From Thermoproteota archaeon (GTDB taxonomy: Archaea > Thermoproteota > Thermoprotei_A > Sulfolobales > Ignisphaeraceae): DNA of 64,000 nt. Below, one piece after another: positions 1 through 64,000 of the stretch. Below the pieces are notes generated by a model, which made no database searches, was not told the DNA's origin, and was given only the letters and a program-made list of their open reading frames with translations. The DNA is taken from NCBI GenBank assembly GCA_030550585.1, contig JAUQPB010000001.1:248001-312000 (forward strand), given 5' to 3'. Positions within the stretch are counted from its first letter, which is position 1; each line of letters begins with the position of its first letter. The position numbers were made by a program, and so were the translations under genes.

Positions 1-1
1 A

Positions 2-799
2 TACGAAATGTTGGTGGCGAGAAGTCTATCCAAGGGAACAGTACACGAAGTTCTAAAGAGAATGCTTAGAAAGGGGCTAGTAATTCGCAGACCAGAGGGA
101 TATGCATTCAATCCAAAGATCACTATGCACGAGGCGTTGAGAGCCATAGACATCAAGAGATCGTTAAACGGGAAGCGAGGAGCGATGAGTAGTCAGCAGA
201 GGGAAGCCACTAACACAGTTGATGTGGATAGCCCGAAGACCCCTCACGAGGTTAGAGAGCTCATGGAGAGAGCTTCACAACTCGCTAAACAAGACTACTG
301 GAAGGCTGTCGACCTAATCGCACATACATTGGTAGGGGCTCGGGAAACTGGGATCTGGTTCCTCTGGGTAAACGACCTCTTCATATACCGTGAGGAGAAG
401 ACAGGGTTCTTCCACTACTTCAAGTCCCGCAGACTCTCGGAATTCCTAAAGGAGTTGGGGTTTGTGGAGGGACTCATGTTCAATCACACAAAACACTCTG
501 CTAAAGACCTCATCCACGACCTCTATTGGTCGTACCCAAATGCTAGACGACTACACTACCTACTCAAGCAACATGGATGGTTTGAGTACCCAAACGACAT
601 TCTCCTAATAGAGTTCTACTACGACTCGGGAAAAATCGCGTACATAGCGGTAAGAGAACTCAACAACGACACCGTACTATGGGGTTACGGCAACTCAGAG
701 CACTCCGAGGAAGTAGAGAGGTTCCCAGTAATACCCGGCGAACACGTAGACAGAGAGAATGAGGAAACATACTTCTACAGACCGGCGGGGATATTCTAA
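2..799 (+). CDS. Winged-helix-like protein with unknown C-terminal domain, 5' end cut by window
   Basis: The frame is open from base 2, so the real start is probably outside the window; the first ATG inside is at 8. The first ~50 residues read like the end of a winged-helix DNA-binding domain: a recognition-helix stretch (SKGTVHEVLKRML) followed by a basic beta wing (GLVIRRPEGYAF). A second in-frame ATG lies at 185. The rest (~200 residues) is rich in W, Y, F and charged residues, and I do not recognise it. There are no membrane segments. The base composition is GC-richer than the window's core genes, as in the next four genes. A regulator of the neighbouring defence-like operon is possible but only inferred. 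Confidence 0.6.
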   Translation, partial: YEMLVARSLSKGTVHEVLKRMLRKGLVIRRPEGYAFNPKITMHEALRAIDIKRSLNGKRGAMSSQQREATNTVDVDSPKTPHEVRELMERASQLAKQDYWKAVDLIAHTLVGARETGIWFLWVNDLFIYREEKTGFFHYFKSRRLSEFLKELGFVEGLMFNHTKHSAKDLIHDLYWSYPNARRLHYLLKQHGWFEYPNDILLIEFYYDSGKIAYIAVRELNNDTVLWGYGNSEHSEEVERFPVIPGEHVDRENEETYFYRPAGIF

Positions 800-907
800 C
801 AAAGACTCAGGTCTCCCCACTTCTATATGGAGAGCGAGTAGTTAGAGAAAACCTCTAAAAACAGTTCACTTCCCGAATAGACCTGCGAACAATCTTTAGT
901 ACTCAAG

Positions 908-918
908 TTTTTTATATT
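908..918 (+). promoter_or_regulatory. TATA box of the AbrB / BrxL operon
   Basis: An AT-only run (TTTTTTATATT) stands in an otherwise GC-rich stretch about 37 bases before the ATG at 955. This predicts transcription starting near 940 and a leader of ~15 bases. It is the only good TATA-like element between the upstream gene (stop 799) and this operon. Confidence 0.5.
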
Positions 919-954
919 CTCTTAGAGAATTCTGTAGTAGGTGCTATAGAGCTT

Positions 955-1116
955 ATGCCCGTTATGGCTCGCACCAGGATTGGTAGGTATTATAGGACGA
1001 CTATTCCCAGGGAGGTCCGCAAGCTACTGGAACTAAGGGAGAACGACGAGGTCGAGTGGGTCTTTGAGAACGGAGTAGTCTACGTTAGAAAAGCAGGGGG
1101 TGAACAACATGGTTAG
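955..1116 (+). CDS. AbrB/MazE-type DNA-binding protein (53 aa)
   Basis: A short swapped-hairpin AbrB domain: residues 7-45 contain the family pattern TRIGRYYRTTIPREVRKLL followed by LRENDEVEWVFENG and a final VVYVR strand. The ATG at 955 follows a TATA box by ~37 bases. The stop overlaps the next gene's start. These proteins bind DNA as dimers, usually as autoregulators or antitoxins. As first gene of an operon running through a zinc ribbon, a methyltransferase-nuclease and BrxL, it is most likely the operon's own repressor. The family call is firm; the role is inferred. Confidence 0.8.
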   Translation: MPVMARTRIGRYYRTTIPREVRKLLELRENDEVEWVFENGVVYVRKAGGEQHG

Positions 1117-1312
1117 ATGTCCGTTCTGCGGATTTGAATCGAGCCTGGAGGATTTCAAGAAGCTAAGAGAACCCTGGAGATTCAGGTTCTACGAGGTTAA
1201 AATGCTGGAGTGTCCTAAGTGTAAAGGTGTGTTCAACTACTACGAGGGTTTTTCACCAAGAGGTAAGCGTTCCTCGTTCATGATTAAAATGAGACCGCGG
1301 GCTAGAGCATGA
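1109..1312 (+). CDS. Small zinc-ribbon protein (67 aa)
   Basis: Two CxxC knuckles, CPFC near the N-terminus and CPKC about 35 residues later, make a single zinc ribbon. The tail is basic and arginine-rich. I chose ATG 1109 over GTG 1100 because a GGGGGTGA ribosome-binding site at 1096-1103 precedes ATG 1109 at normal spacing and would overlap the GTG. The gene overlaps the AbrB stop by 8 bases and its stop overlaps the methyltransferase start (ATGA at 1309), so the three are translationally coupled. The function is unknown; a DNA-binding accessory of the nuclease-methyltransferase is plausible. Confidence 0.7.
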   Translation: MVRCPFCGFESSLEDFKKLREPWRFRFYEVKMLECPKCKGVFNYYEGFSPRGKRSSFMIKMRPRARA

Positions 1313-4300
1313 GTAGTAGAATTCCTGTGCCTCAAATAGATATAGATGATGTAGTGAACTGCTTTAAGCAGAGTGTTAGAACAGCTAGAAATGAGGAGGA
1401 GGTTAGAGCAAGGGTTTCAGTAAGGTGCATTGAGGAGAAGATACTGAAGCCCCTGGGTATAACCCAGTACGGTCACTACGAATACACCCTTGTCTCGGGT
1501 GCTAGGGTAGACGCGCTGTACGGTCACGTGATAGTTGAGTACAAGGCTCCCGGTAAGCTCTCATCAGCATCCGACATAGCTAAAGCTAAGGAGCAAGTAA
1601 TTAGATACATCACTAAGGAGGCACCCAGTAAAGCTGAGTGGGATAGGTACCTGGGAGTCATAATAAGCGATAGAATAGCCTTCGTGAGGTACTATAAGCC
1701 CCAGGATACATGGATACTCAGAGGACCCTACGAGATCACCAGGGAAAGCGTTGTTAAGCTCATAGAGGCAATCAGAGGACTAAGGAGAAAAGCTCTCAAA
1801 GTAGACCCCCTACTCACCGACTTCGGTCCTCAGTCAGTAATAGCTAGAAGAGCCGTGAACACTCTCTATAGGAAGTTGCTGAACAGTAAAAACCCTAGAG
1901 CCAGGATGCTCTTCGAGGACTGGATGAGGCTCTTCAAGCAAGCAACTGGTTACGACCCCGAGAAACTCAAAGAGCTTCGTCAACTAGCCTCGGAGTACGG
2001 CATAGTAGGTAGTGTTAATTGCGATGCTCTGATATTCGCTATTCAAACGTACTACGCCTTCATAATGAAGCTACTAGCTGCAGAAGTCGTTTACCTATAC
2101 GGTGGTGGCAGGTTCTACAAATCCTACATCGCTGAGCTAGACGACAAGTACACAAGCGGTGGAGTTGAAGCCCTAAGGGGTGCCCTAGCAGAGCTCGAGA
2201 GCGGAGGTATCTTCAAGACCTTCGGTTACGAGAACTTCCTTGAGGGAGACTACTTCTCCTGGTACCTCGGTGAGCTGGATAAGGAGCTAGCCGACGTACT
2301 AGCTGAGATCGTCAGGAGGCTAGAAGACTACGAGCCTGCAACACCACAGCTGGAACCAGAGTACGCTAGAGACCTGCTGAAGAGGCTTTACCAAAACATT
2401 GTTCCCAGAGACATAAGACACAAGCTGGGAGAGTACTACACACCAGACTGGCTGGCGGACTTCCTCCTAGACGAGGCGGGACTCACACTCGAAAACCTGG
2501 AGAAAATGGGAGCTGAAGACCCGCTAAAACCATTTCAGATAAGGGTTCTCGACCCAGCCTGCGGGTCGGGGACCTTCCTCGTGAGGTACATTGCGAGGCT
2601 TAGAGCTTACGCTAGAGAGCACTACCTTGAGGATGTTCTCGTAGACTACTTGCTAAGCAACGTCGTAGGATACGACTTAAACCCTATAGCCGTGCTAACA
2701 GCTAGAACCAACTACTTGCTCATGATAGCTGACTTACCCAAGAGAGGGACAATAGAAATACCTGTGTACTTAGCCGACTCCCTCATGGTTGAGAGGAAGA
2801 CAACGCTCACCGGAAACGTCTACGTGCTCAAAACTGTTGTCGGAGAGTTCCAAGTACCCGTGAGGATCGTGGATAGTGGACTCCTACCGAGGATCCTATC
2901 GGAGGTAACCAGTACGCTGAAGAACAGGTACACACCCGATGACTTCAAGAATAGGATTAAGTACGTCTTCAAGGACATATCGAACAGCGAGCTAGAGGTA
3001 TTAACAGGGTTCTACGCTACCCTGCTAAAGCTCGAGGTAGAGGGGAAGAACGATGTCTGGGTTTCCATAATAAGAAACGCCTTCGCACCAATGCTCAAAG
3101 GCAAGTTCGACTACGTGGTGGGCAACCCACCGTGGGTGAACTGGGAAAACCTACCAGAAGAGTACAGAAAGATTAGCAAACTACTATGGTCTCAGTATGG
3201 GTTAATGGAGGCAAGAGGTAGAGGTTTAGGGAAGGTTAAAAGAGACTTAGCAATGCTGTTCCTAGCTAGGTGCTTTGACCTATACCTGAAGTCCGGTGGA
3301 AAACACGCTTTTCTAATGCCGTTCACAGTGTTCAAAACCCAAGCTGGTGCGGGATTCAGAAGGTTCCTAGCGACCAAAACAAGAGTGCATGTTGTACACG
3401 ACATGGTGTTAACAAAACCGTTTGAGGGAGCAGTGAACAGAACTTCAGCCATAGTTGTCGAAAAGATCTGCGAGCTAAAGGACATCAGCAATACAAAGAA
3501 ATGCCCTGACACGGTTAAACTGGTGGAGGAGAACAAGAAGATAAGGCACGTGGTATGGGTTAGCGAAAAACCCGTTCCAACCGATACGCCACTAGAAGAG
3601 GTCCTGAAAACCGTTGAGAGGTACAGAGCAGTAATGACGCCGTTAATGGAGAGAGATCCTTCGAGTCCCTGGATGCAGGTAACGGAAAGAGTGCTACCGC
3701 ACGTCAGGAAGCTAGTTGGCGAATCACAATACGAAGCACATGAGGGTGTGAATACGGCGTTAAACCAGGTTTACTTTGTAGAAATCAAGGAGAGACTACC
3801 CGATGGAAAGCTAGTGATAACGAATCCGCCAGAAGCTGGTCAAAAGAAGAGAATTAAGCAAGTAGAAGCCGTAGTTGAGCCAGACTACGTTTACCCGCTG
3901 ATCAGGGGACGGGATATAAAGAGGTGGTACGTGGACTTCAGGGACAGATACATCATTGTACCTCACGACCCAAAGACTGGAAAACCTCTACAGGAGCTGG
4001 TAGTAAAGACAGAATATCCACATACATACCAGTACTTCTCGATTTTCAGCAAGGAGCTAATGAACAGATCTATTCACAAGTTATGGGGCAAAGGAAACCC
4101 GTTCTACGCGGTATACGATATAGGTTCATACACTTTCGCTCCATACAAGGTCGTCTGGAAAGAAGTGTCGTCAAGGATGGGAGCTGGAGGATTCCATGTA
4201 GCGGTCATAGGGACTCTTAGTGGTAAATACCTGGGGGAAAAAGTAGTAGTGCCGGATCACACGGTTGTATTGGTACCGTTGAACGACGAGAAGGAGGCAC

Positions 4301-4974
4301 ACTACCTTAGTGCCATATTGAACTCCAGCATAGTAGCATTTGTTGGAACCTACATGCCTGTTAAGGGCTTAGAGAACCTGGCTATTCCCAAGTTCAACCC
4401 GAATAATCCTGTTCATGGAGAGCTCTACCAGCTCTCCATGAGAGCTCACAAGCTTGCCATGTGCGTTTACGCCGAAGTTGATCCTGATTATTGCGGAGAG
4501 TTCAGGAACCCGAAGGAGGAACTTGCACAAGTTGAGGAGCAGATAGATAGATTAGTTGCAGAGCTCTATGGTATGCCCGAGGACGCGCTACAGGACATCA
4601 GGAGGCTGTTAGCTATCTTAAAGGCTGAGGAGGCTCCAGAGGGAGATGAAGTAGAGGAAGAAGCATTGGAACCATCCATAGAGTTTCTCAAGACTGATGT
4701 AGCTGCTGGTCAAAGAGACTACGTAGAGTTCAACGTTGTAACTGTGGAGGAGTGTGATAAGGCGAGGATTACTCTGCAAGGCCCATGGGGCGTCAAAGAT
4801 CTCAGCTTAGGTGAGGGTAGACATAAACTAGAAGTAGTCCTTCCCGAGGGTGTCTACGAGGTTAAGTACACGTTTATCTGCGGAGAGCACAGTTACGAGG
4901 GCTCATTCAAGGTTACATCCTCTAAGTCTCTACCAACAGGTCCTAAGAGGCCTAGCACGCTGAAGCTCGGGTAG
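1309..4974 (+). CDS. Type IIG / PglX-like fused nuclease and N6-adenine DNA methyltransferase (1221 aa)
   Basis: Residues ~20-110 resemble a PD-(D/E)xK nuclease, with D68 (in RVDALYG) and E77-Y-K79 as the catalytic set. A helical region follows, then the GEYYTPDWLADF approach motif of Eco57I-like enzymes, SAM-binding motif I (DPACGSGTF, from residue 415) and catalytic motif IV (NPPW, from residue 606), which mark an N6-adenine methyltransferase. The region to ~1100 looks like a TaqI-type target-recognition part. The last ~95 residues form an extra beta-rich, Ig-like domain that is not usual in the family. The gene overlaps the zinc-ribbon stop and sits 4 bases before brxL. It could act as a stand-alone type IIG restriction enzyme or, given its BrxL partner, as the methylating and sensing part of a BREX-like system. 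No frameshift is visible. Confidence 0.85.
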   Translation: MSSRIPVPQIDIDDVVNCFKQSVRTARNEEEVRARVSVRCIEEKILKPLGITQYGHYEYTLVSGARVDALYGHVIVEYKAPGKLSSASDIAKAKEQVIRYITKEAPSKAEWDRYLGVIISDRIAFVRYYKPQDTWILRGPYEITRESVVKLIEAIRGLRRKALKVDPLLTDFGPQSVIARRAVNTLYRKLLNSKNPRARMLFEDWMRLFKQATGYDPEKLKELRQLASEYGIVGSVNCDALIFAIQTYYAFIMKLLAAEVVYLYGGGRFYKSYIAELDDKYTSGGVEALRGALAELESGGIFKTFGYENFLEGDYFSWYLGELDKELADVLAEIVRRLEDYEPATPQLEPEYARDLLKRLYQNIVPRDIRHKLGEYYTPDWLADFLLDEAGLTLENLEKMGAEDPLKPFQIRVLDPACGSGTFLVRYIARLRAYAREHYLEDVLVDYLLSNVVGYDLNPIAVLTARTNYLLMIADLPKRGTIEIPVYLADSLMVERKTTLTGNVYVLKTVVGEFQVPVRIVDSGLLPRILSEVTSTLKNRYTPDDFKNRIKYVFKDISNSELEVLTGFYATLLKLEVEGKNDVWVSIIRNAFAPMLKGKFDYVVGNPPWVNWENLPEEYRKISKLLWSQYGLMEARGRGLGKVKRDLAMLFLARCFDLYLKSGGKHAFLMPFTVFKTQAGAGFRRFLATKTRVHVVHDMVLTKPFEGAVNRTSAIVVEKICELKDISNTKKCPDTVKLVEENKKIRHVVWVSEKPVPTDTPLEEVLKTVERYRAVMTPLMERDPSSPWMQVTERVLPHVRKLVGESQYEAHEGVNTALNQVYFVEIKERLPDGKLVITNPPEAGQKKRIKQVEAVVEPDYVYPLIRGRDIKRWYVDFRDRYIIVPHDPKTGKPLQELVVKTEYPHTYQYFSIFSKELMNRSIHKLWGKGNPFYAVYDIGSYTFAPYKVVWKEVSSRMGAGGFHVAVIGTLSGKYLGEKVVVPDHTVVLVPLNDEKEAHYLSAILNSSIVAFVGTYMPVKGLENLAIPKFNPNNPVHGELYQLSMRAHKLAMCVYAEVDPDYCGEFRNPKEELAQVEEQIDRLVAELYGMPEDALQDIRRLLAILKAEEAPEGDEVEEEALEPSIEFLKTDVAAGQRDYVEFNVVTVEECDKARITLQGPWGVKDLSLGEGRHKLEVVLPEGVYEVKYTFICGEHSYEGSFKVTSSKSLPTGPKRPSTLKLG

Positions 4975-4978
4975 CCTT

Positions 4979-6412
4979 ATGAGCGACTTGTTCGCGAAGA
5001 TTAGGAGGGTTTTCGCGGAATACGCGGTCGACAAGAGCCTGCTTCAGGTAGCTGAAGTATCTAAGTTGCCCGGCTTCGTAGCAGAATACTTGATGACTGA
5101 GTTCTCCCAGATGTACCCAAGCGACTGGCAGGAGAGGCTGAGGGAGTTCATACGCCAGCACTACTTCGAGGCTAGCGAGAAGGAGTACGTAAAGCACCTA
5201 CTCGTCGAGAGGAGGAGGGTCTCACTAATCGATGAACTAGTGGTATGGGTAGACCTAGAGTCAGGTGAGCACAAGGGCATACTCCAGTCTATAGGGGAGC
5301 GTGACGTTAGGGTTCCAGCTGAGATAGCTAGGAGCTACCCAATGACCATGATCACGGGTATGTGGGGGCTGGTAGAGCTGGAGTACTCACCTGAGACTGC
5401 TAAGAGAGATTTAAACGGTAACTTGCTCGAGAACCCTGTAGTTGTTACGGATTTTAAACCTTTTCAAGCACCTGTCAGAGACCCTAAGTTACTTAGAGAC
5501 GCTAGGAGTTTCTTCACCTTTGATGAGTGGTTAGACGTGTTGATAAACACTATTGGTTACAACCATAATGTCTACCGAGATACGAGGAGGAAGCTGGTGC
5601 TGTTGTCCAGGCTCCTACCAATAGTCGAGGAGAACCTCCACCTAGCTGAGTTCGGTCCTAAGGCTACGGGTAAGACCTACGTTTTCAGGAACGTGAGTAG
5701 GTACTCCAGGATTATAGTCGGGGGCACGATATCTCCAGCAGCACTATTCTACAACCTTAGGACGGGTATGCCTGGTGAGCTTGCTGTGAGAGACTGTGTG
5801 GTGTTCGACGAGATATCTAAGGTCAGGTTTCCGAACCCGGACGAAGTCGTCGCTAAACTGAAGGACTTCATGGAGAGTAGTCAGTATGAGAGGGGGAAGC
5901 AGAGAGTAACCTCCGGTGCTTCAATAGTCATGCTAGGCAACGTCGAAGTCGAGGAGAGGGAGGGGACCTACATACCGGTAGAGGACCTAACTTACCTACT
6001 GCCCAAGCCCATGAGGGACTCAGCGTTGATCGACAGAATTAGTGGTGTTATACCTGGGTGGGAGCTGCCGAAGATAGGGCGGGCAAGGTACCATCTATCA
6101 CAGGGATACGGTATCGCGTTAGACTACTTCTCCGAGGTGCTACATGAGCTAAGGAAGGAGAGCCTCTTAGGTGAGGTAGGCAAGCACGTAGAGCTCTTCG
6201 GCAACGTGACGATTAGGGACGAGAGGGCCGTGAAGAAGATTGTAAGCGCCTTCACGAAGCTCCTCTTCCCAGACCTAGAGTTCGATAAGAGAGAGCTACA
6301 AGTAGTAGTCCAATACGCAGTAGAGCTGAGGCAGAGAGTTAGAGACTGGCTACACAAGCTATCACCGGGGGAGTTCCCTAGGGAAGCACTCTCCTTTAAG
6401 CTACGTGGATAA
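4979..6412 (+). CDS. brxL: BrxL-family AAA+ protein, short form without Lon protease domain (477 aa)
   Basis: The N-terminal half matches the BrxL pattern: a helical start with PGFVAEYLM, a beta-rich middle with SIGERDVRVP and GMWGLVELEY, then RSFFTFDEWLDVL leading into the ATPase. Walker A is GPKATGKT (226-233) and Walker B is VVFDE (274-278), followed by KDFMESSQYERGK and VMLGN, all family hallmarks. Bacterial BrxL proteins are ~680 aa and end in a Lon-like domain. This one stops soon after the ATPase lid, with no room for that domain and no sign of truncation by a frameshift. BrxL is the AAA+ motor of BREX phage defence. Here it follows the methyltransferase by 4 bases in one operon. The family is firm; the defence role is inferred from family and context. 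Confidence 0.88.
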   Translation: MSDLFAKIRRVFAEYAVDKSLLQVAEVSKLPGFVAEYLMTEFSQMYPSDWQERLREFIRQHYFEASEKEYVKHLLVERRRVSLIDELVVWVDLESGEHKGILQSIGERDVRVPAEIARSYPMTMITGMWGLVELEYSPETAKRDLNGNLLENPVVVTDFKPFQAPVRDPKLLRDARSFFTFDEWLDVLINTIGYNHNVYRDTRRKLVLLSRLLPIVEENLHLAEFGPKATGKTYVFRNVSRYSRIIVGGTISPAALFYNLRTGMPGELAVRDCVVFDEISKVRFPNPDEVVAKLKDFMESSQYERGKQRVTSGASIVMLGNVEVEEREGTYIPVEDLTYLLPKPMRDSALIDRISGVIPGWELPKIGRARYHLSQGYGIALDYFSEVLHELRKESLLGEVGKHVELFGNVTIRDERAVKKIVSAFTKLLFPDLEFDKRELQVVVQYAVELRQRVRDWLHKLSPGEFPREALSFKLRG

Positions 6413-6499
6413 CCCTATCCCGCAGTCTTGATCGGTGGTGCGGATGAGAGTGAGAACGTTAAGAAGCTTTAAGATATCACGACTTAGAAAATAGATAAA

Positions 6500-6522
6500 G
6501 GGGTCGCTCCTCAACGATCCCC
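6500..6522 (+). terminator. Imperfect hairpin after brxL
   Basis: GGGGTCG at 6500-6506 pairs with CGATCCCC at 6515-6522 (one bulged base), 88 bases after the brxL stop and before the next gene's likely promoter. It may end the operon transcript or be a processing site; there is no T-run directly after it. Confidence 0.25.
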
Positions 6523-6606
6523 ATCCCCTCCGTAGTTTACCCACTACACCATATTTTACTGAGTAAAGCCTATAAGCCTGCTAAGAGGGCGTAGCTTGGT
6601 GAAGCT

Positions 6607-7008
6607 ATGCCGATAGTCATGCGCCCACTAGATAGGATCGCAGAGAAGTGGAGGAGAAGGTCCTTGGCTGCCGCCGGGGACTACGCCGAGGGTGTTGCAG
6701 CATCTAGGAGACCGTGGCGGGAGCAGATACTGGCGTCAGCCGATAAGTGGGTGAGGGGAGTAGTAGAGGCCGTAGCTGTGAACTCGTACGCAAGGGGTGT
6801 GGCCGCTATCCCCAGTGAGCTCTGGAGGTCTAGAGCCCTAACCACCGGCGTCACCAGGTACGCTGAGGGGGTAGACAGGTCGGTAAGAGTTTACGAGGCA
6901 TTCAGGGCCCTCTCCGAGCTGATGCTACCCCCGCGTGCTCCGCGTGGAGACCCAAGGAACCTGGAGAGAGTAGTAGTGGTCGTCAAGGCGCTGAAGCGGG
7001 TGAAGTAG
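6607..7008 (+). CDS. Phage-virion-like protein with internal repeats (133 aa)
   Basis: Several short repeats of the form W-R/E-x-x-L-A...Y-A-E-G-V run through residues 9-90 (for example GDYAEGV, NSYARGV, TRYAEGV), and the C-terminus has LPPRAPRGDPRNLERV. This pattern, with repeats followed by an LPPRxPxGDPxNxxRV ending, is one I recall from small proteins in the structural gene blocks of many tailed phages and related metagenomic viruses; this is from memory, not a search. The start at 6607 is preceded by GGTGA at normal spacing. It stands alone next to a defence operon and inside the probable integrated element, so a captured viral gene is the simplest reading. Confidence 0.5.
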   Translation: MPIVMRPLDRIAEKWRRRSLAAAGDYAEGVAASRRPWREQILASADKWVRGVVEAVAVNSYARGVAAIPSELWRSRALTTGVTRYAEGVDRSVRVYEAFRALSELMLPPRAPRGDPRNLERVVVVVKALKRVK

Positions 7009-7345
7009 CCTAGGTTTCCAACGACGTAATGCCGATAGATCAGTAACCGCAGAGGAAATAGTAGCCGAAGCCTTCGACTTAAAGCATTGTGTCAGGCTTT
7101 CGTAAATTTGCAGAAACCTAATACAATTATTATGCTAGGACTCGGCGATTGCGGTAGCCTTAAGAACCTAATAACCCCCTTCTCCTCAACGAGCTTTCCT
7201 GCATTTTCAACCACCTTTTCAAGTTACTGTTAAGCGTATTGGATGACGTAGTAATTCCGAGTATTTTATAGTAAATTTGAAGAAGGTATCTATTTTCAAA
7301 AAAGTTTAAAAAGCACTTAAAATAGTGATATGCCAAGGGGTTTAA
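7009..7345. other. Intergenic stretch with a possible minus-strand gene remnant
   Basis: There is no intact gene. On the minus strand a 42-codon open stretch between roughly 7100 and 7230 (beginning LEKVVENAGKLVEEKGVI) looks protein-like but lacks a start and neighbours; it may be a decayed gene. The last ~50 bases hold a TATA-like GTTTAAAAAG near 7303 that would serve the large gene at 7346. Confidence 0.3.
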
Positions 7346-10300
7346 ATGAGGAGAAATTCGGTTTTAGTCTTAGTTCTGCTGACCTTAGCCTTAGGCCTAA
7401 TGGTTTCCTCCGGATCAGCTCAGCTTAGGCGATCAACGCAACTGAGTCTCACGCCAGAAAACTTCACAGCTACTTCAGGCGGTAGCCTCACGTTTACAGC
7501 CACCCTGCTTTCAGATGGTAAACCCTTAGCTGGAAAAACCATTATCTTCTCGGCTACTCTCGGAACAGTTGATCCGCCTATGGGTGTGACAGATGCCAAC
7601 GGCAAAGTTTCGTTTGTCTACACGGCTCCGCAAACACCAGTTAGGATCTATGTGAAGATCACAGCCACCTTTGCCGGTGATTTGCTATACGAAGGCAGTA
7701 GTGCGGTCGCCTCAGGAGTCGTTGAGCCTGTGCCTTCGCCAATTCTTCCGTCGATATCCCTTGTAGGAGCCTCATTCACCATTCCTGAGACGCTAAAGGA
7801 TGATGTATCCTTGTATAGGAACTCCATTCCAAGCGATATCATGAAGACGCTGCCAACTGGTTTGCCATCAGAGGCCTTCCTGCTGGCAACTAATGAAAGC
7901 CTCTACTTGGTTTTTGCTGAGCAAAGTGATAAGGGCTTAGCCAAAGTGGAGGGTTGGCTTTTGCCGACGCACATTCAGCTTGCAGGTTTAAACATAGCTG
8001 TTGTTATTGCTAAGCAGGTCACCTTTGTGAAAGAAGGTTCGCCAACAGTTCTTAGTGATATCTTAGCCAATCCAGAAGCCTACAAGTTCAAACTTGTTAA
8101 GGTCGATGCCTATAGAAGGCAGATTTCGGTGCTCTATGATCCAGATGAGCCGCCGTACATCGAGTTTCCACTAACAATTGGATACCTCTCTGAGAGGCCC
8201 ATTGAGCCATTGGTGATTGTCCGTAAGGCTTTGGAGAGAGCTAAAGAGATAACCTTCAGAATTGATGAGGGGGTTATAAGAGACCTCCTGGAGCTTAGAG
8301 AACATCAAATACTCTGGGTCTTCAACTTCGAATATGAATATTGGTATGACTCTAAAGCTGTAACTAACGGGATAGTAATTCCACTTAACCACTCAATATT
8401 CACATTACTTGAGCAGTCCATGCCAGTCTTAGGAGGGCTCCTAAAAGCTAGGGGCCCAATAATTCTCTACGATGTTAAGACAGACCTACTTTATGAAGGT
8501 GTGCAGTCTGTAGTGGAGTTGATGAAGGACAGTAAAAGGTATCTAGGTAAAGTCGTTAAGTTGACTGCAAATTGCTATGGCGGTTACATTAGCGTTCAGG
8601 AGGTTATAGAGCATAATACTCCATGCGGTGAGGACTATGTTTACGTCCCAGATGTTGGATGCGTGAACCTCGCGACTGATGTGAGGTTCGAGGGCTTCGT
8701 TGCCTGGAATAATGTGAGTGTGCCCCCGAAGCGTGATGAACTCCTACTCGCGGTCGGCGTCTCAAGCTTCCATCAGGATGAGCAATTCGTTAAGGCCTCT
8801 GGAATCTTCGAACTGGTAGGCAAAGTGGTCTCAACTAAAGAGGTGAGCGATTCTCTACCCGAAGGCATTGCCCTCATAATTTATAGTGCTAGAAAGGTTG
8901 GTGAGATAGACTTTGAGAAGTTAGCTGCCCAAGTTAAGGACGAGGTTAAAAGGCAGGTAGGAGAGCTTCTCTGGAACCTCCAAGACATTTACCCGTATCA
9001 GAGGCCACCTGAAATACCATTCAAGGTTCCAAGGAAGGTCTTCTGGCCGAAGGCCCCAATCTCCGTTACCACGCCCAAGGAGCTCCCCGAAATAGTTATT
9101 GAGAGGAACTTCACGGTTATAATTGATGTGGCTGATGCGCCCATCAACCTAAACATAAGCAACTCCATCATCTCAAACATATCCATAAGGCTAAGGGAGA
9201 TTGTCAGGAACGTCACAATATACTTCGAGAAGCTCATTGAGAAGCCTCCAGAGGTGCCTAGCCCGCCGGGATTAGTTTACGCCTATCATAAGATCGATGT
9301 AAATATCCCTGAAGCCTCCATCGAGAAGGCAGATATAACGTTCTGGGTTATGAAGGAGTGGCTGGCAATCCATGGAGCCACCAAAGATGATGTAGTTATG
9401 CTCAGATACCATGGCGGAGAATGGTTAAGACTCCCAACAAAGGCTATAGGTGAAAACGTAACACACTTCGAGTTCACGGCCGAGACTCCCAGCTTCTCGA
9501 TATTCGCAATAGCGATAACAGCACCTGTTAGAGTTATGGAGACCGGTGTTGAGGGCTACGTCTTTGACAACGCTACCGGAAAACCGATTAAGGGCGTTAG
9601 AATAATAGCGTTGTCAAAGGTTATTACGTCAGTGCGTACTGAGGCTACAACGGACGATATGGGTCACTACTCGCTTTCCCTGACACCCGGGAGCTACGTT
9701 TTAGTTGTTTTAGCTAACGGTTATGCTGATGTATCGGCGGAGGTTTCGCTGGCGCTTGGAGAGGTTAAGCGGGTGGACTTTAAGCTTGAAAAGGCTCTGG
9801 CGGAATTCTCTGAGGATTGGTACGGCGTGAAGTTCGAGATCGCCATCTTAGGCAACCTCACATGGAAGATTGGAGACAATACATCGATTAAAGCCTCGGT
9901 GACAGTAGGTGATATGGGCGGAAACCAGAAAATTGAGTTTAGGCAGCTCACTCTAGAATTAGCGGAAGCAAATGTGAAAGTTTCTGTTCCAATAAACCTC
10001 GCTACATCAATCGGTGGGACTGTCTTCAGCAAACCCATCAGCATCGGGGTGCTAGATGGATTCGGCCTCCACGCTCCCGGAGAGACCAAAGGATACTCCC
10101 TCCAAGTTATCTTGGAGGGTTCTGTCATCGATAAATTTGGTATCGAATGGCCAGGATCAACGTTTAAAACTGTTAGCGTTAGCATCTACGCACCTGAGTC
10201 TCCGGTCTCGGTCGAGTTCACGGCCCCTTCAAAGGTTAAGATAGGCGACGAGTTTGATGTAAAGTTTAGGTTCAGGAATGAGGGGAAGCATCCTATATCA

Positions 10301-11197
10301 GACTTGAGGGTCTCGCTTTCATTGCCCTTCGGCACCTCTGCCATCGGGCCAATCGAAACAACGGTAAAAGTTGTTAATCCGAAGGAGGCTGCGGAGGCGG
10401 TGTTTAGGCTCAGAGCTGAAAATGCCACAACTAGCTTAATAACAGTAACGTATTCTTACAGGACCCTCTGGGGGTATGTTGTGTTAGAGCCCTTGAAGAC
10501 ATTGGGGTCGATAACTATAACTAAGATCCCAGTGAGCCTAACGATCTCTGCTGAGCCTAGGGAGGTTACTGTTGGTGAAGAGGTTGTGGTTAAAGGGTCA
10601 ATAAGCCCGGCCATGAGCAAGACTATAGAACTGGTCATTAAGAGGCCTGATGGAACAACAGATACGCAGACAACTACGTCTACACCCGATGGAAGCTTCG
10701 GCTTTAGGATTAAGCTCGATAAGGAGGGTGAATGGAGCTTTACAGCGAGGTTTGCGGAAGATTTAACCCATGAGGAAGCAGTGAGCCAGTCTGTAAACAT
10801 CGTCGCATTACCCGTCAAGACAGTACTTACGATTCAGGCGCCGAGCATGGTTAGCGTTGGTGAGGAGTTCGTGGTAAGTGGTAAGTTGACTAGGCTTGAC
10901 ACAGGTGCTGGACTAGCCGGTAAGAAGGTCGAGCTCTACATCAACGGCTCAAAGACCTCTGAGACGACTTCGAATGCTACTGGTGACTACAGCTTCAAAA
11001 TAAGGATAGAAAGTATAGGTAGGTACGCATTGAGGGTGTACTTCTCGGGCGATGGCTTCCTACCAAGCGAGGTAGTAACAACAGTCGTAGTAGAAGCTCC
11101 TAAAGCATCAGCAATAACCTGGAGTGTAGTAGTGATCGTGTTAGGAGTTCTGGGCTTGGGCATAGGCTTATACATGTATAGGAGGAGACGTTTGTGA
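7346..11197 (+). CDS. Large secreted cell-surface protein with Ig-like and PGF-pre-PGF domains (1283 aa)
   Basis: It has an N-terminal signal peptide (~1-26), an invasin-type Ig-like domain (~30-125), a long central part, a PGF-pre-PGF type domain (~650-725, with ITFWVMKEWL and a run of FSIFAIA), a carboxypeptidase-regulatory-like beta domain (~730-800, VEGYVFDNATGKPIKG), then two or three further Ig-like or CARDB-like domains (~940-1250). It ends in one membrane helix and a basic tail (YRRRRL). It is therefore exported and anchored outward: S-layer-associated, adhesive or extracellular assembly function. AAGGGG at 7335-7340 sits 5 bases before the ATG. A tiny hydrophobic ORF overlaps its stop. 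The exact role is unknown. Confidence 0.8.
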   Translation: MRRNSVLVLVLLTLALGLMVSSGSAQLRRSTQLSLTPENFTATSGGSLTFTATLLSDGKPLAGKTIIFSATLGTVDPPMGVTDANGKVSFVYTAPQTPVRIYVKITATFAGDLLYEGSSAVASGVVEPVPSPILPSISLVGASFTIPETLKDDVSLYRNSIPSDIMKTLPTGLPSEAFLLATNESLYLVFAEQSDKGLAKVEGWLLPTHIQLAGLNIAVVIAKQVTFVKEGSPTVLSDILANPEAYKFKLVKVDAYRRQISVLYDPDEPPYIEFPLTIGYLSERPIEPLVIVRKALERAKEITFRIDEGVIRDLLELREHQILWVFNFEYEYWYDSKAVTNGIVIPLNHSIFTLLEQSMPVLGGLLKARGPIILYDVKTDLLYEGVQSVVELMKDSKRYLGKVVKLTANCYGGYISVQEVIEHNTPCGEDYVYVPDVGCVNLATDVRFEGFVAWNNVSVPPKRDELLLAVGVSSFHQDEQFVKASGIFELVGKVVSTKEVSDSLPEGIALIIYSARKVGEIDFEKLAAQVKDEVKRQVGELLWNLQDIYPYQRPPEIPFKVPRKVFWPKAPISVTTPKELPEIVIERNFTVIIDVADAPINLNISNSIISNISIRLREIVRNVTIYFEKLIEKPPEVPSPPGLVYAYHKIDVNIPEASIEKADITFWVMKEWLAIHGATKDDVVMLRYHGGEWLRLPTKAIGENVTHFEFTAETPSFSIFAIAITAPVRVMETGVEGYVFDNATGKPIKGVRIIALSKVITSVRTEATTDDMGHYSLSLTPGSYVLVVLANGYADVSAEVSLALGEVKRVDFKLEKALAEFSEDWYGVKFEIAILGNLTWKIGDNTSIKASVTVGDMGGNQKIEFRQLTLELAEANVKVSVPINLATSIGGTVFSKPISIGVLDGFGLHAPGETKGYSLQVILEGSVIDKFGIEWPGSTFKTVSVSIYAPESPVSVEFTAPSKVKIGDEFDVKFRFRNEGKHPISDLRVSLSLPFGTSAIGPIETTVKVVNPKEAAEAVFRLRAENATTSLITVTYSYRTLWGYVVLEPLKTLGSITITKIPVSLTISAEPREVTVGEEVVVKGSISPAMSKTIELVIKRPDGTTDTQTTTSTPDGSFGFRIKLDKEGEWSFTARFAEDLTHEEAVSQSVNIVALPVKTVLTIQAPSMVSVGEEFVVSGKLTRLDTGAGLAGKKVELYINGSKTSETTSNATGDYSFKIRIESIGRYALRVYFSGDGFLPSEVVTTVVVEAPKASAITWSVVVIVLGVLGLGIGLYMYRRRRL

Positions 11198-11262
11198 TGG
11201 TGAAGGGACCATACCTTCCACTGCTAGTTTTCCTAGGCGCCCTTCTATACGTTCTAGTATGA
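11197..11262 (+). CDS. Possible 21-aa membrane microprotein
   Basis: The ATG overlaps the stop of the large surface protein (TGATG), and the frame codes a short peptide with MVKGPYLPLL followed by a fully hydrophobic helix ending in VLV. The coupling and the clean hydrophobic helix suggest a real membrane peptide, but its length makes chance possible. Confidence 0.3.
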   Translation: MVKGPYLPLLVFLGALLYVLV

Positions 11263-11800
11263 TCTAAGGGGTGGAGGACCTGACTAGATTTCTAATACAT
11301 AAACGTAAGACAGCTTGAAATAGTCTGTGAAACACTTCATGACCACGACTTAATATGGTCTGCGGCTATAGTTAACTCAAAATTATATTGTACTATAGTT
11401 TTCCGGCCTCTTCTCCTCTCCGGAAACGCAGGCTCTAGGCATCCTTAGTTCTTTCTGGTAGAGTCGTAGTTCTCAAGCTCTGCTGGGTTTCTCATTAGCA
11501 TTGGAGGACGTGGTCTCAAGTCTTTAAGAGATGTAGCATCTGAGTCCAGTTTGCCTATAAGTGCTGGGAGGTGTTTACACTAAGAGTCTCTAATGCTTGC
11601 TTTGTCAAAAGTGCTTCGGGAACTTAAGCTTTAACAACGCTTTTCAGTAGTTGTGTAGAGTTTTCTTCTTACCCCATGTCTTGAAGGAAGAGATTCTTAG
11701 CCATGGCGATTATTTTACACATTTCATTGCTTAAGACTTACTCTATGGGTACATACACCTGGATTGCTACGCTTCACTATATGCATAACGACTTTAAGTA
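11263..11800 (-). pseudogene. Non-coding stretch with a decayed minus-strand coding remnant
   Basis: No intact gene is present. On the minus strand, roughly 11450-11590, a 44-codon open stretch (containing LDSDATSLKDLRPRPPML and NPAELENYDS) follows a stop codon and has no start. Adjacent frames further upstream look protein-like but are broken by stops. This is a decayed gene of unknown family, possibly a transposase. Confidence 0.3.
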
Positions 11801-11838
11801 GCTGACTTGAAGCTCCATGCTGGTATTCACCAGTCAGC
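11801..11838. repeat. Nested inverted repeat upstream of the tRNA fragment
   Basis: GCTGAC at 11801-11806 matches GTCAGC at 11833-11838, and inside it CTGGT (11820-11824) pairs with ACCAG (11829-11833); the two stems share one base. A near copy of its left side (17 of 19 bases) occurs at 40603-40621 between ilvB and leuA. Confidence 0.4.
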
Positions 11839-11896
11839 CTTAACGTTTCAGTTTTCAAAGAAGAATATCGTTATTCACCTTCAGCTATGCATTGAT

Positions 11897-11924
11897 GTTT
11901 CAGTTTTACTTAGCTTACTGAAAC
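11897..11924. repeat. Hairpin and repeated GTTTCAG motif beside the att site
   Basis: GTTTCAG (11897-11903) and CTGAAAC (11918-11924) form a perfect 7-bp stem 22 bases before the tRNA fragment. GTTTCAGTTTT occurs twice as a direct repeat (11845-11855 and 11897-11907), and TGAAACAG recurs on both sides of the fragment (11919-11926 and 12039-12046). These could be integrase arm sites, but no experiment or alignment backs that. Confidence 0.35.
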
Positions 11925-11945
11925 AGATCTACGGGCATCCCAGGA

Positions 11946-11990
11946 CTCCGGAGCCGGTGGACCCGGGTTCAAATCCCGGCGGGCCCGCCA
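11946..11990 (+). other. Attachment-site scar: 3' half of a tRNA-Arg(CCG) gene
   Basis: This reads exactly as a tRNA from anticodon-loop position 32 to CCA: loop CTCCGGA with anticodon CCG, stem GCCGG, variable TGGAC, a perfect T arm (CCGGG-TTCAAAT-CCCGG), acceptor strand CGGGCCC, G73 and CCA. The 5' anticodon stem, D arm and 5' acceptor (GGGCCCG) are absent here, and I found no matching 5' half within ~700 bases. SSV-type integrases recombine into tRNA 3' halves and leave just such a copy at the far end of the element. Orientation predicts the intact tRNA-Arg(CCG) gene to the left, outside the window, with the element lying between. The 3' half of a split tRNA is a less likely alternative. 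Confidence 0.75.
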
Positions 11991-12014
11991 AAACAAAATG
12001 TAAACAATTACATT

Positions 12015-12089
12015 GTCTCATGATCTTGTGAGACCCCGTGAAACAGCTAAGAAATATGGGTGCTACTGAAGATATTTCTTACAGGGTCT
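12015..12089. repeat. Strong long hairpin beside the att site
   Basis: GTCTCA (12015-12020) pairs with TGAGAC (12029-12034). Overlapping this, AGACCC (12031-12036) pairs with GGGTCT (12084-12089), enclosing a perfect 10-bp stem TAAGAAATAT (12048-12057) with ATATTTCTTA (12072-12081). This could be a terminator or processing hairpin, a recombination structure, or a small mobile-element remnant. The gap up to the gene ending at 12247 otherwise shows nothing. Confidence 0.45.
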
Positions 12090-12246
12090 TAGATGAAATT
12101 CGGCTCTGGTATCATGATCCAAAACCTTTACATATCTACTAAGGAGTTCCTCAGTTCATACCCTTTCTGCCTATTAGGTTGCTAACCTTTTAAGCTCCTC
12201 CACTTCTTCGTTTCTTCTCAAGGCGTATATCTCCAGCTTCATTAAA

Positions 12247-13041
12247 TTATCTCACCTCTCTCCTTGTGTAGAGGAGGTAGCATATGGTTAAGCACACCAG
12301 AATATATGCGGAGCTCACTAGGACCAAATACTCAATTGGGGGAACTTGGATGGTTACTTCCCCTATACTGCTTGCGAAAGTTACTGAGGATATGCTACTG
12401 TTTGATAAGATTGTGTAGATTGGGTAGTACATGTAGTTCAGGATAGACCATGGTTGGATACCTGTTTTAGCTATGACAGATCCTAGGGTATTTAGAATGA
12501 AGAAGTTGAATAGTGCAGCGATAATAATGGCATTTCTAGAGTTTCTGCTTATACTTCCTATGGCTGCTGATAGGAATAGCCATGCCCCAGCATATAGTAG
12601 CTGTAGGACGTAGCTCAGAGCTAATGAGCTGACAACGCTTTTATAATATGTTAGTGCGAACACTACTGCCACTATGTTGTAGAGAGATACTACTGTGAAT
12701 GCTATGAGAATGGCGGCGAGAGCCTTTGAAAAGTAGACCAGCTTTCTTTGTAGTGGTAGAACGTATACGAAGTATGCCTTGCTCTTCTCAAATTCTTCAG
12801 CAACCAAATCGCCTGCGAAGAGAGCGAACAAAATAGGGTACAATAGGCCTGTAAAGATGGCGACAGTTGAGGAGAGGTAGTCGTTAACAGAGTTATGCAC
12901 GCCATAGACTGCGTCAACAATGCTAATTGCTGATAATACTACTAATGGTGTCAGCAATAAAATGTAGAATCTCTTGCTATGCAAGTAGCACTTCACAAAA
13001 TATCTTGTGGTTTCTACAAGCCTTTTCAAGGTTCCATCCAT
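12247..13041 (-). CDS. ABC-2 type transporter permease (264 aa)
   Basis: Six or so hydrophobic segments spread over the length (for example YILLLTPLVVLSAISIV near 28, TVAIFTGLLYPILFALFAG near 65, ILIAFTVVSLYNIVAVVFAL near 112, YILVCLTICYLLY at the end) and an EEFEKSK loop are typical of small ABC-2 permeases. It starts 6 bases after the ATPase gene on the same strand, so the two form one transporter. The substrate is unknown; such pairs often export peptides, drugs or envelope components. It ends near the hairpin at 12015-12089. Confidence 0.75.
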   Translation of the reverse strand: MDGTLKRLVETTRYFVKCYLHSKRFYILLLTPLVVLSAISIVDAVYGVHNSVNDYLSSTVAIFTGLLYPILFALFAGDLVAEEFEKSKAYFVYVLPLQRKLVYFSKALAAILIAFTVVSLYNIVAVVFALTYYKSVVSSLALSYVLQLLYAGAWLFLSAAIGSISRNSRNAIIIAALFNFFILNTLGSVIAKTGIQPWSILNYMYYPIYTILSNSSISSVTFASSIGEVTIQVPPIEYLVLVSSAYILVCLTICYLLYTRREVR

Positions 13042-13047
13042 AACCTA

Positions 13048-13935
13048 TCACCCATAGAGATCTGAATACAATTGCACTAGATCTTCCTCTCTCTCCTTGA
13101 TAGAGACTATGTCAATGCTTGCAAGGATCTTGAGCACATCAAGCTCTCTTCTAGTATCGTAAAGTACTTCGTATATCCTATCACCTATCTTCTTAACTTC
13201 GATTACGCCTGTCCCTACATACTTATTCACATCTATTTCGCTTCTAGTTTCAATTACTATTCTCCTACGCTTGATTATTTCTGCTAGCTGCTCTTTCCCA
13301 TACTCTCTATATATGCTACCATCCCTTAGGAGAACCACCCTATCTGACAACGAGCTAGCGATATGTAGGCTGTGTGTGGCCAATATAATCATAGATTTCT
13401 TACTCAATTCTTTAAGGTATTCAGATAAGCGAAACGTTGTTGGCATGTCTAATCCTTCGAATGGCTCATCTAGTAGAATTATCCTTGGCCTCCCCATTAA
13501 CGCACATGCGAGAATAACTTTTTTGTAAAGCCCTTTTGATAGCTCATCTAGTCTCTTGCCAAGGTTAGCCTCTATGTTTAGCAAAGAGACAACTTCACGT
13601 AGATCCTCCATCCCCAATCCTTTGACCTTGCACGCAAAATCAAGTAGCTCTCTTACAGAAAGCTTATTGCTATGAGGCACGGGATTCTCGATAACAGCAG
13701 ACATGTATGTAGCTACTTTATCTCTCTCATAAGGCATTCTATAGGAATCCACATAGACCTCACCCTCTGAAGGCTTCGCCAAACCCGCAATCAGCTTCAA
13801 AATCGTGCTCTTGCCAGATCCGTTGGGGCCAAGTATACTGACAATAGCTTCGCCCTCAATATCAATAGACACGTTTCTTACACCGATAATGTTCCTAGAA
13901 TACCTCTTAGTGACGTTCTTCAATAATATTCGCAT
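13048..13935 (-). CDS. ABC transporter ATP-binding protein (295 aa)
   Basis: Walker A is GPNGSGKST, the signature region is LSKGLYKKV, Walker B is IILLDEPFEGLD, and the switch histidine lies in LATHS. The C-terminal ~80 residues are an accessory domain. I prefer ATG 13935 to ATG 13944 because GGAGG lies directly against the first ATG but at good spacing from the second. A TATA box (AAATTTATATAG on the minus strand, about 13977-13988) gives a short leader. It pairs with the permease downstream. Confidence 0.85.
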   Translation of the reverse strand: MRILLKNVTKRYSRNIIGVRNVSIDIEGEAIVSILGPNGSGKSTILKLIAGLAKPSEGEVYVDSYRMPYERDKVATYMSAVIENPVPHSNKLSVRELLDFACKVKGLGMEDLREVVSLLNIEANLGKRLDELSKGLYKKVILACALMGRPRIILLDEPFEGLDMPTTFRLSEYLKELSKKSMIILATHSLHIASSLSDRVVLLRDGSIYREYGKEQLAEIIKRRRIVIETRSEIDVNKYVGTGVIEVKKIGDRIYEVLYDTRRELDVLKILASIDIVSIKEREEDLVQLYSDLYG

Positions 13936-13976
13936 CTCCACCATCCTCCACTCATCTTTGTCTTTCCCGCTTAAAT

Positions 13977-13988
13977 CTATATAAATTT
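13977..13988 (-). promoter_or_regulatory. TATA box for the ABC pair at 12247-13935
   Basis: AAATTTATATAG on the minus strand lies ~42-53 bases before the chosen start, predicting transcription from about 13955 and a leader of ~20 bases that carries the GGAGG site. Confidence 0.5.
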
Positions 13989-14108
13989 ATGTGTTTTTAT
14001 AGAATCCCTCCGCCTCCTCCAGAGTCTTATTTAGCTTATGAAATATATAGTATTCGCCATCCTCAGTTTCAAGATCGCAGATCCCCTAAGTACTCAAATC
14101 CGCACATA
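13987..14108 (-). pseudogene. Frameshifted remnant of a small protein gene
   Basis: Minus-strand reading starts MCGFEYLGDLRS then stops. Shifting one frame gives a continuous protein-like C-terminus (CDLETEDGEYYIFHKLN, then EEAEGFYKNT and stop). One indel near 14070 would join them into a ~40-aa protein. I do not recognise the family. Confidence 0.3.
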
Positions 14109-14759
14109 ATGTAAGCCTACTAAGACACTACAGTTCATAGAGACTATCGATCCTGGTCATTCCATATTAAACTAAGCTTTAATAGCAAATCCCTATCACA
14201 CTGCAGCATATACTAGGTAGTGGGTATGGATTCTTATCAGATTTGCCCGAAACGATATCACTTAGCGGAACATAAGCTTATAGAGAAAAGCAGATAAATA
14301 GAGTATTGTCTACATGTTTGAAAACCATATTAAAGAGACATAGGGTAACGTTAACAAGACTATCGTTGTTCTACATCACATACCACTCCGTAAACTTTTT
14401 CACTCTAAGTTTATTTCTGAATGGAATTGTTTCAATACGTTTGTGGACACCGAGACATTTGGATGCACAATCAAGAGATACTAAAGAGAAAATTAGGCTA
14501 ATGCTATACGCAGTTGGTCTTAGCCACAATAATGTAGACAAAGGATTCTACAAAGAGTTAATTTAGCACGGTAGTTGCAGCATTGAAAAATAAATATTTA
14601 TAATATGATTCTCGAGCCTGTTATGCAATATCTAGGTGGATCCATCTAAAAACAAAAGCTTAGTGTACTCCCTGCCAATTCAGATATGCGTACCGAAAAC
14701 CTTCCACCTATAAGAATTTGAGGTAAATTTAGCCGTTTGGGTGGTAAAGCTATAATCAT

Positions 14760-15256
14760 GCTAGCCCATACTACCTGCAAAACATATATCGCTTATAATA
14801 ATGGTCTCTCCATAAGCAGTGTACATCTGAGTTTTCGACGAGGCTGATAAACATTGCTAGTTTGAGTGGCAGGTTAAATCCTCTCTTTACTTCCTCATCT
14901 ACAATATATATCATGGTTTTCAGGAACGACAGTTACATGTACATCGCTCTCTAAAGCATCCTTAACAGTTCTCAAAACATCTTCTACACAACCTAGGCAC
15001 ACGCTAGAAGTTAGGTTGACAACAATACATACAGCATTTACATCAACAACAATTCTCCTTACTATCAGCTAATCTCTCCAAATCCTCCCGATACCCATAT
15101 TAGTGTAGATCCTCCAAAGTAGCAGATCCTCACATCCCCCCACCACCTCCGCTCTTTAAGGCGTTTAGGAATAGCATTCTAAAAGTTGCAAGTACGTAGC
15201 CAATAGATAACATTGTATTGTCAACACATATTTTCACTGAAAACACCTCTGTCATG
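14760..15256 (-). pseudogene. Decayed gene broken by at least three frameshifts
   Basis: From ATG 15256 (MTEVFSVKICVDNTMLS) the minus strand carries one protein-like stretch after another in changing frames: RICYFGGSTLIWVSGG, then RRIVVDVNAVCIVVNL with a CLGC pair and EDVLRTVKDALESDVHV, then YIVDEEVKRGFNLPLKLAMF. Each ends at a stop where another frame continues. The CLGC/helix/strand run vaguely recalls a thiol or metal-binding domain, but I cannot name the family. It shows that this region is losing genes. The rest of 14109-15430 shows no supportable gene. Confidence 0.45.
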
Positions 15257-15430
15257 CACTAGTAAGATTAGATGCCGTAACACCATAGCAATGCCTACCA
15301 AAATTTTCGAACTGACATATTGACATTTTAAAGAGATAAAGGTTTTGCATGGGTATTAAAAAGTAAAATTTAATAAAATAAAATTTATATATTGCAGTAT
15401 AAACCAAATTAAAAATAGGGGTTACATACT

Positions 15431-16288
15431 ATGAACCTGTCAAAGTATCTGTTCGCTGGACTGGTAACACTAGTGATAGCAGTCTCCGTAGCAGAAATAA
15501 TAGCTTCAGCATTAACATTTGAGAGCTTCTATCAAGTTTCGCCTGGTTTACCACTACTGCAAGAGAGAATTGAAAATAGCAATTACATCTCTGCTGTAGC
15601 AACAACAGGGTATGTCATATATTCATACTCACCAAGCCATCCAAACTACTATAACTTCATCATGCAACCACCTGTGGCTTCATACATAGATAAGGTTGGA
15701 TACTGGGAAGGATTGACTTATTGGTATGCTAGAAGTCCTATGACGTTTTCATGGCTGGCACCTAATGAAGTATCGGTTTATGTAAAATGGAATTATAGAG
15801 ATATGAGCAGCTCGGATATCCAAAACATTGACTACCATGGATGGCTCATTGACGCCGAGGCGCCATCTAAGAGTGCCAGTTTTTCACTATCTGTTAGTGG
15901 TGGAACGAATTATGTGCAAGGCGGAATTACGGTTACATTCTATGATGTAACAGAAACAAACACAGCAACAGATAAGAAGATTGAAAACGGATGGTTGCGA
16001 ATATCAACAGCCAGGGTAGACTATAGGTCGTGGGCTAGATGGGAATGGGGAAATGAATGGAAGATGACTGCCGCAATAGTGCCATTAGTGAAGAACTCTT
16101 ATCTATATGATAACAGAGCTTACAGGATACAGTATATGATATGCCATGATATAAGTTATTGGACAGATATGACGTTATTGGGGATAACTATAAGGCATGT
16201 GAAGATACAATACACTCTAGGTGATAATATCGCAAACGGAGATGGCGTAATTACTGTCGCACGAGGAGTTTGGGGAAGTTCACAATGA
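15431..16288 (+). CDS. Secreted protein of unknown family, linked to an ABC transporter (285 aa)
   Basis: A clear signal peptide occupies residues 1-28 (LVTLVIAVSVAEIIASA). The mature part is rich in Y, W, S and N, with beta-type patterns (SASFSLSVSGG, GGITVTFYDVTET) and only one obvious cysteine, so it is a soluble exported beta protein. It overlaps the following FtsX-type permease by 19 bases, so the two are co-translated. A TATA-like run lies around 15370-15395. The arrangement (exported protein, large FtsX permease, ATPase) is like lactococcin-972-type bacteriocin loci, but this protein is far larger than those bacteriocins. The function is unknown. Confidence 0.65.
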   Translation: MNLSKYLFAGLVTLVIAVSVAEIIASALTFESFYQVSPGLPLLQERIENSNYISAVATTGYVIYSYSPSHPNYYNFIMQPPVASYIDKVGYWEGLTYWYARSPMTFSWLAPNEVSVYVKWNYRDMSSSDIQNIDYHGWLIDAEAPSKSASFSLSVSGGTNYVQGGITVTFYDVTETNTATDKKIENGWLRISTARVDYRSWARWEWGNEWKMTAAIVPLVKNSYLYDNRAYRIQYMICHDISYWTDMTLLGITIRHVKIQYTLGDNIANGDGVITVARGVWGSSQ

Positions 16289-18852
16289 ATATTGAAAAAT
16301 ATAACTACTTTTTTCCCGCTTTGCCGTTAGTTCTTATCATTTTATTGCATGTAGGCGTTTTTTATCTTTATAATAGTTTTATCGTAGATTACAATAGCTT
16401 GTTTTCTTCGCGAAAAATACATTTGATAATAGGTTATTCTGGTGATATAGAGAAAAACGTGTTCACTAATTTGTCTAAGGATATCGTTTCTTTGGCAAGC
16501 GAATATGGTAGTAAAGGAATACTGCTCTTTGGCTACATAGGCTGGCTTATAGGCGTTGAAGCGGAGATAAATGATTCACGCTCACTTGTACTCTTCCCAG
16601 ACCAGTTCTTCCATCTATGGCTAGCTAACTTTGGAAAGCCCTCGTGGCTAGACTATATAGAAAAACACTATGGATACGAAAATACATTCTACTTGATCTA
16701 CTTATCCGAATCTGAGAATAGAACTGAAGTCTATAGAGCTTTGCTCTCGATACCTGGGAGTGTTTCTAGTCAGAGCGTTATGGTTGTGAAAACAAACGTT
16801 GATGATTTAAAGGAGATGTTCCCGAGTATTTTGTATGGACGTGGCGATGTCTACTTGTTTCTACCAGTTTCCGCGCCTGCTACAGAGCTGTATCGGCAAA
16901 TAATGCTAGATGTATCCGCTGTAAATAGTGAAAAACCTAAATCCATACTTTACTTGTTCATGTTTGCATTCTCAACGCATACGAATAATGGGCAAATACT
17001 AATCGATCCTGAAGCCATAAGATCATTCCTTAGTAACGCATCACGTATAACAGCCAGATACGGATATAACCCTGTGATAATCGACCGTGTATCGCAAAAG
17101 CTACAGTCTTATATATTATCTCTTCAGACCATGCTTATTGTCTACACCATTGTGTTTTTAGCGTTTTCTGTAGCTATACTCGCATATACGTACCTAGTTT
17201 ACCGCTCAAAGTGGCTACCAAGCTACTACAAGTACATACGATTGATTTCAAGTATGGGATATTCTCCAAAACACATTAAGAAGAAGGCATTACTTTCTAC
17301 GATAACAGTGTTGACAGCTACTATCTTATCGATTTTCGCCACGTATAACACGTTGCTTAGAAAAATCGCGTTCTACGAATACAACTCTGCTATCCTGCCC
17401 ATATTAATAGCAATATCCTTGACAATTGTACTATACAGTTTATTCCTCTATAAAGCATTAGCTGACACAATAAAGTATGGATCAACTGGTTCTTCAACTA
17501 AAATTAAGTTCCTTCTGTTTACAGTACCACTTTTCCTAGTGTTCTTACTAAGATCATACCATATAACTGGTGTTGTTGTAAGGATATTCGGTGCCGCTAT
17601 TCTATTAAATCTCGCTTTATTGTTTATCCTGCTACTGGTATACGACAATAGATTCTTCAGTAGACTTATATACAGGACTGCTAGGGTTTCAAGCATTGCA
17701 AGCGCAACATTCTTAACCACAATAGTATTTTTCTCTGCCCTGTCCCCTGTTATCGGTACATATACACTCACGATCGGTTCGGAAGAGTTAATCAGGTTTT
17801 ACTTTCCTTTAGACAAGGGTATCGACAGGGTACTGATTATACCAAGTCATACGAGTCTGGGAGATCTTGCTGGTTTAGAGGAGAATTTGGAGTCTAGCAA
17901 ATGGTACCTCACAACAGAGTTACATATACAAAGAATTGATGATAAAGAGTTTATACAGATAAAAATAGAGAAAGATGCTGGTCGCTTCATTGCTGAAATG
18001 ACCTTTAAGATGAAGATTCCACTAATCATTGTTTCCGATGAATTAATGGATTCACTTGGCTATAAAGACTACAATTACCTTTTATTTGTATCCCGGTACT
18101 CGCCATATGCTGACGAGCTATCCAAGCTTATAAACGGCAAAGATTATGTAAATGTCTCGCTGATTCCCATTGAATCTCCACTGTGGGAATATCCGGTAAT
18201 CGACATAGTTGTTGAAAGAGGAACTCTTGTTAATACCGGTTTTCCCCTATGGATAATAGAATACAATCCCGAGGGAGAATCGATAGAGTCATACACTGCT
18301 CTAATGGATTACTTTAATAATGCTTTCGTTGTTAGAGATAGCTACTTCAAAGAAAAGCTGGGTGCGAATTTATCTTCGTGGTATGTAGAGATTATAGGTG
18401 TAGTTAACCCCCGTTATATTTGTGAGGGGAGTTTCGTGGTTGACTACAGGGCTTTGGCGAAGAGTTTTGCAGAGGAGCTTGGTGGCTTAACACCTAGCAT
18501 TATACCTCTACTCTTCATACTGAGTTTTCTGTTGATGTTGCTTGCCAGCTACCTTTACTATCACGATATAAATATGGTTATTCAGAAGAAAGTAAAACTC
18601 TTGATATCGCATGGGGTTACTGGTAGGGATATCGTTAAAGGAGAGCTTCTAGGCAATATAATTGGTGCTGCCATAGCGTTCTCCATTGTGGTTGGGTATG
18701 TGTATAGTGTTGGGAGAGCAATATTGTTCCCCATATTGAATACCTTTACCTTGTTTTTAATCATATCTATTGCTCTATCTATTTTTGTCTTGGGTATAGC
18801 ATTCTGTTTGAAAACAACCACTAGGCTGATTAAAACCGTGTCAGGTGGTTAG
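16270..18852 (+). CDS. Tandem FtsX/MacB-type ABC permease (860 aa)
   Basis: The order is TM1 (~13-36), a ~245-residue outer domain, TM2-4 (~286-395), two linking helices (~413-460), TM7 (~475-495), a second ~245-residue outer domain, and TM8-10 (~745-850). This is the ten-helix tandem FtsX plan seen in YbbP-like and bacteriocin-associated permeases, which work by pulling or releasing substrates on the outer face rather than classical pumping. Cytoplasmic loops SSMGYSPKHIKK and SHGVTGRDIVKGE are the usual ATPase-coupling sites, once in each half. It overlaps the secreted protein gene and is followed 2 bases later by its ATPase. Confidence 0.75.
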   Translation: MGKFTMNIEKYNYFFPALPLVLIILLHVGVFYLYNSFIVDYNSLFSSRKIHLIIGYSGDIEKNVFTNLSKDIVSLASEYGSKGILLFGYIGWLIGVEAEINDSRSLVLFPDQFFHLWLANFGKPSWLDYIEKHYGYENTFYLIYLSESENRTEVYRALLSIPGSVSSQSVMVVKTNVDDLKEMFPSILYGRGDVYLFLPVSAPATELYRQIMLDVSAVNSEKPKSILYLFMFAFSTHTNNGQILIDPEAIRSFLSNASRITARYGYNPVIIDRVSQKLQSYILSLQTMLIVYTIVFLAFSVAILAYTYLVYRSKWLPSYYKYIRLISSMGYSPKHIKKKALLSTITVLTATILSIFATYNTLLRKIAFYEYNSAILPILIAISLTIVLYSLFLYKALADTIKYGSTGSSTKIKFLLFTVPLFLVFLLRSYHITGVVVRIFGAAILLNLALLFILLLVYDNRFFSRLIYRTARVSSIASATFLTTIVFFSALSPVIGTYTLTIGSEELIRFYFPLDKGIDRVLIIPSHTSLGDLAGLEENLESSKWYLTTELHIQRIDDKEFIQIKIEKDAGRFIAEMTFKMKIPLIIVSDELMDSLGYKDYNYLLFVSRYSPYADELSKLINGKDYVNVSLIPIESPLWEYPVIDIVVERGTLVNTGFPLWIIEYNPEGESIESYTALMDYFNNAFVVRDSYFKEKLGANLSSWYVEIIGVVNPRYICEGSFVVDYRALAKSFAEELGGLTPSIIPLLFILSFLLMLLASYLYYHDINMVIQKKVKLLISHGVTGRDIVKGELLGNIIGAAIAFSIVVGYVYSVGRAILFPILNTFTLFLIISIALSIFVLGIAFCLKTTTRLIKTVSGG

Positions 18853-18854
18853 GT

Positions 18855-19562
18855 ATGAGTAAAAGGGAGTCACCCATAGTTAGAATCGCCAGCATAAAAC
18901 TCGAGAATATAACTGTAAGGTACCCTAGAAATGTTGAGGCATTAAAGTTGCTATCTCTCGTCTTCGAGCCAGGGATATACATATTAGTAGGGCCTAATGG
19001 TAGCGGGAAGACAACATTACTAGATGTTGTTGCCGGTATTCGAAAGCCTTCTGTAGGGAGGGTTGTGGTTAACGACACAATCAATCTTTATGGACTGGAT
19101 GAAGAGACTCGAGCAAGTATAAGGAGAGAAACAATAGCATATATGCTCCAAGAAGATATTTTCCTCGATCACCTGAACGTAATTGAGAACTTGAAATTCT
19201 TTTTCAAGACCATAGATGAGAATGAAGTAATGACACTCATGAAGAAATTAGGGGTAGAGTCGCTTGCCAACCGCTACCCAGCCACCTTAAGCGGTGGTGA
19301 AAAACGAAAAATCAGCTTCATAAGAACCTACCTAAAAGCTGTTAATTCATCGCTAATATTGTTAGACGAACCAACTTCTCATATAGATGCAGATAGTGTT
19401 AATGTAATCAAAGATATGATACTTAAGCTTTGGGAATACGATAAAAAGAAAATTATTATAATAGCTACACACGATCTTGAACTAAAGAGCATTGCACACA
19501 TACTTATAGAATTAAGAGCTGGACACCTCGAAAAAGTAGAAAAAATAGCAAATACAACCTAG
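18855..19562 (+). CDS. ABC transporter ATPase of the FtsX/LolD type (235 aa)
   Basis: Walker A is GPNGSGKTT, the Q-loop is in MLQEDIF, the signature is LSGGEKRK, Walker B is LILLDEPTSHID, and the switch is ATHD. The length of ~235 residues with no extra domain fits the LolD/MacB ATPase family that drives FtsX-type permeases. It is the last gene of the three-gene unit starting at 15431. Confidence 0.87.
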   Translation: MSKRESPIVRIASIKLENITVRYPRNVEALKLLSLVFEPGIYILVGPNGSGKTTLLDVVAGIRKPSVGRVVVNDTINLYGLDEETRASIRRETIAYMLQEDIFLDHLNVIENLKFFFKTIDENEVMTLMKKLGVESLANRYPATLSGGEKRKISFIRTYLKAVNSSLILLDEPTSHIDADSVNVIKDMILKLWEYDKKKIIIIATHDLELKSIAHILIELRAGHLEKVEKIANTT

Positions 19563-20053
19563 CCTCATCCTCATCCCAAAGAGCTGGATCCCCATAGAGC
19601 AAGGAGATTTTGAGGAGTTTACATTCTCAGCACATACCATGTTAAGCCCCTACCTCACCTAGGGCAGATCCAAAGTTATGGACATCTTCTTTGGGAGCAT
19701 GATACATGCTGTACACATCCTCGACATGCTCACCTCATCTGCATATTTAACCTCTATCCCATACTTCTCCACAATCTTTTTCAGCCTCCCCACACCTCTT
19801 AATCCTCACACAAACTTCTTCTCCCTCTTACAGCTCCAGAAACTCCAAGGACTTTAAAACATCCTTCTCCTGCGAACATTATATATTATGCGTGTTGAGA
19901 ATAATGTGGTTTAGCGTCATTTGCTTTCAAGTTTTATCCTCTAATAATAGGTCTATACGACAATGGACTAAAATTTATTAACTAAACCAGAAAAGCTTGT
20001 GAATGAGACTGTGTTTGGAATAAAATGCCTGATGAGGGTGGGGCTCTACGGAT
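19563..20053 (-). pseudogene. Remnant-bearing gap; TnpB-like fragment at about 19659-19800
   Basis: On the minus strand a 47-codon piece reads RLKKIVEKYGIEVKYADEVSMSRMCTAC and ends at the stop near 19659. The order of helix, strand, D/E, S and a CxxC knuckle matches the end of the RuvC-like core and zinc finger of IS605-family TnpB. It has no start, no second zinc knuckle and no flanking transposase, so it is a relic. The remainder of the gap shows nothing coding. Confidence 0.35.
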
Positions 20054-20364
20054 TTGGTCCATGCTTTGTTGCGTTCCCTCATTGTTACTGTGGTTGTTGT
20101 CAGCGTCTATGTTCTTGGTGCTGTTCGCCGGAGTAAGCCTAAGGTCTGTAGTTCAGTAGTGTTCTACAAGCTGGATGAGTCGGGTAACTTAACCAGAGCC
20201 ACTCCCGAGTCTCTTGAAATCCCACTAGAAAGGTTGAAGGCGATACAGGAAGAGCTCACTAAGAAGCTTCAGCATCAAAACTGCTTAGCAAGAAATACAT
20301 AGCCCTTGTCGCCATAACAACATTTACTTCAATGCTAATATTCAATCTTCTGATAATTAAATAA
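20054..20364 (+). pseudogene. Small two-helix membrane protein, frameshifted
   Basis: From TTG 20054 the frame gives a membrane helix (LIVTVVVVSVYVLGAV) and a polar loop, then stops at 20302. In another frame the sequence continues SKKYIALVAITTFTSMLIF and ends at 20364, which is a clean second membrane helix. One indel near 20280-20290 would restore a ~100-aa hairpin membrane protein. A sequencing error is possible. The function is unknown. Confidence 0.4.
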
Positions 20365-20684
20365 ATTTTCAAAATACAAAACTATTTTTGTTTAAAAATC
20401 AACTCAGTGAGGATTTGTGGCACTGTCTTTTAGAGTTAACCAAGCCCACCGCTTCTCTAGCTTATTGCCAAGCCAGCGGTCTTTAACAATGTAACGGCTA
20501 TATTACACCCGTGATATTGTATGAGCCTCTAACATTTGGTTTGCTAGCCAAGCCTTTTTGTAGTCTATAACAATTGTGCTCGTGGTGGCCGGGCATACTG
20601 TAGCTACAAAAATATAAGCTTTCTATCGAAGATTATATGGATAGCATCTCATATAGATTAAAGATGTAGTTTAGTTGATGTAGG

Positions 20685-21545
20685 ATGAGTAGCATAGTAG
20701 ATGCTGAGTATCTAAAGAAGGAAATTCTCAAGCTTTTGAGGGAGGATGAGGAGTTTCGACTAGCTGTTGCTGGTCTTATTGGCTTTGGGGAGGTTTTGAA
20801 GAGGCTTGATAGGCATGAGGAGGAGTTGAAGAGGCTTAGAGAAGACTTTCTTGTTTTTGTAAAGGAGCAGGAGAGGAAATGGGAGGAGAATAATAGGAGA
20901 TGGGAAGAGAACAGCAAAAGGTGGGAAGAGGCTTACAGGAGGTTCGAGAGTATAGAGCTAGAGCTGAAAAAGCTTAGGGAAGACTTTAACAAATTCGTCG
21001 AGCTAGAAGAAAAGAGGTGGGAGGAGAACAATAGAAGATGGGAAGAGAATAATAAGAGATGGGAGGAAAATAACCGAAGATGGGAGGAGGCGTACAAGAG
21101 GTTTGAAGCAATTGAGCGGAGGTTAGAAGAGCATACGAAGATAATTATGGAGCTGGTTAGCAGAGTTGAGTCTCTAGAGCATAGGGTTAGCAATATTGAG
21201 CTTGCTTTGGGGGCTTTGACAGAGGCTTCTATTGCTAGATATCTATATGAGGATCTGGTTGAGGAACTTAGTGCTAGAGGAGAGAAGGTGTTGCATAGGA
21301 TAAGGAATCACAGAGTTGATAACATCGACATAGACTTGTTTATCGAGACAGACAAGACTGTCTATGTGGTAGAGATCAAGGTTAAGCCGAGGTACAGCGA
21401 TGTCGGGTCGCTTATAGCTAAGGTAGACGTTGTCAAGTCCAAATATCCAAACAAAAATGTTGTCGGGATTCTGGCAGCTACATTGAATGGCAGAGAAGTT
21501 GAGGAATATGCTAAGCAGAAAGGAGTAGATGTGTACAGATTCTGA
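20685..21545 (+). CDS. Coiled-coil protein with C-terminal PD-(D/E)xK nuclease-like domain, DUF3782 type (286 aa)
   Basis: Residues ~20-165 are one long coiled coil built from exact heptads (KRWEENN, RRWEENN, RRWEEAY) in two blocks, each beginning ELKxLREDF and ending near RRFESIE or KRFEAIE; the second block is longer, so the module was duplicated. The C-terminal ~110 residues hold the nuclease-like core: NIDIDLFIETDK then VYVVEIK, with D and E-x-K in place. Such proteins are common in thermophilic Crenarchaeota in variable genome regions. Their role is not established; DNA cleavage or binding is inferred from the fold. The ATG follows AGGATG closely. Confidence 0.75.
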   Translation: MSSIVDAEYLKKEILKLLREDEEFRLAVAGLIGFGEVLKRLDRHEEELKRLREDFLVFVKEQERKWEENNRRWEENSKRWEEAYRRFESIELELKKLREDFNKFVELEEKRWEENNRRWEENNKRWEENNRRWEEAYKRFEAIERRLEEHTKIIMELVSRVESLEHRVSNIELALGALTEASIARYLYEDLVEELSARGEKVLHRIRNHRVDNIDIDLFIETDKTVYVVEIKVKPRYSDVGSLIAKVDVVKSKYPNKNVVGILAATLNGREVEEYAKQKGVDVYRF

Positions 21546-21732
21546 TACAGCTACACAAGTTCTGTCCCTGATGGCTGTATAGAGCCATAGCCTTTGGTGG
21601 ACAATAAACGTTCAACGTAATAATGCTAACCTTATAGAGGTTCTGTTGCCAACATAAGCTACCTCCCATGTCAAGAAATTCTTCGAAAATCTGTTTGTGA
21701 CAACATTTAATGGGTAGAAGATCTGATTATCT

Positions 21733-22080
21733 CTAGTCTATTCTCAGCACATATCCCCCTGATCTCTCTATGAATCGCTTGGCCTCCTCTGGACTTAGAA
21801 TGTGCATCTCGAATGGGTGATAGTATGGCAGATCCAGCCTCTCCTCTATAAAGGCTTTCAGCTTGGCTATCTCCATAGGTTTTTTCGGCACATATTCCGA
21901 CACTATCAGTATATCCACATCGCTTCCACCAACACTATCACCTCTAGCCACACTTCCAATGACATAGACTTCTGCATCTGAAATAACCTCCTTGGCCACC
22001 CCAGCTATTCTGAGAGCCCACAGCCTCCACTCGCTTACCAGTTTAGCACGCTTAGCTGAGGTATCCATAAACATGCTCAT
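21733..22080 (-). CDS. MNT-type minimal nucleotidyltransferase (115 aa)
   Basis: The nucleotidyltransferase core is intact: GSVARGD at ~42-48 followed by GGSDVDILIV, giving the G-S and D-x-D residues of the pol-beta fold, then a short C-terminal region. MNT proteins are usually antitoxins that modify or neutralise a HEPN RNase encoded beside them. The stop of a broken upstream reading frame overlaps this ATG (ATGA), as in MNT-HEPN pairs where HEPN comes first, but that partner is damaged. An orphan antitoxin is therefore likely. Confidence 0.8.
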   Translation of the reverse strand: MSMFMDTSAKRAKLVSEWRLWALRIAGVAKEVISDAEVYVIGSVARGDSVGGSDVDILIVSEYVPKKPMEIAKLKAFIEERLDLPYYHPFEMHILSPEEAKRFIERSGGYVLRID

Positions 22081-22250
22081 TGCCTGCCACCCAGGATCTT
22101 TTTGAATAGAGACAGCACCTCATCTACAAGCCTTATCATATCCTATATACATCTCCCTTATCATACTCTCTAACACAGTATTTAGACACTGGATATATGT
22201 CTTCGAGAGCCAAAAGCCCAGTTTCCTGTAGAAAATCTCTTAGATGCTTA
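22077..22250 (-). pseudogene. Broken HEPN-like partner of the MNT gene
   Basis: Minus-strand frames spell a helical C-terminus in two pieces: GFWLSKTYIQCLNTVLESMI then, after a one-base shift near 22135, IRLVDEVLSLFKKILGG, whose stop overlaps the MNT start. Helical endings of this sort are typical of HEPN proteins. The upstream part is broken by stops in all frames and the catalytic R-x4-6-H motif is not found. HEPN identity rests mostly on position. Confidence 0.4.
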
Positions 22251-22382
22251 AATACACCATTCTCATGTCGGCTACCTTAAGAGATCAGAACTTGTTGAAG
22301 TGGAGCACTACTTGTGATAGGATTCTTTATATTATCATCCCTATCCTAGCATGAAACGCGATGAGCAGTGGTGATGCTGGAC

Positions 22383-23090
22383 TCAAACCTTCATCTCACT
22401 TCTTCTAAACAATAGCATGAATAATATGTAGAAGCATAACATGGTAATGATGTCAATGAGTATGCCGTCAAAGTGGTTAAGTTGCACGAACCCTGGATAC
22501 GCTATGTCGTACCAATATGTTAGCATAGGATTGAAGATGTATGAAATGGCTGAGAGAGCTGGGTCAAGCCTCGTATTGAACATTATGTAGTTGCTGATTA
22601 TAATGCTTATTGATAGGGGGGCTATGAAAAGCGCTACTGCAGATGTTAATAGAGTCGCAATTCTGCTCTTGACCAGCGATAAAAGTATAGCCAGTCCAGT
22701 ATATAGATAAATAGATAGCACTAGATATGCTATTATCAAATGGTTTAGCGATGTTGTAGAAGAGAATAGATAGACTATGACAGACTGAAATACCGTGTAT
22801 GGAATCATATAGATTATTATAGAGACTAACTTTGCAATAGCTATATTCAGCCATCCTCCAAACATCGAAATTTCAAAAACTGTCATATCCCACGACCTAA
22901 CAACATGTGCCATCCCGGAGATCATATAGACTGGATTTAAGAAACATGTTATCAAGAGAATGAGCATAATCAACATGTTCATCCTTTCGTTGACCGGCAC
23001 CCCTAAGACGAAATAGTACAGCGATAACTCGATAAATAGCATTAGAAGAAAAAGGGGTATCAACAGCTTTGGTATGAACAGCCCTTTCAA
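22383..23090 (-). CDS. ABC-2 type membrane permease (235 aa)
   Basis: Six hydrophobic segments can be seen (LLIPLFLLMLFIELSLYYFV at the start, MLIMLILLITCFLNPVYMI, AKLVSIIIYMIPYTVFQSVIV, LIIAYLVLSIYLYTGLAILL, LLTSAVALFIAPLSISIII, IDIITMLCFYILFMLLF). It is the last gene of a four-gene minus-strand unit: secreted protein, two-helix membrane protein, ATPase and this permease. Spacing to the ATPase is 7 bases. The substrate is unknown. Confidence 0.7.
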   Translation of the reverse strand: MKGLFIPKLLIPLFLLMLFIELSLYYFVLGVPVNERMNMLIMLILLITCFLNPVYMISGMAHVVRSWDMTVFEISMFGGWLNIAIAKLVSIIIYMIPYTVFQSVIVYLFSSTTSLNHLIIAYLVLSIYLYTGLAILLSLVKSRIATLLTSAVALFIAPLSISIIISNYIMFNTRLDPALSAISYIFNPMLTYWYDIAYPGFVQLNHFDGILIDIITMLCFYILFMLLFRRSEMKV

Positions 23091-23097
23091 ATACCAT

Positions 23098-23913
23098 TTA
23101 ATCGCTAAAATATCTCCTCACCCCAAGTTTCTTGAAGCCTCTAATCCTGTTCTCATTAAGAAGCTCTAACAATTCTTCATAGCTGGATCTCACAATAGCG
23201 ACATAGCCTAGCTTAGAATATACACTAAGAGAGCTTGGTACACGGTACCTCAAATACACCTCATAAATATCTTCTCCGCCTATATCCTCTACCCTACCTT
23301 GCCACACAAGCTTCCCCTCTCTCAACATCACAAAGTAGTCACCAATCCACTCAGCTTCTTCGGGGAGATGAGTAGTTAGAACAACCTCAAGATCCCTTTC
23401 GAGAATATACTCGCCAATCAATTCAACATTTTTGACATCAAGATGTGAAAAAGGCTCGTCTAAAACCTTGATTCTGCTATCCCTGCATATCGCCTGCATC
23501 AACTGCACCAATTGCTTCTGCCCAGATGAGAGGTCGGGAAGAAACGTCTCAGCAAAATTCTTGACACCTATACGTTCCCAGAACAATTCGATGCAATCAC
23601 CATCACCATTTTCTCTAACAATCTTGTAGACATCCCTAACCCTTACGTTAACATCGAAACGAGGTCTCTCAAACGCTATAGTCATTTCCCGCGCAGCCTT
23701 TTCCCTCATCCTATAAGGTTCATATCCATTGATTTTTAGAACACCTTTAGAGGGGTGCAACAAACCATATAATATACTCAAGAGTGTGCTCTTGCCAGAG
23801 CCATTCTGACCAATTATAACAACCCTCTTAGCATCTATATTGAAACTGACATCCGCTAGAGCTGCCACCCTGCCGAAGTATTTTGATAGATTTTCTGCAT
23901 AGATATTCATCAT
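23098..23913 (-). CDS. ABC transporter ATP-binding protein (271 aa)
   Basis: Walker A is GQNGSGKST, the signature is LSSGQKQLV, Walker B is IKVLDEPFSHLD, and the switch is TTHLPEEAEW. A C-terminal ~60-residue accessory part follows. The gene overlaps the membrane protein gene upstream by 4 bases and precedes the permease, so it energises that transporter. Confidence 0.85.
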   Translation of the reverse strand: MMNIYAENLSKYFGRVAALADVSFNIDAKRVVIIGQNGSGKSTLLSILYGLLHPSKGVLKINGYEPYRMREKAAREMTIAFERPRFDVNVRVRDVYKIVRENGDGDCIELFWERIGVKNFAETFLPDLSSGQKQLVQLMQAICRDSRIKVLDEPFSHLDVKNVELIGEYILERDLEVVLTTHLPEEAEWIGDYFVMLREGKLVWQGRVEDIGGEDIYEVYLRYRVPSSLSVYSKLGYVAIVRSSYEELLELLNENRIRGFKKLGVRRYFSD

Positions 23914-24797
23914 ATCCTCCTCCTATGCAACAGCACAAGGCCTATAAGACCTATAGCTATCAAAGCAATATTTAGTGGAAAGTATGTGACAGTAAAATCA
24001 AATAGTATTCTACCAAGCAAATCGTTTCTGACACGCAGATTAGTATCGCTAGTTCCCATGTAAAGTATCACATTGCTCAACTTGTCAATATGCTCTTCAA
24101 TCAGGTTCATAATGTCTGATTCGCCACTAAAAATCATTTTCAGTAGTTGAATGGCTATACTATCTATTGGAGCTTGAGTTTCTAAATAGAAAAACAGTGC
24201 TAATAGAAGATCCCCTTTTCCCAGTTCCCAGTACCCAAGCTCCACCACAGTTTTATTATCCTCAGATATTTTTTCCCCATGATAACCTATTGGTTTAAGA
24301 TAAAAAGTTGGGTTTAACAATGTTTCGAAATTGACTACATTTGGCGGAATCTTTTCCAGCTTGACAGCCATATGCGACACATTAACCGTGTCTACACCAG
24401 CTGGCAATACTAGCAATTTTGCCAACGGAGAATCTATAGATACGAGGCCCTCAGACCTCAGTTCTCTACTAAGAGTTGTTCCATTGAAAGGAAAGACTAT
24501 CCTAATGCTTGCCCTTGAATCATATTTTAGCGCAGATTTATTAACAGGTTCAAGACGTATCTTACAACTGTCTATAACTACTGTAGTCCTCCCCAAAGCA
24601 TCTGAAATGTTAACAAGAGCAAACATTCCACTTACACCATACTCGAGAAAAGTACCATTAGAAAATAGATCAACCTTCAAACGAGGGTTGACAACCAAAT
24701 AATATCTTATCGTCGGCAAAAAATTAATTAAAATTCCAAACAACAACAATATGATTAAAGCAACACTTCCAATTGTCCTTCCCATAGCCATAACCAT
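23910..24797 (-). CDS. Two-helix membrane protein with large outer domain, ABC-locus partner (295 aa)
   Basis: One helix lies at each end (residues ~8-30 and ~270-290, ending in a HRRRI tail), with a ~240-residue polar beta-rich domain between them bearing many N-x-S/T sites, so both ends are cytoplasmic and the middle is outside. Its 3' end overlaps the ATPase start by 4 bases. It probably serves as accessory or receptor for the exported protein encoded upstream. I know no named family for it. Confidence 0.6.
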   Translation of the reverse strand: MVMAMGRTIGSVALIILLLFGILINFLPTIRYYLVVNPRLKVDLFSNGTFLEYGVSGMFALVNISDALGRTTVVIDSCKIRLEPVNKSALKYDSRASIRIVFPFNGTTLSRELRSEGLVSIDSPLAKLLVLPAGVDTVNVSHMAVKLEKIPPNVVNFETLLNPTFYLKPIGYHGEKISEDNKTVVELGYWELGKGDLLLALFFYLETQAPIDSIAIQLLKMIFSGESDIMNLIEEHIDKLSNVILYMGTSDTNLRVRNDLLGRILFDFTVTYFPLNIALIAIGLIGLVLLHRRRI

Positions 24798-24857
24798 ACA
24801 CCCAGATAAGCAACCGAGATAGTACTTTAATAAAAAATAAATACTTTTAAAACAATA

Positions 24858-25386
24858 TCATGATAGTACTAACTCGACAAGTGGTCCAAGATTAATGGCT
24901 ATATTTATTGTATCAGATTTTGCCCTGCCATTACCTGCCGTTCCTATAAACACTGTGTGTACATACACAGTAGTACCCCCGTAGTACTCTACGTAGTTAT
25001 ATAGATCACCTTCTAGACACCAGATTGGTGAGTATATCTTAAACCATATCTTTACCACACCATACGAGTTGCCTGGAGCTGTAGAATAGCTCCACCAAGG
25101 ATTGCCCCAGTCAGCATTCCAGAGCCATGCTGTAGGATAGGCTCCAAGAGAGCCAGCGGTAGCTCGTACAATTCTATTCTGATTTGTATCAATAGTTATG
25201 ACATGCCCTGCTATAGCATAACCTACTAAGACTCCGAACAAATTTCTGACTTCAAGCCTTGAGCGGTATTCTTTTTGGCTAACCATAGCCGTTACTGTGT
25301 TTGGAGCAACCATGCTAATTATCGATACTAGTACTAGTACTAGGGATACTATTTTTTAGAGCTGTTTTACATCTCATTGCTTTCAT
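24858..25386 (-). pseudogene. Secreted protein gene with a frameshift in the signal peptide
   Basis: The long open frame begins at ATG 25313, but the residues just upstream in that frame (KIVSLVLVLVSIISMVAP) are an unmistakable signal-peptide core with no start codon. The start MKAMRCKTALK at 25386 is in another frame. The switch falls on a run of six A (six T on the plus strand, 25352-25357); seven A would join the two into a ~175-aa protein: signal peptide, then a W/Y/G-rich beta protein. It could be a slippage site, a phase-variable switch, an inactivating mutation or a read error. It heads the unit containing 24797-22383. Confidence 0.6.
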
Positions 25387-25720
25387 CCACATTAGATTCC
25401 TGCATGTAGCCCCCTAAAAACTTTTCTATCATTGCTATGCTAGAATTAATTAGTACGCTATTCAAGAAGGTGTCTTGGTTGGAGGTAGGCTCTGGCATTG
25501 TTGTAACACAATAGTGGTTCGCGCATGGGTTAGTGAAAACTGTGGGGTTTAGACACACTTTAAAATTGTGGATGGTTATAATGGATTGAGAGCCTCTGCT
25601 TCTAACCTTTGTATTGGATTTGGCTTGCAAGTTGCCTGTATCTATAGAAGAATATATAGGTAGTGCTGTAGGCGATGTTGATAAGTGTTTCCCTGTCAGT
25701 TTTTTAGCTGTGTAGGGCAA
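25367..25720 (-). CDS. Doubtful 117-aa reading frame before the secreted protein gene
   Basis: A TTG-started open frame of 117 codons ends inside the first codons of the secreted protein gene (overlap 25367-25386), in the same direction, which would fit coupling. Its content is polar, with many S/T/N and four C, and shows no domain. It fills an otherwise empty gap before the divergent NreA gene, whose promoter must also lie here. Chance is quite possible. Confidence 0.25.
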   Translation of the reverse strand: MPYTAKKLTGKHLSTSPTALPIYSSIDTGNLQAKSNTKVRSRGSQSIITIHNFKVCLNPTVFTNPCANHYCVTTMPEPTSNQDTFLNSVLINSSIAMIEKFLGGYMQESNVDESNEM

Positions 25721-25739
25721 TCTATTTTTGTGTTATGTA

Positions 25740-26978
25740 ATGTGGAACAGAGTTAGTGCTAGGCTTTGTATTGTTTGCAAGGGGCACAAGCTTTTGTGTG
25801 GGTTGTCTAGGTGTCCTCTTCTGTCTGCTTATTCTAAGAGGGTTTCTATTGCAGAGAAGTTGGAGGGTAGTGTGTTGGGTGGGTCTACCCCGCCGACTGC
25901 TGTTGTGGGGGAGTTTGGCTATCCGCATGTCACGGTGTATGTTGGTGTTCCACCAGATGTCTATGGGGATGAGGCCAAGTTTTATGATGACCCCCAGTCG
26001 TGGCATCTTAGGCTTGGTCTAGAGGATATTGTTGAGCTTAGAAGCGGTCTGGCTATGCTCACTTTGCCAAGGGTTTTGGTAACAGATGTTAACAGGCTTT
26101 ACGATAGTGAGATAGGGCTTGCTGTAGTGTCTTCGAGGCCTGTTGATGCCGAGGCTAGGGTTAGGAAGAGGCTTAGCCCTGTTGTCAGCTTCGACTATCT
26201 CCTCCCTCCAATGGGTCCAAAGCTACAGGTGGAGACTATAAACATTGTTGGCTCTGCCAAAATGCCTAGGAAGCTAGAGGAGATTATATTCGACGATGCT
26301 AAGGCTTCAGAGGCTATCGCAGAGCTCTACAGGTCTGGGGTAGAGTTCTACACAATTGTTAGAGCACTGTCAATAGGGTTTCTAGGCAGGAAATCGTCTA
26401 GAAAGTTGGTGCCAACAAGATGGGCTATAACAGCTGTCGACACAGCTATAGGCAATATGCTGCTTGAGCGTATAAGAAGCTGTCAAATGGTGTCCGAGAC
26501 CATGGTGTTTTACTCAGAGTATCTATACAACAAATACATAGTTGTTCTATCGCCAGGGTCATACAAAGCGCAGTGGATAGAGGTCTGGCATCCAAAAGCC
26601 GTCTACAACCCGAGCAATGCAATAGACTATCTAGAGATTAGAGAGGTTGTCCCAGGCAAGTTCACAGACATGGACGGGGGATACATAGCAGCCAGAACAA
26701 GCGTTCTAGAATATCTCCATAAAATTGGCAGACAGGCTAGAGTATCTATCCTAAGAGAGATACTACCACAATATATATACCCCGTTGGAAACTGGCAAAT
26801 AAGACAAACAGTTGCACACGCCTTGAACAAAGGACCAATACTCACAAGCCCCTCAGAACAAGAACTAAGAGAATTCATAGCAAGAAAGACCTCCATACCG
26901 CAGCCAATCATAGAAAAAGCCATAGAATTCATATACGAAAAGAAGACAAAGACCCTCGATACATGGTTCAAACACTAG
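25740..26978 (+). CDS. nreA: NreA-family DNA repair protein (412 aa)
   Basis: The N-terminus has the family's cysteine-rich start (LCIVCKGHKLLCGLSRCPLL), followed by the long conserved body including GSTPPTAVVGEFGYPHV and DNA-repair-protein-like blocks such as VRALSIGFLG and TRWAITAVD. The last residues, KTLDTWFKH, resemble a PCNA-interacting motif, as known for archaeal Nre proteins. NreA is linked to repair of alkylation or mitomycin-type damage. I prefer ATG 25740 to the earlier TTG at 25728 because the conserved region begins right after it. It is divergent from the accessory region to its left and marks the edge of the stable backbone. Confidence 0.85.
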   Translation: MWNRVSARLCIVCKGHKLLCGLSRCPLLSAYSKRVSIAEKLEGSVLGGSTPPTAVVGEFGYPHVTVYVGVPPDVYGDEAKFYDDPQSWHLRLGLEDIVELRSGLAMLTLPRVLVTDVNRLYDSEIGLAVVSSRPVDAEARVRKRLSPVVSFDYLLPPMGPKLQVETINIVGSAKMPRKLEEIIFDDAKASEAIAELYRSGVEFYTIVRALSIGFLGRKSSRKLVPTRWAITAVDTAIGNMLLERIRSCQMVSETMVFYSEYLYNKYIVVLSPGSYKAQWIEVWHPKAVYNPSNAIDYLEIREVVPGKFTDMDGGYIAARTSVLEYLHKIGRQARVSILREILPQYIYPVGNWQIRQTVAHALNKGPILTSPSEQELREFIARKTSIPQPIIEKAIEFIYEKKTKTLDTWFKH

Positions 26979-27030
26979 GCAACAATTGCCGATGGCAGTC
27001 CTTGGCGACTCCAAGAGTTTTAATGCCTAC

Positions 27031-28059
27031 TCAATTATACATCTCCAATACCTTTCTAACTGCTTCTCTGTGAAGAGGTGTTTGCCAAGCTACATATCTG
27101 CCAATGCCAAGCTCAAGATCCTTCTCAGGCGGTGGGGTGTCCACCCAAAACCATGGATCTCTCTTAGACAGCAGGTATACTATTAAATTCCTCTCAATAA
27201 GTTCATCAACAAGCTCTTGGGGGGTATCCGGCTCCCACAAAACATCGGGATCCTCAACCGCTTTTTCAAGTAACCTCTTCCATTTAGCCACAAAACTAGG
27301 GGTTATGTTTTTTCCCTCAACAATTTTCTCAACAACCTTATCGATAATCCAATTGGCTTTGTATAATTGCTCTAGATATCTTGGGTTTCCTCCTGTCATT
27401 CTCCAAATATATTCGAAGTCCGGTTTTGGATCTGGCAACAGGTTATAGAGCTGTTCAAAGCTGTCCCTCCCCATATTCCACATTGGTTTCAGATCTGCCC
27501 AGTCGTGTTTGCCTATCTCCCTTCTTGAAATGCCCTCGCTAGTAGCAACAACTGACACAATTCTCTCATATTCTCTAGGAGGGTGTTCAAGCAAACCGAG
27601 AAGCCCTTTTACATATGTGGCCGATTTACTTATCCCTATATCCTGAAAAATATCATCTACTAGGATAGCTATTCTTTTTGACCCATGCTCGACTGCTCTT
27701 CTGGCAAAGTCTATTACGCTCCAAGCAATATTTGCAACCATATGCTGTCTGCTAAGCTCCTCAACTAATCTCAGAAAATCCCTCTTTAGATCATGGAGTC
27801 CAAGCTCAACAAGAACATCTCTCTCAACAGGGTTAAAGTATATGACATCAAAGCCCATATCCTTTAAAAGCTCTGCTGATTGTCTAAGCCAAGCAGTTTT
27901 ACCACAACCCTCGGGACCAAAAACAACTTGAACAGGGTAAGTACCCCTTTCAGCCCACTCAAAAACTCTTTTCAAAGCCGACTCCCTATCAACAAAATCG
28001 ATTGTCAAGCCGGCAAAGGGAAGCTTAATCCTCCTCATGACTGCAAAACCGCTTTGCAC
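27031..28059 (-). CDS. Archaeal-type AAA+ ATPase (342 aa)
   Basis: Walker A is FGPEGCGKTAWL (near residue 43) and Walker B is IAILVDDIFQDIG. These are followed by a sensor-like VVATSEG, and the mid region has MTGGNPRYLEQLY, as in the archaeal ATPase group (pfam01637-like) of STAND-type NTPases. The C-terminal part looks like a winged-helix segment. Such ATPases are very common in hyperthermophilic archaea and their role is mostly unknown. The gene stands alone, convergent with nreA. Confidence 0.75.
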   Translation of the reverse strand: MQSGFAVMRRIKLPFAGLTIDFVDRESALKRVFEWAERGTYPVQVVFGPEGCGKTAWLRQSAELLKDMGFDVIYFNPVERDVLVELGLHDLKRDFLRLVEELSRQHMVANIAWSVIDFARRAVEHGSKRIAILVDDIFQDIGISKSATYVKGLLGLLEHPPREYERIVSVVATSEGISRREIGKHDWADLKPMWNMGRDSFEQLYNLLPDPKPDFEYIWRMTGGNPRYLEQLYKANWIIDKVVEKIVEGKNITPSFVAKWKRLLEKAVEDPDVLWEPDTPQELVDELIERNLIVYLLSKRDPWFWVDTPPPEKDLELGIGRYVAWQTPLHREAVRKVLEMYN

Positions 28060-28236
28060 TACTCCTATACTCCATAACTTTAAATACTACACAAATTTAT
28101 AAAGTATTTCTATGGGTGCCAAGAGCCTCAAGCTCACGGCTTCTAAGAGTAGCTCAACCTCTTCAAGAAGTTCTTTGAATAAATCAAAAGCCTTCTCACA
28201 ATACTTTATATGCTATAGCTTATTAGCAAATAATAA

Positions 28237-28737
28237 TCATTTAATATGCCCTACATGAACTGTGCTACTAATTTGTAGAATGGCTGGTTGTAGGCCAAGA
28301 AGTTCGAATGATTTTAGGACGTGTTCTATACATTGTGTTTCACTGCAAACGCATTTCAGTAAATGTGAAGGGGTCTTCTTATCTGTTGAACCAAAGCGTG
28401 GAACTGCAACCTGCCAGCATCCTATGTCAATGAGTGTTTCCGCGAATATTCTTTCCACATCATCCAATGTATTGACATAGATCGTCAGAAGGGGTACCAC
28501 CTCCTGCTTCGTGGTTAGGTAGTCTATGTGCCACCAGAGCCTCTTTTTATCTCTTCTAAGATGGTGCTCCAGCCTTGCTCTAATGCCTCCAGGGCCTCTG
28601 GCAGAGCCGACATATCCGTAGAGACCAGAGTCTATGCAAGGTCTGTTGAGAGACTCTATATCTAGGCAGATGCGCTTTGAGACATTGATAACTAGGATGT
28701 AGATTCCAGGGGCACTCAGATCGCTCACTATCCTCAC
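28237..28737 (-). CDS. DUF123 / GIY-YIG-like protein (166 aa)
   Basis: The N-terminal half has the two strands of the GIY-YIG fold: GIYILVINV and SGLYGYVGSARGPGGIRARLEHHLRR, then KRLWWHIDYL. This is the DUF123 pattern found in archaea and some bacteria, often near or fused to endonuclease III. The C-terminal part has four cysteines (C..C and CVCSETQC), probably a metal or structural site. Nuclease activity is assumed from the fold only. The gene stands alone. Confidence 0.75.
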   Translation of the reverse strand: MRIVSDLSAPGIYILVINVSKRICLDIESLNRPCIDSGLYGYVGSARGPGGIRARLEHHLRRDKKRLWWHIDYLTTKQEVVPLLTIYVNTLDDVERIFAETLIDIGCWQVAVPRFGSTDKKTPSHLLKCVCSETQCIEHVLKSFELLGLQPAILQISSTVHVGHIK

Positions 28738-28851
28738 ACCAAAGATTTTGGCAATGTTGAAGCTATATTAGCAGAGAAAATGTTTTATACATATGAGATG
28801 ATGAGTGACTTCAAATCGGATAGGTGAAGAGCTCCATCCCTTACTGAAAAA

Positions 28852-28862
28852 CTTTTATACTC
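28852..28862 (+). promoter_or_regulatory. TATA box of the GC-rich RNA candidate
   Basis: CTTTTATACTC, preceded by an A-run, lies ~25 bases before the abrupt start of the GC-rich segment at ~28878, the expected spacing for an archaeal transcription start there on the plus strand. Confidence 0.4.
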
Positions 28863-28877
28863 TGAAAACAATAATTA

Positions 28878-28966
28878 TGGTTGCCCCGGTTGCCCGTGCA
28901 AAGCCCCCGATGTCCCGGGGATGTGATGCGCACGGAGCGGGTCACCCCCGGCATTCTACCCACAAA
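28878..28966 (+). ncRNA. Candidate structured RNA, possibly H/ACA-type
   Basis: A ~85-base island of very high GC stands in an AT-rich gap between convergent features. GCCCGTGC-side bases 28888-28899 pair with 28930-28946, with a five-base bulge GGAGC at 28934-28938. Within, CCCC (28904-28907) pairs with GGGG (28917-28920), and GTGATG plus CGGAG resemble kink-turn parts. An ACA at 28962-28964 lies 15 bases after the stem, as expected for an archaeal H/ACA guide. A TATA box sits ~25 bases upstream. Being an RNA is well supported by composition; the H/ACA class is a guess. In hyperthermophiles, GC islands of this kind are generally RNA genes. Confidence 0.5.
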
Positions 28967-28980
28967 ACTACTGCTCTAGC

Positions 28981-29808
28981 TCATGCCACTGCTTTGCATA
29001 TTCTGATAGCATCTCTTTTTCCAATTCCAAGAACGTTCTTCGCAGATCCTTTGTTCACCGCCAGTTCGGCTAGATGAAAACTGTTTTCATATAGCACAAT
29101 CTCACCCTCTTTAACTACGGAAAACACTTTCTCTACCCTAGCCTCAAATCTCCTATTACCTATGAAAATCGATACCGTGTCCCCCAAGCTTAGGCCAAGA
29201 GCCTTAGACAAGTCGTCGAAGAATGCTGACAGCATTACATTGCCAAACTTGTCTATGTATATCGCCTCCAATTCCAGGCATCTCTCATCCATTTTCTTTA
29301 TTTTCATTGCTATTCCAGGTTCTTTTAAGCTATCAACCGGTTGTGGAGAGCCAAAAGAATTTGGAGGTGTGCCGCATGCTAACCATGAGGCAACGGGTGT
29401 GAATATGTCTCTTCCGTGGAATGAACTTGAAACAGGTTTTCTGAAATACAAATCGTTTTCAAGAGCAAAGACAGCCTCTATACCATCATCTCTAGCCGCT
29501 AGAACTAAAACGCCGTTGTCTGGGCCAATAAAGTAGTAGTTTCTGGTTACTATGAGTAGAGGTCTTCTGGGGCTACCAACACCCGGATCTACAACAACGA
29601 CAAATATCGTTCCAGCTGGGTAATACTTGTACGCCATAAAGAGGGTTAGAGCGGCATGGTCTATGTCAAAGCTCGGAATAGAGTGTGTTATATCAACAAC
29701 TCTTACATGGGGGCAGATATCTAGGGCAACGCCCTTCATAGCAGCTACATATGGATCCTCGTATCCGAAGTCTGTCATCAAGGCTATTACTCCACATGAC
29801 CTCCTCAA
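28981..29808 (-). CDS. SAM hydroxide adenosyltransferase (DUF62, 275 aa)
   Basis: The family start is clear: IALMTDFGYEDPYVAAMKGV, with the adenosine-binding D residues, then VVDPGVGSPRRPL and GPDNGVL, and in the C-terminal domain DKFGNVMLSAF. These enzymes use water to break S-adenosylmethionine into adenosine and methionine and share the fold of bacterial fluorinases. The full length fits the family. The gene follows the SpoIIM-like membrane protein by 2 bases on the same strand. Confidence 0.87.
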   Translation of the reverse strand: MRRSCGVIALMTDFGYEDPYVAAMKGVALDICPHVRVVDITHSIPSFDIDHAALTLFMAYKYYPAGTIFVVVVDPGVGSPRRPLLIVTRNYYFIGPDNGVLVLAARDDGIEAVFALENDLYFRKPVSSSFHGRDIFTPVASWLACGTPPNSFGSPQPVDSLKEPGIAMKIKKMDERCLELEAIYIDKFGNVMLSAFFDDLSKALGLSLGDTVSIFIGNRRFEARVEKVFSVVKEGEIVLYENSFHLAELAVNKGSAKNVLGIGKRDAIRICKAVA

Positions 29809-29810
29809 CT

Positions 29811-30395
29811 TTATGCACCAACAAAGAGCTCTCTTTCAAGCCCCTCTATAAGCGCTGCTATAAACAATATTGCCATGGATACGGCTACTAGGAAGAGGTA
29901 GTACTTAACCCTCTCCTTATCAATATTTCTCTTGAACATGTATATCATTAGCTTTGACGAGGCTACAAACGTTATTGAATAAGATAAAAACTCGATGTAT
30001 GTATGAGGAGAAATAAGAAGTATTGCAAGGGCTGTAGCAAGAGCTGTAAAGAGATCTACACCACCAATGCCCACAGTGGTTAGTTGCATCTCCACAGCTA
30101 TTCTAAGAGCCCATGCAGTTGATAGCAACATCATAGGATATACAATAATGTTTAGAACAGGTATAGCAAGCATGACATTAACTTGTGCATTGTTACTAAA
30201 TATAGCTAATGTGATTTCCCCCAAGCTACTAATATTGGCTATGCCCTCCATCCTCTTTATCTCATCCCTTAGCGCATCTACAAGCTGTGGAGGAACATCT
30301 ATGAAGAGGACAGCTATAGAGAAGAAGATTATTGTGGCCACCAAAACCGCTCCAATTATAGGCAAGTCATTTGCAAAATAACTTAAAATACCCAT
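29811..30395 (-). CDS. SpoIIM-like (DUF95) membrane protein (194 aa)
   Basis: Five hydrophobic segments enclose the family blocks IFSNNAQVNVMLAIPVLN and SPHTYIEFLSYSIT, which correspond to the N-N and P-H-x-x-x-E patterns of SpoIIM-like integral membrane proteins. I prefer ATG 30395 to the GTG 9 bases upstream, since the hydrophobic start follows directly. It forms a two-gene operon with the SAM hydrolase. Archaeal members have no known function; sporulation is not implied. Confidence 0.75.
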   Translation of the reverse strand: MGILSYFANDLPIIGAVLVATIIFFSIAVLFIDVPPQLVDALRDEIKRMEGIANISSLGEITLAIFSNNAQVNVMLAIPVLNIIVYPMMLLSTAWALRIAVEMQLTTVGIGGVDLFTALATALAILLISPHTYIEFLSYSITFVASSKLMIYMFKRNIDKERVKYYLFLVAVSMAILFIAALIEGLERELFVGA

Positions 30396-30445
30396 GCCAC
30401 ACACTCATTGACTGTTAAAAGCATTCAAAAGGTTTATATACTATC

Positions 30446-30781
30446 ATGGCTTGCTCATACAAAGAAAAGATGAGGATATTCAAGGACTTTTGCCTTAAAA
30501 ACCTTGATAAGATTGGTATCGGCGAAAAGGCATTTTACTATATATGGAGATATATAGTGATAGAACTTGACAAACTAATACAGATATGCAAAATCGAAGA
30601 TGATATAGCTGATAATTGCGGTAGAGAAAATTTAGCGAAGTTGCACAACGCAGGTAACAAACTCTTGTACGCTCAATACTCCTCTGTAAGCAATAAGGAG
30701 GTCATTGAAATTCTCCAAACTATTTGTAGATGTGTTGAAGAGTCTTGGCATAGGATAGAAGGTAAGTTAGAGATGTGCTAA
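30446..30781 (+). CDS. Small helical protein of unknown function (111 aa)
   Basis: An all-helical, charged protein with seven cysteines spread through it and no known domain that I can recognise. A TATA-like GGTTTATATACTATC lies just before the ATG, so the transcript is leaderless or nearly so. Its last bases overlap the last bases of the NAC gene on the opposite strand (30778-30781). It is HEPN-like in size and helix content, but no R-x4-H motif is evident. Confidence 0.5.
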   Translation: MACSYKEKMRIFKDFCLKNLDKIGIGEKAFYYIWRYIVIELDKLIQICKIEDDIADNCGRENLAKLHNAGNKLLYAQYSSVSNKEVIEILQTICRCVEESWHRIEGKLEMC

Positions 30782-31185
30782 CTTTTCTTTCTAAATCTTG
30801 TCTGGCCTATCTCAATAGCCTTTGCAATGTCGCCACCAGCCTCAACAAGGAGTTTCCTAGCCTCCTCAGCCCCGATGCCAAGGTACTCAGCAACAAATTG
30901 AACATCTTCGCTCGAAATATTTACTATAGCTTGCTGGCTTGTGCCCTGGCCCATTACCTGGTTTGCTACTTGTGGCAATTGCTCCTCCCTAGCCTTGCCA
31001 GCTATGTAAAACATTTTCTGCCCGCTAAACTCCATTACCATAACCTCTGGATCTTCTATAACAATCCTCTTATCCTGCAACTCTATAACAGCTCTTTGAG
31101 CATTTTGTAACTGGTCTATCTTTATACCCATTCTCTTGAGTTGCCTCAACTGCTTTTGGAGCTCCCTTGGATTGACTGGAAACAT
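30778..31185 (-). CDS. nac: Archaeal nascent polypeptide-associated complex protein (135 aa)
   Basis: The NAC domain is clear: RQLKRMGIKIDQLQNAQ, then IEDPEVMVMEFSGQKMFYIAG. The C-terminal UBA domain follows (EDVQFVAEYLGIGAEEARKLLVEAGGDIAKAI). It binds emerging chains at the ribosome as a homodimer. I start it at ATG 31185, just after GAGGAGAG; the upstream ATG at 31251 would add 22 residues not seen in the family. Confidence 0.88.
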   Translation of the reverse strand: MFPVNPRELQKQLRQLKRMGIKIDQLQNAQRAVIELQDKRIVIEDPEVMVMEFSGQKMFYIAGKAREEQLPQVANQVMGQGTSQQAIVNISSEDVQFVAEYLGIGAEEARKLLVEAGGDIAKAIEIGQTRFRKKS

Positions 31186-31284
31186 TTTTCTCTCCTCATA
31201 ATACTTAAATATTGTGAGAGTAAAATAACTTTGTTTAACTGCTTTAGCCACATCTAAATCTACTGTGATGGCGGTAAGAACATC

Positions 31285-32565
31285 ATGAGGCTAGAGCTAC
31301 TGGTACTTGGGAGTGGTAGAGAGGTTGGCAGAGCTGCTATAGCTATTAAAAGAGATTCTGACAATCAGTATCTTCTCTTTGACTATGGAATAAACTTTGA
31401 TTTGGATGACAAGCCGGTTATGCCCCTGCCCATACAGCCAAATAAAATCAGGGCTATATTTATTTCGCATGCCCACCTAGACCATGTTGGCGCTGCACCA
31501 ATATTCTATGTATCGTCGACTCCCGCTATCTACTCAACTCTTTTAACAGCTCTACTAAGCAAAATAATGATTGCTGATATGCTTAGGCTCTCTGGATATT
31601 ATTTACCATTTGAGTATCTAGAGCTAGATACAATGATAAACAACATAAAAAACATTTCCTATGGCGATACCATAGAGATAGACAGCGCCTTGGTCAAGGT
31701 CTTTAATGCTGGTCACATCCCTGGAAGTGCAATGTTTAGGGTAGAGTTCAAAGACGGGGGCTCGGTGCTGTATACAGGAGATGTTAATACAATTGACACT
31801 AGAGTGACCAAAGGTGCTCAGCTAAGTGGTTTAGAAGCTGATCTACTTATCATGGAGTCTACTTATGGTCTATACGACCATCCTTCTAGGAACAGAGTAG
31901 AGGAGCTATTCATAGAGACTGTGAAAAGCGTTGTTGAAGATGGTGGGATAGTGCTCATACCGGCATTCTCGCTTGGCAGAGCACAAGAGATTCTGGCTAT
32001 TCTTGCAGATAGGATGCCACATTCAAATGTTTACTATGATGGGATGGCAAGAGATATTCTAGAGCTGTTTCTGCAATTCAAAGAGTATGTGAATCAGTAT
32101 CAACTCCTAGAAAAAGCTATGAGAATATTCACAGCTGTTAAAGGTTCTGATATGAGGAAGCAGATATGCAAAGAGAATGGCAGCATAATTGTAACGCCAG
32201 CGGGGATGCTAAAGGGTGGCCCGGCACAATACTATGTTAAGAGGCTTTACAGCAATCCGAAGAACGCCATAATTCTTGTTAGCTACCAAGCACCACAAAC
32301 ACCTGGCAGAAAACTTTTGACGGAAGGTGTTCTCGAGGATGGGGGTCCGAGGGTAAAGGCAAAGGTATTCTGGTTTGATTTCTCAAGCCATGCTGGGTCA
32401 TCTAATCTAGTTGAGATTGTCAAGAGCATCAAGAACTTGAAGAAGGTTGTTCTGGTACATGGAGGAGAAGACTCTGCTTACACACTTGGCTATAAAATAA
32501 AGGAGGCTACTGGAATAGATTTTGAGGTGCCTAAAACAGGTGATAACCTAGTGCTCGAGTTCTAA
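31285..32565 (+). CDS. Beta-CASP metallo-beta-lactamase ribonuclease, aCPSF2-like (426 aa)
   Basis: Metal motifs are HAHLDHVG, an H in NAGHIPGSA, a D in YTGDVN and a late H in FSSHAGSS. ESTYG and the beta-CASP insert (PAFSLGRAQEILAIL) are also present. With ~426 residues and no KH domains it fits the aCPSF2 or short beta-CASP group rather than aCPSF1. It is an RNA endo- or exonuclease in processing or decay. The ATG at 31285 is ~100 bases from the divergent NAC start, with which it shares a promoter region. Confidence 0.85.
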   Translation: MRLELLVLGSGREVGRAAIAIKRDSDNQYLLFDYGINFDLDDKPVMPLPIQPNKIRAIFISHAHLDHVGAAPIFYVSSTPAIYSTLLTALLSKIMIADMLRLSGYYLPFEYLELDTMINNIKNISYGDTIEIDSALVKVFNAGHIPGSAMFRVEFKDGGSVLYTGDVNTIDTRVTKGAQLSGLEADLLIMESTYGLYDHPSRNRVEELFIETVKSVVEDGGIVLIPAFSLGRAQEILAILADRMPHSNVYYDGMARDILELFLQFKEYVNQYQLLEKAMRIFTAVKGSDMRKQICKENGSIIVTPAGMLKGGPAQYYVKRLYSNPKNAIILVSYQAPQTPGRKLLTEGVLEDGGPRVKAKVFWFDFSSHAGSSNLVEIVKSIKNLKKVVLVHGGEDSAYTLGYKIKEATGIDFEVPKTGDNLVLEF

Positions 32566-32568
32566 ATG

Positions 32569-33423
32569 CTATACAACAACATATTCTAGACCATGGCTCT
32601 TGGCAGCAGCTATGATGGCGTTCTTCATCTCACTCCTCATCTTCTCGATAACAACAAGCTGTGCATTAGGCGTCATCTCAATAGCCATTTCTGCAACGAG
32701 TTTCAAGTCTTCTACACTAAGCTCCTTTATAGCATAATTTGGAATCATATGCCCATAACACTCGCCTTTTTCCAACGCTCTTCTGGTAAATAGTGGTGCA
32801 TAGTGAGAGCCTCCAAATCCTATGGCTATTCTACATGGGGGCTTATCCTTTAAGGAATAGAACACCTTAATATTATTTCCAATAGCTTTTGCAACAACCT
32901 CCTGCGCCACAACATCTCTCCATTCATTCTCGCTACTGCCAATCTCAACAAACGTTATTGGTGTGCCTCTAACTGTTGGACCATGGTGTGTAACCTCATA
33001 GCTTACCGAGAACTTTGAGAGTGTGTTGTGGCTGTTCTTAGCTTTGTAGAGATCTTGTAGTATAAGCCACATTAGAACTGGGTTGGAAAGCGATAGCGTC
33101 ATTGGCTCACCGCCAAAATCGCTTCTCCTCCAGGGGTTTCCCGTCACATGGACAGTCAGACTTGGGATCCTGGCCTCCGATTGATGACGTGATGGAGCAA
33201 TAAACATGTCGAAGCCTTTTAGACTCTCTAGACTATTTAGGTATACTATCTCATCATCGAAACCTAGGAAGAGAGCTTCAACATTGCCTAAAACACATTG
33301 CTTAGACACTTTGGCTCCATATACCCCTCCACCAAGATCGGTACACATAGCATTTTCAATAAGCTTCTCTACTATACCGATAGCTGCTAAATCGCTGAGC
33401 GAATATATTATAGCTATTTTCAT
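32569..33423 (-). CDS. dtdA: D-aminoacyl-tRNA deacylase DTD2 / DtdA (284 aa)
   Basis: The family markers are all present: start MKIAIIYSLSDLAAIGI, THHGPTVRGTPITFVEIGSS, GFGGSHYAPLFT and GHMIPNYAI. DTD2 removes D-amino acids wrongly loaded on tRNA and protects against acetaldehyde-type adducts in archaea and plants. I start it at ATG 33423; a GTG 9 bases earlier is also open. It is convergent with the beta-CASP gene (3 bases between the stops). Confidence 0.88.
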   Translation of the reverse strand: MKIAIIYSLSDLAAIGIVEKLIENAMCTDLGGGVYGAKVSKQCVLGNVEALFLGFDDEIVYLNSLESLKGFDMFIAPSRHQSEARIPSLTVHVTGNPWRRSDFGGEPMTLSLSNPVLMWLILQDLYKAKNSHNTLSKFSVSYEVTHHGPTVRGTPITFVEIGSSENEWRDVVAQEVVAKAIGNNIKVFYSLKDKPPCRIAIGFGGSHYAPLFTRRALEKGECYGHMIPNYAIKELSVEDLKLVAEMAIEMTPNAQLVVIEKMRSEMKNAIIAAAKSHGLEYVVV

Positions 33424-33521
33424 TAGCCACACACTCTATAGACAAATAGACATAGGTTTAAAAACTGATAGACTACTGTGTAAAACCTCTTGATCAGTGC
33501 TTTGAGGCTGATGCCTACTCT

Positions 33522-34160
33522 ATGAACTATCAGGACATTGTCAGCGACTCTCTATCGATTTTATTGCGCTATGCATCAAAACTTGGAATACCGCCTGAGA
33601 GTGCCTATGTTGCAAAGGCTATGAGGATGCTTAGAGATAAGGGAGTTTCTCTAACCCATCTACTGGCCGAGATTCTGCTATGCAAATATCTTGTTGAAAA
33701 GGGTTTCTCATGTGACATAGAGTCTACTGTAGGTGATATGAAGTGCGATGTTTATGCCAAGAAAGACTCTGTTGACATATGCATAGAAATAATGTATTAT
33801 ACACTACCCCTAGATAGTATTGGTGAGTGGAGTAAATCAATAGTCTCTTCGCATATCAGAAAAATTATTAAGATATCGAGGAATAGAATAGCATTTGCAG
33901 CATTTGCATATCCAATTGGTCTTGTACCCATGATACCGCCGGAGGTAATAGATTCCCCGACAAAAGATGCTGTCAATAGGATTCTAACCAAATATGGTCT
34001 ATATGATGAAGCGCCAAATGCAAAAGACCTAGACTTTATCTCACCAATATACAAGATATATCTATTCGATTTACATACAAGAGAAGTGTATGAGCTTCTG
34101 CCAACGGCAGCAAAAAATCTTCTTTTATTCTACGAGTCTATAACCGGGTTCAGTATTTGA
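33522..34160 (+). CDS. Conserved-looking crenarchaeal protein, possibly PD-(D/E)xK-like (212 aa)
   Basis: No named family is recognised. Residues ~60-100 have an alpha/beta run (LVEKGFSCDIESTVGDMKCDVYAKKDSVDICIEIMYY) with D..(10-14)..E-I that resembles a nuclease-like core without the usual lysine. The C-terminal half is mixed and ends in PTAAKNLLLFYES. Its stop overlaps the ilvD stop on the opposite strand by 11 bases (34150-34160). Base use is like the core genes, so it is probably a normal backbone gene. Confidence 0.55.
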   Translation: MNYQDIVSDSLSILLRYASKLGIPPESAYVAKAMRMLRDKGVSLTHLLAEILLCKYLVEKGFSCDIESTVGDMKCDVYAKKDSVDICIEIMYYTLPLDSIGEWSKSIVSSHIRKIIKISRNRIAFAAFAYPIGLVPMIPPEVIDSPTKDAVNRILTKYGLYDEAPNAKDLDFISPIYKIYLFDLHTREVYELLPTAAKNLLLFYESITGFSI

Positions 34161-35808
34161 ATATAGCACCTGTATTTGCCGAGGTTACAAGCATTGAATA
34201 TCTTGATAGATAGCCACTAAGCTTCTTCTCTATGGGTCTAAATCTGGATAGTCTTTCTCTAAGCTCATCCTCTGTTATCAACAAATCTATTCTTTTGTTC
34301 TTCAAATCAATTCTTATCCTATCCCCATTCTCAACAACTCCTATGGGCCCACCCTCAGCTGCTTCTGGAGACACATGTCCGACTGCAATACCTCTTGTAG
34401 CGCCAGAGAATCTTCCATCAGTAACGAGAGCTACATCCCTGTCGAGGCCCATTCCAACAAGTACAGATGTTGCTGTTAGCATTTCTCTCATTCCAGGCCC
34501 TCCCTTTGGACCCTCATATCTGATCACAACAACATCTCCTTTAGATATATCACCATTCAATATAGCTTTAACAGCATCCTCTTCACAGTTAAACACCTTT
34601 GCAGTACCTTCAAAGAGGTAAAGATCTTCTGGCACTGCAGAGATCTTTATCACAGCACCCTTCGGCGCTAAACTGCCCTTCAATATCATTATCCCTCCTC
34701 TACTCATATACGGATTCTCAACAGGTCTCACAACATCTTCTCTTCTGTTGATGGCAGATGCTATTATTTCTCTAACCGTTTTTAAGGAAACTGTTAATCT
34801 ATCTAGGTGTATGAGACCCTTCTTGGAAAGCTCCTTCATAACTACTGGAACTCCCCCAGCCTCGTGAAGATCTTGTACATGATATGGCCCTGCAGGACTT
34901 AGCTTGGCAATTGTTGGTGTTTTCTCGCTAATCTCATCAAAGTCCTCTAAAGATAGTTCAACCCCTGCCTCATTCGCTATGGCTGTTAAATGTAGTACAG
35001 TGTTTGTTGAGCCTCCGAGAGCCATGTCAACTGCTATAGCGTCTAAGAATGCCTCTCTAGTCAATATCCTCCTCGCTGTTACCCCTCTCTTGACTAGCTC
35101 TACAATCATCATCCCAGTATATTTAGCTATTCTAATTCTCTCTGCCGAAACAGCGGGTGCTGTTCCGTTCCCTGGTAGAGATATTCCCATAGCCTCTGAG
35201 AGAATATTCAAAGTGTTTGCCGTGAACATTCCAGCACAAGATCCTACCCCAGGACATGCAACATTCTCCAACTCGATAAGATCGTTATACGAGATTTTAC
35301 CGCTTTTATAAGAGCCAACAGCTTCAAATACATCATGCAAATCGACATCTCTACCCCTATATCTTCCAGCAAGCATAGGGCCTCCGGAAATGAATATAGC
35401 CGGTATGTCAAGTCTGGCTGCAGCCATTAGCATACCGGGTATAATCTTGTCGCATGAAGCTATCAAGACAAGGCCATCGAATTGGTAAGCCTTTGCCATA
35501 ATCTCAACAGAATCGGCTATAAGTTCTCTGGATGGGAGAGAATACTTCATACCTTCATGTCCCATTGCAATACCGTCACAAAGTCCAATAGTATTGAATT
35601 CCAGGGGGGTTCCACCAGCGATCCTAACACCAATTTTTACAGCTTCTGCTATCTCCCTCAAGTGCTTGTGGCCCGGTATCACCTCATTCCAAGAGTTTGC
35701 AATGCCTATGATAGGTTTGGAAAGCTCCTCGTCTGTTAGCCCAAGAGCCTTGTATAAACATCTATGTGGCGTTCTTTCAATGCCTTCAACAGTTATCCTA
35801 CTTCTCAT
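34150..35808 (-). CDS. ilvD: Dihydroxy-acid dehydratase (552 aa)
   Basis: Iron-sulphur and active-site motifs are ASCDKIIPGMLMAAARLD, CPGVGSCAGMFTANT and GRFSGATRGIAVGHVSPEA. It converts dihydroxy-isovalerate and dihydroxy-methylvalerate to the 2-oxo acids of valine and isoleucine. I start it at ATG 35808 (MRSRITVEG); the open frame runs 30 bases further up, inside cimA. The start overlaps the cimA stop by 11 bases, so they are translated together. It is the last gene of the ilvB-N-C-cimA-ilvD unit. Confidence 0.92.
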   Translation of the reverse strand: MRSRITVEGIERTPHRCLYKALGLTDEELSKPIIGIANSWNEVIPGHKHLREIAEAVKIGVRIAGGTPLEFNTIGLCDGIAMGHEGMKYSLPSRELIADSVEIMAKAYQFDGLVLIASCDKIIPGMLMAAARLDIPAIFISGGPMLAGRYRGRDVDLHDVFEAVGSYKSGKISYNDLIELENVACPGVGSCAGMFTANTLNILSEAMGISLPGNGTAPAVSAERIRIAKYTGMMIVELVKRGVTARRILTREAFLDAIAVDMALGGSTNTVLHLTAIANEAGVELSLEDFDEISEKTPTIAKLSPAGPYHVQDLHEAGGVPVVMKELSKKGLIHLDRLTVSLKTVREIIASAINRREDVVRPVENPYMSRGGIMILKGSLAPKGAVIKISAVPEDLYLFEGTAKVFNCEEDAVKAILNGDISKGDVVVIRYEGPKGGPGMREMLTATSVLVGMGLDRDVALVTDGRFSGATRGIAVGHVSPEAAEGGPIGVVENGDRIRIDLKNKRIDLLITEDELRERLSRFRPIEKKLSGYLSRYSMLVTSANTGAIFKY

Positions 35809-37378
35809 GGTCAGCCCCACCTGACCACTGTCTACCATGTTTTATGGTCTTTAAAACACTATAGTATTCTATACCGTCTATAAATGCTTTTGCAATAGCA
35901 TCGAATATGTTTAGTGAAAGTGCTTGGGTAGACCATGTGTATAGACTGTTGCTAAAGTTTATTGTAACTCTAAACATCTTGTCTTGGATAAGCATGATCT
36001 CCATATTCATCTTAAGCTCATCATCTATGGCATAAATCCTCTTCAACACATCGAATAGTGCGCTAACCAGAGCTCTCACAGGGTCCACATCAATAGCCTT
36101 ACCCACAACATTATCAACATCAGCTATGCCTATCGAGGTTCCAGCAGAGCTTGAGAATATTGTCCAACTGATTTTGTTAATACCATCGCTTTTATAGCCA
36201 AGCTCTTTAAGAGCTATTAGAAGTGCTGATGCTGATGCCTTATCGAATGTGTAGCCCTGCTTTTCAAGGTCTTTGATCCTTGTAATAATCCTCTTTATCC
36301 GTTCATCCCTCTTGTCAACCTCTATTCCAAATTCCTTAAGGAGAGCAACAATGTTGGCGGCCCCACTAAGCTCTGAAACAATAAATTTTCTTGTGTTGCC
36401 CACAAGCCCAGGATCTATGTGCTCATATGCTCTCGGGTTCTTCAAAACAGCGTCAACGTGGACCCCAGCTTTATGTGCAAATGCGAACTCCCCTACATAG
36501 GGCTGATATGGATTGGGAGAAATGCCAGTTATTCTATAGACAAGCTGAGAGAGCTCTCTAAGCCTCTTCAAGTTATCATCATTTTTAAGTATGTGTAGAC
36601 CCAGCTTATATCGAATAGATGGGATTATCTGGATCAGATCTGCATTACCTGTCCTCTCTCCAATGCCGTTGATAGTGCCTTGAACATGTCTAGCACCAGC
36701 GTATACAGCTATCAGCGTATTTGCAACAGCGCACCCCGAATCGTTGTGCATATGAACACCGACAACAGTTTTCACATTTCTAATAACATGCTTTACAATG
36801 TCGTAGACATCCCACGGCATCATACCCCCATTGGTATCGGCAAGGACTAACACCCTAGCACCAGCCTCTTCAGCCACCTTAAGCACGCTCATTGCATATT
36901 CTGGATCCTCTTTGAACCCCTGGAAAAAGTGTTCAGCATCAAATATAACCTCTATTCCATGTCTCTTCAGATAGTCTATAGTATCGTAAATCATATCCAG
37001 ATTCTCTTCCTTACTAGCCCTCAGAACCTCAAACACATGAAGAGTCCATGACTTGCCAAAAATGACAGCTGTATCGACATCGGCTTTTATTATAGCCTCA
37101 ACACTCTTATCTTGCGAAACAGGAACATCCTTTCTACGTGTACTGCCAAAGGCTGCTATTCTAGAGTTTCTCAATCCATATTTCTTTATCTCCTTGAAGA
37201 ACTCCTCATCCTTTGGATTGGAGCCTGGCCACCCACCCTCTATATAGTCAAAGCCTAGGTCATCAAGGGCTAAAGCAATTCTTATCTTATCTTCTAGTGA
37301 AATAGATACACCTGCTGCTTGAGCACCATCTCTGAGTGTTGTATCTAGTACCTCAACCTTGGATTTCTAAACCACCAT
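35798..37378 (-). CDS. cimA: Citramalate synthase with in-frame TAG at codon 4 (~526 aa)
   Basis: The body is typical of the long citramalate synthase group: FGSTRRKDVPV, HMHNDSGCAVANT, GTINGIGERTGNADL, and a C-terminal LeuA-like regulatory region. The essential catalytic start DTTLRDGAQ is encoded at 37355-37330 and is in frame with the rest, but the only upstream start, ATG 37378, is followed by GTG GTT and then TAG (37369-37367). Between that stop and the motif there is no ATG, GTG or TTG. The first internal candidate (TTG 37174) would remove the catalytic residues. So the gene needs TAG read-through, a non-standard start, or a base change. It makes citramalate from pyruvate and acetyl-CoA for isoleucine synthesis. 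It lies between ilvC and ilvD. Confidence 0.85.
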
Positions 37379-37450
37379 TCACCCACGCTCACCATACAAA
37401 ATTTTACGTTTTTTAAATGTTTAAATAGTATGATATTATGTTAGGGGCTT

Positions 37451-38766
<1,316 letters not shown>

Positions 38767-38789
<23 letters not shown>

Positions 38790-40497
38790 TGACTATCATC
38801 TCTCTGAAGCTACCGCCTGGAGGAAGTGTTGGAAGAGCTTTTTCGTCCCTTTGAACGGGAACCCTGATAACCGCAGGCATATTCTCTCTAATAGCATTTT
38901 TCAAAGCTATCTCAAGATCTTCATATGACTGGGCATCAAAGCCTAGCGCTCCAAAGCCTTGTGCAAGCTTCACAAAATCTGTTGCAGGCCCTATGTCCAC
39001 AGCTATTATCCTCTTATTGAAGAAGAGGTCTTGAACTTGTCTAACTAAGCCAAGCGTCCTATTATCGAACACAACAGCTATCACAGGTATGTTTTCGTCA
39101 ACAGCTGTGCCAAGATTGTTCATCGTCATTAAGAACGAGCCATCTCCATCTAGGTCAACAACAATTTTATCCGGCCTAGCAACCTTAGCGCCGATGGCTG
39201 CTGGTAAGCCGAATCCCATTGTACCCATCCCACCAGATGTTAAGAATGTTCTCGGTTCAAATACTTCCCAGAAGACCCCGGCCCACATCTGATGAGAGCC
39301 CACACCTGTTGTGACTATGGCGTCTCTTGGCAAAATGTTTCTAATTGTCTTCATTATCTTCCATGGCTTCAAACCCTTTCCATCATCACGATAGTATATC
39401 TGCGAGTAGTACTCTTTGTATTCTATAACCTTTCTCAGCCATTCACTTCTATCTTTTTGGGAGCCCAACATGTTCACAGCTTTTATGAGTTCTCTTAGAC
39501 CCTTTCTAACATCGGCTACAATATATGATTCTACAGGTAGATAGGAAGATAGCTTGTAGATGTCTGTAGGGTCGATGTTGATCAGTATCAACTTCTTTTT
39601 AGTGTCTATAACATCTCTGATATTCGGAATGGTTCTGTCGCTTAACCTAGCACCAACAACTAGAACCACATCAGCATCCATAAACGCTTTATTTGCTTCC
39701 GCCCTTCCGTAATAGCCCATCATACCTATGTACAGTGGGTAGTCATTGGGTATAGCTGATTTGCCTAGCAATGTTGAGACTATGGGCATTCTAAGCATTT
39801 CAGCCAAAGTGATTATCTCCTCTGTTGCAGGTGACCAAACTGCCCCTGCCCCAACAAGCATTAAAGGTCTTTCAGCTTCGATCAATAGCCTCGCCGCTTT
39901 TTTAACCTTTTCAGGGTCTATAACCTCTGGAAACTCTCTATAGCCGTTAAACGATGTGCCATCGAACCATTCTATTTTATTTTCATCAACCTCTTCATTA
40001 AATAGATCTCTTGGAATATCCACGACAACAGGACCTGATCTTCCGGTTAACGCTATACGGATGGCGTTTCTAACCCATTTAGGTATATCCTCAGCGTTTC
40101 TCACTTGAACAACAAACTTCGTTATATTGGCTACAACACCTGGTATATCAGCCTCTTGAAACGATAGCTTACCCAAAGCTGATCGAGGTACTTGACCAGT
40201 AATTGCAATAACTGGTGAATTATCCCAATATGCTGTTGCAAGACCTGTTACAAGATTTAACGCACCTGGACCCGATGTTGCTGTACAAAATCCTGGTCTT
40301 CCAGATGCTCTTGCAAACCCATCTGCTGCATGCGCTGCCCCCTGCTCATGCCTCATAAGAATAACTCTTATGTCATTGTTGGCCACATACTCTACCAATG
40401 CATCATAGAATGCCATATTGGATAGTCCTGGTATTCCAAAGATTACCTTTACTCCCTCTCTCTTCAGAGTCTCAGCTAGAAGCTTTGAACCCTTCAT
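38767..40497 (-). CDS. ilvB: Acetolactate synthase large subunit (576 aa)
   Basis: It shows the thiamine-diphosphate enzyme layout: N-terminal FGIPGLSNMAFYDAL with a catalytic glutamate region (RHEQGAAHAADGFARASG), central FAD-like domain with GAGAVWSPA, and C-terminal TPP/Mg motif GDGSFLMTMNNLGTA...N. It makes acetolactate from two pyruvates, or acetohydroxybutyrate with 2-oxobutyrate. I start it at ATG 40497 (MKGSKLLAE) rather than 40506. It is the first gene of the minus-strand ilv unit. Confidence 0.92.
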
Positions 40498-40764
40498 AGA
40501 AATCACCTTATTAGAATCTTGATTGAGCCTTGTCCTACTGTTAACATGCTTACTTGGAATTCTGCGTTTTTATAATATTTTTCATAAGTCTTTTCTCCAC
40601 TCAGCTGACTTGGAGTTCCATCACCTTCACCTCACGCAAATTGTGTATCTAGCTATTTTTGTATGAGCAGGTTTTTAAATCTTTTAGCTACTTAAACAGG
40701 TTTAATGGTGCATAATAGCTTATATACCCTCTCATTCCTCTTTTATTATAGCTAAATAGAAATA
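40498..40764. promoter_or_regulatory. Divergent promoter region between ilvB and leuA
   Basis: For leuA, TTTTATTATA at 40741-40750 places the transcription start at ~40770, right at the gene start. For ilvB, an AT run AAAAATATTATAAA (minus strand, ~40567-40580) gives a start near 40545. A 19-base stretch at 40603-40621 is nearly the same as 11800-11818 by the att site. Both amino-acid units being served from one region suggests joint control, for instance by an Lrp-type regulator, though no operator can be proved. Confidence 0.5.
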
Positions 40765-41952
40765 TTGGGAGGTGTGCTTATTGCTCCAACTCAAAACAGT
40801 TTAGACTACATCCGAAAAAGAGCTGAAAATAGAGTTGTTAGACTGCTAGACACCACATTGAGAGACGGAGAGCAGATGCCTGGAATTTCTCTGACAGTAC
40901 ATCAAAAAATTGAAATAGCTTTGGCTCTAAATGAGTTGGGTGTGGATTCGATAGAGGCAGGCTTTCCAATTACTAGCGAAGGAGAGTTCAAAGCGGTAAA
41001 GATGATAGCTAAAGAAGTTAGAGGCTCTGAGGTTATAGCACTTGCAAGAGCAAATAAGCAGGATATAGATAAGGTCATAGAGGCTGAGGCTCCGGCTGTT
41101 CACACATTCATTGCCACCTCTGATCTCCATATGAGATACAAGCTTAAGATGACCCCTGACCAGGTTATCGAGAGAGCTGTTTCAGCTGTTGAATATGCTA
41201 AGAGTCATGGACTGGTAGTAGAGTTTAGTGCTGAAGATGCGACCAGGTCCGATGTACAGTTCTTGGCGAAGGTGTTTCAAGCTGTTGTTGATGCTGGAGC
41301 GGATAGAATAGACATTGCAGACACAGTTGGCGTTGCGTATCCAAGTTATATGGCGTTTCTAGTATCATACATCAGATCTAATGTCAAGGGAAACTATATA
41401 CTGAGTGTCCACTGTCATGACGATTTTGGTATGGCTGTTGCAAACAGTGTGACAGCCATTGAAAATGGGGCTGACCAGGTCCACGTCACAATGCTTGGAG
41501 TAGGTGAAAGAGCTGGAAATGCTGCATTAGAAGAGGTGGCATCTGCATTAGCATTTCTATATGGCTACAAGCTTAGAATAGACTTCAGTAAAATAAATAA
41601 GGTAGCAAAGATCGTGGCTAATCACTTTGGATTGGTTATACCGCCAAACAAAGCCATTGTAGGGGCAAACGCGTTTGCACACGAGTCGGGAATTCATGTT
41701 CATGGCGTTTTAAGCCACCCTCTAACATATGAGCCTATAGACCCCTCTGCTGTTGGTGCTGAGAGGAGAATTGTTATAGGCAAGCATAGTGGGAGACATG
41801 CGATAGAATATGTCATCAAGCAAATGGGTTTAGAGCCTAGAGAAGATGCTGTCAAAAGGATCTTGGATAGGGTGAAGAGTTTGGCAGACCAAGGAGTTAA
41901 AATCTCCTGGGATACAGTGATAAAGCTTGTAAAAGAGGAGTATGGGGTTTAA
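40765..41952 (+). CDS. leuA: 2-isopropylmalate synthase-type enzyme, short form (~390 aa)
   Basis: The catalytic motifs are LLDTTLRDGEQMPGIS, SVHCHDDFGMAVANS, GVGERAGNAALEEVA and ANAFAHESGIHVHG. It stops at ~395 residues and lacks the C-terminal leucine-binding domain of full LeuA, as in archaeal homocitrate/isopropylmalate synthases, so it may escape leucine feedback or make homocitrate. The start is unclear: GGAGGT at 40768-40773 is best spaced for an ATT at 40780; GTG 40774 would suit a leaderless message from the TATA at 40741; TTG 40765 is the longest option. leuB follows after 3 bases. Confidence 0.85.
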   Translation: MGGVLIAPTQNSLDYIRKRAENRVVRLLDTTLRDGEQMPGISLTVHQKIEIALALNELGVDSIEAGFPITSEGEFKAVKMIAKEVRGSEVIALARANKQDIDKVIEAEAPAVHTFIATSDLHMRYKLKMTPDQVIERAVSAVEYAKSHGLVVEFSAEDATRSDVQFLAKVFQAVVDAGADRIDIADTVGVAYPSYMAFLVSYIRSNVKGNYILSVHCHDDFGMAVANSVTAIENGADQVHVTMLGVGERAGNAALEEVASALAFLYGYKLRIDFSKINKVAKIVANHFGLVIPPNKAIVGANAFAHESGIHVHGVLSHPLTYEPIDPSAVGAERRIVIGKHSGRHAIEYVIKQMGLEPREDAVKRILDRVKSLADQGVKISWDTVIKLVKEEYGV

Positions 41953-41955
41953 CAA

Positions 41956-42972
41956 GTGTTTAGGGTAGCGGTTATAGAGGGAGATGGTATAGGTCCTGAG
42001 ATAATCGATGCTACTTTCAAGGTCTTGGCAAAACTTGTTGCCAAATACAGACTTGAAATAGAGTTTGTAAAGGTTGAGGCAGGAGATAACGCTGTTAGAA
42101 AGTATGGGGTTGCTGTTCCGGAAGAGTCTTGGAAAACAATAAAGGGTTGTGACGCCATTTTAAAGGGTCCTGTAGGAGAGTCTGCAGGCGATGTTGTTGT
42201 CAAGATTAGAAGAGGTTTGGATCTCTACGCCAATATAAGACCTTCGAAGGCTCTACCCGGTGTAAAGGCTTTGAAACCAAATATAGATCTTGTTATAGTT
42301 AGGGAAAATACAGAAGACGTTTACGTAAGAGCCGAGTATGTATTACCAGAAGATGTCTCTATAGCCATTCGTGTTATAAGTCGAAAAGCCTCTCAGAGAA
42401 TTGCTAGAAAGGCATTTGAAATAGCCAAGGGTAGGAGAAAGAAAGTTACTGTTGTCCATAAAGCAAATGTTTTAACGGTTACAGATGGCTTGTTCAAGTC
42501 AACTGTTTATGACGTTGGAAGAAGGGAGTTTCCGGATATTGAAATAGATGAGATGTATATTGATGCAGCTGTAATGGATATTGTTAGAAAACCTGAGAGA
42601 TTCGATGTAATTGTAACAACAAATCTATATGGGGATATCCTAAGCGATTTAGCTGCATATGTATCTGGCAGCATCGGCCTTGCAGCATCTGCTAACATAG
42701 GAGACGAAAAAGCTATGTTCGAGCCAATACATGGCGCGGCATTCGATATAGCTGGCAAGGGAATCGCAAACCCAACTGCAATGATGTTATCTGCTGCGTG
42801 GATGCTTAAATGGCTTGGGGAAAGGAGCAATAGTAGGAGCTATGTAGAGGCTGGAAAGGCCCTCGAAAAAGCAATTGAAGCTACATTAGCTGATGGAAAA
42901 ATCCTCACACCCGATCTTGGAGGTAGTGCAACAACAGCAGAATTTACAGAAGCTGTTATTTCGAGGCTTTAA
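41956..42972 (+). CDS. leuB: 3-isopropylmalate dehydrogenase family (338 aa)
   Basis: Family motifs are IEGDGIGPEI, RENTEDVYVRAEY, the metal-binding DVIVTTNLYGDILSDLA, and EPIHGAAFDIAGKGIANP. It oxidatively decarboxylates 3-isopropylmalate; relatives act on homoisocitrate or on methylmalate in the citramalate route. It starts at GTG 41956, 3 bases after the leuA stop. It meets the his operon end to end. No leuC or leuD is in the window. Confidence 0.9.
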   Translation: MFRVAVIEGDGIGPEIIDATFKVLAKLVAKYRLEIEFVKVEAGDNAVRKYGVAVPEESWKTIKGCDAILKGPVGESAGDVVVKIRRGLDLYANIRPSKALPGVKALKPNIDLVIVRENTEDVYVRAEYVLPEDVSIAIRVISRKASQRIARKAFEIAKGRRKKVTVVHKANVLTVTDGLFKSTVYDVGRREFPDIEIDEMYIDAAVMDIVRKPERFDVIVTTNLYGDILSDLAAYVSGSIGLAASANIGDEKAMFEPIHGAAFDIAGKGIANPTAMMLSAAWMLKWLGERSNSRSYVEAGKALEKAIEATLADGKILTPDLGGSATTAEFTEAVISRL

Positions 42973-42977
42973 ACCAT

Positions 42978-43334
42978 TCAAAGAATCTCATTGTATCTCC
43001 TATAGAAACAACTAAAATTGCCTGTATGGCACATGGGTCCCATCGGCTTCACCAATACTAGTACCGCATCTTCATCACAATCAACTTTGACGTCAACAAC
43101 AATCTGGAGGTTTCCGCTGGTCTCCCCTTTCAGCCAAAGCTTTTTTCTAGAGGTTGACCATAGGTGGAGATAGCCTGTTGTAAGTGTTTTTATCAAAGCC
43201 TCTTTATTCATGAAGCCTACCGACAACACCTCCTTTGTTTTGTAATCCTGTATAACAGCTACTACAGTATTGTCCTCGTGTCTAAACCTCAGCCTGCTAG
43301 CTATCTTTTCCGCCTCTTCGGTGCTGAGCCTCAC
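42978..43334 (-). CDS. hisI: Phosphoribosyl-AMP cyclohydrolase (118 aa)
   Basis: The family core is VAVIQDYKTKEVLSVGFMNKEAL, the catalytic WSTSRKKLWLKGETSGN and the zinc-binding DCDEDAVLVLV with the final CHTGNFSCFY. It opens the adenine ring of PR-AMP in histidine synthesis. The hisE function is a separate gene here, not fused. It is the last gene of the his operon and overlaps hisH by 4 bases. Confidence 0.93.
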   Translation of the reverse strand: MRLSTEEAEKIASRLRFRHEDNTVVAVIQDYKTKEVLSVGFMNKEALIKTLTTGYLHLWSTSRKKLWLKGETSGNLQIVVDVKVDCDEDAVLVLVKPMGPMCHTGNFSCFYRRYNEIL

Positions 43335-43939
43335 GTTCTCAACCAGTTAAACACTGTTTTGAGAAACTCAGCCCCGTTTAAATGGCTTTTCTCTGGATGG
43401 AACTGAACAGCTATTACCCTATCTTTAAGTAGCATTGACGGGATTTTGACATCGCCATACTCACTTATAAAGCATATGCTATCAACTTCATTAGTGTGAG
43501 CCATATAGCTATGCATGAAATACATGTATTTACCGTCAACACCTTGGAATAATCTACATTTATCATTTCCAACAAACCTGATCTTGTCCCACCCAATACG
43601 AGGCAACTTTAGTTTTGTGGGAACCCTATCTACATAGCCTCTGAACCATCCGAGACCTTTGCTAGGCACCCCACCCTCCATGCTATATTCAAACATTATC
43701 TGCATACCTATGCATATGCCAAGAAATGCCATGCCGCTTTTCTTCATATCGTTTAGAACATCTGAATATTTTATGATATACCTTGAAACAGCTTTGAAGT
43801 TTCCAACACCTGGAAAAACAATTAGATCAACATTTCTTCTGGGCTCTACATCCACAAATACCTCGAATCCTGTTCTCCTCAATGCATTGGAAATGCTATA
43901 GAGATTTCCAACACCGTAATTAATAACAAGAGCCTTCAT
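43331..43939 (-). CDS. hisH: Imidazole glycerol phosphate synthase, glutaminase subunit (202 aa)
   Basis: Class I glutaminase motifs are present: the nucleophile cysteine in GICIGMQIMFEYS and the His-Glu pair in AVQFHPEKSHLNG, with NYGVGNLYSI at the start. It makes ammonia for HisF. It overlaps hisI and hisE by 4 bases each. hisF lies two genes upstream rather than adjacent. Confidence 0.93.
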   Translation of the reverse strand: MKALVINYGVGNLYSISNALRRTGFEVFVDVEPRRNVDLIVFPGVGNFKAVSRYIIKYSDVLNDMKKSGMAFLGICIGMQIMFEYSMEGGVPSKGLGWFRGYVDRVPTKLKLPRIGWDKIRFVGNDKCRLFQGVDGKYMYFMHSYMAHTNEVDSICFISEYGDVKIPSMLLKDRVIAVQFHPEKSHLNGAEFLKTVFNWLRT

Positions 43940-44220
43940 TTCTTCATCCTCTTCTCAAGTTCTGCACAAACATCTTCTAGAGAGACATTGTTTACAGCCA
44001 TAAGCACCATCATATGGTAGACCAAGTCAGCCAACTCCTCTACCAACCTCTTTCTATCCTCATATAAAGATGCTACTACAACCTCCACAGCCTCTTCACC
44101 AAGTTTTCTAGCCACATATCCCCTGCCCTTAGATGCAAGCTCGACTGTGTAGCTTCCCACAGGCCTCTTCTCTAACCTATCTAGCACAATCTTATATAGC
44201 CTTTCAAATGTTTCGCACAT
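43936..44220 (-). CDS. hisE: Phosphoribosyl-ATP pyrophosphatase (94 aa)
   Basis: A MazG-like all-helical enzyme with the metal-binding KLGEEAVEVVVASL and LVEELADLVYHMMVL motifs. It removes pyrophosphate from PR-ATP. It overlaps hisD by 17 bases and hisH by 4. Separate hisE and hisI genes are usual in archaea. Confidence 0.92.
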   Translation of the reverse strand: MCETFERLYKIVLDRLEKRPVGSYTVELASKGRGYVARKLGEEAVEVVVASLYEDRKRLVEELADLVYHMMVLMAVNNVSLEDVCAELEKRMKK

Positions 44221-45412
44221 GCCTCATCACAACACTTTTTGCATGCAGTTCAAAGCCCTCATATCTAGCTAATGTTTCAACAGCCTCTAAAACATTCTTA
44301 TCAATCTCCCTATCATCGAATAGAACTGCAACTGGCTTTAGAAAGTCGTAAACTGTTAGAGCTCCTCTAACCCTTGCCCATTTATTTGTCGGCAGAATGT
44401 GGTTTGGCCCAATATAATCTATTAGGGCTGGTGGTGAGTAGTTGTATGAGACTGCCCCGGCATTTCGAATTCTATTTAGAAGCTTGTCAGCGTCTCTTAC
44501 ATGGATTGATAGATGTTCTGGAGCAAACTCGTTAGCTATTTTCATAGCTTCATCAATTGAGTTGGCAACGTATATGTAGAAGCTGCCTTTAAGATCTCTG
44601 ACCAGCTCCTCAACAGCTTGGGCAACCCTACTCGAGGTTGTCAATAGAACAACTGGACTATCCATACCATGTTCTGCCTGAGCTGCCATATCCATGGCAA
44701 CCAACTTCGGGTCTGCGGACTCATCGGCAATGACAACAAGTTCTGTTGGCCCCTCAACACCATCAATCTCGACAACGTCTCTAACAAGAGCTTTTGCGGC
44801 TTGTACATATATGTTTCCAGGGCCAACAATTTTATCGACCTTCCTCACACTTTCTGTACCATATGCTAATGCCGCTATTATTTGTGCACCACCAACCCTG
44901 TATATATTCTCTACACCTATCAGCTGAGACACATATATAGTTGCAGGATCTATACAGCCGGTTTTATTTGGTGGCGACGCCACCGCTATTCTACTTACCC
45001 CTGCCACCTTTGCCGGAACACCAGCCATCAGAAGCGTTGATGGATATGACTTTCTCCCGCCTGGCACATATACACCAATGCTTTCAATTGGCTTCCATAT
45101 AATACCCATTCTAACCCCGCTTAATTGTATTTGGAAATCTTTTGGCTTAAACTCTTGATAGAAACGCATGAGGAGATCATATAATGTGTCTATGGCTCTT
45201 CTGACATCATTTTTAAGTTCCTCTAGACATTTGCTTCTAAGACTGGGGGTAAGCTCTACAGTATCGATATCTATACCGTCAAACCTCTTCGTATATTCTA
45301 TTAATGCTTTATCACCTCTGTTCCTAACATCATCAATTATCTGTTTAACGTAGTTCAGCACACTACTAATACTGTACTGGTTTTGCTGTGGGAGACCGTG
45401 TACAACTGTCAT
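44204..45412 (-). CDS. hisD: Histidinol dehydrogenase (402 aa)
   Basis: Conserved blocks are [59 protein letters not shown] (zinc and catalytic H) and [11 protein letters not shown]. It performs the last two oxidations to histidine. It overlaps hisF by 4 bases and hisE by 17. Confidence 0.93.
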
Positions 45413-46161
45413 ATTCTCACCTCAACACCTCTCTCATAGAGATATCTCTTAAGATCCATAATCCTTATAACACCATCGTGAAAAACGCCAGCGGCTAAAG
45501 CTGCATCAGCTTTGCCTGCTGTTAAAACCTCGTAGAAGTGCTCCATGCTCCCAGCCCCACCACTAGCTATGACAGGTATTGAGACGGCTTCTGAAACCCT
45601 CCTAGTCAACTCTATTTCATAGCCGATACGAGTTCCATCCCTGTCTATACTTGTTAAGAGTATTTCGCCTGCTCCAAGCCTCTCCACAGTCTTAGCCCAT
45701 TCTATCGCATCTAGACCAGTATCAACGGTAGCTGACTTCACAAAAACTATATATCTGCCCCCAATCTTTTTCGCATCTATTGCTACAACAATCGACTGAG
45801 AACCGAACTCATCACTAGCCACTTTAATCAAATCCGGGTTTTCAACAGCAGCTGTATTGATACTCACCTTATCGGCACCGCTTGAGAGAGCACTTGAAAT
45901 GTCGTCAAGCGATCTTATGCCTCCTCCAACTGTCAATGGTATGGATACCACGCTTGCCGTGTCTCTAACAACTCTAAACAGCGTTGCTCTATTCTCGAGA
46001 GAAGCTGAAATATCTAAGAAGACTATTTCGTCTGCACCCTCCTCCTCATATCTAGCAGCAAGCTCTACAGGATCGCCCTTATCTCTTAGATTGACGAAGT
46101 TAACTCCTTTAACAACTCTACCATTTTTAACATCTAGACATGGAATTATCCTCTTAATCAC
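45409..46161 (-). CDS. hisF: Imidazole glycerol phosphate synthase, cyclase subunit (250 aa)
   Basis: A TIM barrel with [17 protein letters not shown], the acid-base D residues (the first in CLDVK, the second in [13 protein letters not shown]), and phosphate sites VGGGIRS and [10 protein letters not shown]. With HisH it forms the imidazole ring and AICAR. It overlaps hisD and hisB by 4 bases. Confidence 0.94.
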
Positions 46162-46742
46162 CTTAAAACACCCTTCAAACTCCTTACACCAGACCCAACA
46201 ATTCTTGTCGAGTCATATAACGCCATTCCAAGACCTTTGAAAACGGCTTCAACGACGTGATGATCATTGAAACCCCTTAGCTTGACAACATGAATTGTTA
46301 TACCAGCCCTCTTAGCTAGCGAATCTATAAAGTGCTGAACATTCTCAAGGGAAAGCCCGCCTATAGCCTCTCTCGAGAAGCTTAGATCTATAAATGCCCC
46401 ACCCCTACCAGAGATGTCAACAGCTATAAGAACTAGTGCGTCATCCATTGGCACGATCTGGTGGGAAAACCTCTTTATACCCACTCTATCACCTAGGCAC
46501 TTTTCTAGCGCACTCCCAATTACAATTGCAGAGTCCTCTACAATGTGATGGTCGTCAACACTCTTCTTTTCCTCGGCATAAACCTTTGCTCTAGAGTTCA
46601 TGTAGAGGAACATTGTTTCAAGCATATGGTTGAAGAATGGTATGGGTGTTGAAATCTCAATATCTCCTGGTTCATCTAGATTAAACTCAACAGCTATTTT
46701 AGTCTCTCTGGTTTCTCTATACTCTCTACACTCTCTAGACAA
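46158..46742 (-). CDS. hisB: Imidazole glycerol-phosphate dehydratase (194 aa)
   Basis: Manganese-binding motifs are [20 protein letters not shown] and [16 protein letters not shown]. It is dehydratase only, without the phosphatase domain of enteric HisB, so a separate histidinol-phosphate phosphatase must exist outside the window. It overlaps hisF by 4 bases and hisA by 8. Confidence 0.94.
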
Positions 46743-47430
46743 CTTTCACACCCCATAACCTGCCATTATACAAGGCCATGCCAACAATGGTATAGTCTAT
46801 GCCAAAACTCTTCAGAGTCTGTAGATCGTGTATTGTTGAAACACCACCTGCATATTCCTTTAACCCCTTCACATAGCCTACAAATTCTCCTAGCCTCATA
46901 TCAACACCTTTTTCACTACCCTCATTCTCTATGTATGTAAATAAAACTCCTCTAACATCATAATTCCTGATCTCGTTCAATGCATCACCTAGCTTCATAG
47001 CCTCTTTGCTCCATCCACCTATTCTCACGATATAGTTGTTGTCATAATCCAAGGCTATAATCACTTTATCTCCTCCCACAGCCTCTAGTATTCTTTCGAA
47101 TTCTTTTCTAGCGGTAAAGAAAATTGTTGACACAACCACAGCTGAGGCCCCATACGACAAAAGAGTTGATGCTTTATCTACAGACCTTACACCACCTCCA
47201 ACCTGAATCCACTTAAAACCTATGCCGCATAACCCCTTTACAGTAGGTTCATTAGAGCCCGCACCTTCTGCTGCATCGAGATCGACAACATGCAGATATT
47301 CGTAGCCCGCTTCATATAGCTTAGTAGCGATTTTTAATGGATCTCCAAGAAAGAGACCAGTTCCCCTAACACCTCTAACTCTTTTAACAGCACTACCACC
47401 ACTCAAATCGATGCTTGGCATGACTATCAT
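46735..47430 (-). CDS. hisA: ProFAR isomerase (231 aa)
   Basis: A TIM barrel with start MPSIDLSGGSAVK (first catalytic D), VVDLDAAEG, VGGGVRSVDKA and a C-terminal AGGVSTIHDL. It opens the ribose of ProFAR. It overlaps hisG by 4 bases. TrpF-like dual use cannot be judged from sequence. Confidence 0.92.
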   Translation of the reverse strand: MIVMPSIDLSGGSAVKRVRGVRGTGLFLGDPLKIATKLYEAGYEYLHVVDLDAAEGAGSNEPTVKGLCGIGFKWIQVGGGVRSVDKASTLLSYGASAVVVSTIFFTARKEFERILEAVGGDKVIIALDYDNNYIVRIGGWSKEAMKLGDALNEIRNYDVRGVLFTYIENEGSEKGVDMRLGEFVGYVKGLKEYAGGVSTIHDLQTLKSFGIDYTIVGMALYNGRLWGVKVV

Positions 47431-48293
47431 CTAATCACCTTTTCAATGTCTACTACCACTATATCCCTAGCACCAAGATCTAGCACCTTTGACACAACCT
47501 CTGGAATCTCATCCTCGTTAACAACAGTTATAACCTCCCACACATTACCCTTGCTCAACCGCGTAACAGCTGGTGCAAGCATTGCAGGCAAGACCTTCAA
47601 AACCTTGTCCAAGCTCTCATCAGGAACGTTCATGAATAGCATCTTCTTGTTCTTACCCTCTATAACCCCTCTGAACAATGTTACAACGAGTTTAATCATA
47701 TCGGCATCTTTACTTGACTTCCAGTCTCTCCTAGCGATAACAACCGCCTGAGTCTCTAGAACAACATCTATGGGCTCCAAACCATGTATTCTCAATGTGG
47801 TGCCAGTACTCATAACATCTATAACAGCATCAGCAGCTCCAAGATATGGCATAACCTCTGCCGCACCACTTATTTTAACTATCCTAGCTTTCAAATTCTT
47901 TGAATTTGCATATCTTAATGCAATGTTATAGTATTTTGTCGCTATTCTAATTTCTCTACCACTTTTAGCAATATCCTCCACACTTTCCACGCCCCAGCTC
48001 CGTGGAACCGCAAACACTATCTTTGCTTTTCCAAAATCTAACTCTAAAACCTCATCAACTTCAACACCACTTTCAACAACATAGTCATGCCCTGTTATAC
48101 CTATTGAGGCTCCGCCGCCTTCGATAATGTATGGAATGTCCTCTGGTCTCACCATTATAACCTCAACATTCTTCCAATTCGTTGGCACAATCAACGCCCT
48201 TTCATCAGCTGATAACAATTTAATTCCTGCGGCATTAAGCAATTCAATTACAGGTTGCTGTAGCCTCCCCTTATTTGGAATGGCTATTCTCAT
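47427..48293 (-). CDS. hisG: ATP phosphoribosyltransferase, long form (288 aa)
   Basis: The catalytic part has AIPNKGRLQQPVIELL, GITGHDYV, RIATKYYNIALRYA and the PRPP loop DAVIDVMSTGTTLR. The last ~75 residues form the ACT-like histidine-binding domain of long HisG, so feedback inhibition by histidine is expected and no HisZ is needed. This is the first reaction of the pathway. It overlaps hisC and hisA by 4 bases. Confidence 0.93.
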   Translation of the reverse strand: MRIAIPNKGRLQQPVIELLNAAGIKLLSADERALIVPTNWKNVEVIMVRPEDIPYIIEGGGASIGITGHDYVVESGVEVDEVLELDFGKAKIVFAVPRSWGVESVEDIAKSGREIRIATKYYNIALRYANSKNLKARIVKISGAAEVMPYLGAADAVIDVMSTGTTLRIHGLEPIDVVLETQAVVIARRDWKSSKDADMIKLVVTLFRGVIEGKNKKMLFMNVPDESLDKVLKVLPAMLAPAVTRLSKGNVWEVITVVNEDEIPEVVSKVLDLGARDIVVVDIEKVIR

Positions 48294-49303
48294 GCAAGCT
48301 CCCTCAGCGACTCTATGAAGAGTTTAACCGAGTCTTCGTTTCCTATGCTAACTCTGTATAAGTCTTGTGCAATCCTCTTAATTGCTATACCAAACTTTTT
48401 TAGATGACTATCAAGCCTTCTATCATCCCTTATTAGCAGGAAGTTTGCATAGCTTCTATAAACCTTGAAGCCCATCCTCTTCAACTCCGAATACAGGTAA
48501 TCTCGAAGCTGCTTAATCTTCTCAATTATTTTTAAGTGGTAATCCAAATTCTCGAGAGCTGCTATGCCAGCTGCAAGAGATGGTGTTGGTATGTCGAATG
48601 GTGTTAAAACCTTTGTAACACTATCTATAACACTCTTGTCTGCTATTATATAGCCCAGCCTGAAGCCAGCTAGGCAAAATGCTTTGCTCATGCTTCGCAC
48701 AACAATAACATTTGGATACTCGTTTACATATCTAGCTACACTATATCCGCTAAACTCATAGTATGTCTCATCAACTATTACAAAACCCTTTGTGTTTAGT
48801 GCTATAGCCTCTAGGATTTTTCTATCCCCTTTTATAATAGCGTTTCCAGTTGGATTGTTTGGATCCACAAGCACAACTAGGTGTGCATTCTTTGCCAGTT
48901 CAATTAGAAGATTCATGTCAACTGTCCATTCATCATCATTTTCCTGCAGAGGTACTGTCACCATGTCTAGACCCATAAACCTGGCATAAACCTCTATCAT
49001 ACTGAAGGTGGGCTTGACAGAAAGTATTGCGTCGCCAGGGTCTGCAAGAGCCATGAAAAGCGTTCTCAAAGCGTTATCGGCACCTAGAAATGGATACACA
49101 TTGTCAATGCTTACTTTATTGTATTCTGCTAGCAAGAGCCTAAATCGATTAAACATGTGTAAATTTGGATAGTAATTACATTGACTTAATGTAGATGTAA
49201 CAGCTTTTATAATGTGTTCAGGAGGATTATATAAACACTCATTTAGATGCATTCTGTAGGGCTCTTCAGCCTCCTCATATCTATAGTTTTGAGATTCTAG
49301 CAC
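48290..49303 (-). CDS. hisC: Histidinol-phosphate aminotransferase (337 aa)
   Basis: A PLP fold type I enzyme with MHLNECLYNPPEHI, LGADNALRTLF, PNNPTGNAI, VDETYYEFSG and the PLP lysine in VRSMSKAFCLAGFRLGY. It starts at GTG 49303 and is the first gene of the operon. Its start almost coincides with the predicted transcript start, so the message is probably leaderless. Confidence 0.92.
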   Translation of the reverse strand: MLESQNYRYEEAEEPYRMHLNECLYNPPEHIIKAVTSTLSQCNYYPNLHMFNRFRLLLAEYNKVSIDNVYPFLGADNALRTLFMALADPGDAILSVKPTFSMIEVYARFMGLDMVTVPLQENDDEWTVDMNLLIELAKNAHLVVLVDPNNPTGNAIIKGDRKILEAIALNTKGFVIVDETYYEFSGYSVARYVNEYPNVIVVRSMSKAFCLAGFRLGYIIADKSVIDSVTKVLTPFDIPTPSLAAGIAALENLDYHLKIIEKIKQLRDYLYSELKRMGFKVYRSYANFLLIRDDRRLDSHLKKFGIAIKRIAQDLYRVSIGNEDSVKLFIESLRELA

Positions 49304-49327
49304 CCTCTTTTTTAGCCTTCCAATTAC

Positions 49328-49340
49328 ATCTATATATGCA
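49328..49340 (-). promoter_or_regulatory. TATA box of the his operon
   Basis: CATATATAG on the minus strand lies 27-35 bases before the hisC GTG, the spacing expected when transcription begins at the start codon itself. The nine his genes downstream overlap or touch, so this is the only promoter needed. Confidence 0.6.
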
Positions 49341-49469
49341 ATCTAAGATCCCTTCAATCAACTTTCTAACCAATAGTATTTGCCGCAATTTAAAAGCTTA
49401 TCACCATATCAGTTTTGATTAGAATAAAAGTATATATTTTTAGAAAGGTTATACATTTTCTGTGAGAAA

Positions 49470-49760
49470 ATGTCTTCTAAAGAACTATCACGTGAAGAAT
49501 TAATAGATATTATACTTGCTAACAACATGCTTGAACAATTTGTGGAGTGGCTTAGGCTAAGGGGTGTAGATAATGATATTATATCCCTAAGAGATATAGA
49601 CCGTAGATATTTATATGAATTTGCTATTGAGAAGAAACTGCTTATAGAGGGAGATGATGCTGGTCAGGATTATAAGGATGCTGATCAGGATTTTGAGGAT
49701 TTGTTGAAAAAGAAGATTGCACTAAGCTTAAAGCCCAGGAAAATCAGGAGAAAAACTTGA
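49470..49760 (+). CDS. Small acidic-then-basic protein of unknown function (96 aa)
   Basis: A helical N-terminal two thirds (REELIDIILANNMLEQFVEWLRLRGV) leads through an acidic stretch (GDDAGQDYKDADQDFEDL) to a basic tail (LKPRKIRRKT). A TATA-like AGTATATATTTTT at ~49427-49439 gives a short leader. No family is recognised. It is divergent from the his operon and alone. It is probably a real backbone gene by its codon pattern. Confidence 0.55.
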   Translation: MSSKELSREELIDIILANNMLEQFVEWLRLRGVDNDIISLRDIDRRYLYEFAIEKKLLIEGDDAGQDYKDADQDFEDLLKKKIALSLKPRKIRRKT

Positions 49761-49823
49761 ACTAGCCTCACCTCTTCTCAAGATCCTGTTTTTTAAATTA
49801 TAGCTAAATATTATCAAATAGTT

Positions 49824-50072
49824 TTATGTGCTCTTGTAGAACCTTGCATAATGTGCATATATATCACGAGGAACAATGGTAATGGCGTTTGTCGGGCATT
49901 TAACTATACATGCTCTACATCCAACACAGGCATCTGGGTTTACAGGCACAGATTTTTTGTTTATAATTGCAAATACCTTGTTGGGGCATGCCACATAACA
50001 CTGAGCACATCCAATACATTTTGATGTGTCTACCTGTACCTTGTAGCCTGGCAACCGCCTATACCTCAACAA
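49824..50072 (-). CDS. Two-cluster ferredoxin-type protein (82 aa)
   Basis: Two complete C-x2-C-x2-C-x3-C-P motifs (CIGCAQCYVACP and CVGCRACIVKCP) bind two [4Fe-4S] clusters. A basic N-terminus and an aromatic C-terminal tail flank them. It overlaps the DUF362 gene by 14 bases; in many genomes the two are a single fused protein, so here they act as a complex in electron transfer. Confidence 0.88.
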   Translation of the reverse strand: MLRYRRLPGYKVQVDTSKCIGCAQCYVACPNKVFAIINKKSVPVNPDACVGCRACIVKCPTNAITIVPRDIYAHYARFYKST

Positions 50073-50994
50073 TCTCGTATTCTATGTTTCCAAGGCCTTT
50101 TTTATAGGCAGCTTCTACTTGGATGTACGGATCTTTGCCGTGTATCACAAGGAATTTGTTGTCCCCCGGCTTTAAGCCAGCTTTCTCTCCTATTGATCCT
50201 GGTACAACAGGAGCGTTATTTATTAAATCGAGTGTTGCTTTCTCTAGTGCCACAATATCCTCTGATGCTAATATCCCTATATCTGGGACTATCGGGATAT
50301 CGGACCAAGGTGCACAATCACATGTTGGCTGGACATCAAGCACATAGTTAATGTGAAAAACCTTGTTCGGTTTGTTTAAGATCACTCCATGAACCGCATC
50401 AGCTAAGCCTTCTTGGAATGCTCTGCCAATCTGATCCTCCTTCTCCAGATTGTGTATAGCCGATCTTGTGTTGGGACCTGTGCACCCCATAGCAATATTC
50501 TTTATGGCCCCTCCGTAACCAGATGATGGATGCCCCTTCGAATGTGCAAAGTTTATCAGCACATCTGCGTAGTAAACAGCTGAGCCAACCTCTATCTCTG
50601 GCACCCTCAAAGGATTTGGTACACGAACCTTTATCAGATCTGTTTCCTTTATACCGGAAACAGGCAATGCAATTGCTCCTAGAGTCTCATAGTTGTAGCC
50701 ATTCTCTAGACCAACTAAGATATGCTTTAATCCCCACGTATCTGTAATGAATGGTATTCCACCAAGCTTTTTAACATAGTCAACCAATATCCTCACAAAT
50801 ATCGGTCTAATTGTTCTATACCCGCCATGATCCATATCACCTACATGAATCTTTATAGCTACTATGTATCCTGGTTGAATCATGTTTTTTAGTGTGCTAG
50901 CCTCTAGCAAGTTCATGAATCTATATGGCAGTGAAGCTGCTTTATCAAGTCTGTCGAGCTGTGCCTTGGCAAACAATACCTTTGATTTTGCCAC
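50059..50994 (-). CDS. DUF362 domain protein (311 aa)
   Basis: Typical DUF362 blocks are IKIHVGDMDHGGYRTIRPIF, TDTWGLKH, INFAHSKGHPSSGYGGAIKNIAMGC and a C-terminal CDCAPWSDIPIVPDIGILAS. The conserved cysteines and glycine-rich loop suggest cofactor or cluster binding. The function is not established; partnership with the overlapping ferredoxin suggests a redox role. Confidence 0.82.
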   Translation of the reverse strand: MAKSKVLFAKAQLDRLDKAASLPYRFMNLLEASTLKNMIQPGYIVAIKIHVGDMDHGGYRTIRPIFVRILVDYVKKLGGIPFITDTWGLKHILVGLENGYNYETLGAIALPVSGIKETDLIKVRVPNPLRVPEIEVGSAVYYADVLINFAHSKGHPSSGYGGAIKNIAMGCTGPNTRSAIHNLEKEDQIGRAFQEGLADAVHGVILNKPNKVFHINYVLDVQPTCDCAPWSDIPIVPDIGILASEDIVALEKATLDLINNAPVVPGSIGEKAGLKPGDNKFLVIHGKDPYIQVEAAYKKGLGNIEYEIVEV

Positions 50995-51080
50995 GATTTA
51001 TCACCATAATATTGTAATTGTAATTGCTTGGAACAACAGTTTTGGATTTGCTCTTATAAATTTTTGGCCTATGAATTTCT

Positions 51081-53252
51081 CTAACCTCTATTTCTCATCT
51101 TCCTCGCTTCTTCAACTATTTTCTTCCCCCATCCATCGCCAAACAACCTAACCACAAGATGCTCTTTATTTATAACATCTTCAATATTTCTAATACCATT
51201 GTTTATCATGATCCTTGCCCTTACCCTGCCAACATATCGTATTTTGACAAGCTCTAGAGCATCTTCCTTTACGCCCTGTTCAACCCTCTCAACTAACTTG
51301 AAAAGCTCTTTCGAGTGTGATTGCATATTAAGTGTGTTCGCTATTACAGCAGCTGAGTATGCTAGCCACTCCCCATTTTCTTTAATTACCCTTAGATCCC
51401 CTGCCTCTATACCATATTTCTCGATTATCCTCCTTTCTGGAACCTCATTCACCCAATCAGTTAGTATCAGCCCTATTATGGCACCCCTCACCCAATCTAT
51501 CTTACGATCTGCAAACATCTGCTCTAGCTCTTCATCAGGCAACTGTTTGGATAGTGCATAGCTTTCTATCAAGTCGTAGTAGGCTTTTCTTGCACCTCTC
51601 CCGATATTAACATCGCTGAAGTCTGGTGTCATACCAATTAGCGAGAGGTAGTAAAGCTCTGAGGCCTTCTCGACTCTTCTAAGTCCCTCAACTATTATTG
51701 CTGCTGTTAACGGGTCTATATAGAGCATTGAGGTCACAGTCCCTAACTTGGTTGCCTCATATAAGCTGGTATTTGCAATCCTTCTGCTTCTAACCATATT
51801 GAGCTCCTCTAACAACTCTAAAATCTTAGATATCTTCTTACTGAGGATATCCCTGCCCATCTTCATAGCGGCAAAGGTATTGGAGAAGAAAACCATTATG
51901 TCATTCAACGTGCTGGCCTCTCCAGAGGCTATAACAGCTAGGACATGTCTTCTCAAAGCCGATTCGCTTAGCAATGTAGAGTTTATTGGTTCTGGAATAC
52001 CCCTTATGTAGTACTCAGCCTCCTTAACATTTCTAATATCCTTAGCCACGATAACAATCCCATAGGGGTCGTACTGGGGTCTCCCAGCTCTTCCAGCAAG
52101 CTGTTTATACTCTAAAACACTTATCTTTTCTCTTCTACCTCCACTATAGTAATAGGAGTTTATTATCACAACACGTGCAGGTAGGTTAACCCCCATTGCA
52201 AGTGTTGGTGTTGCAGACAGGTATTTAATTATCCTATCTCTGAAAGCTTTTTCAATAACTCTCCTTGCCTCGGGGGTCAAACCAGCATGATGATAAGAGA
52301 CACCACATCTTATTAGATGCTCAAGCTTCTCATATTCGAAGTCTGGAAGCTCTGTTTTCATTTCCTGGACTAGCAATTCCAGCCTCTTTTTATCATCACT
52401 ATTTAAGTAGTTGCATACAACATCCTTGTACTCTTCAGCCAGCTCTTCAACACCTTTCCTAGAATACTTGAACTCCAGAACATTGAACCCCTCCTTAACG
52501 GCTCTCTCAATCCAATACCGCGTAACATCATCGACCATTACAGGGGATCCGCCATTTAATTCCTTTGGAAAGAACATTACAAAAGAGCCGTCACCTGCTT
52601 TATATGTTGGCACCTCATATAGTTGCACTGGCCTCCAAGATGATTTGACAAGCTTGGCATTTAACCATGTTGCGATCTCATCAGGATTTCCAATGGTTGC
52701 TGAAAGCCCTATCACTTGAATTCCTAGGATCTTAGCCCTGGTCGCTATCATCTCAACTATATGCCCTCTACTTTCATCACCAAGCATATGAAGCTCGTCA
52801 ATGACTATCACACCCACATTCTTTATCCATGGTGGCCTCCTCCTCAGAATAGAGTCTAGCCTCTCATATGTTGCAACAATTATGTCGTATTGGCCAAGCC
52901 TCTTCACCTCCTCTTCAGTAACCTCGTAATCCCCCATCGATATAGCTACCTTCGCACCATATTTCTCCCAGAAGGAAAACTCTGTATATTTCTCGTAGGC
53001 AAGGGCCTTCAAAGGCGTTGTATATATACCCTTAAAACCATTCAAAAAAGCATTCACAAGAGCTATCTCGCCAATCAACGTCTTACCACTTGCCGTAGGA
53101 GCGCACACAACAATGTTACCTCCTCTTAGGAACCCCGTTTTCAAGGCCTCTACCTGGGGAGGTGTGAAACCCAAGTACCCCTTCTCCTTCAAACCATCAA
53201 TTATAATATCTCTAAGCACATTTCTATAATCATCTAATGTTGATGCTTCCAA
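51081..53252 (-). CDS. Hel308-like Ski2-family DNA helicase (723 aa)
   Basis: SF2 motifs in order: Q-like GFTPPQVEAL, Walker A APTASGKT (51-58), Ia TTPLKALAYEK, II VIDELHML, III GLSATIGNP, IV-V region HHAGLTPEARRVIE and TPTLAMGVNLPAR, and VI QLAGRAGRPQYDPYG. A winged helix, ratchet domain and a C-terminal helix-hairpin-helix (RYVGRVRARIMINNGIRNIEDV) complete the Hel308 layout. It unwinds lagging strands at stalled forks. The length is normal for the family. Confidence 0.88.
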   Translation of the reverse strand: MEASTLDDYRNVLRDIIIDGLKEKGYLGFTPPQVEALKTGFLRGGNIVVCAPTASGKTLIGEIALVNAFLNGFKGIYTTPLKALAYEKYTEFSFWEKYGAKVAISMGDYEVTEEEVKRLGQYDIIVATYERLDSILRRRPPWIKNVGVIVIDELHMLGDESRGHIVEMIATRAKILGIQVIGLSATIGNPDEIATWLNAKLVKSSWRPVQLYEVPTYKAGDGSFVMFFPKELNGGSPVMVDDVTRYWIERAVKEGFNVLEFKYSRKGVEELAEEYKDVVCNYLNSDDKKRLELLVQEMKTELPDFEYEKLEHLIRCGVSYHHAGLTPEARRVIEKAFRDRIIKYLSATPTLAMGVNLPARVVIINSYYYSGGRREKISVLEYKQLAGRAGRPQYDPYGIVIVAKDIRNVKEAEYYIRGIPEPINSTLLSESALRRHVLAVIASGEASTLNDIMVFFSNTFAAMKMGRDILSKKISKILELLEELNMVRSRRIANTSLYEATKLGTVTSMLYIDPLTAAIIVEGLRRVEKASELYYLSLIGMTPDFSDVNIGRGARKAYYDLIESYALSKQLPDEELEQMFADRKIDWVRGAIIGLILTDWVNEVPERRIIEKYGIEAGDLRVIKENGEWLAYSAAVIANTLNMQSHSKELFKLVERVEQGVKEDALELVKIRYVGRVRARIMINNGIRNIEDVINKEHLVVRLFGDGWGKKIVEEARKMRNRG

Positions 53253-53375
53253 AACAAGTCCCTTTTAATGTCCAATAAATATACTTTTGATATCTGATAA
53301 ACTTATTAACTGTTCCTTATAAAAAGCTATCAAAATACTAAAATCATTGATCATTATATCAAGCGGATGTAGTGT

Positions 53376-54923
53376 ATGAGAATAGTATATAAGATTGTTG
53401 TTGTGTTGATGGCATTACTCGTAGCATCTTTTGCACTTATGTACTTTATTCATGTAGGATATGATCAAATAGGTTCTGAAATAGCTAGGGAATGGTGTAA
53501 CGAAAAAGGTTTGAATGTATTTAACGATGCTCTATGTATAGACGAGCTCAATTCAATGCATAGTATTATATCACAGGGTTTAACCTTGGCTCTATTCTTT
53601 TTTGTGATAGCATTAACTGTTATTAGCATGGAGTGGCGAACAGGAGCAGCTATACTTGCGGCCATGCCCCTGCTAATTCTTGGCATAGTCCCACCGCAGT
53701 ATCTGATAAACGCTGTTTCATGGGATCTCATACTATTTCTGATTGGATCGATGACCCTAAGCGGAATTTTGAGAGAGCTTGGAGTATTTCGATACCTGGC
53801 TCTAAGAATTGTAGAGGTCTCTAGGGACAGGCCTGTTGTTTTATTGGTTCTAATATCGCTTATGGCATTTATCCTATCTGCTGTTTTGGGTGAGGTAACA
53901 AGCATAATATATGTTACCATGCTTATACTTGAAATAGGTGCGATAATCCATCTAGACGTCACACCACTGATAGTACTATCTGTCTTGGCTACAAACACAG
54001 GCAGTGTTGCACTACCTATAGGCAATCCTATTGGCGTTTACCTCCTATTCAAAACAGGTATGAGTGTTACACAATTCATCAGAAATGCTTTTCCGCTTGC
54101 CATCATAGATCTTATGGTGCTGCTAATAGCCATAATGCTTATTGAGAAATCTATAGTGAGTGAATTGAAAAAGAGGCTGGGGGAATCAAAACATAGAATA
54201 GAGGCTTATATATCACACCATAGAATAGAGTTGGGCGACAACAACGTTGTGAATCACATGCCTAAAAGAATTATTCTAGGTTTGGTAATACTAAGCCTGT
54301 TTATATTAACAGTTGCTTTAAATGATTTTATTGTTGAGTCCTTGTCAAACATTTTCAGGACATACATAGAGCCACATGCCTTTCTATCCTTTATTCCGTA
54401 TATATACATAGTAGTAGCCTTGCTAACTGCTATCCCATTAGTCGAAGTTTCAAAGTTTGTTGAAAGGTCTGTTGAATGGCCTTCTCTACTCTTCTTCATA
54501 TTCCTGTTCATGTTTGGCTACATGCTTACATACACTGGTGTGATGGCCAAGCTTGCCTATGCTTTCTCACGTTTAAGCACTGTCCCAATAACACTTCTAT
54601 CTATAATGTTGTTTTCGTCAAGCCTACTCAGCTCTGTACTCGACAATCTCTCTGTCATAGTAGCGTTTACACCTATAGCAATGACCTTCAATAACATAGG
54701 GCTTATCGGTAATTCAATATACTTCGCATTGCTTTTTGGAGGTGTTTTTGGCGGAAACTACACACCTGTAGGGTCTACAGCTAACATAATTGCTGTTTCC
54801 CTAGCTGAAAAGAGAAAAATCAAGATCTCGTGGGGAAGGTGGCTCAGGATAGCCTTAATTACGACAACACTTCAAATTTTGGTTGCGCTTGCATGGCTCT
54901 ATATAATTAGCTATGTGCTATAG
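53376..54923 (+). CDS. ArsB/NhaD-type ion transporter (515 aa)
   Basis: There are about eleven membrane helices in two halves, each with a hairpin-type motif: ATNTGSVALPIGNPIGVYLLF in the first half and FGGNYTPVGSTANIIAVSL in the second. These N-P-G rich motifs are diagnostic of the ion transporter superfamily (ArsB, NhaD, citrate and SLC13-like carriers). The substrate cannot be fixed: arsenite, Na+/H+ or a dicarboxylate. An N-terminal helix and a ~40-residue outer loop precede the core. Its stop overlaps the next convergent gene by 6 bases. Confidence 0.8.
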   Translation: MRIVYKIVVVLMALLVASFALMYFIHVGYDQIGSEIAREWCNEKGLNVFNDALCIDELNSMHSIISQGLTLALFFFVIALTVISMEWRTGAAILAAMPLLILGIVPPQYLINAVSWDLILFLIGSMTLSGILRELGVFRYLALRIVEVSRDRPVVLLVLISLMAFILSAVLGEVTSIIYVTMLILEIGAIIHLDVTPLIVLSVLATNTGSVALPIGNPIGVYLLFKTGMSVTQFIRNAFPLAIIDLMVLLIAIMLIEKSIVSELKKRLGESKHRIEAYISHHRIELGDNNVVNHMPKRIILGLVILSLFILTVALNDFIVESLSNIFRTYIEPHAFLSFIPYIYIVVALLTAIPLVEVSKFVERSVEWPSLLFFIFLFMFGYMLTYTGVMAKLAYAFSRLSTVPITLLSIMLFSSSLLSSVLDNLSVIVAFTPIAMTFNNIGLIGNSIYFALLFGGVFGGNYTPVGSTANIIAVSLAEKRKIKISWGRWLRIALITTTLQILVALAWLYIISYVL

Positions 54924-55355
54924 GTGATAGTCTACAGCTTTTTGCTGTGCCTGCTGTGGTTGTGGTTGTTGTGGCGGCTGTACTGGTGGTGGCAACCCCA
55001 TTTCTCTTGAAAGTAGCGAGATTATTGGTAGGGTATAGCTGTAGACAGCCATTATTAGTGGATATGGTATACTGCCCTTCTGAAACTCTTCGCTAAGCAT
55101 TTTAGCCTCATCAGCATTTATAGGCGAGACCATTACAACCCCCTTCAAATCTATTGATGCCACTGGAGGGCTGCAGTCGATTTTTATCACAAAGCCAAAT
55201 ACATAGTTATTGTCTCTCTTCTCTGGCTTTCCAAACATTATATTCATGTTTATGTTTAGCTGTGGCACAGGCTCTAGACTGTATCTCTCTGCCCTCACAC
55301 TATCTATCCTAAAACCTAGATTGGGCAACACCTTCACCTCATCTACCACTTGCAA
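54918..55355 (-). CDS. SecB-like fold protein (145 aa)
   Basis: The layout is beta strands (LNINMNIMFGKPEK, YVFGFVIKIDC, IDLKGVVMVSP) followed by a helix with IPYPLIMAVYSYTLPIISLLSREMG and the short segment LPPPVQPP, then a Q/P-rich tail. The P-Y...helix...G-x-P-P ending resembles the SecB chaperone family, of which a few archaeal members are known. The link is by pattern only. It overlaps the upstream gene (55339-55355), so the two form a pair. Confidence 0.5.
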   Translation of the reverse strand: MQVVDEVKVLPNLGFRIDSVRAERYSLEPVPQLNINMNIMFGKPEKRDNNYVFGFVIKIDCSPPVASIDLKGVVMVSPINADEAKMLSEEFQKGSIPYPLIMAVYSYTLPIISLLSREMGLPPPVQPPQQPQPQQAQQKAVDYHL

Positions 55356-55680
55356 CTTCTTTGTTTCTCTGGTTAATAGGTATAAATGCTATTGCATAAA
55401 CATCTTCTCTCGGCGATTCAGCTCTTAAAACAATACCTTTGCTGATCTCGGTTCTCATTATCAGCTCGTTCAATGCTTTCACATCATTTACCTCCACATA
55501 GCTAGGAGAGCTACCACCACATATACTGTCGAAATACTTCTTCAATTCAATGTCACTAACAACATTGTTACATCCATTTAGGTAATTTGCTATTCTTCGC
55601 AATATCTCATTAACGTTCTTCCCATAGATTATATAAGCTTGGTACCTTGAAATAACATTATCGTCAACGATCATAAACAT
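55339..55680 (-). CDS. Unknown protein, partner of the SecB-like gene (113 aa)
   Basis: A mixed alpha/beta protein: a strand-rich start (MFMIVDDNVISRYQAYIIYG), a helix (NVNEILRRIANYLNG), and strands near the end (GIVLRAES, VYAIAFIPI). I recognise no family. Its stop region overlaps the SecB-like gene by 17 bases, so they are co-translated and probably work together. Confidence 0.55.
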   Translation of the reverse strand: MFMIVDDNVISRYQAYIIYGKNVNEILRRIANYLNGCNNVVSDIELKKYFDSICGGSSPSYVEVNDVKALNELIMRTEISKGIVLRAESPREDVYAIAFIPINQRNKEVASGR

Positions 55681-55746
55681 CTCATCCTATAAAAAGCTTT
55701 TGTATAAAGATATAAAGCCTTTTGACAAACAAGTTATTATGAGACC

Positions 55747-56064
55747 ATGTCAGAAGACCTCAGTAAAAAGATGTTTGAAGTTCCTAGTGATATGCTAAAA
55801 GAAATCGAGGAATATGAAGAAAGCGTTCGGGGACGCAAATCTGGTAAAAAAGGGAGGTATCCAAGCAATGAAGATGTAGTGGAGGCTATAAAAGATGTGA
55901 CAGGAGGCGTTATCAACAGATTTAATATTGATGTGCTCTTCGACAACGTAAAACAGTATTTAGAGGAGCGCGGTTTTGATACCTCTGCCTTGAATGAAAC
56001 TAGGTTTTGGAGACTTGTATCAAATTTGGTTAAGAAAAACATTTTGAGGAGCGAACTTGAGTGA
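55747..56064 (+). CDS. Small, probably winged-helix protein (105 aa)
   Basis: A charged helical N-terminus and basic linker (RGRKSGKKGRYPSNEDV) lead to a C-terminal half with helix-helix-helix pattern and a final wing-like part (LNETRFWRLVSNLVKKNILRSELE). No named family is recognised. It is divergent from the SecB-like pair with ~65 bases between. A nucleic-acid-binding role is a guess. Confidence 0.5.
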   Translation: MSEDLSKKMFEVPSDMLKEIEEYEESVRGRKSGKKGRYPSNEDVVEAIKDVTGGVINRFNIDVLFDNVKQYLEERGFDTSALNETRFWRLVSNLVKKNILRSELE

Positions 56065-56277
56065 GACGTCATATTGATTTACATAGTCGTTTTGCCAAGA
56101 GCTCAGAGGCCATGCATCCCCAAACGATTCGATTGGTGAGAAGACCTTGAAATCCGGCACTTTACCTAACCACAGCCTTTATTTAGCCAAGAGCGGGCTT
56201 TGTGTATCGAAGCAATGCACACCTTTATCAATTGGATCTGAATAAGCTTGAAACTTATGTGAATTGGTGAATTAATT

Positions 56278-56736
56278 TTGGGTATAGAGCTAGATGACTT
56301 GGATAAAGCAATTATAAACATGATTATAGAGGATTGCAGTAGGAGTATTAGAGATATTGCGAAAGCTGTTGGAAAATCGCCATCGCTTGTTTTGAAAAGA
56401 GTTAGAAGACTCTATGAGGCGGGACTGATAAAAAAATGTGAAGCATCTATAGACTATTCAAAGCTTGGGTATAACCTCATGGCGCTTATACTGTTTAAAG
56501 TTGATGGGCCACACATAGAGGATGTCGAGCGTGAGCTGGCTAGAGAACCAAGGGTCAGAGGAGTGTATGACATAACTGGGGAGTATGACATAGCCATTCT
56601 AGCTCTATTCAAAGATGTTAATGATCTGAATTCATTCATTAAACGAATCCTGAAGAGCCCATATATCAAAGAGAGTGTGACTAGCGTTATATTTAAAGCT
56701 ATCAAAGATGAGAAAAATATAGAGTACTTTAAGTGA
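56278..56736 (+). CDS. Lrp/AsnC-family transcription regulator (152 aa)
   Basis: The N-terminal helix-turn-helix is LDDLDKAIINMIIEDCSRSIRDIAKAVGKSPSLVLKRVRRLYEAGLI; the C-terminal RAM/ACT ligand domain includes ALILFKVDG and VYDITGEYDIAILALFKD. It starts at TTG 56278, supported by the conserved D-x-x-D start right after it. The window holds another member at 60540, and amino-acid operons at 34-49 kb are natural targets, though that link is inferred. The ~210 bases before it hold nothing I can assign. Confidence 0.87.
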   Translation: MGIELDDLDKAIINMIIEDCSRSIRDIAKAVGKSPSLVLKRVRRLYEAGLIKKCEASIDYSKLGYNLMALILFKVDGPHIEDVERELAREPRVRGVYDITGEYDIAILALFKDVNDLNSFIKRILKSPYIKESVTSVIFKAIKDEKNIEYFK

Positions 56737-56799
56737 TGAATGTGGTGGGCTCTGATAGATGATGTCATGAATCCTCACTGATTTTTCACGGTGATCACC

Positions 56800-59700
56800 A
56801 TGAAAATTATCGATAGTGAGGAGGTTCTTCATAGCCTTGGATATGACTACATCAAAGAAGTCGAGCCTTCTATTGAACCGCCAACAACACACATAACTTT
56901 TAGTGCTCTTGTACCTGAATTCAAGGAACATGGCATTTGGCTTGCAGACAAGCCTCTCTATGAACATCAATACAAAGCTTTAGAATCTCTAATAAAGGGA
57001 GAGAATCTTGTTCTTATTTCTGGGACAGGCTCTGGCAAGACAGAGGTATGGTTTCTATACTTCTATAAGAAATTCAAAGAAGGTAAATTTAAGACAATAG
57101 CTGTTTATCCGACTCTTGCTCTTGCAAATGATCAGATCAATAGAATATCTACTTACTGTAAAGCAGTTGGTGCAAAGGTATTACAGCTTGATGCAGTTAG
57201 CAGAGATGAGATGGTAAAAAGATTTGGTGTTCAAGGCGTTAGAAAAGCTGTTGACGAAGCTGATATAGTTATTACCAACCCTGCTTTTCTCTTCCACGAA
57301 CTGAAAAAGTATTTGGTGAAGCCTCAGTCATCACTTCTCTACAGCCTATTTAAAAAAGTTGATATGATTGTATTCGACGAACTCGACTTCTATACCCCAA
57401 GAGGCATAGCACTAATTCTCGCTCTTATTGAAGTCCTTTCAGAAACAAGCGATGAGAAACCGCAAATAGTTGTTTTAACAGCCACGTTGGCTAATCCTGA
57501 TGAGATGTGCATGTATCTTAGAGAGAAGACTGGAAGAAGTTGTAGTGTTGTAGAGGGAAAGCCTTTTAGAGTTGAAAATAGGCTTTACATAGTCTTGGGA
57601 AAGGATCTACATAGCGCTTGGAGCAAGATAAGAGAGGCGAAAAACGTTATTGCGAAGAGAGATGTTCCAGATGATATAGTTAAGGCTTTAGAGGATTTTG
57701 ATTTATTTAGAAAGAACGCCTACAAGGTTCTTCAATTCCTTGAGGCGCTTGGAATACAAGTGCCCTCCATTTCTCTAAACATATATGAGATCCTATCAAA
57801 GTACTCTACAGACGATGGCGTTACACTTGTCTTCACAAAGAGCATTGCAAGAGCAGAGGAAATAGCAAAAGCTCTAAGGGAGGTTATAGGTGATAAGGTT
57901 GCCGCTCATCACCACCTAGTATCAAAGGATCTTAGAAAATCCATTGAGGATAGAGCTAGAAGAGGAGAGATAAAAATCATTGTAAGTCCAAGAACGCTTG
58001 TGCAAGGAATAGACATAGGAACTATTGTCAGAGTTGTGCACATAGGCCTACCAGAAAATGTCAGAGAATATCTTCAGAGAGAAGGTAGAAAAGGAAGGCG
58101 CAAAGAAATACCGTTTACAGAAACCATCGTAATACCATCTTCACGATGGGACTGGGAACTACTTTCTAAAGGGCTTCAAGCATTCGAGAAATGGCTTTCA
58201 CTACCCCTAGAAAAAGCTGTTATAAATCCTAGAAACAAATACATTGCATTATTTAAAGGCATTGCAAAGATTCTTTCACCTTGGTACAAATCTGAACTCA
58301 CACAAGAAGAGCATGAAACCTTGTCAAATGTTGGTGTCATTAGAAAAGATGGGTCTATAAACATTAGAAAAGCTCAATGGATTTGGGAGAGAATAAACTT
58401 CTACGAATTTGGACCGCCATACGGAATCAAAAGGTACATAGAGTATGAAGAGGGTTCTGTGAAACCTCTTGAACCTATAGGACATTGCGATCTAGTTGAA
58501 AGATTTCAGATCGGATGTTTGGATCCATCTGAAGATGCAATGGTTATCAAGATTGATGGTGGCAAGAGCTCAAGGATTGTGAGAAGCGTTGTTGAAAAAC
58601 CGTTATCGAAGATAAACATATTTTCTCATGATGCATTGGCAGAGGCTTTTGAGGAATACAAATATATTAAGATGAGGTGGGGAGAAGAGGCATCATTTCT
58701 AAGAGACATAGCAAGAGGCAAGCTACACAGCTACGTTCTAGCAATTGTATACACGCCTAGAAGTGGGTTTGGAGAGCTAAAGAAAATTCCAAATAGAGTT
58801 CTATGGCATTTGATATCAAGTAAGCCGAGAATAGCTAGAGCAGGTGATAGATACTTTGTAACTTATGATAGGAAGGTTATATATGTTCCTGTTAGCACAT
58901 TTGGAGAGTATAGAGATTTCACATATGGCATGCTCTTTGATGTTGACGACAGAGAGGATTCAACATTACTTAGAATGGGTTTGGCATATCTCATGATAGT
59001 TCTTAGAAGGGTGTTTGGAATACCGTTTGAAACTATTATGTATAGTGTTGAGAAGATTGGTGAGAAGAAATTCTTCTCTCTTCACGAGCCTGAAGCGGCG
59101 GGGCTTTTGGAAAACATTGATTGGATTAGTGTCAGAAAAGCTTTGGAGGAATATAAACCAGATGATCTTGATATTGTACTTCTATCACAACTAGATGAAA
59201 TAGCATACAGCGATTTGATTAACCTGGGAATAGACTTTACAGTATTGAAGGATGTTGCTATGAGGGTTGTCGACTATATCACATTGAAGAATAAAATGAG
59301 GGTTGTGTTCGGCGAAAAAAGAATTGCTGTTCCAAAGCCAAGTAGGGCACTCAGATACATTTCTTTAGAGGCGCTTTCTCTTATGCTGGAGGAGGAGCCG
59401 TTACCAAAGGTGCTAACAGGGTTGGCATACTTTGATGGAGAAGAGGAAAACGTTGTTGCTGACATATATATAAAGTATCCATTTACTCCTCCACCTAAGT
59501 CTCTGAGAGAATTTGAAGAAAGAGTTGAGGAAGCAGTATACTACTCCGACTTCAAATTGATAGTCTATGACAAAGAAACTCTGGCTAACGAATTGAAAAT
59601 GGCTAACCTAAAGAGGCTGGCTACAATAGTTAGGGAGAATAGCATTGAAGTTAGAGAAGAGATAACCAAGATAGGTATTAACGCTCCATCATTGCTGACA

Positions 59701-59907
59701 ATAGCTGAAGGTCTTAGCATTGAGGATCCCGCATTCCAAGATGCTATCTCAAAATTTCTAGAGGCATATAAAACACTCCATGAAGGGAAAGACAAGAATT
59801 TGATGGGGGTCTCTATGGATAAATTAAAGGATTTTGTAGCGGCGAGAACGAAAATTGTTTACTTAACACATCTAATTATTTCATCGATTAATCCTCCTTC
59901 ATTATGA
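56800..59907 (+). CDS. Large SF2 DEAD/H-type helicase, MrfA/Hrq1-like (1035 aa)
   Basis: Helicase motifs are a start LYEHQYKALESL, Walker A ISGTGSGKTE, VYPTLALANDQ, motif II VFDELDF, motif III LTATLANP, a second-domain LVFTKSIARAEEIAKAL, SPRTLVQGIDIGTI and motif VI QREGRKGRRKE. After ~residue 480 comes a ~550-residue domain of unknown type containing some conserved-looking E/D patches and only a few cysteines, so the four-cysteine metal site of MrfA is not evident. I start it at ATG 56800 rather than GTG 56791. A DNA-repair or RNA role is possible. It is GC-poor, as the core genes are. Confidence 0.8.
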   Translation: MKIIDSEEVLHSLGYDYIKEVEPSIEPPTTHITFSALVPEFKEHGIWLADKPLYEHQYKALESLIKGENLVLISGTGSGKTEVWFLYFYKKFKEGKFKTIAVYPTLALANDQINRISTYCKAVGAKVLQLDAVSRDEMVKRFGVQGVRKAVDEADIVITNPAFLFHELKKYLVKPQSSLLYSLFKKVDMIVFDELDFYTPRGIALILALIEVLSETSDEKPQIVVLTATLANPDEMCMYLREKTGRSCSVVEGKPFRVENRLYIVLGKDLHSAWSKIREAKNVIAKRDVPDDIVKALEDFDLFRKNAYKVLQFLEALGIQVPSISLNIYEILSKYSTDDGVTLVFTKSIARAEEIAKALREVIGDKVAAHHHLVSKDLRKSIEDRARRGEIKIIVSPRTLVQGIDIGTIVRVVHIGLPENVREYLQREGRKGRRKEIPFTETIVIPSSRWDWELLSKGLQAFEKWLSLPLEKAVINPRNKYIALFKGIAKILSPWYKSELTQEEHETLSNVGVIRKDGSINIRKAQWIWERINFYEFGPPYGIKRYIEYEEGSVKPLEPIGHCDLVERFQIGCLDPSEDAMVIKIDGGKSSRIVRSVVEKPLSKINIFSHDALAEAFEEYKYIKMRWGEEASFLRDIARGKLHSYVLAIVYTPRSGFGELKKIPNRVLWHLISSKPRIARAGDRYFVTYDRKVIYVPVSTFGEYRDFTYGMLFDVDDREDSTLLRMGLAYLMIVLRRVFGIPFETIMYSVEKIGEKKFFSLHEPEAAGLLENIDWISVRKALEEYKPDDLDIVLLSQLDEIAYSDLINLGIDFTVLKDVAMRVVDYITLKNKMRVVFGEKRIAVPKPSRALRYISLEALSLMLEEEPLPKVLTGLAYFDGEEENVVADIYIKYPFTPPPKSLREFEERVEEAVYYSDFKLIVYDKETLANELKMANLKRLATIVRENSIEVREEITKIGINAPSLLTIAEGLSIEDPAFQDAISKFLEAYKTLHEGKDKNLMGVSMDKLKDFVAARTKIVYLTHLIISSINPPSL

Positions 59908-59961
59908 CTAAAGTTTATTAGGCTTTTACATGTATTAGTCTAGTCTCGTATATCACTATGG

Positions 59962-60543
59962 GTGACGTTATTGAGCAAGACAGTTTCATTTAAGCGTCTA
60001 GACAGCTCTTCACCACACGGAATATACCTTTACAATTCTGAAACTGGTCTGTGGGAACTTCTAAGAAGCGATGGAAATGCTTTCGAACCCTTTGGAAACG
60101 GTGTTTATGTTATATACTTTGACAATGCTAAATGTTCTGCATGCAAAAGATACGACGAGATCTGGTATCCATTTGTCGAGAAATGGGTCAGGGAGAAAGG
60201 TAAGAACGTTAAATTTGTTATAGTGCTTTGCGAATGGTTTGCAAGAGAATGCAAATCCTCTGCAGCTGCAGAATCATTTAAAAAATTCGATGTTCATGCA
60301 TCACCCACAACAATTGTTCTATATGTTGACGACAGTAATACTATTAAATATCAGGAAAAGTATGAGGGGGTTATGTATGAGTTTGAACTTAAGCTCATTC
60401 TCGAAAACTTCGTTGAAAGAGCGCTCAAGGCTATGAAGGGAGAGAAGGTATCTCCGCCAATATCAAAAGAGAGTAGCAAATCTCTAGAGGATCTCATAAT
60501 GCAGATACTAAAGGCTTTGACTCTAGGCGAGAAGAAGGATTAG
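59962..60543 (+). CDS. Thioredoxin-fold protein (193 aa)
   Basis: The active site is C58-S-A-C61 in YFDNAKCSACKRYDEIW, followed by the thioredoxin strands VKFVIVLCEW and the cis-proline segment VHASPTTIVLYV. Two further cysteines (C..REC) lie between. An N-terminal ~45-residue part (LYNSETGLWELL) is unusual for the family. No signal peptide is seen, so it is cytoplasmic. It is convergent with the Lrp gene (4-base overlap). Confidence 0.8.
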   Translation: MTLLSKTVSFKRLDSSSPHGIYLYNSETGLWELLRSDGNAFEPFGNGVYVIYFDNAKCSACKRYDEIWYPFVEKWVREKGKNVKFVIVLCEWFARECKSSAAAESFKKFDVHASPTTIVLYVDDSNTIKYQEKYEGVMYEFELKLILENFVERALKAMKGEKVSPPISKESSKSLEDLIMQILKALTLGEKKD

Positions 60544-60995
60544 TCTATATAGAACCCCTTCTCCATATCTTTTATAGTCTTCAATACTATGGCTGGACAA
60601 ACCCTTTTCACTCCATCTAACTCCCCAATCTCTTTATGTATCTTAGCCATCTCCTCTTCATCTCTAGCCCATATAACAGCCATTAACGGGTGGTCACCAG
60701 TTGTTAGCCACAGACCCTTTACATAGTCTCTGCTCTTTAAGTTCTCTATTACGCTAAACAGCTTATCGGGATCCACATCAATTCCTGTTAAAGAGATTGC
60801 TTTGAACCCTAGGCTTCGAGGATCAACAACAACTGTATACCTTTTTATAACTCTATTCTCAAGCTTTTTAACTCTTTTAATAACAGCCACATCGCTTAAT
60901 CCAATCTCTTTTGCAAGCTCAGTATAGGTTATCCTAGCATTTTCGGATAGTCGCTCAATTATCTTCTTATCTTTCTCATCAAACTCCTCGCTCAT
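60540..60995 (-). CDS. Lrp/AsnC-family transcription regulator (151 aa)
   Basis: The HTH is FDEKDKKIIERLSENARITYTELAKEIGLSDVAVIKRVKKLENRVI; the C-terminal ligand domain includes ISLTGIDVDPDKLFSVIENL and GLWLTTGDHPLMAVIWARD. I start it at ATG 60995, which follows GAGGGAA, rather than the ATG 51 bases up. It overlaps the preceding unknown gene by 17 bases on the same strand. Confidence 0.87.
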   Translation of the reverse strand: MSEEFDEKDKKIIERLSENARITYTELAKEIGLSDVAVIKRVKKLENRVIKRYTVVVDPRSLGFKAISLTGIDVDPDKLFSVIENLKSRDYVKGLWLTTGDHPLMAVIWARDEEEMAKIHKEIGELDGVKRVCPAIVLKTIKDMEKGFYID

Positions 60996-61308
60996 TTCCC
61001 TCAACACCCCTAATTTTGAATATTCCAATTCTCCATGGCTCCTCATACTGCTCTGGCTCCAAAATTTTATCTAGATGTGCTTCTATGCCCAAGTCTTTAA
61101 GCACATATGCAAAGTCCTCAACCCAGTCATTTACACCACATGTGTAGCAAAAATGACCTTCAAATAGAACCCAAACCTCATCTCCTTCTATCTTTAGCAC
61201 CCTAGCGTTAGACTCTTTTCCTCTGTAGCTGTTATATATCTCTATAGCCTCCTTTAATAAATTGCTTAGATCCTTATTACCTATTCTAAATTTATTATTT
61301 TGAAACAT
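60979..61308 (-). CDS. Unknown small protein with CYTC motif (109 aa)
   Basis: A helical start (LSNLLKEAIEIYNSYRG) is followed by strands and a C-Y-T-C-G-V motif (VWVLFEGHFCYTCGVNDWVEDFAY), then a helix and RIGIFKIRG. The CxxC pair may bind metal or be redox active. It shares 17 bases with the following Lrp gene, so regulator and protein are co-expressed. ATG 61308 follows GGAAG. No family is recognised. Confidence 0.6.
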   Translation of the reverse strand: MFQNNKFRIGNKDLSNLLKEAIEIYNSYRGKESNARVLKIEGDEVWVLFEGHFCYTCGVNDWVEDFAYVLKDLGIEAHLDKILEPEQYEEPWRIGIFKIRGVEGNERGV

Positions 61309-61435
61309 TTTAACTTCCAAAAAATTTTCCTTACACTACTTTTAGATTTTTCCGATTTGAATACTTCAAATGATATTTTCACCTAAGTAAAATAAGAGGC
61401 TGTAAGCAAGATGCTTTCGAGGAAAGATAAAATGC

Positions 61436-62644
61436 TTAGGACTCTCGAGCTAGTTTTTCAACACCTTCTCTCAATCTCTCAATATTGTCTAACAATCTAC
61501 CACTTCTAAACTCTATAACATCCACTACTTTGAACCCTGCTGACTGCAAAATGCTTGCAATCTTCTTTCCTGCTACAGCTCCCCAACCATAGTTAGAGAC
61601 TACAAGGATCTTTTTGTTCTTTGGAGTCTTGGCTATTAAAAGTTCTATCAAATACTTTGCATAGGGAAACACATCTGCATCATATGTCGCTGTGGCTAAT
61701 ATTACTGCTTCTGCATCTAGAAGATCTCCAAGCATATCACTTACGAGATCTCTATGCACATCTATGAACTTATAAATCTTAATTGTATTGAAGAACTTTG
61801 AGGCTTCACCAGCAATAGTGCTGGCCATCTCTTTTATGAAGCCGTACATCGATGTGTACACAATCACAAGCTTTCCTTTAACATTTTTCCTGCTTGACCA
61901 AGCTTTGTATAGTTCAACAATTTTCTGGGAATTTCTCCACAAGGGTCCATGCGCTGGTGCAACAATTTTTGTTCTCTCGATAACCTCTCCAAGTTTCTGT
62001 AGCGCTTTACTAACCCAGTCTATGTAATGACCTATTATGTCTGCAAAATACTTTTGTGCATACCATAGAAATCTTTCCTGTTCCTCTCTTGGCATATCGT
62101 CGAAGAAGATCGAGGATGGTATTCCAAATGATCCGAAAGCATCGCACGTGAATAACACCTCGTTGTTATAGAGGCTAGCTATTGTATCGGGCCAGTGAAG
62201 CCATGGAATATGGTAAAACTTTATTGTGCTACTACCAACCTTCATCTCTGTTTCAGATGCAACTGGATAAAAGTTTACGTCAAAGCCGTAGAAACTCTTT
62301 ATCAAATCCCTTACAAGGGGGTGCCCAACGATCTTCGCTTTACTGCTTAGGTGGGGTATCAACTGCTTTAGCGAGCCGCTATGATCAGGTTCCATATGAT
62401 GTACAATAAGGTATTCGATATCCTTTAAATCAACAAATTTTCTTAGCTCTTCTAAGAACATCTCTCCATAGATATGCTTCCATCCATCAACAAGTATTGT
62501 CGTATCTTGCTCTAGTATTAGATAGGCATTGTATGTAACCCCCTCTGGTATCTCCCACAAAGATTCGAAATACCGTGTCTCATCATCTTGAAGCTGAAGC
62601 AAAACAATATTGTCCTTAATCTTATTGCTGTAGGTTCTAACCAT
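61436..62644 (-). CDS. Flavodiiron protein (402 aa)
   Basis: The N-terminal metallo-beta-lactamase-like part carries the diiron site, HHMEPDHSGSL, with further ligands in VGHPLV, DAFGSFG and a histidine in IVAPAHGPLW. The C-terminal ~145 residues are a flavodoxin domain (VIVYTSMYGFIKEMASTIAGEA, ILVVSNYGWGAVAGKK). It reduces oxygen to water, and some members reduce nitric oxide, protecting anaerobes. The full length is normal. The promoter lies in the ~200 bases upstream. Confidence 0.92.
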   Translation of the reverse strand: MVRTYSNKIKDNIVLLQLQDDETRYFESLWEIPEGVTYNAYLILEQDTTILVDGWKHIYGEMFLEELRKFVDLKDIEYLIVHHMEPDHSGSLKQLIPHLSSKAKIVGHPLVRDLIKSFYGFDVNFYPVASETEMKVGSSTIKFYHIPWLHWPDTIASLYNNEVLFTCDAFGSFGIPSSIFFDDMPREEQERFLWYAQKYFADIIGHYIDWVSKALQKLGEVIERTKIVAPAHGPLWRNSQKIVELYKAWSSRKNVKGKLVIVYTSMYGFIKEMASTIAGEASKFFNTIKIYKFIDVHRDLVSDMLGDLLDAEAVILATATYDADVFPYAKYLIELLIAKTPKNKKILVVSNYGWGAVAGKKIASILQSAGFKVVDVIEFRSGRLLDNIERLREGVEKLARES

Positions 62645-62845
62645 AGTTCAACCCCAGCATCTATTCAATTTATAGATGCCAACGATTAAGTGTTTAACGC
62701 ACTTAAAAGTTTATCAATTGACACCATACATGTTCAAAAACTGACAGATTTAGAGTGTATATCAAGCTTATAATCCAAATCCATACTGTATACTTTAAAA
62801 TACTTACTATACTTTGGATATACCTTGGAGGTGGCACTCTAAGAA

Positions 62846-63736
62846 ATGTATCATGTATATGCATCGTTCATTATCAATATTGTAACTTTGATCTTAAAAA
62901 TATTTGGCTTTATTGGAACGAACTCAGCCTCGCTCATAGCTGATATAATAAATGATTGTGGCGATACAATTGGGTTGGGACTGATAATTTTTGGTGTGAT
63001 GCTTGCAAATAGAAAGCGAAGCACAATTGCGTATCCTTTTGGGATGAGTAGAGCGCTCTATGTCATAGGCTTAATATCTACATCAATTATAGGCGGTTTT
63101 CTATTTGCAACATCATTTATAAACTCTATCTACGCTTTCACAACCCATAGAACAATAAACTCTAGCCTCAGATCAGTAACACTTGTTTTAATTGCCCTGA
63201 TACTAAACAGTCTTAATATCATATTCATATCTAGAACTAAGAAAAGCTTCGATATTGCAACAACAGTTACCCTTCTGGATGGTTTTGCCGATGTAGGTGG
63301 TAATGTAATAGCGTTTATATCCATCGCCATAGCAAATCCTGTTATTGATTCGATTGGAAGCTTTGTCATAACCATAATAGTCTTGATATCGTCTATAGCG
63401 GCTAGCTACAAATACTACTTGATGTTAATAGGTAGAGCGCCGCCCAAAGAAGAGATGCTGAAAATGGTTAATGCAACTTTATCTGTTTCTGGCGTATTGG
63501 ATGTCAATGAATTGAGGGCTGTTATGCTAACAGAGGATGAGTATCTAGTTATTCTCGAAGTTGAGGTAGAGGAAGAGATCAAAATAAAAGATACGGAGAC
63601 CTTCAGTAAACAAATAGAGACGGAAATTCGAAGAGCTGTTCCAAAAGCAAAGCATATAGTCATAGAATTTGTGCCCAAAAGAAAAGAGCCTCCAACATAC
63701 AAAAAGATATTAGAAGAAATAAAAGGCTTGAGATAG
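62846..63736 (+). CDS. Cation diffusion facilitator (CDF) transporter (296 aa)
   Basis: Six membrane helices are followed by a ~85-residue cytoplasmic alpha/beta domain. The metal site helices read SLIADIINDCGDTIGLG and LLDGFADVGGNVIAF, giving D-x3-D pairs in helices 2 and 5 where zinc carriers mostly have H-x3-D. D-rich sites point to Mn2+ or Fe2+, but this is only suggestive. GGAGGT lies 12 bases before the ATG, longer than usual. Confidence 0.8.
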   Translation: MYHVYASFIINIVTLILKIFGFIGTNSASLIADIINDCGDTIGLGLIIFGVMLANRKRSTIAYPFGMSRALYVIGLISTSIIGGFLFATSFINSIYAFTTHRTINSSLRSVTLVLIALILNSLNIIFISRTKKSFDIATTVTLLDGFADVGGNVIAFISIAIANPVIDSIGSFVITIIVLISSIAASYKYYLMLIGRAPPKEEMLKMVNATLSVSGVLDVNELRAVMLTEDEYLVILEVEVEEEIKIKDTETFSKQIETEIRRAVPKAKHIVIEFVPKRKEPPTYKKILEEIKGLR

Positions 63737-63865
63737 TGCTATAAATCTAGACAGAGTCCTTTATTCCACATAGAAGATTGGATATGCCATGGCTATGACA
63801 ACAGCAATTAAATGTAGATAAATAGAAAACAACTCAAACAGTTCCCATCTTATAACATCATCTAG

Positions 63866-64000
63866 CTACACTATAGAAAACATCTTTGCGGCATCCTCCA
63901 CACTTGCACCCTTGTGTATAATCTCTCTAAGCGCCTTAACCAACCTCTCAGGATCTTTTGACTTAAAGATTTTTCTACCAAAAGCGATTCCAGACAGCCC
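63866..64000 (-). CDS. End of a class I aldolase (DhnA/Fba type), cut by window
   Basis: The last 44 residues read SGIAFGRKIFKSKDPERLVKAL then EIIHKGASVEDAAKMF and stop. The phosphate-binding G-x-A-x-G-R-N/K and the final H-x-G-A-S-V-E-E-A pattern are those of archaeal class I fructose-bisphosphate aldolase and the related amino-dideoxy-heptulosonate synthase. Which of the two cannot be told from this end. Confidence 0.75.
   Translation of the reverse strand, partial: GLSGIAFGRKIFKSKDPERLVKALREIIHKGASVEDAAKMFSIV

What the first reader, a model, noticed from the sequence alone, without database searches (positions are those of the whole stretch)
955..6412. Compact AbrB - zinc ribbon - type IIG/PglX-like - BrxL operon: a minimal BREX-like defence system
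Four coupled genes bring together a fused nuclease-methyltransferase and a BrxL-family AAA+ motor, without BrxA, BrxB, BrxC or PglZ in the window. Known BREX types use many more genes. Finding just a IIG-like enzyme and BrxL under an AbrB regulator, inside an element with a tRNA scar, suggests an undescribed minimal defence module. Both effectors have intact catalytic motifs and no frameshift.
Basis: partly seen in the sequence, partly recalled or inferred. Interest (0 to 1): 0.85.

Follow-up and report, generated by a model that had tools for sequence, protein, structure and literature searches.

The report
Restriction enzyme paired with BrxL motor
This archaeal operon pairs a one-protein restriction enzyme with a ring-shaped DNA motor (BrxL) so far described only as part of larger BREX virus-defence systems; the same pair recurs in many archaea and two bacterial genomes, and every enzyme in it carries an extra tail domain that probably grips the motor.

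Summary
Window 955-6412 encodes AbrB, Zn-ribbon, a 1221-aa type IIG restriction-methyltransferase and a 477-aa BrxL, translationally coupled and intact. It is a compact IIG+BrxL system, but not BREX: the host lacks PglZ, BrxC and BrxB, and the enzyme scores far below every PglX cut-off. The pair recurs: 15 of 30 BrxL-bearing Thermoproteota genomes have it (1 has type 1 BREX), as do Bathyarchaeota, Caldarchaeum, ANME-1-related archaea and two Thermotogaceae MAGs. A second copy lies elsewhere in this genome. The main new finding is a ~110-residue C-terminal extension on the IIG (predicted Ig/FN3-like beta-sandwich plus short tail): present in 22 of 22 BrxL-linked enzymes, absent from 48 of 48 BrxL-free relatives, with at least 7 independent switches and an out-of-sample check (4/4 against 0/10). 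I infer that it docks BrxL. Two species carry enzymes 99% identical except for a swapped target-recognition domain (51%). The operon sits in a ~17-kb element integrated at tRNA-Arg, integrase just left of the window. I found no description of this pairing in the open literature searched. Defence activity and docking are inferred, not shown.

The parts
955..1116 (+). AbrB/SpoVT-MazE-type DNA-binding protein (53 aa), likely operon regulator
   Evidence: PF04014 39 bits, TIGR01439 31 bits; a related AbrB gene lies at the same place in L038 and L039
1100..1312 (+). small Zn-ribbon protein (70 aa from GTG1100; ATG1109 possible)
   Evidence: two CxxC pairs; homologues directly upstream of the IIG in L007, L038, L039, L086; diverged or nearby in L043, L066, L048
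1309..4974 (+). type IIG restriction-methyltransferase, 1221 aa
   Evidence: PDLC03630 1228 bits; Eco57I PF07669 61 bits
1309..1923 (+). N-terminal PD-(D/E)xK-type nuclease region: D68, E77 invariant in 43 relatives, K79 in 37 (E in 6)
   Evidence: AlphaFold2 pLDDT 90; only weak hits to Shedu and NucC nucleases
2506..3468 (+). N6-adenine methyltransferase core, motifs DPACGSGTF and NPPW
   Evidence: PF02384/PF07669 matches and invariant motifs
3886..4428 (+). target-recognition region, swapped between close relatives
   Evidence: L038 vs L039: 99% identity in nuclease and MTase, 51% here; weak TaqI_C match
4660..4971 (+). C-terminal extension: Ig/FN3-like beta-sandwich plus short basic/hydrophobic tail; candidate BrxL-docking domain
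   Evidence: in 22/22 BrxL-linked and 0/48 BrxL-free IIGs; fold; out-of-sample 4/4 vs 0/10
4979..6412 (+). short BrxL (477 aa): BrxL_N + AAA+ ATPase, no C-terminal Lon-like domain
   Evidence: PF20442, PF13337, TIGR02688; aligned with 8EMC residues 7-469 of 679
11943..11988 (+). copy of the tRNA-Arg 3' end: right end of the ~17.1-kb integrated element (intact tRNA-Arg 5.1 kb left of the window)

Best explanation
It is a two-component, ATP-assisted restriction-modification system. The type IIG protein reads a specific DNA site through its swappable target-recognition domain, methylates adenine there in host DNA, and cuts or marks unmethylated DNA with its N-terminal nuclease. Its C-terminal Ig-like domain and tail dock the short BrxL. 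BrxL then assembles as an AAA+ ring on dsDNA at or near unmodified sites and blocks replication of the invader, or carries the signal between sites so that the nuclease fires. AbrB and the Zn-ribbon are likely accessories (regulation). SHOWN: gene content, coupling, recurrence, co-divergence, intact catalytic motifs, target-domain swap, strict linkage of the extension to BrxL, absence of BREX core genes, integration at tRNA-Arg. INFERRED: defence activity, methylation, nuclease activity, docking, and the order of events.
For: Recurrence: 15 of 30 BrxL-bearing Thermoproteota genomes have the IIG directly upstream of BrxL; also Methanodesulfokora, Caldarchaeum, Bathyarchaeota, Alkanophaga, Thermotogaceae MAGs. 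Co-divergence: Mantel r 0.76, p 1e-4. IIG-linked BrxLs fall in one 22-row clade (SH-aLRT 95, only one other row inside), apart from BREX type 1 and membrane-protein-linked BrxLs. Extension: 22/22 vs 0/48; BrxL presence changes at least 7 times on the core tree and the extension goes with it in 7/7 independent contrasts, p about 0.016; new genomes 4/4 vs 0/10. The extension stays where other genes separate IIG and BrxL (L073, L075, L080, L094). Target-domain swap 99/99/51%. BREX genes absent. Published: BrxL is an ATP-dependent dsDNA-binding ring (PMC10164562), dispensable for BREX methylation and variably needed for restriction (PMC13326643).
Against: No activity data. HHalign finds no relation between the IIG extension and the type 1 PglZ C-terminal beta-sandwich. 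The nuclease fold gives no significant PDB match, and 6 of 43 relatives, including two BrxL-linked ones, have E for K79. The second copy's BrxL has an odd Walker A (GKM). Linkage to BrxL shows functional coupling, not physical binding. The relatives came from scans with two short peptide patterns, a biased sample.
Confidence: 0.66

Rival explanations
1. A self-sufficient type IIG restriction enzyme beside a BrxL that works on its own (for example a replication or defence ring); they are neighbours only because defence genes cluster.
For: The same IIG family occurs without BrxL in many genomes, and BrxL occurs with other partners (membrane protein, DUF499).
Against: Constant order and strand, overlapping genes, co-divergence, own BrxL clade, strict link with the C-terminal extension.
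Confidence: 0.13
2. BrxL is a safety or licensing partner: it restrains the IIG nuclease on the host's newly replicated, half-methylated sites rather than attacking invaders.
For: Type IIG enzymes typically methylate one strand, leaving unmodified daughters after replication (general knowledge); BrxL resembles MCM replicative rings (PMC10164562); a regulatory role for BrxL has been raised for Salmonella BREX (PMC11974810).
Against: Relatives in the same family do without BrxL, so such a restraint is not generally needed. Nothing here tests it.
Confidence: 0.12
3. A degenerate or minimal BREX: the IIG is a PglX that gained a nuclease and the remaining genes were lost.
For: BrxL shared; methyltransferase region distantly PglX-like (17-50 bits; weak PDB match to BrxX).
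Against: The full-length match is to a type IIG family, which lives mostly without BrxL; no PglZ, BrxC or BrxB; these BrxLs lie apart from the type 1 BrxL clade.
Confidence: 0.04

Closest known systems
Type IIG restriction enzymes (Eco57I/MmeI-like; PADLOC PDLC03630)
   Same: One chain with nuclease, N6-methyltransferase and target-recognition domains; full-length profile match; target-domain swapping
   Different: Coupled to a BrxL ATPase gene and bears a C-terminal Ig-like extension that BrxL-free relatives lack
BREX type 1 and type 4 (BrxL-containing)
   Same: BrxL with a methyltransferase; BrxL lies directly downstream of a protein with a C-terminal Ig-like beta-sandwich (PglZ in type 1, PMC12839542; IIG here)
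   Different: No PglZ, BrxC or BrxB; enzyme not PglX; BrxL short, as reported for type 4; no sequence relation between the two C-terminal domains
ATP-dependent type II-like enzymes with a separate NTPase subunit (CglI, PMC5737866)
   Same: Restriction enzyme working with a separate ATPase
Bacterial operons IIG - 380-aa protein - HerA-like ATPase - methyltransferase (L105, L106, L113, L118, L129)
   Same: Same IIG family next to a HerA-like ATPase, expected to form a hexameric motor
   Different: HerA-type ATPase instead of BrxL; IIG lacks the extension

Membership tests
BREX | PglZ encoded in the genome | tested here: not met
   PF08665: none in G000 or most carriers; rings in the BREX carrier G271 and in control genomes
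BREX | BrxC encoded | tested here: not met
   NF033441: G000 only a 21.7-bit stray match, cut-off 400; G271 908 bits
BREX | BrxB encoded | tested here: not met
   PF08747: absent from all carriers, present in G271
BREX | BrxA encoded | tested here: inconclusive
   PF08849 rang nowhere, not even in controls
BREX | methyltransferase is PglX | tested here: not met
   NCBIfam PglX models 17-50 bits, cut-offs 400-900
BREX | BrxL (types 1 and 4) | tested here: met
   TIGR02688 500.6 bits, cut-off 329.3; 8EMC/8EMH matched
Type IIG restriction-modification | nuclease, N6-methyltransferase and target recognition in one chain | tested here: met
   PDLC03630 full length; D68/E77/K79, DPACGSGTF, NPPW; target-domain swap
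Type IIG restriction-modification | cleavage beside and methylation at a specific site | not testable with these tools
   needs enzyme assay or methylome
Type IIG restriction-modification | works as a single polypeptide | not testable with these tools
   the constant BrxL partner suggests otherwise for this subgroup

The most novel reading that the evidence does not exclude
A distinct, widespread class of archaeal defence (IIG-BrxL) in which a restriction enzyme recruits an MCM-like BrxL ring through a dedicated C-terminal Ig-like domain and tail. The same recruiting principle (the gene directly upstream of brxL carries the docking domain) would hold in type 1 BREX through PglZ, and a short C-terminal peptide (basic residues, then phi-[DE]-x-L-[LF]) would mark BrxL clients in general, including the membrane protein paired with BrxL in one archaeal genus (RIERLL ends).
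Probability: 0.3. Interest if true: 0.88.

Novelty: new variant of a known kind. Interest (0 to 1): 0.74.

Why it matters
What BrxL does in BREX is unresolved, partly because BREX complexes have many parts. A two-gene thermophilic system isolates BrxL with one sequence-specific enzyme and names the domain likely to recruit it, so recruitment and function can be tested with two purified proteins. It also challenges the statement that BrxL is specific to BREX types 1 and 4 (PMC12839542): in Thermoproteota its commonest partner found here is a restriction enzyme.

Tried and rejected
Homology of the IIG extension with the type 1 PglZ C-terminal domain: HHalign probability 0.1; only analogy of architecture is kept. 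A short tail motif common to BrxL partners: the pattern was written after seeing the tails; it fits 10/22 IIGs, 6/7 membrane partners and one RadA-like partner, against 4 other hits among 951 ORFs over 200 aa; kept as a hint only. PDB fold search with the nuclease domain: no significant hit. BrxA search uninformative. Viral contigs: 17 distant IIG relatives, none with BrxL. Literature: searches pairing BrxL with type IIG, HerA, archaea, Thermoproteota and COG4930 found no report of an IIG-BrxL pair; subscription papers and preprints outside PMC were not covered.

Full report
OBSERVATION. The window is G000:C4:248001-312000 of a 1.76-Mb archaeal genome. Four coupled genes lie at 955-6412: AbrB, Zn-ribbon, IIG, BrxL. 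Junctions: AbrB stop overlaps the Zn-ribbon start; Zn-ribbon stop overlaps the IIG ATG; IIG stop at 4974, BrxL ATG at 4979. A TATA-like stretch (TTTTTTATATTC) lies about 40 nt upstream of AbrB.

WHAT THE PROTEINS ARE. The 1221-aa enzyme matches PADLOC's PDLC03630 (REase_MTase_IIG) at 1228 bits over residues 16-1105, and Eco57I/N6_Mtase in Pfam. Against PglX models it reaches only 17-50 bits where 400-900 are required. Its N-terminal 205 residues are predicted with pLDDT 90 and have D68 and E77 invariant in 43 relatives and K79 in 37 (E in six), which fits PD-(D/E)xK; the best PDB fold matches include Shedu and NucC nucleases but are not significant. BrxL (477 aa) passes TIGR02688 and aligns with the solved BrxL (8EMC) up to residue 469 of 679, so it lacks the C-terminal Lon-like domain that type 1 BrxL has. 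Type 4 BrxL is also reported to lack it (PMC12839542).

NOT BREX. The genome has no PglZ, no BrxC and no BrxB. The BREX type 1 genome G271 rang in all three searches, as a positive control. BrxA could not be judged. The 20 kb left of the window hold no BREX gene.

RECURRENCE. A second copy in the same genome, on C6, has Zn-ribbon, IIG (66% identical) and BrxL (59%). Of 398 Thermoproteota genomes, 30 have BrxL; in 15 the IIG is directly upstream, in one BrxL sits in type 1 BREX, and in seven genomes (one of them also an IIG carrier) BrxL follows a ~280-aa membrane protein. A scan of GTDB genomes adds Methanodesulfokora, Bathyarchaeota, Methanophagales, Alkanophaga and two Thermotogaceae MAGs; MAG assignments may be wrong. 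The full AbrB-Zn-IIG-BrxL order is in L038 and L039. The same IIG family also occurs without BrxL (nanoarchaea, ANME-1, many bacteria).

A DOMAIN THAT GOES WITH BrxL. All 22 intact BrxL-linked IIGs run ~110 residues past the usual end of the family; none of 48 BrxL-free ones with enough sequence does (naive Fisher p 1e-18). One further BrxL-linked locus, L065, is broken and was set aside. On a tree of the core (residues 10-740) BrxL presence needs 9 changes, at least 7 forced by well-supported branches, and the extension follows in 7 of 7 independent contrasts (sign test p about 0.016). A profile of the extension hits no other ORF in those loci. In genomes not used before, four IIGs with the full extension were all followed by BrxL; ten without it were not, within ~1.5 kb. 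The extension persists where other genes separate IIG and BrxL (L073, L075, L080, L094), which argues against mere physical linkage. It is predicted as an 8-strand Ig/FN3-like sandwich (blocks mostly pLDDT 85-92; weak FN3 and Ig matches) behind a helical hairpin and an acidic linker, ending in a short tail. I infer a BrxL-docking domain. Type 1 PglZ, encoded directly upstream of BrxL, also ends in an Ig-like sandwich, while PglZ of types 2 and 3 lacks it (PMC12839542); types 2 and 3 are not among the BrxL-containing types. But the two domains show no sequence relation.

RESTRICTION SIGNATURE. L038 and L039, from two species, are 99% identical in nuclease and methyltransferase and 51% in the target-recognition region, with near-identical BrxL. 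Swapping of the specificity domain alone is a hallmark of sequence-specific restriction systems. IIG and BrxL distances correlate (Mantel r 0.76, p 1e-4), and the IIG-linked BrxLs fall in one clade.

MOBILITY. Synteny with the 99%-identical sister G314 stops inside tRNA-Arg(CCG) at C4:242872, next to an archaeal integrase (PF16795), and a 46-bp copy of the tRNA 3' end lies at window 11943-11988, giving an element of ~17.1 kb. Full synteny resumes only at window 25652, so this is a hotspot with further accessory DNA. G314 lacks the window copy but has the C6 copy unchanged.

MECHANISM. Best reading: a two-component restriction-modification system in which BrxL is recruited by the IIG C-terminus. 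BrxL is known to bind dsDNA as an ATP-dependent ring (PMC10164562), to be dispensable for BREX methylation and variably required for restriction (PMC13326643). Whether BrxL blocks replication, relays between sites, or licenses the nuclease is open.

Noticed in passing
L007:996-7165 (G000 contig C6, beside the second IIG-BrxL copy): Defence-island neighbours: a PIWI/pAgo-like protein (PADLOC PprPIWI/pAgo, E 2e-8) and a protein with a C-terminal PLD/DrmC-like nuclease domain.
   Followed up: partly
L052, L056, L057, L058, L059, L060, L063 (genus code g72): A second conserved BrxL pairing: a ~250-295-aa, apparently membrane-bound protein of no Pfam family (one member scanned), directly upstream of short BrxL, most ending in NRIERLL-like residues; its BrxLs form their own clade.
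   Followed up: partly
L105, L106, L113, L118, L129, L132, L139: Bacterial members of the IIG family sit in a conserved operon IIG - ~380 aa (NurA-like by eye) - ~600 aa HerA-like ATPase - ~410 aa DNA methyltransferase (families scanned in L105 only; the others by gene lengths).
   Followed up: partly
L080:8001-17400 (Methanophagales): Composite operon: IIG with extension, DNA methyltransferase, 339-aa protein, BrxC/D-like ATPase, a protein resembling a PIN domain by eye, then BrxL.
   Followed up: no
L047:8632-17227: BrxL downstream of large proteins resembling DUF1156 methyltransferase and DUF499 ATPase by eye (a BREX-related setting).
   Followed up: no
L007:7467-8891: The BrxL of the second copy has Walker A GPRQTGKM instead of GKT/S; possibly impaired.
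   Followed up: no
L075, L084, L121: IIG split into two or three consecutive in-order ORFs in three genomes, extension still next to BrxL; assembly errors or real splits.
   Followed up: no
window 7346-11197: A 1283-aa surface protein with Ig-like repeats and a C-terminal membrane anchor is carried on the same integrated element.
   Followed up: no
L084, L085, L075 upstream of IIG; L007:3385-3855: EVE-like proteins (PF01878 confirmed for the L054/L084 member only) lie beside several IIG-BrxL loci; in the literature EVE domains are linked to modified-base reading.
   Followed up: no
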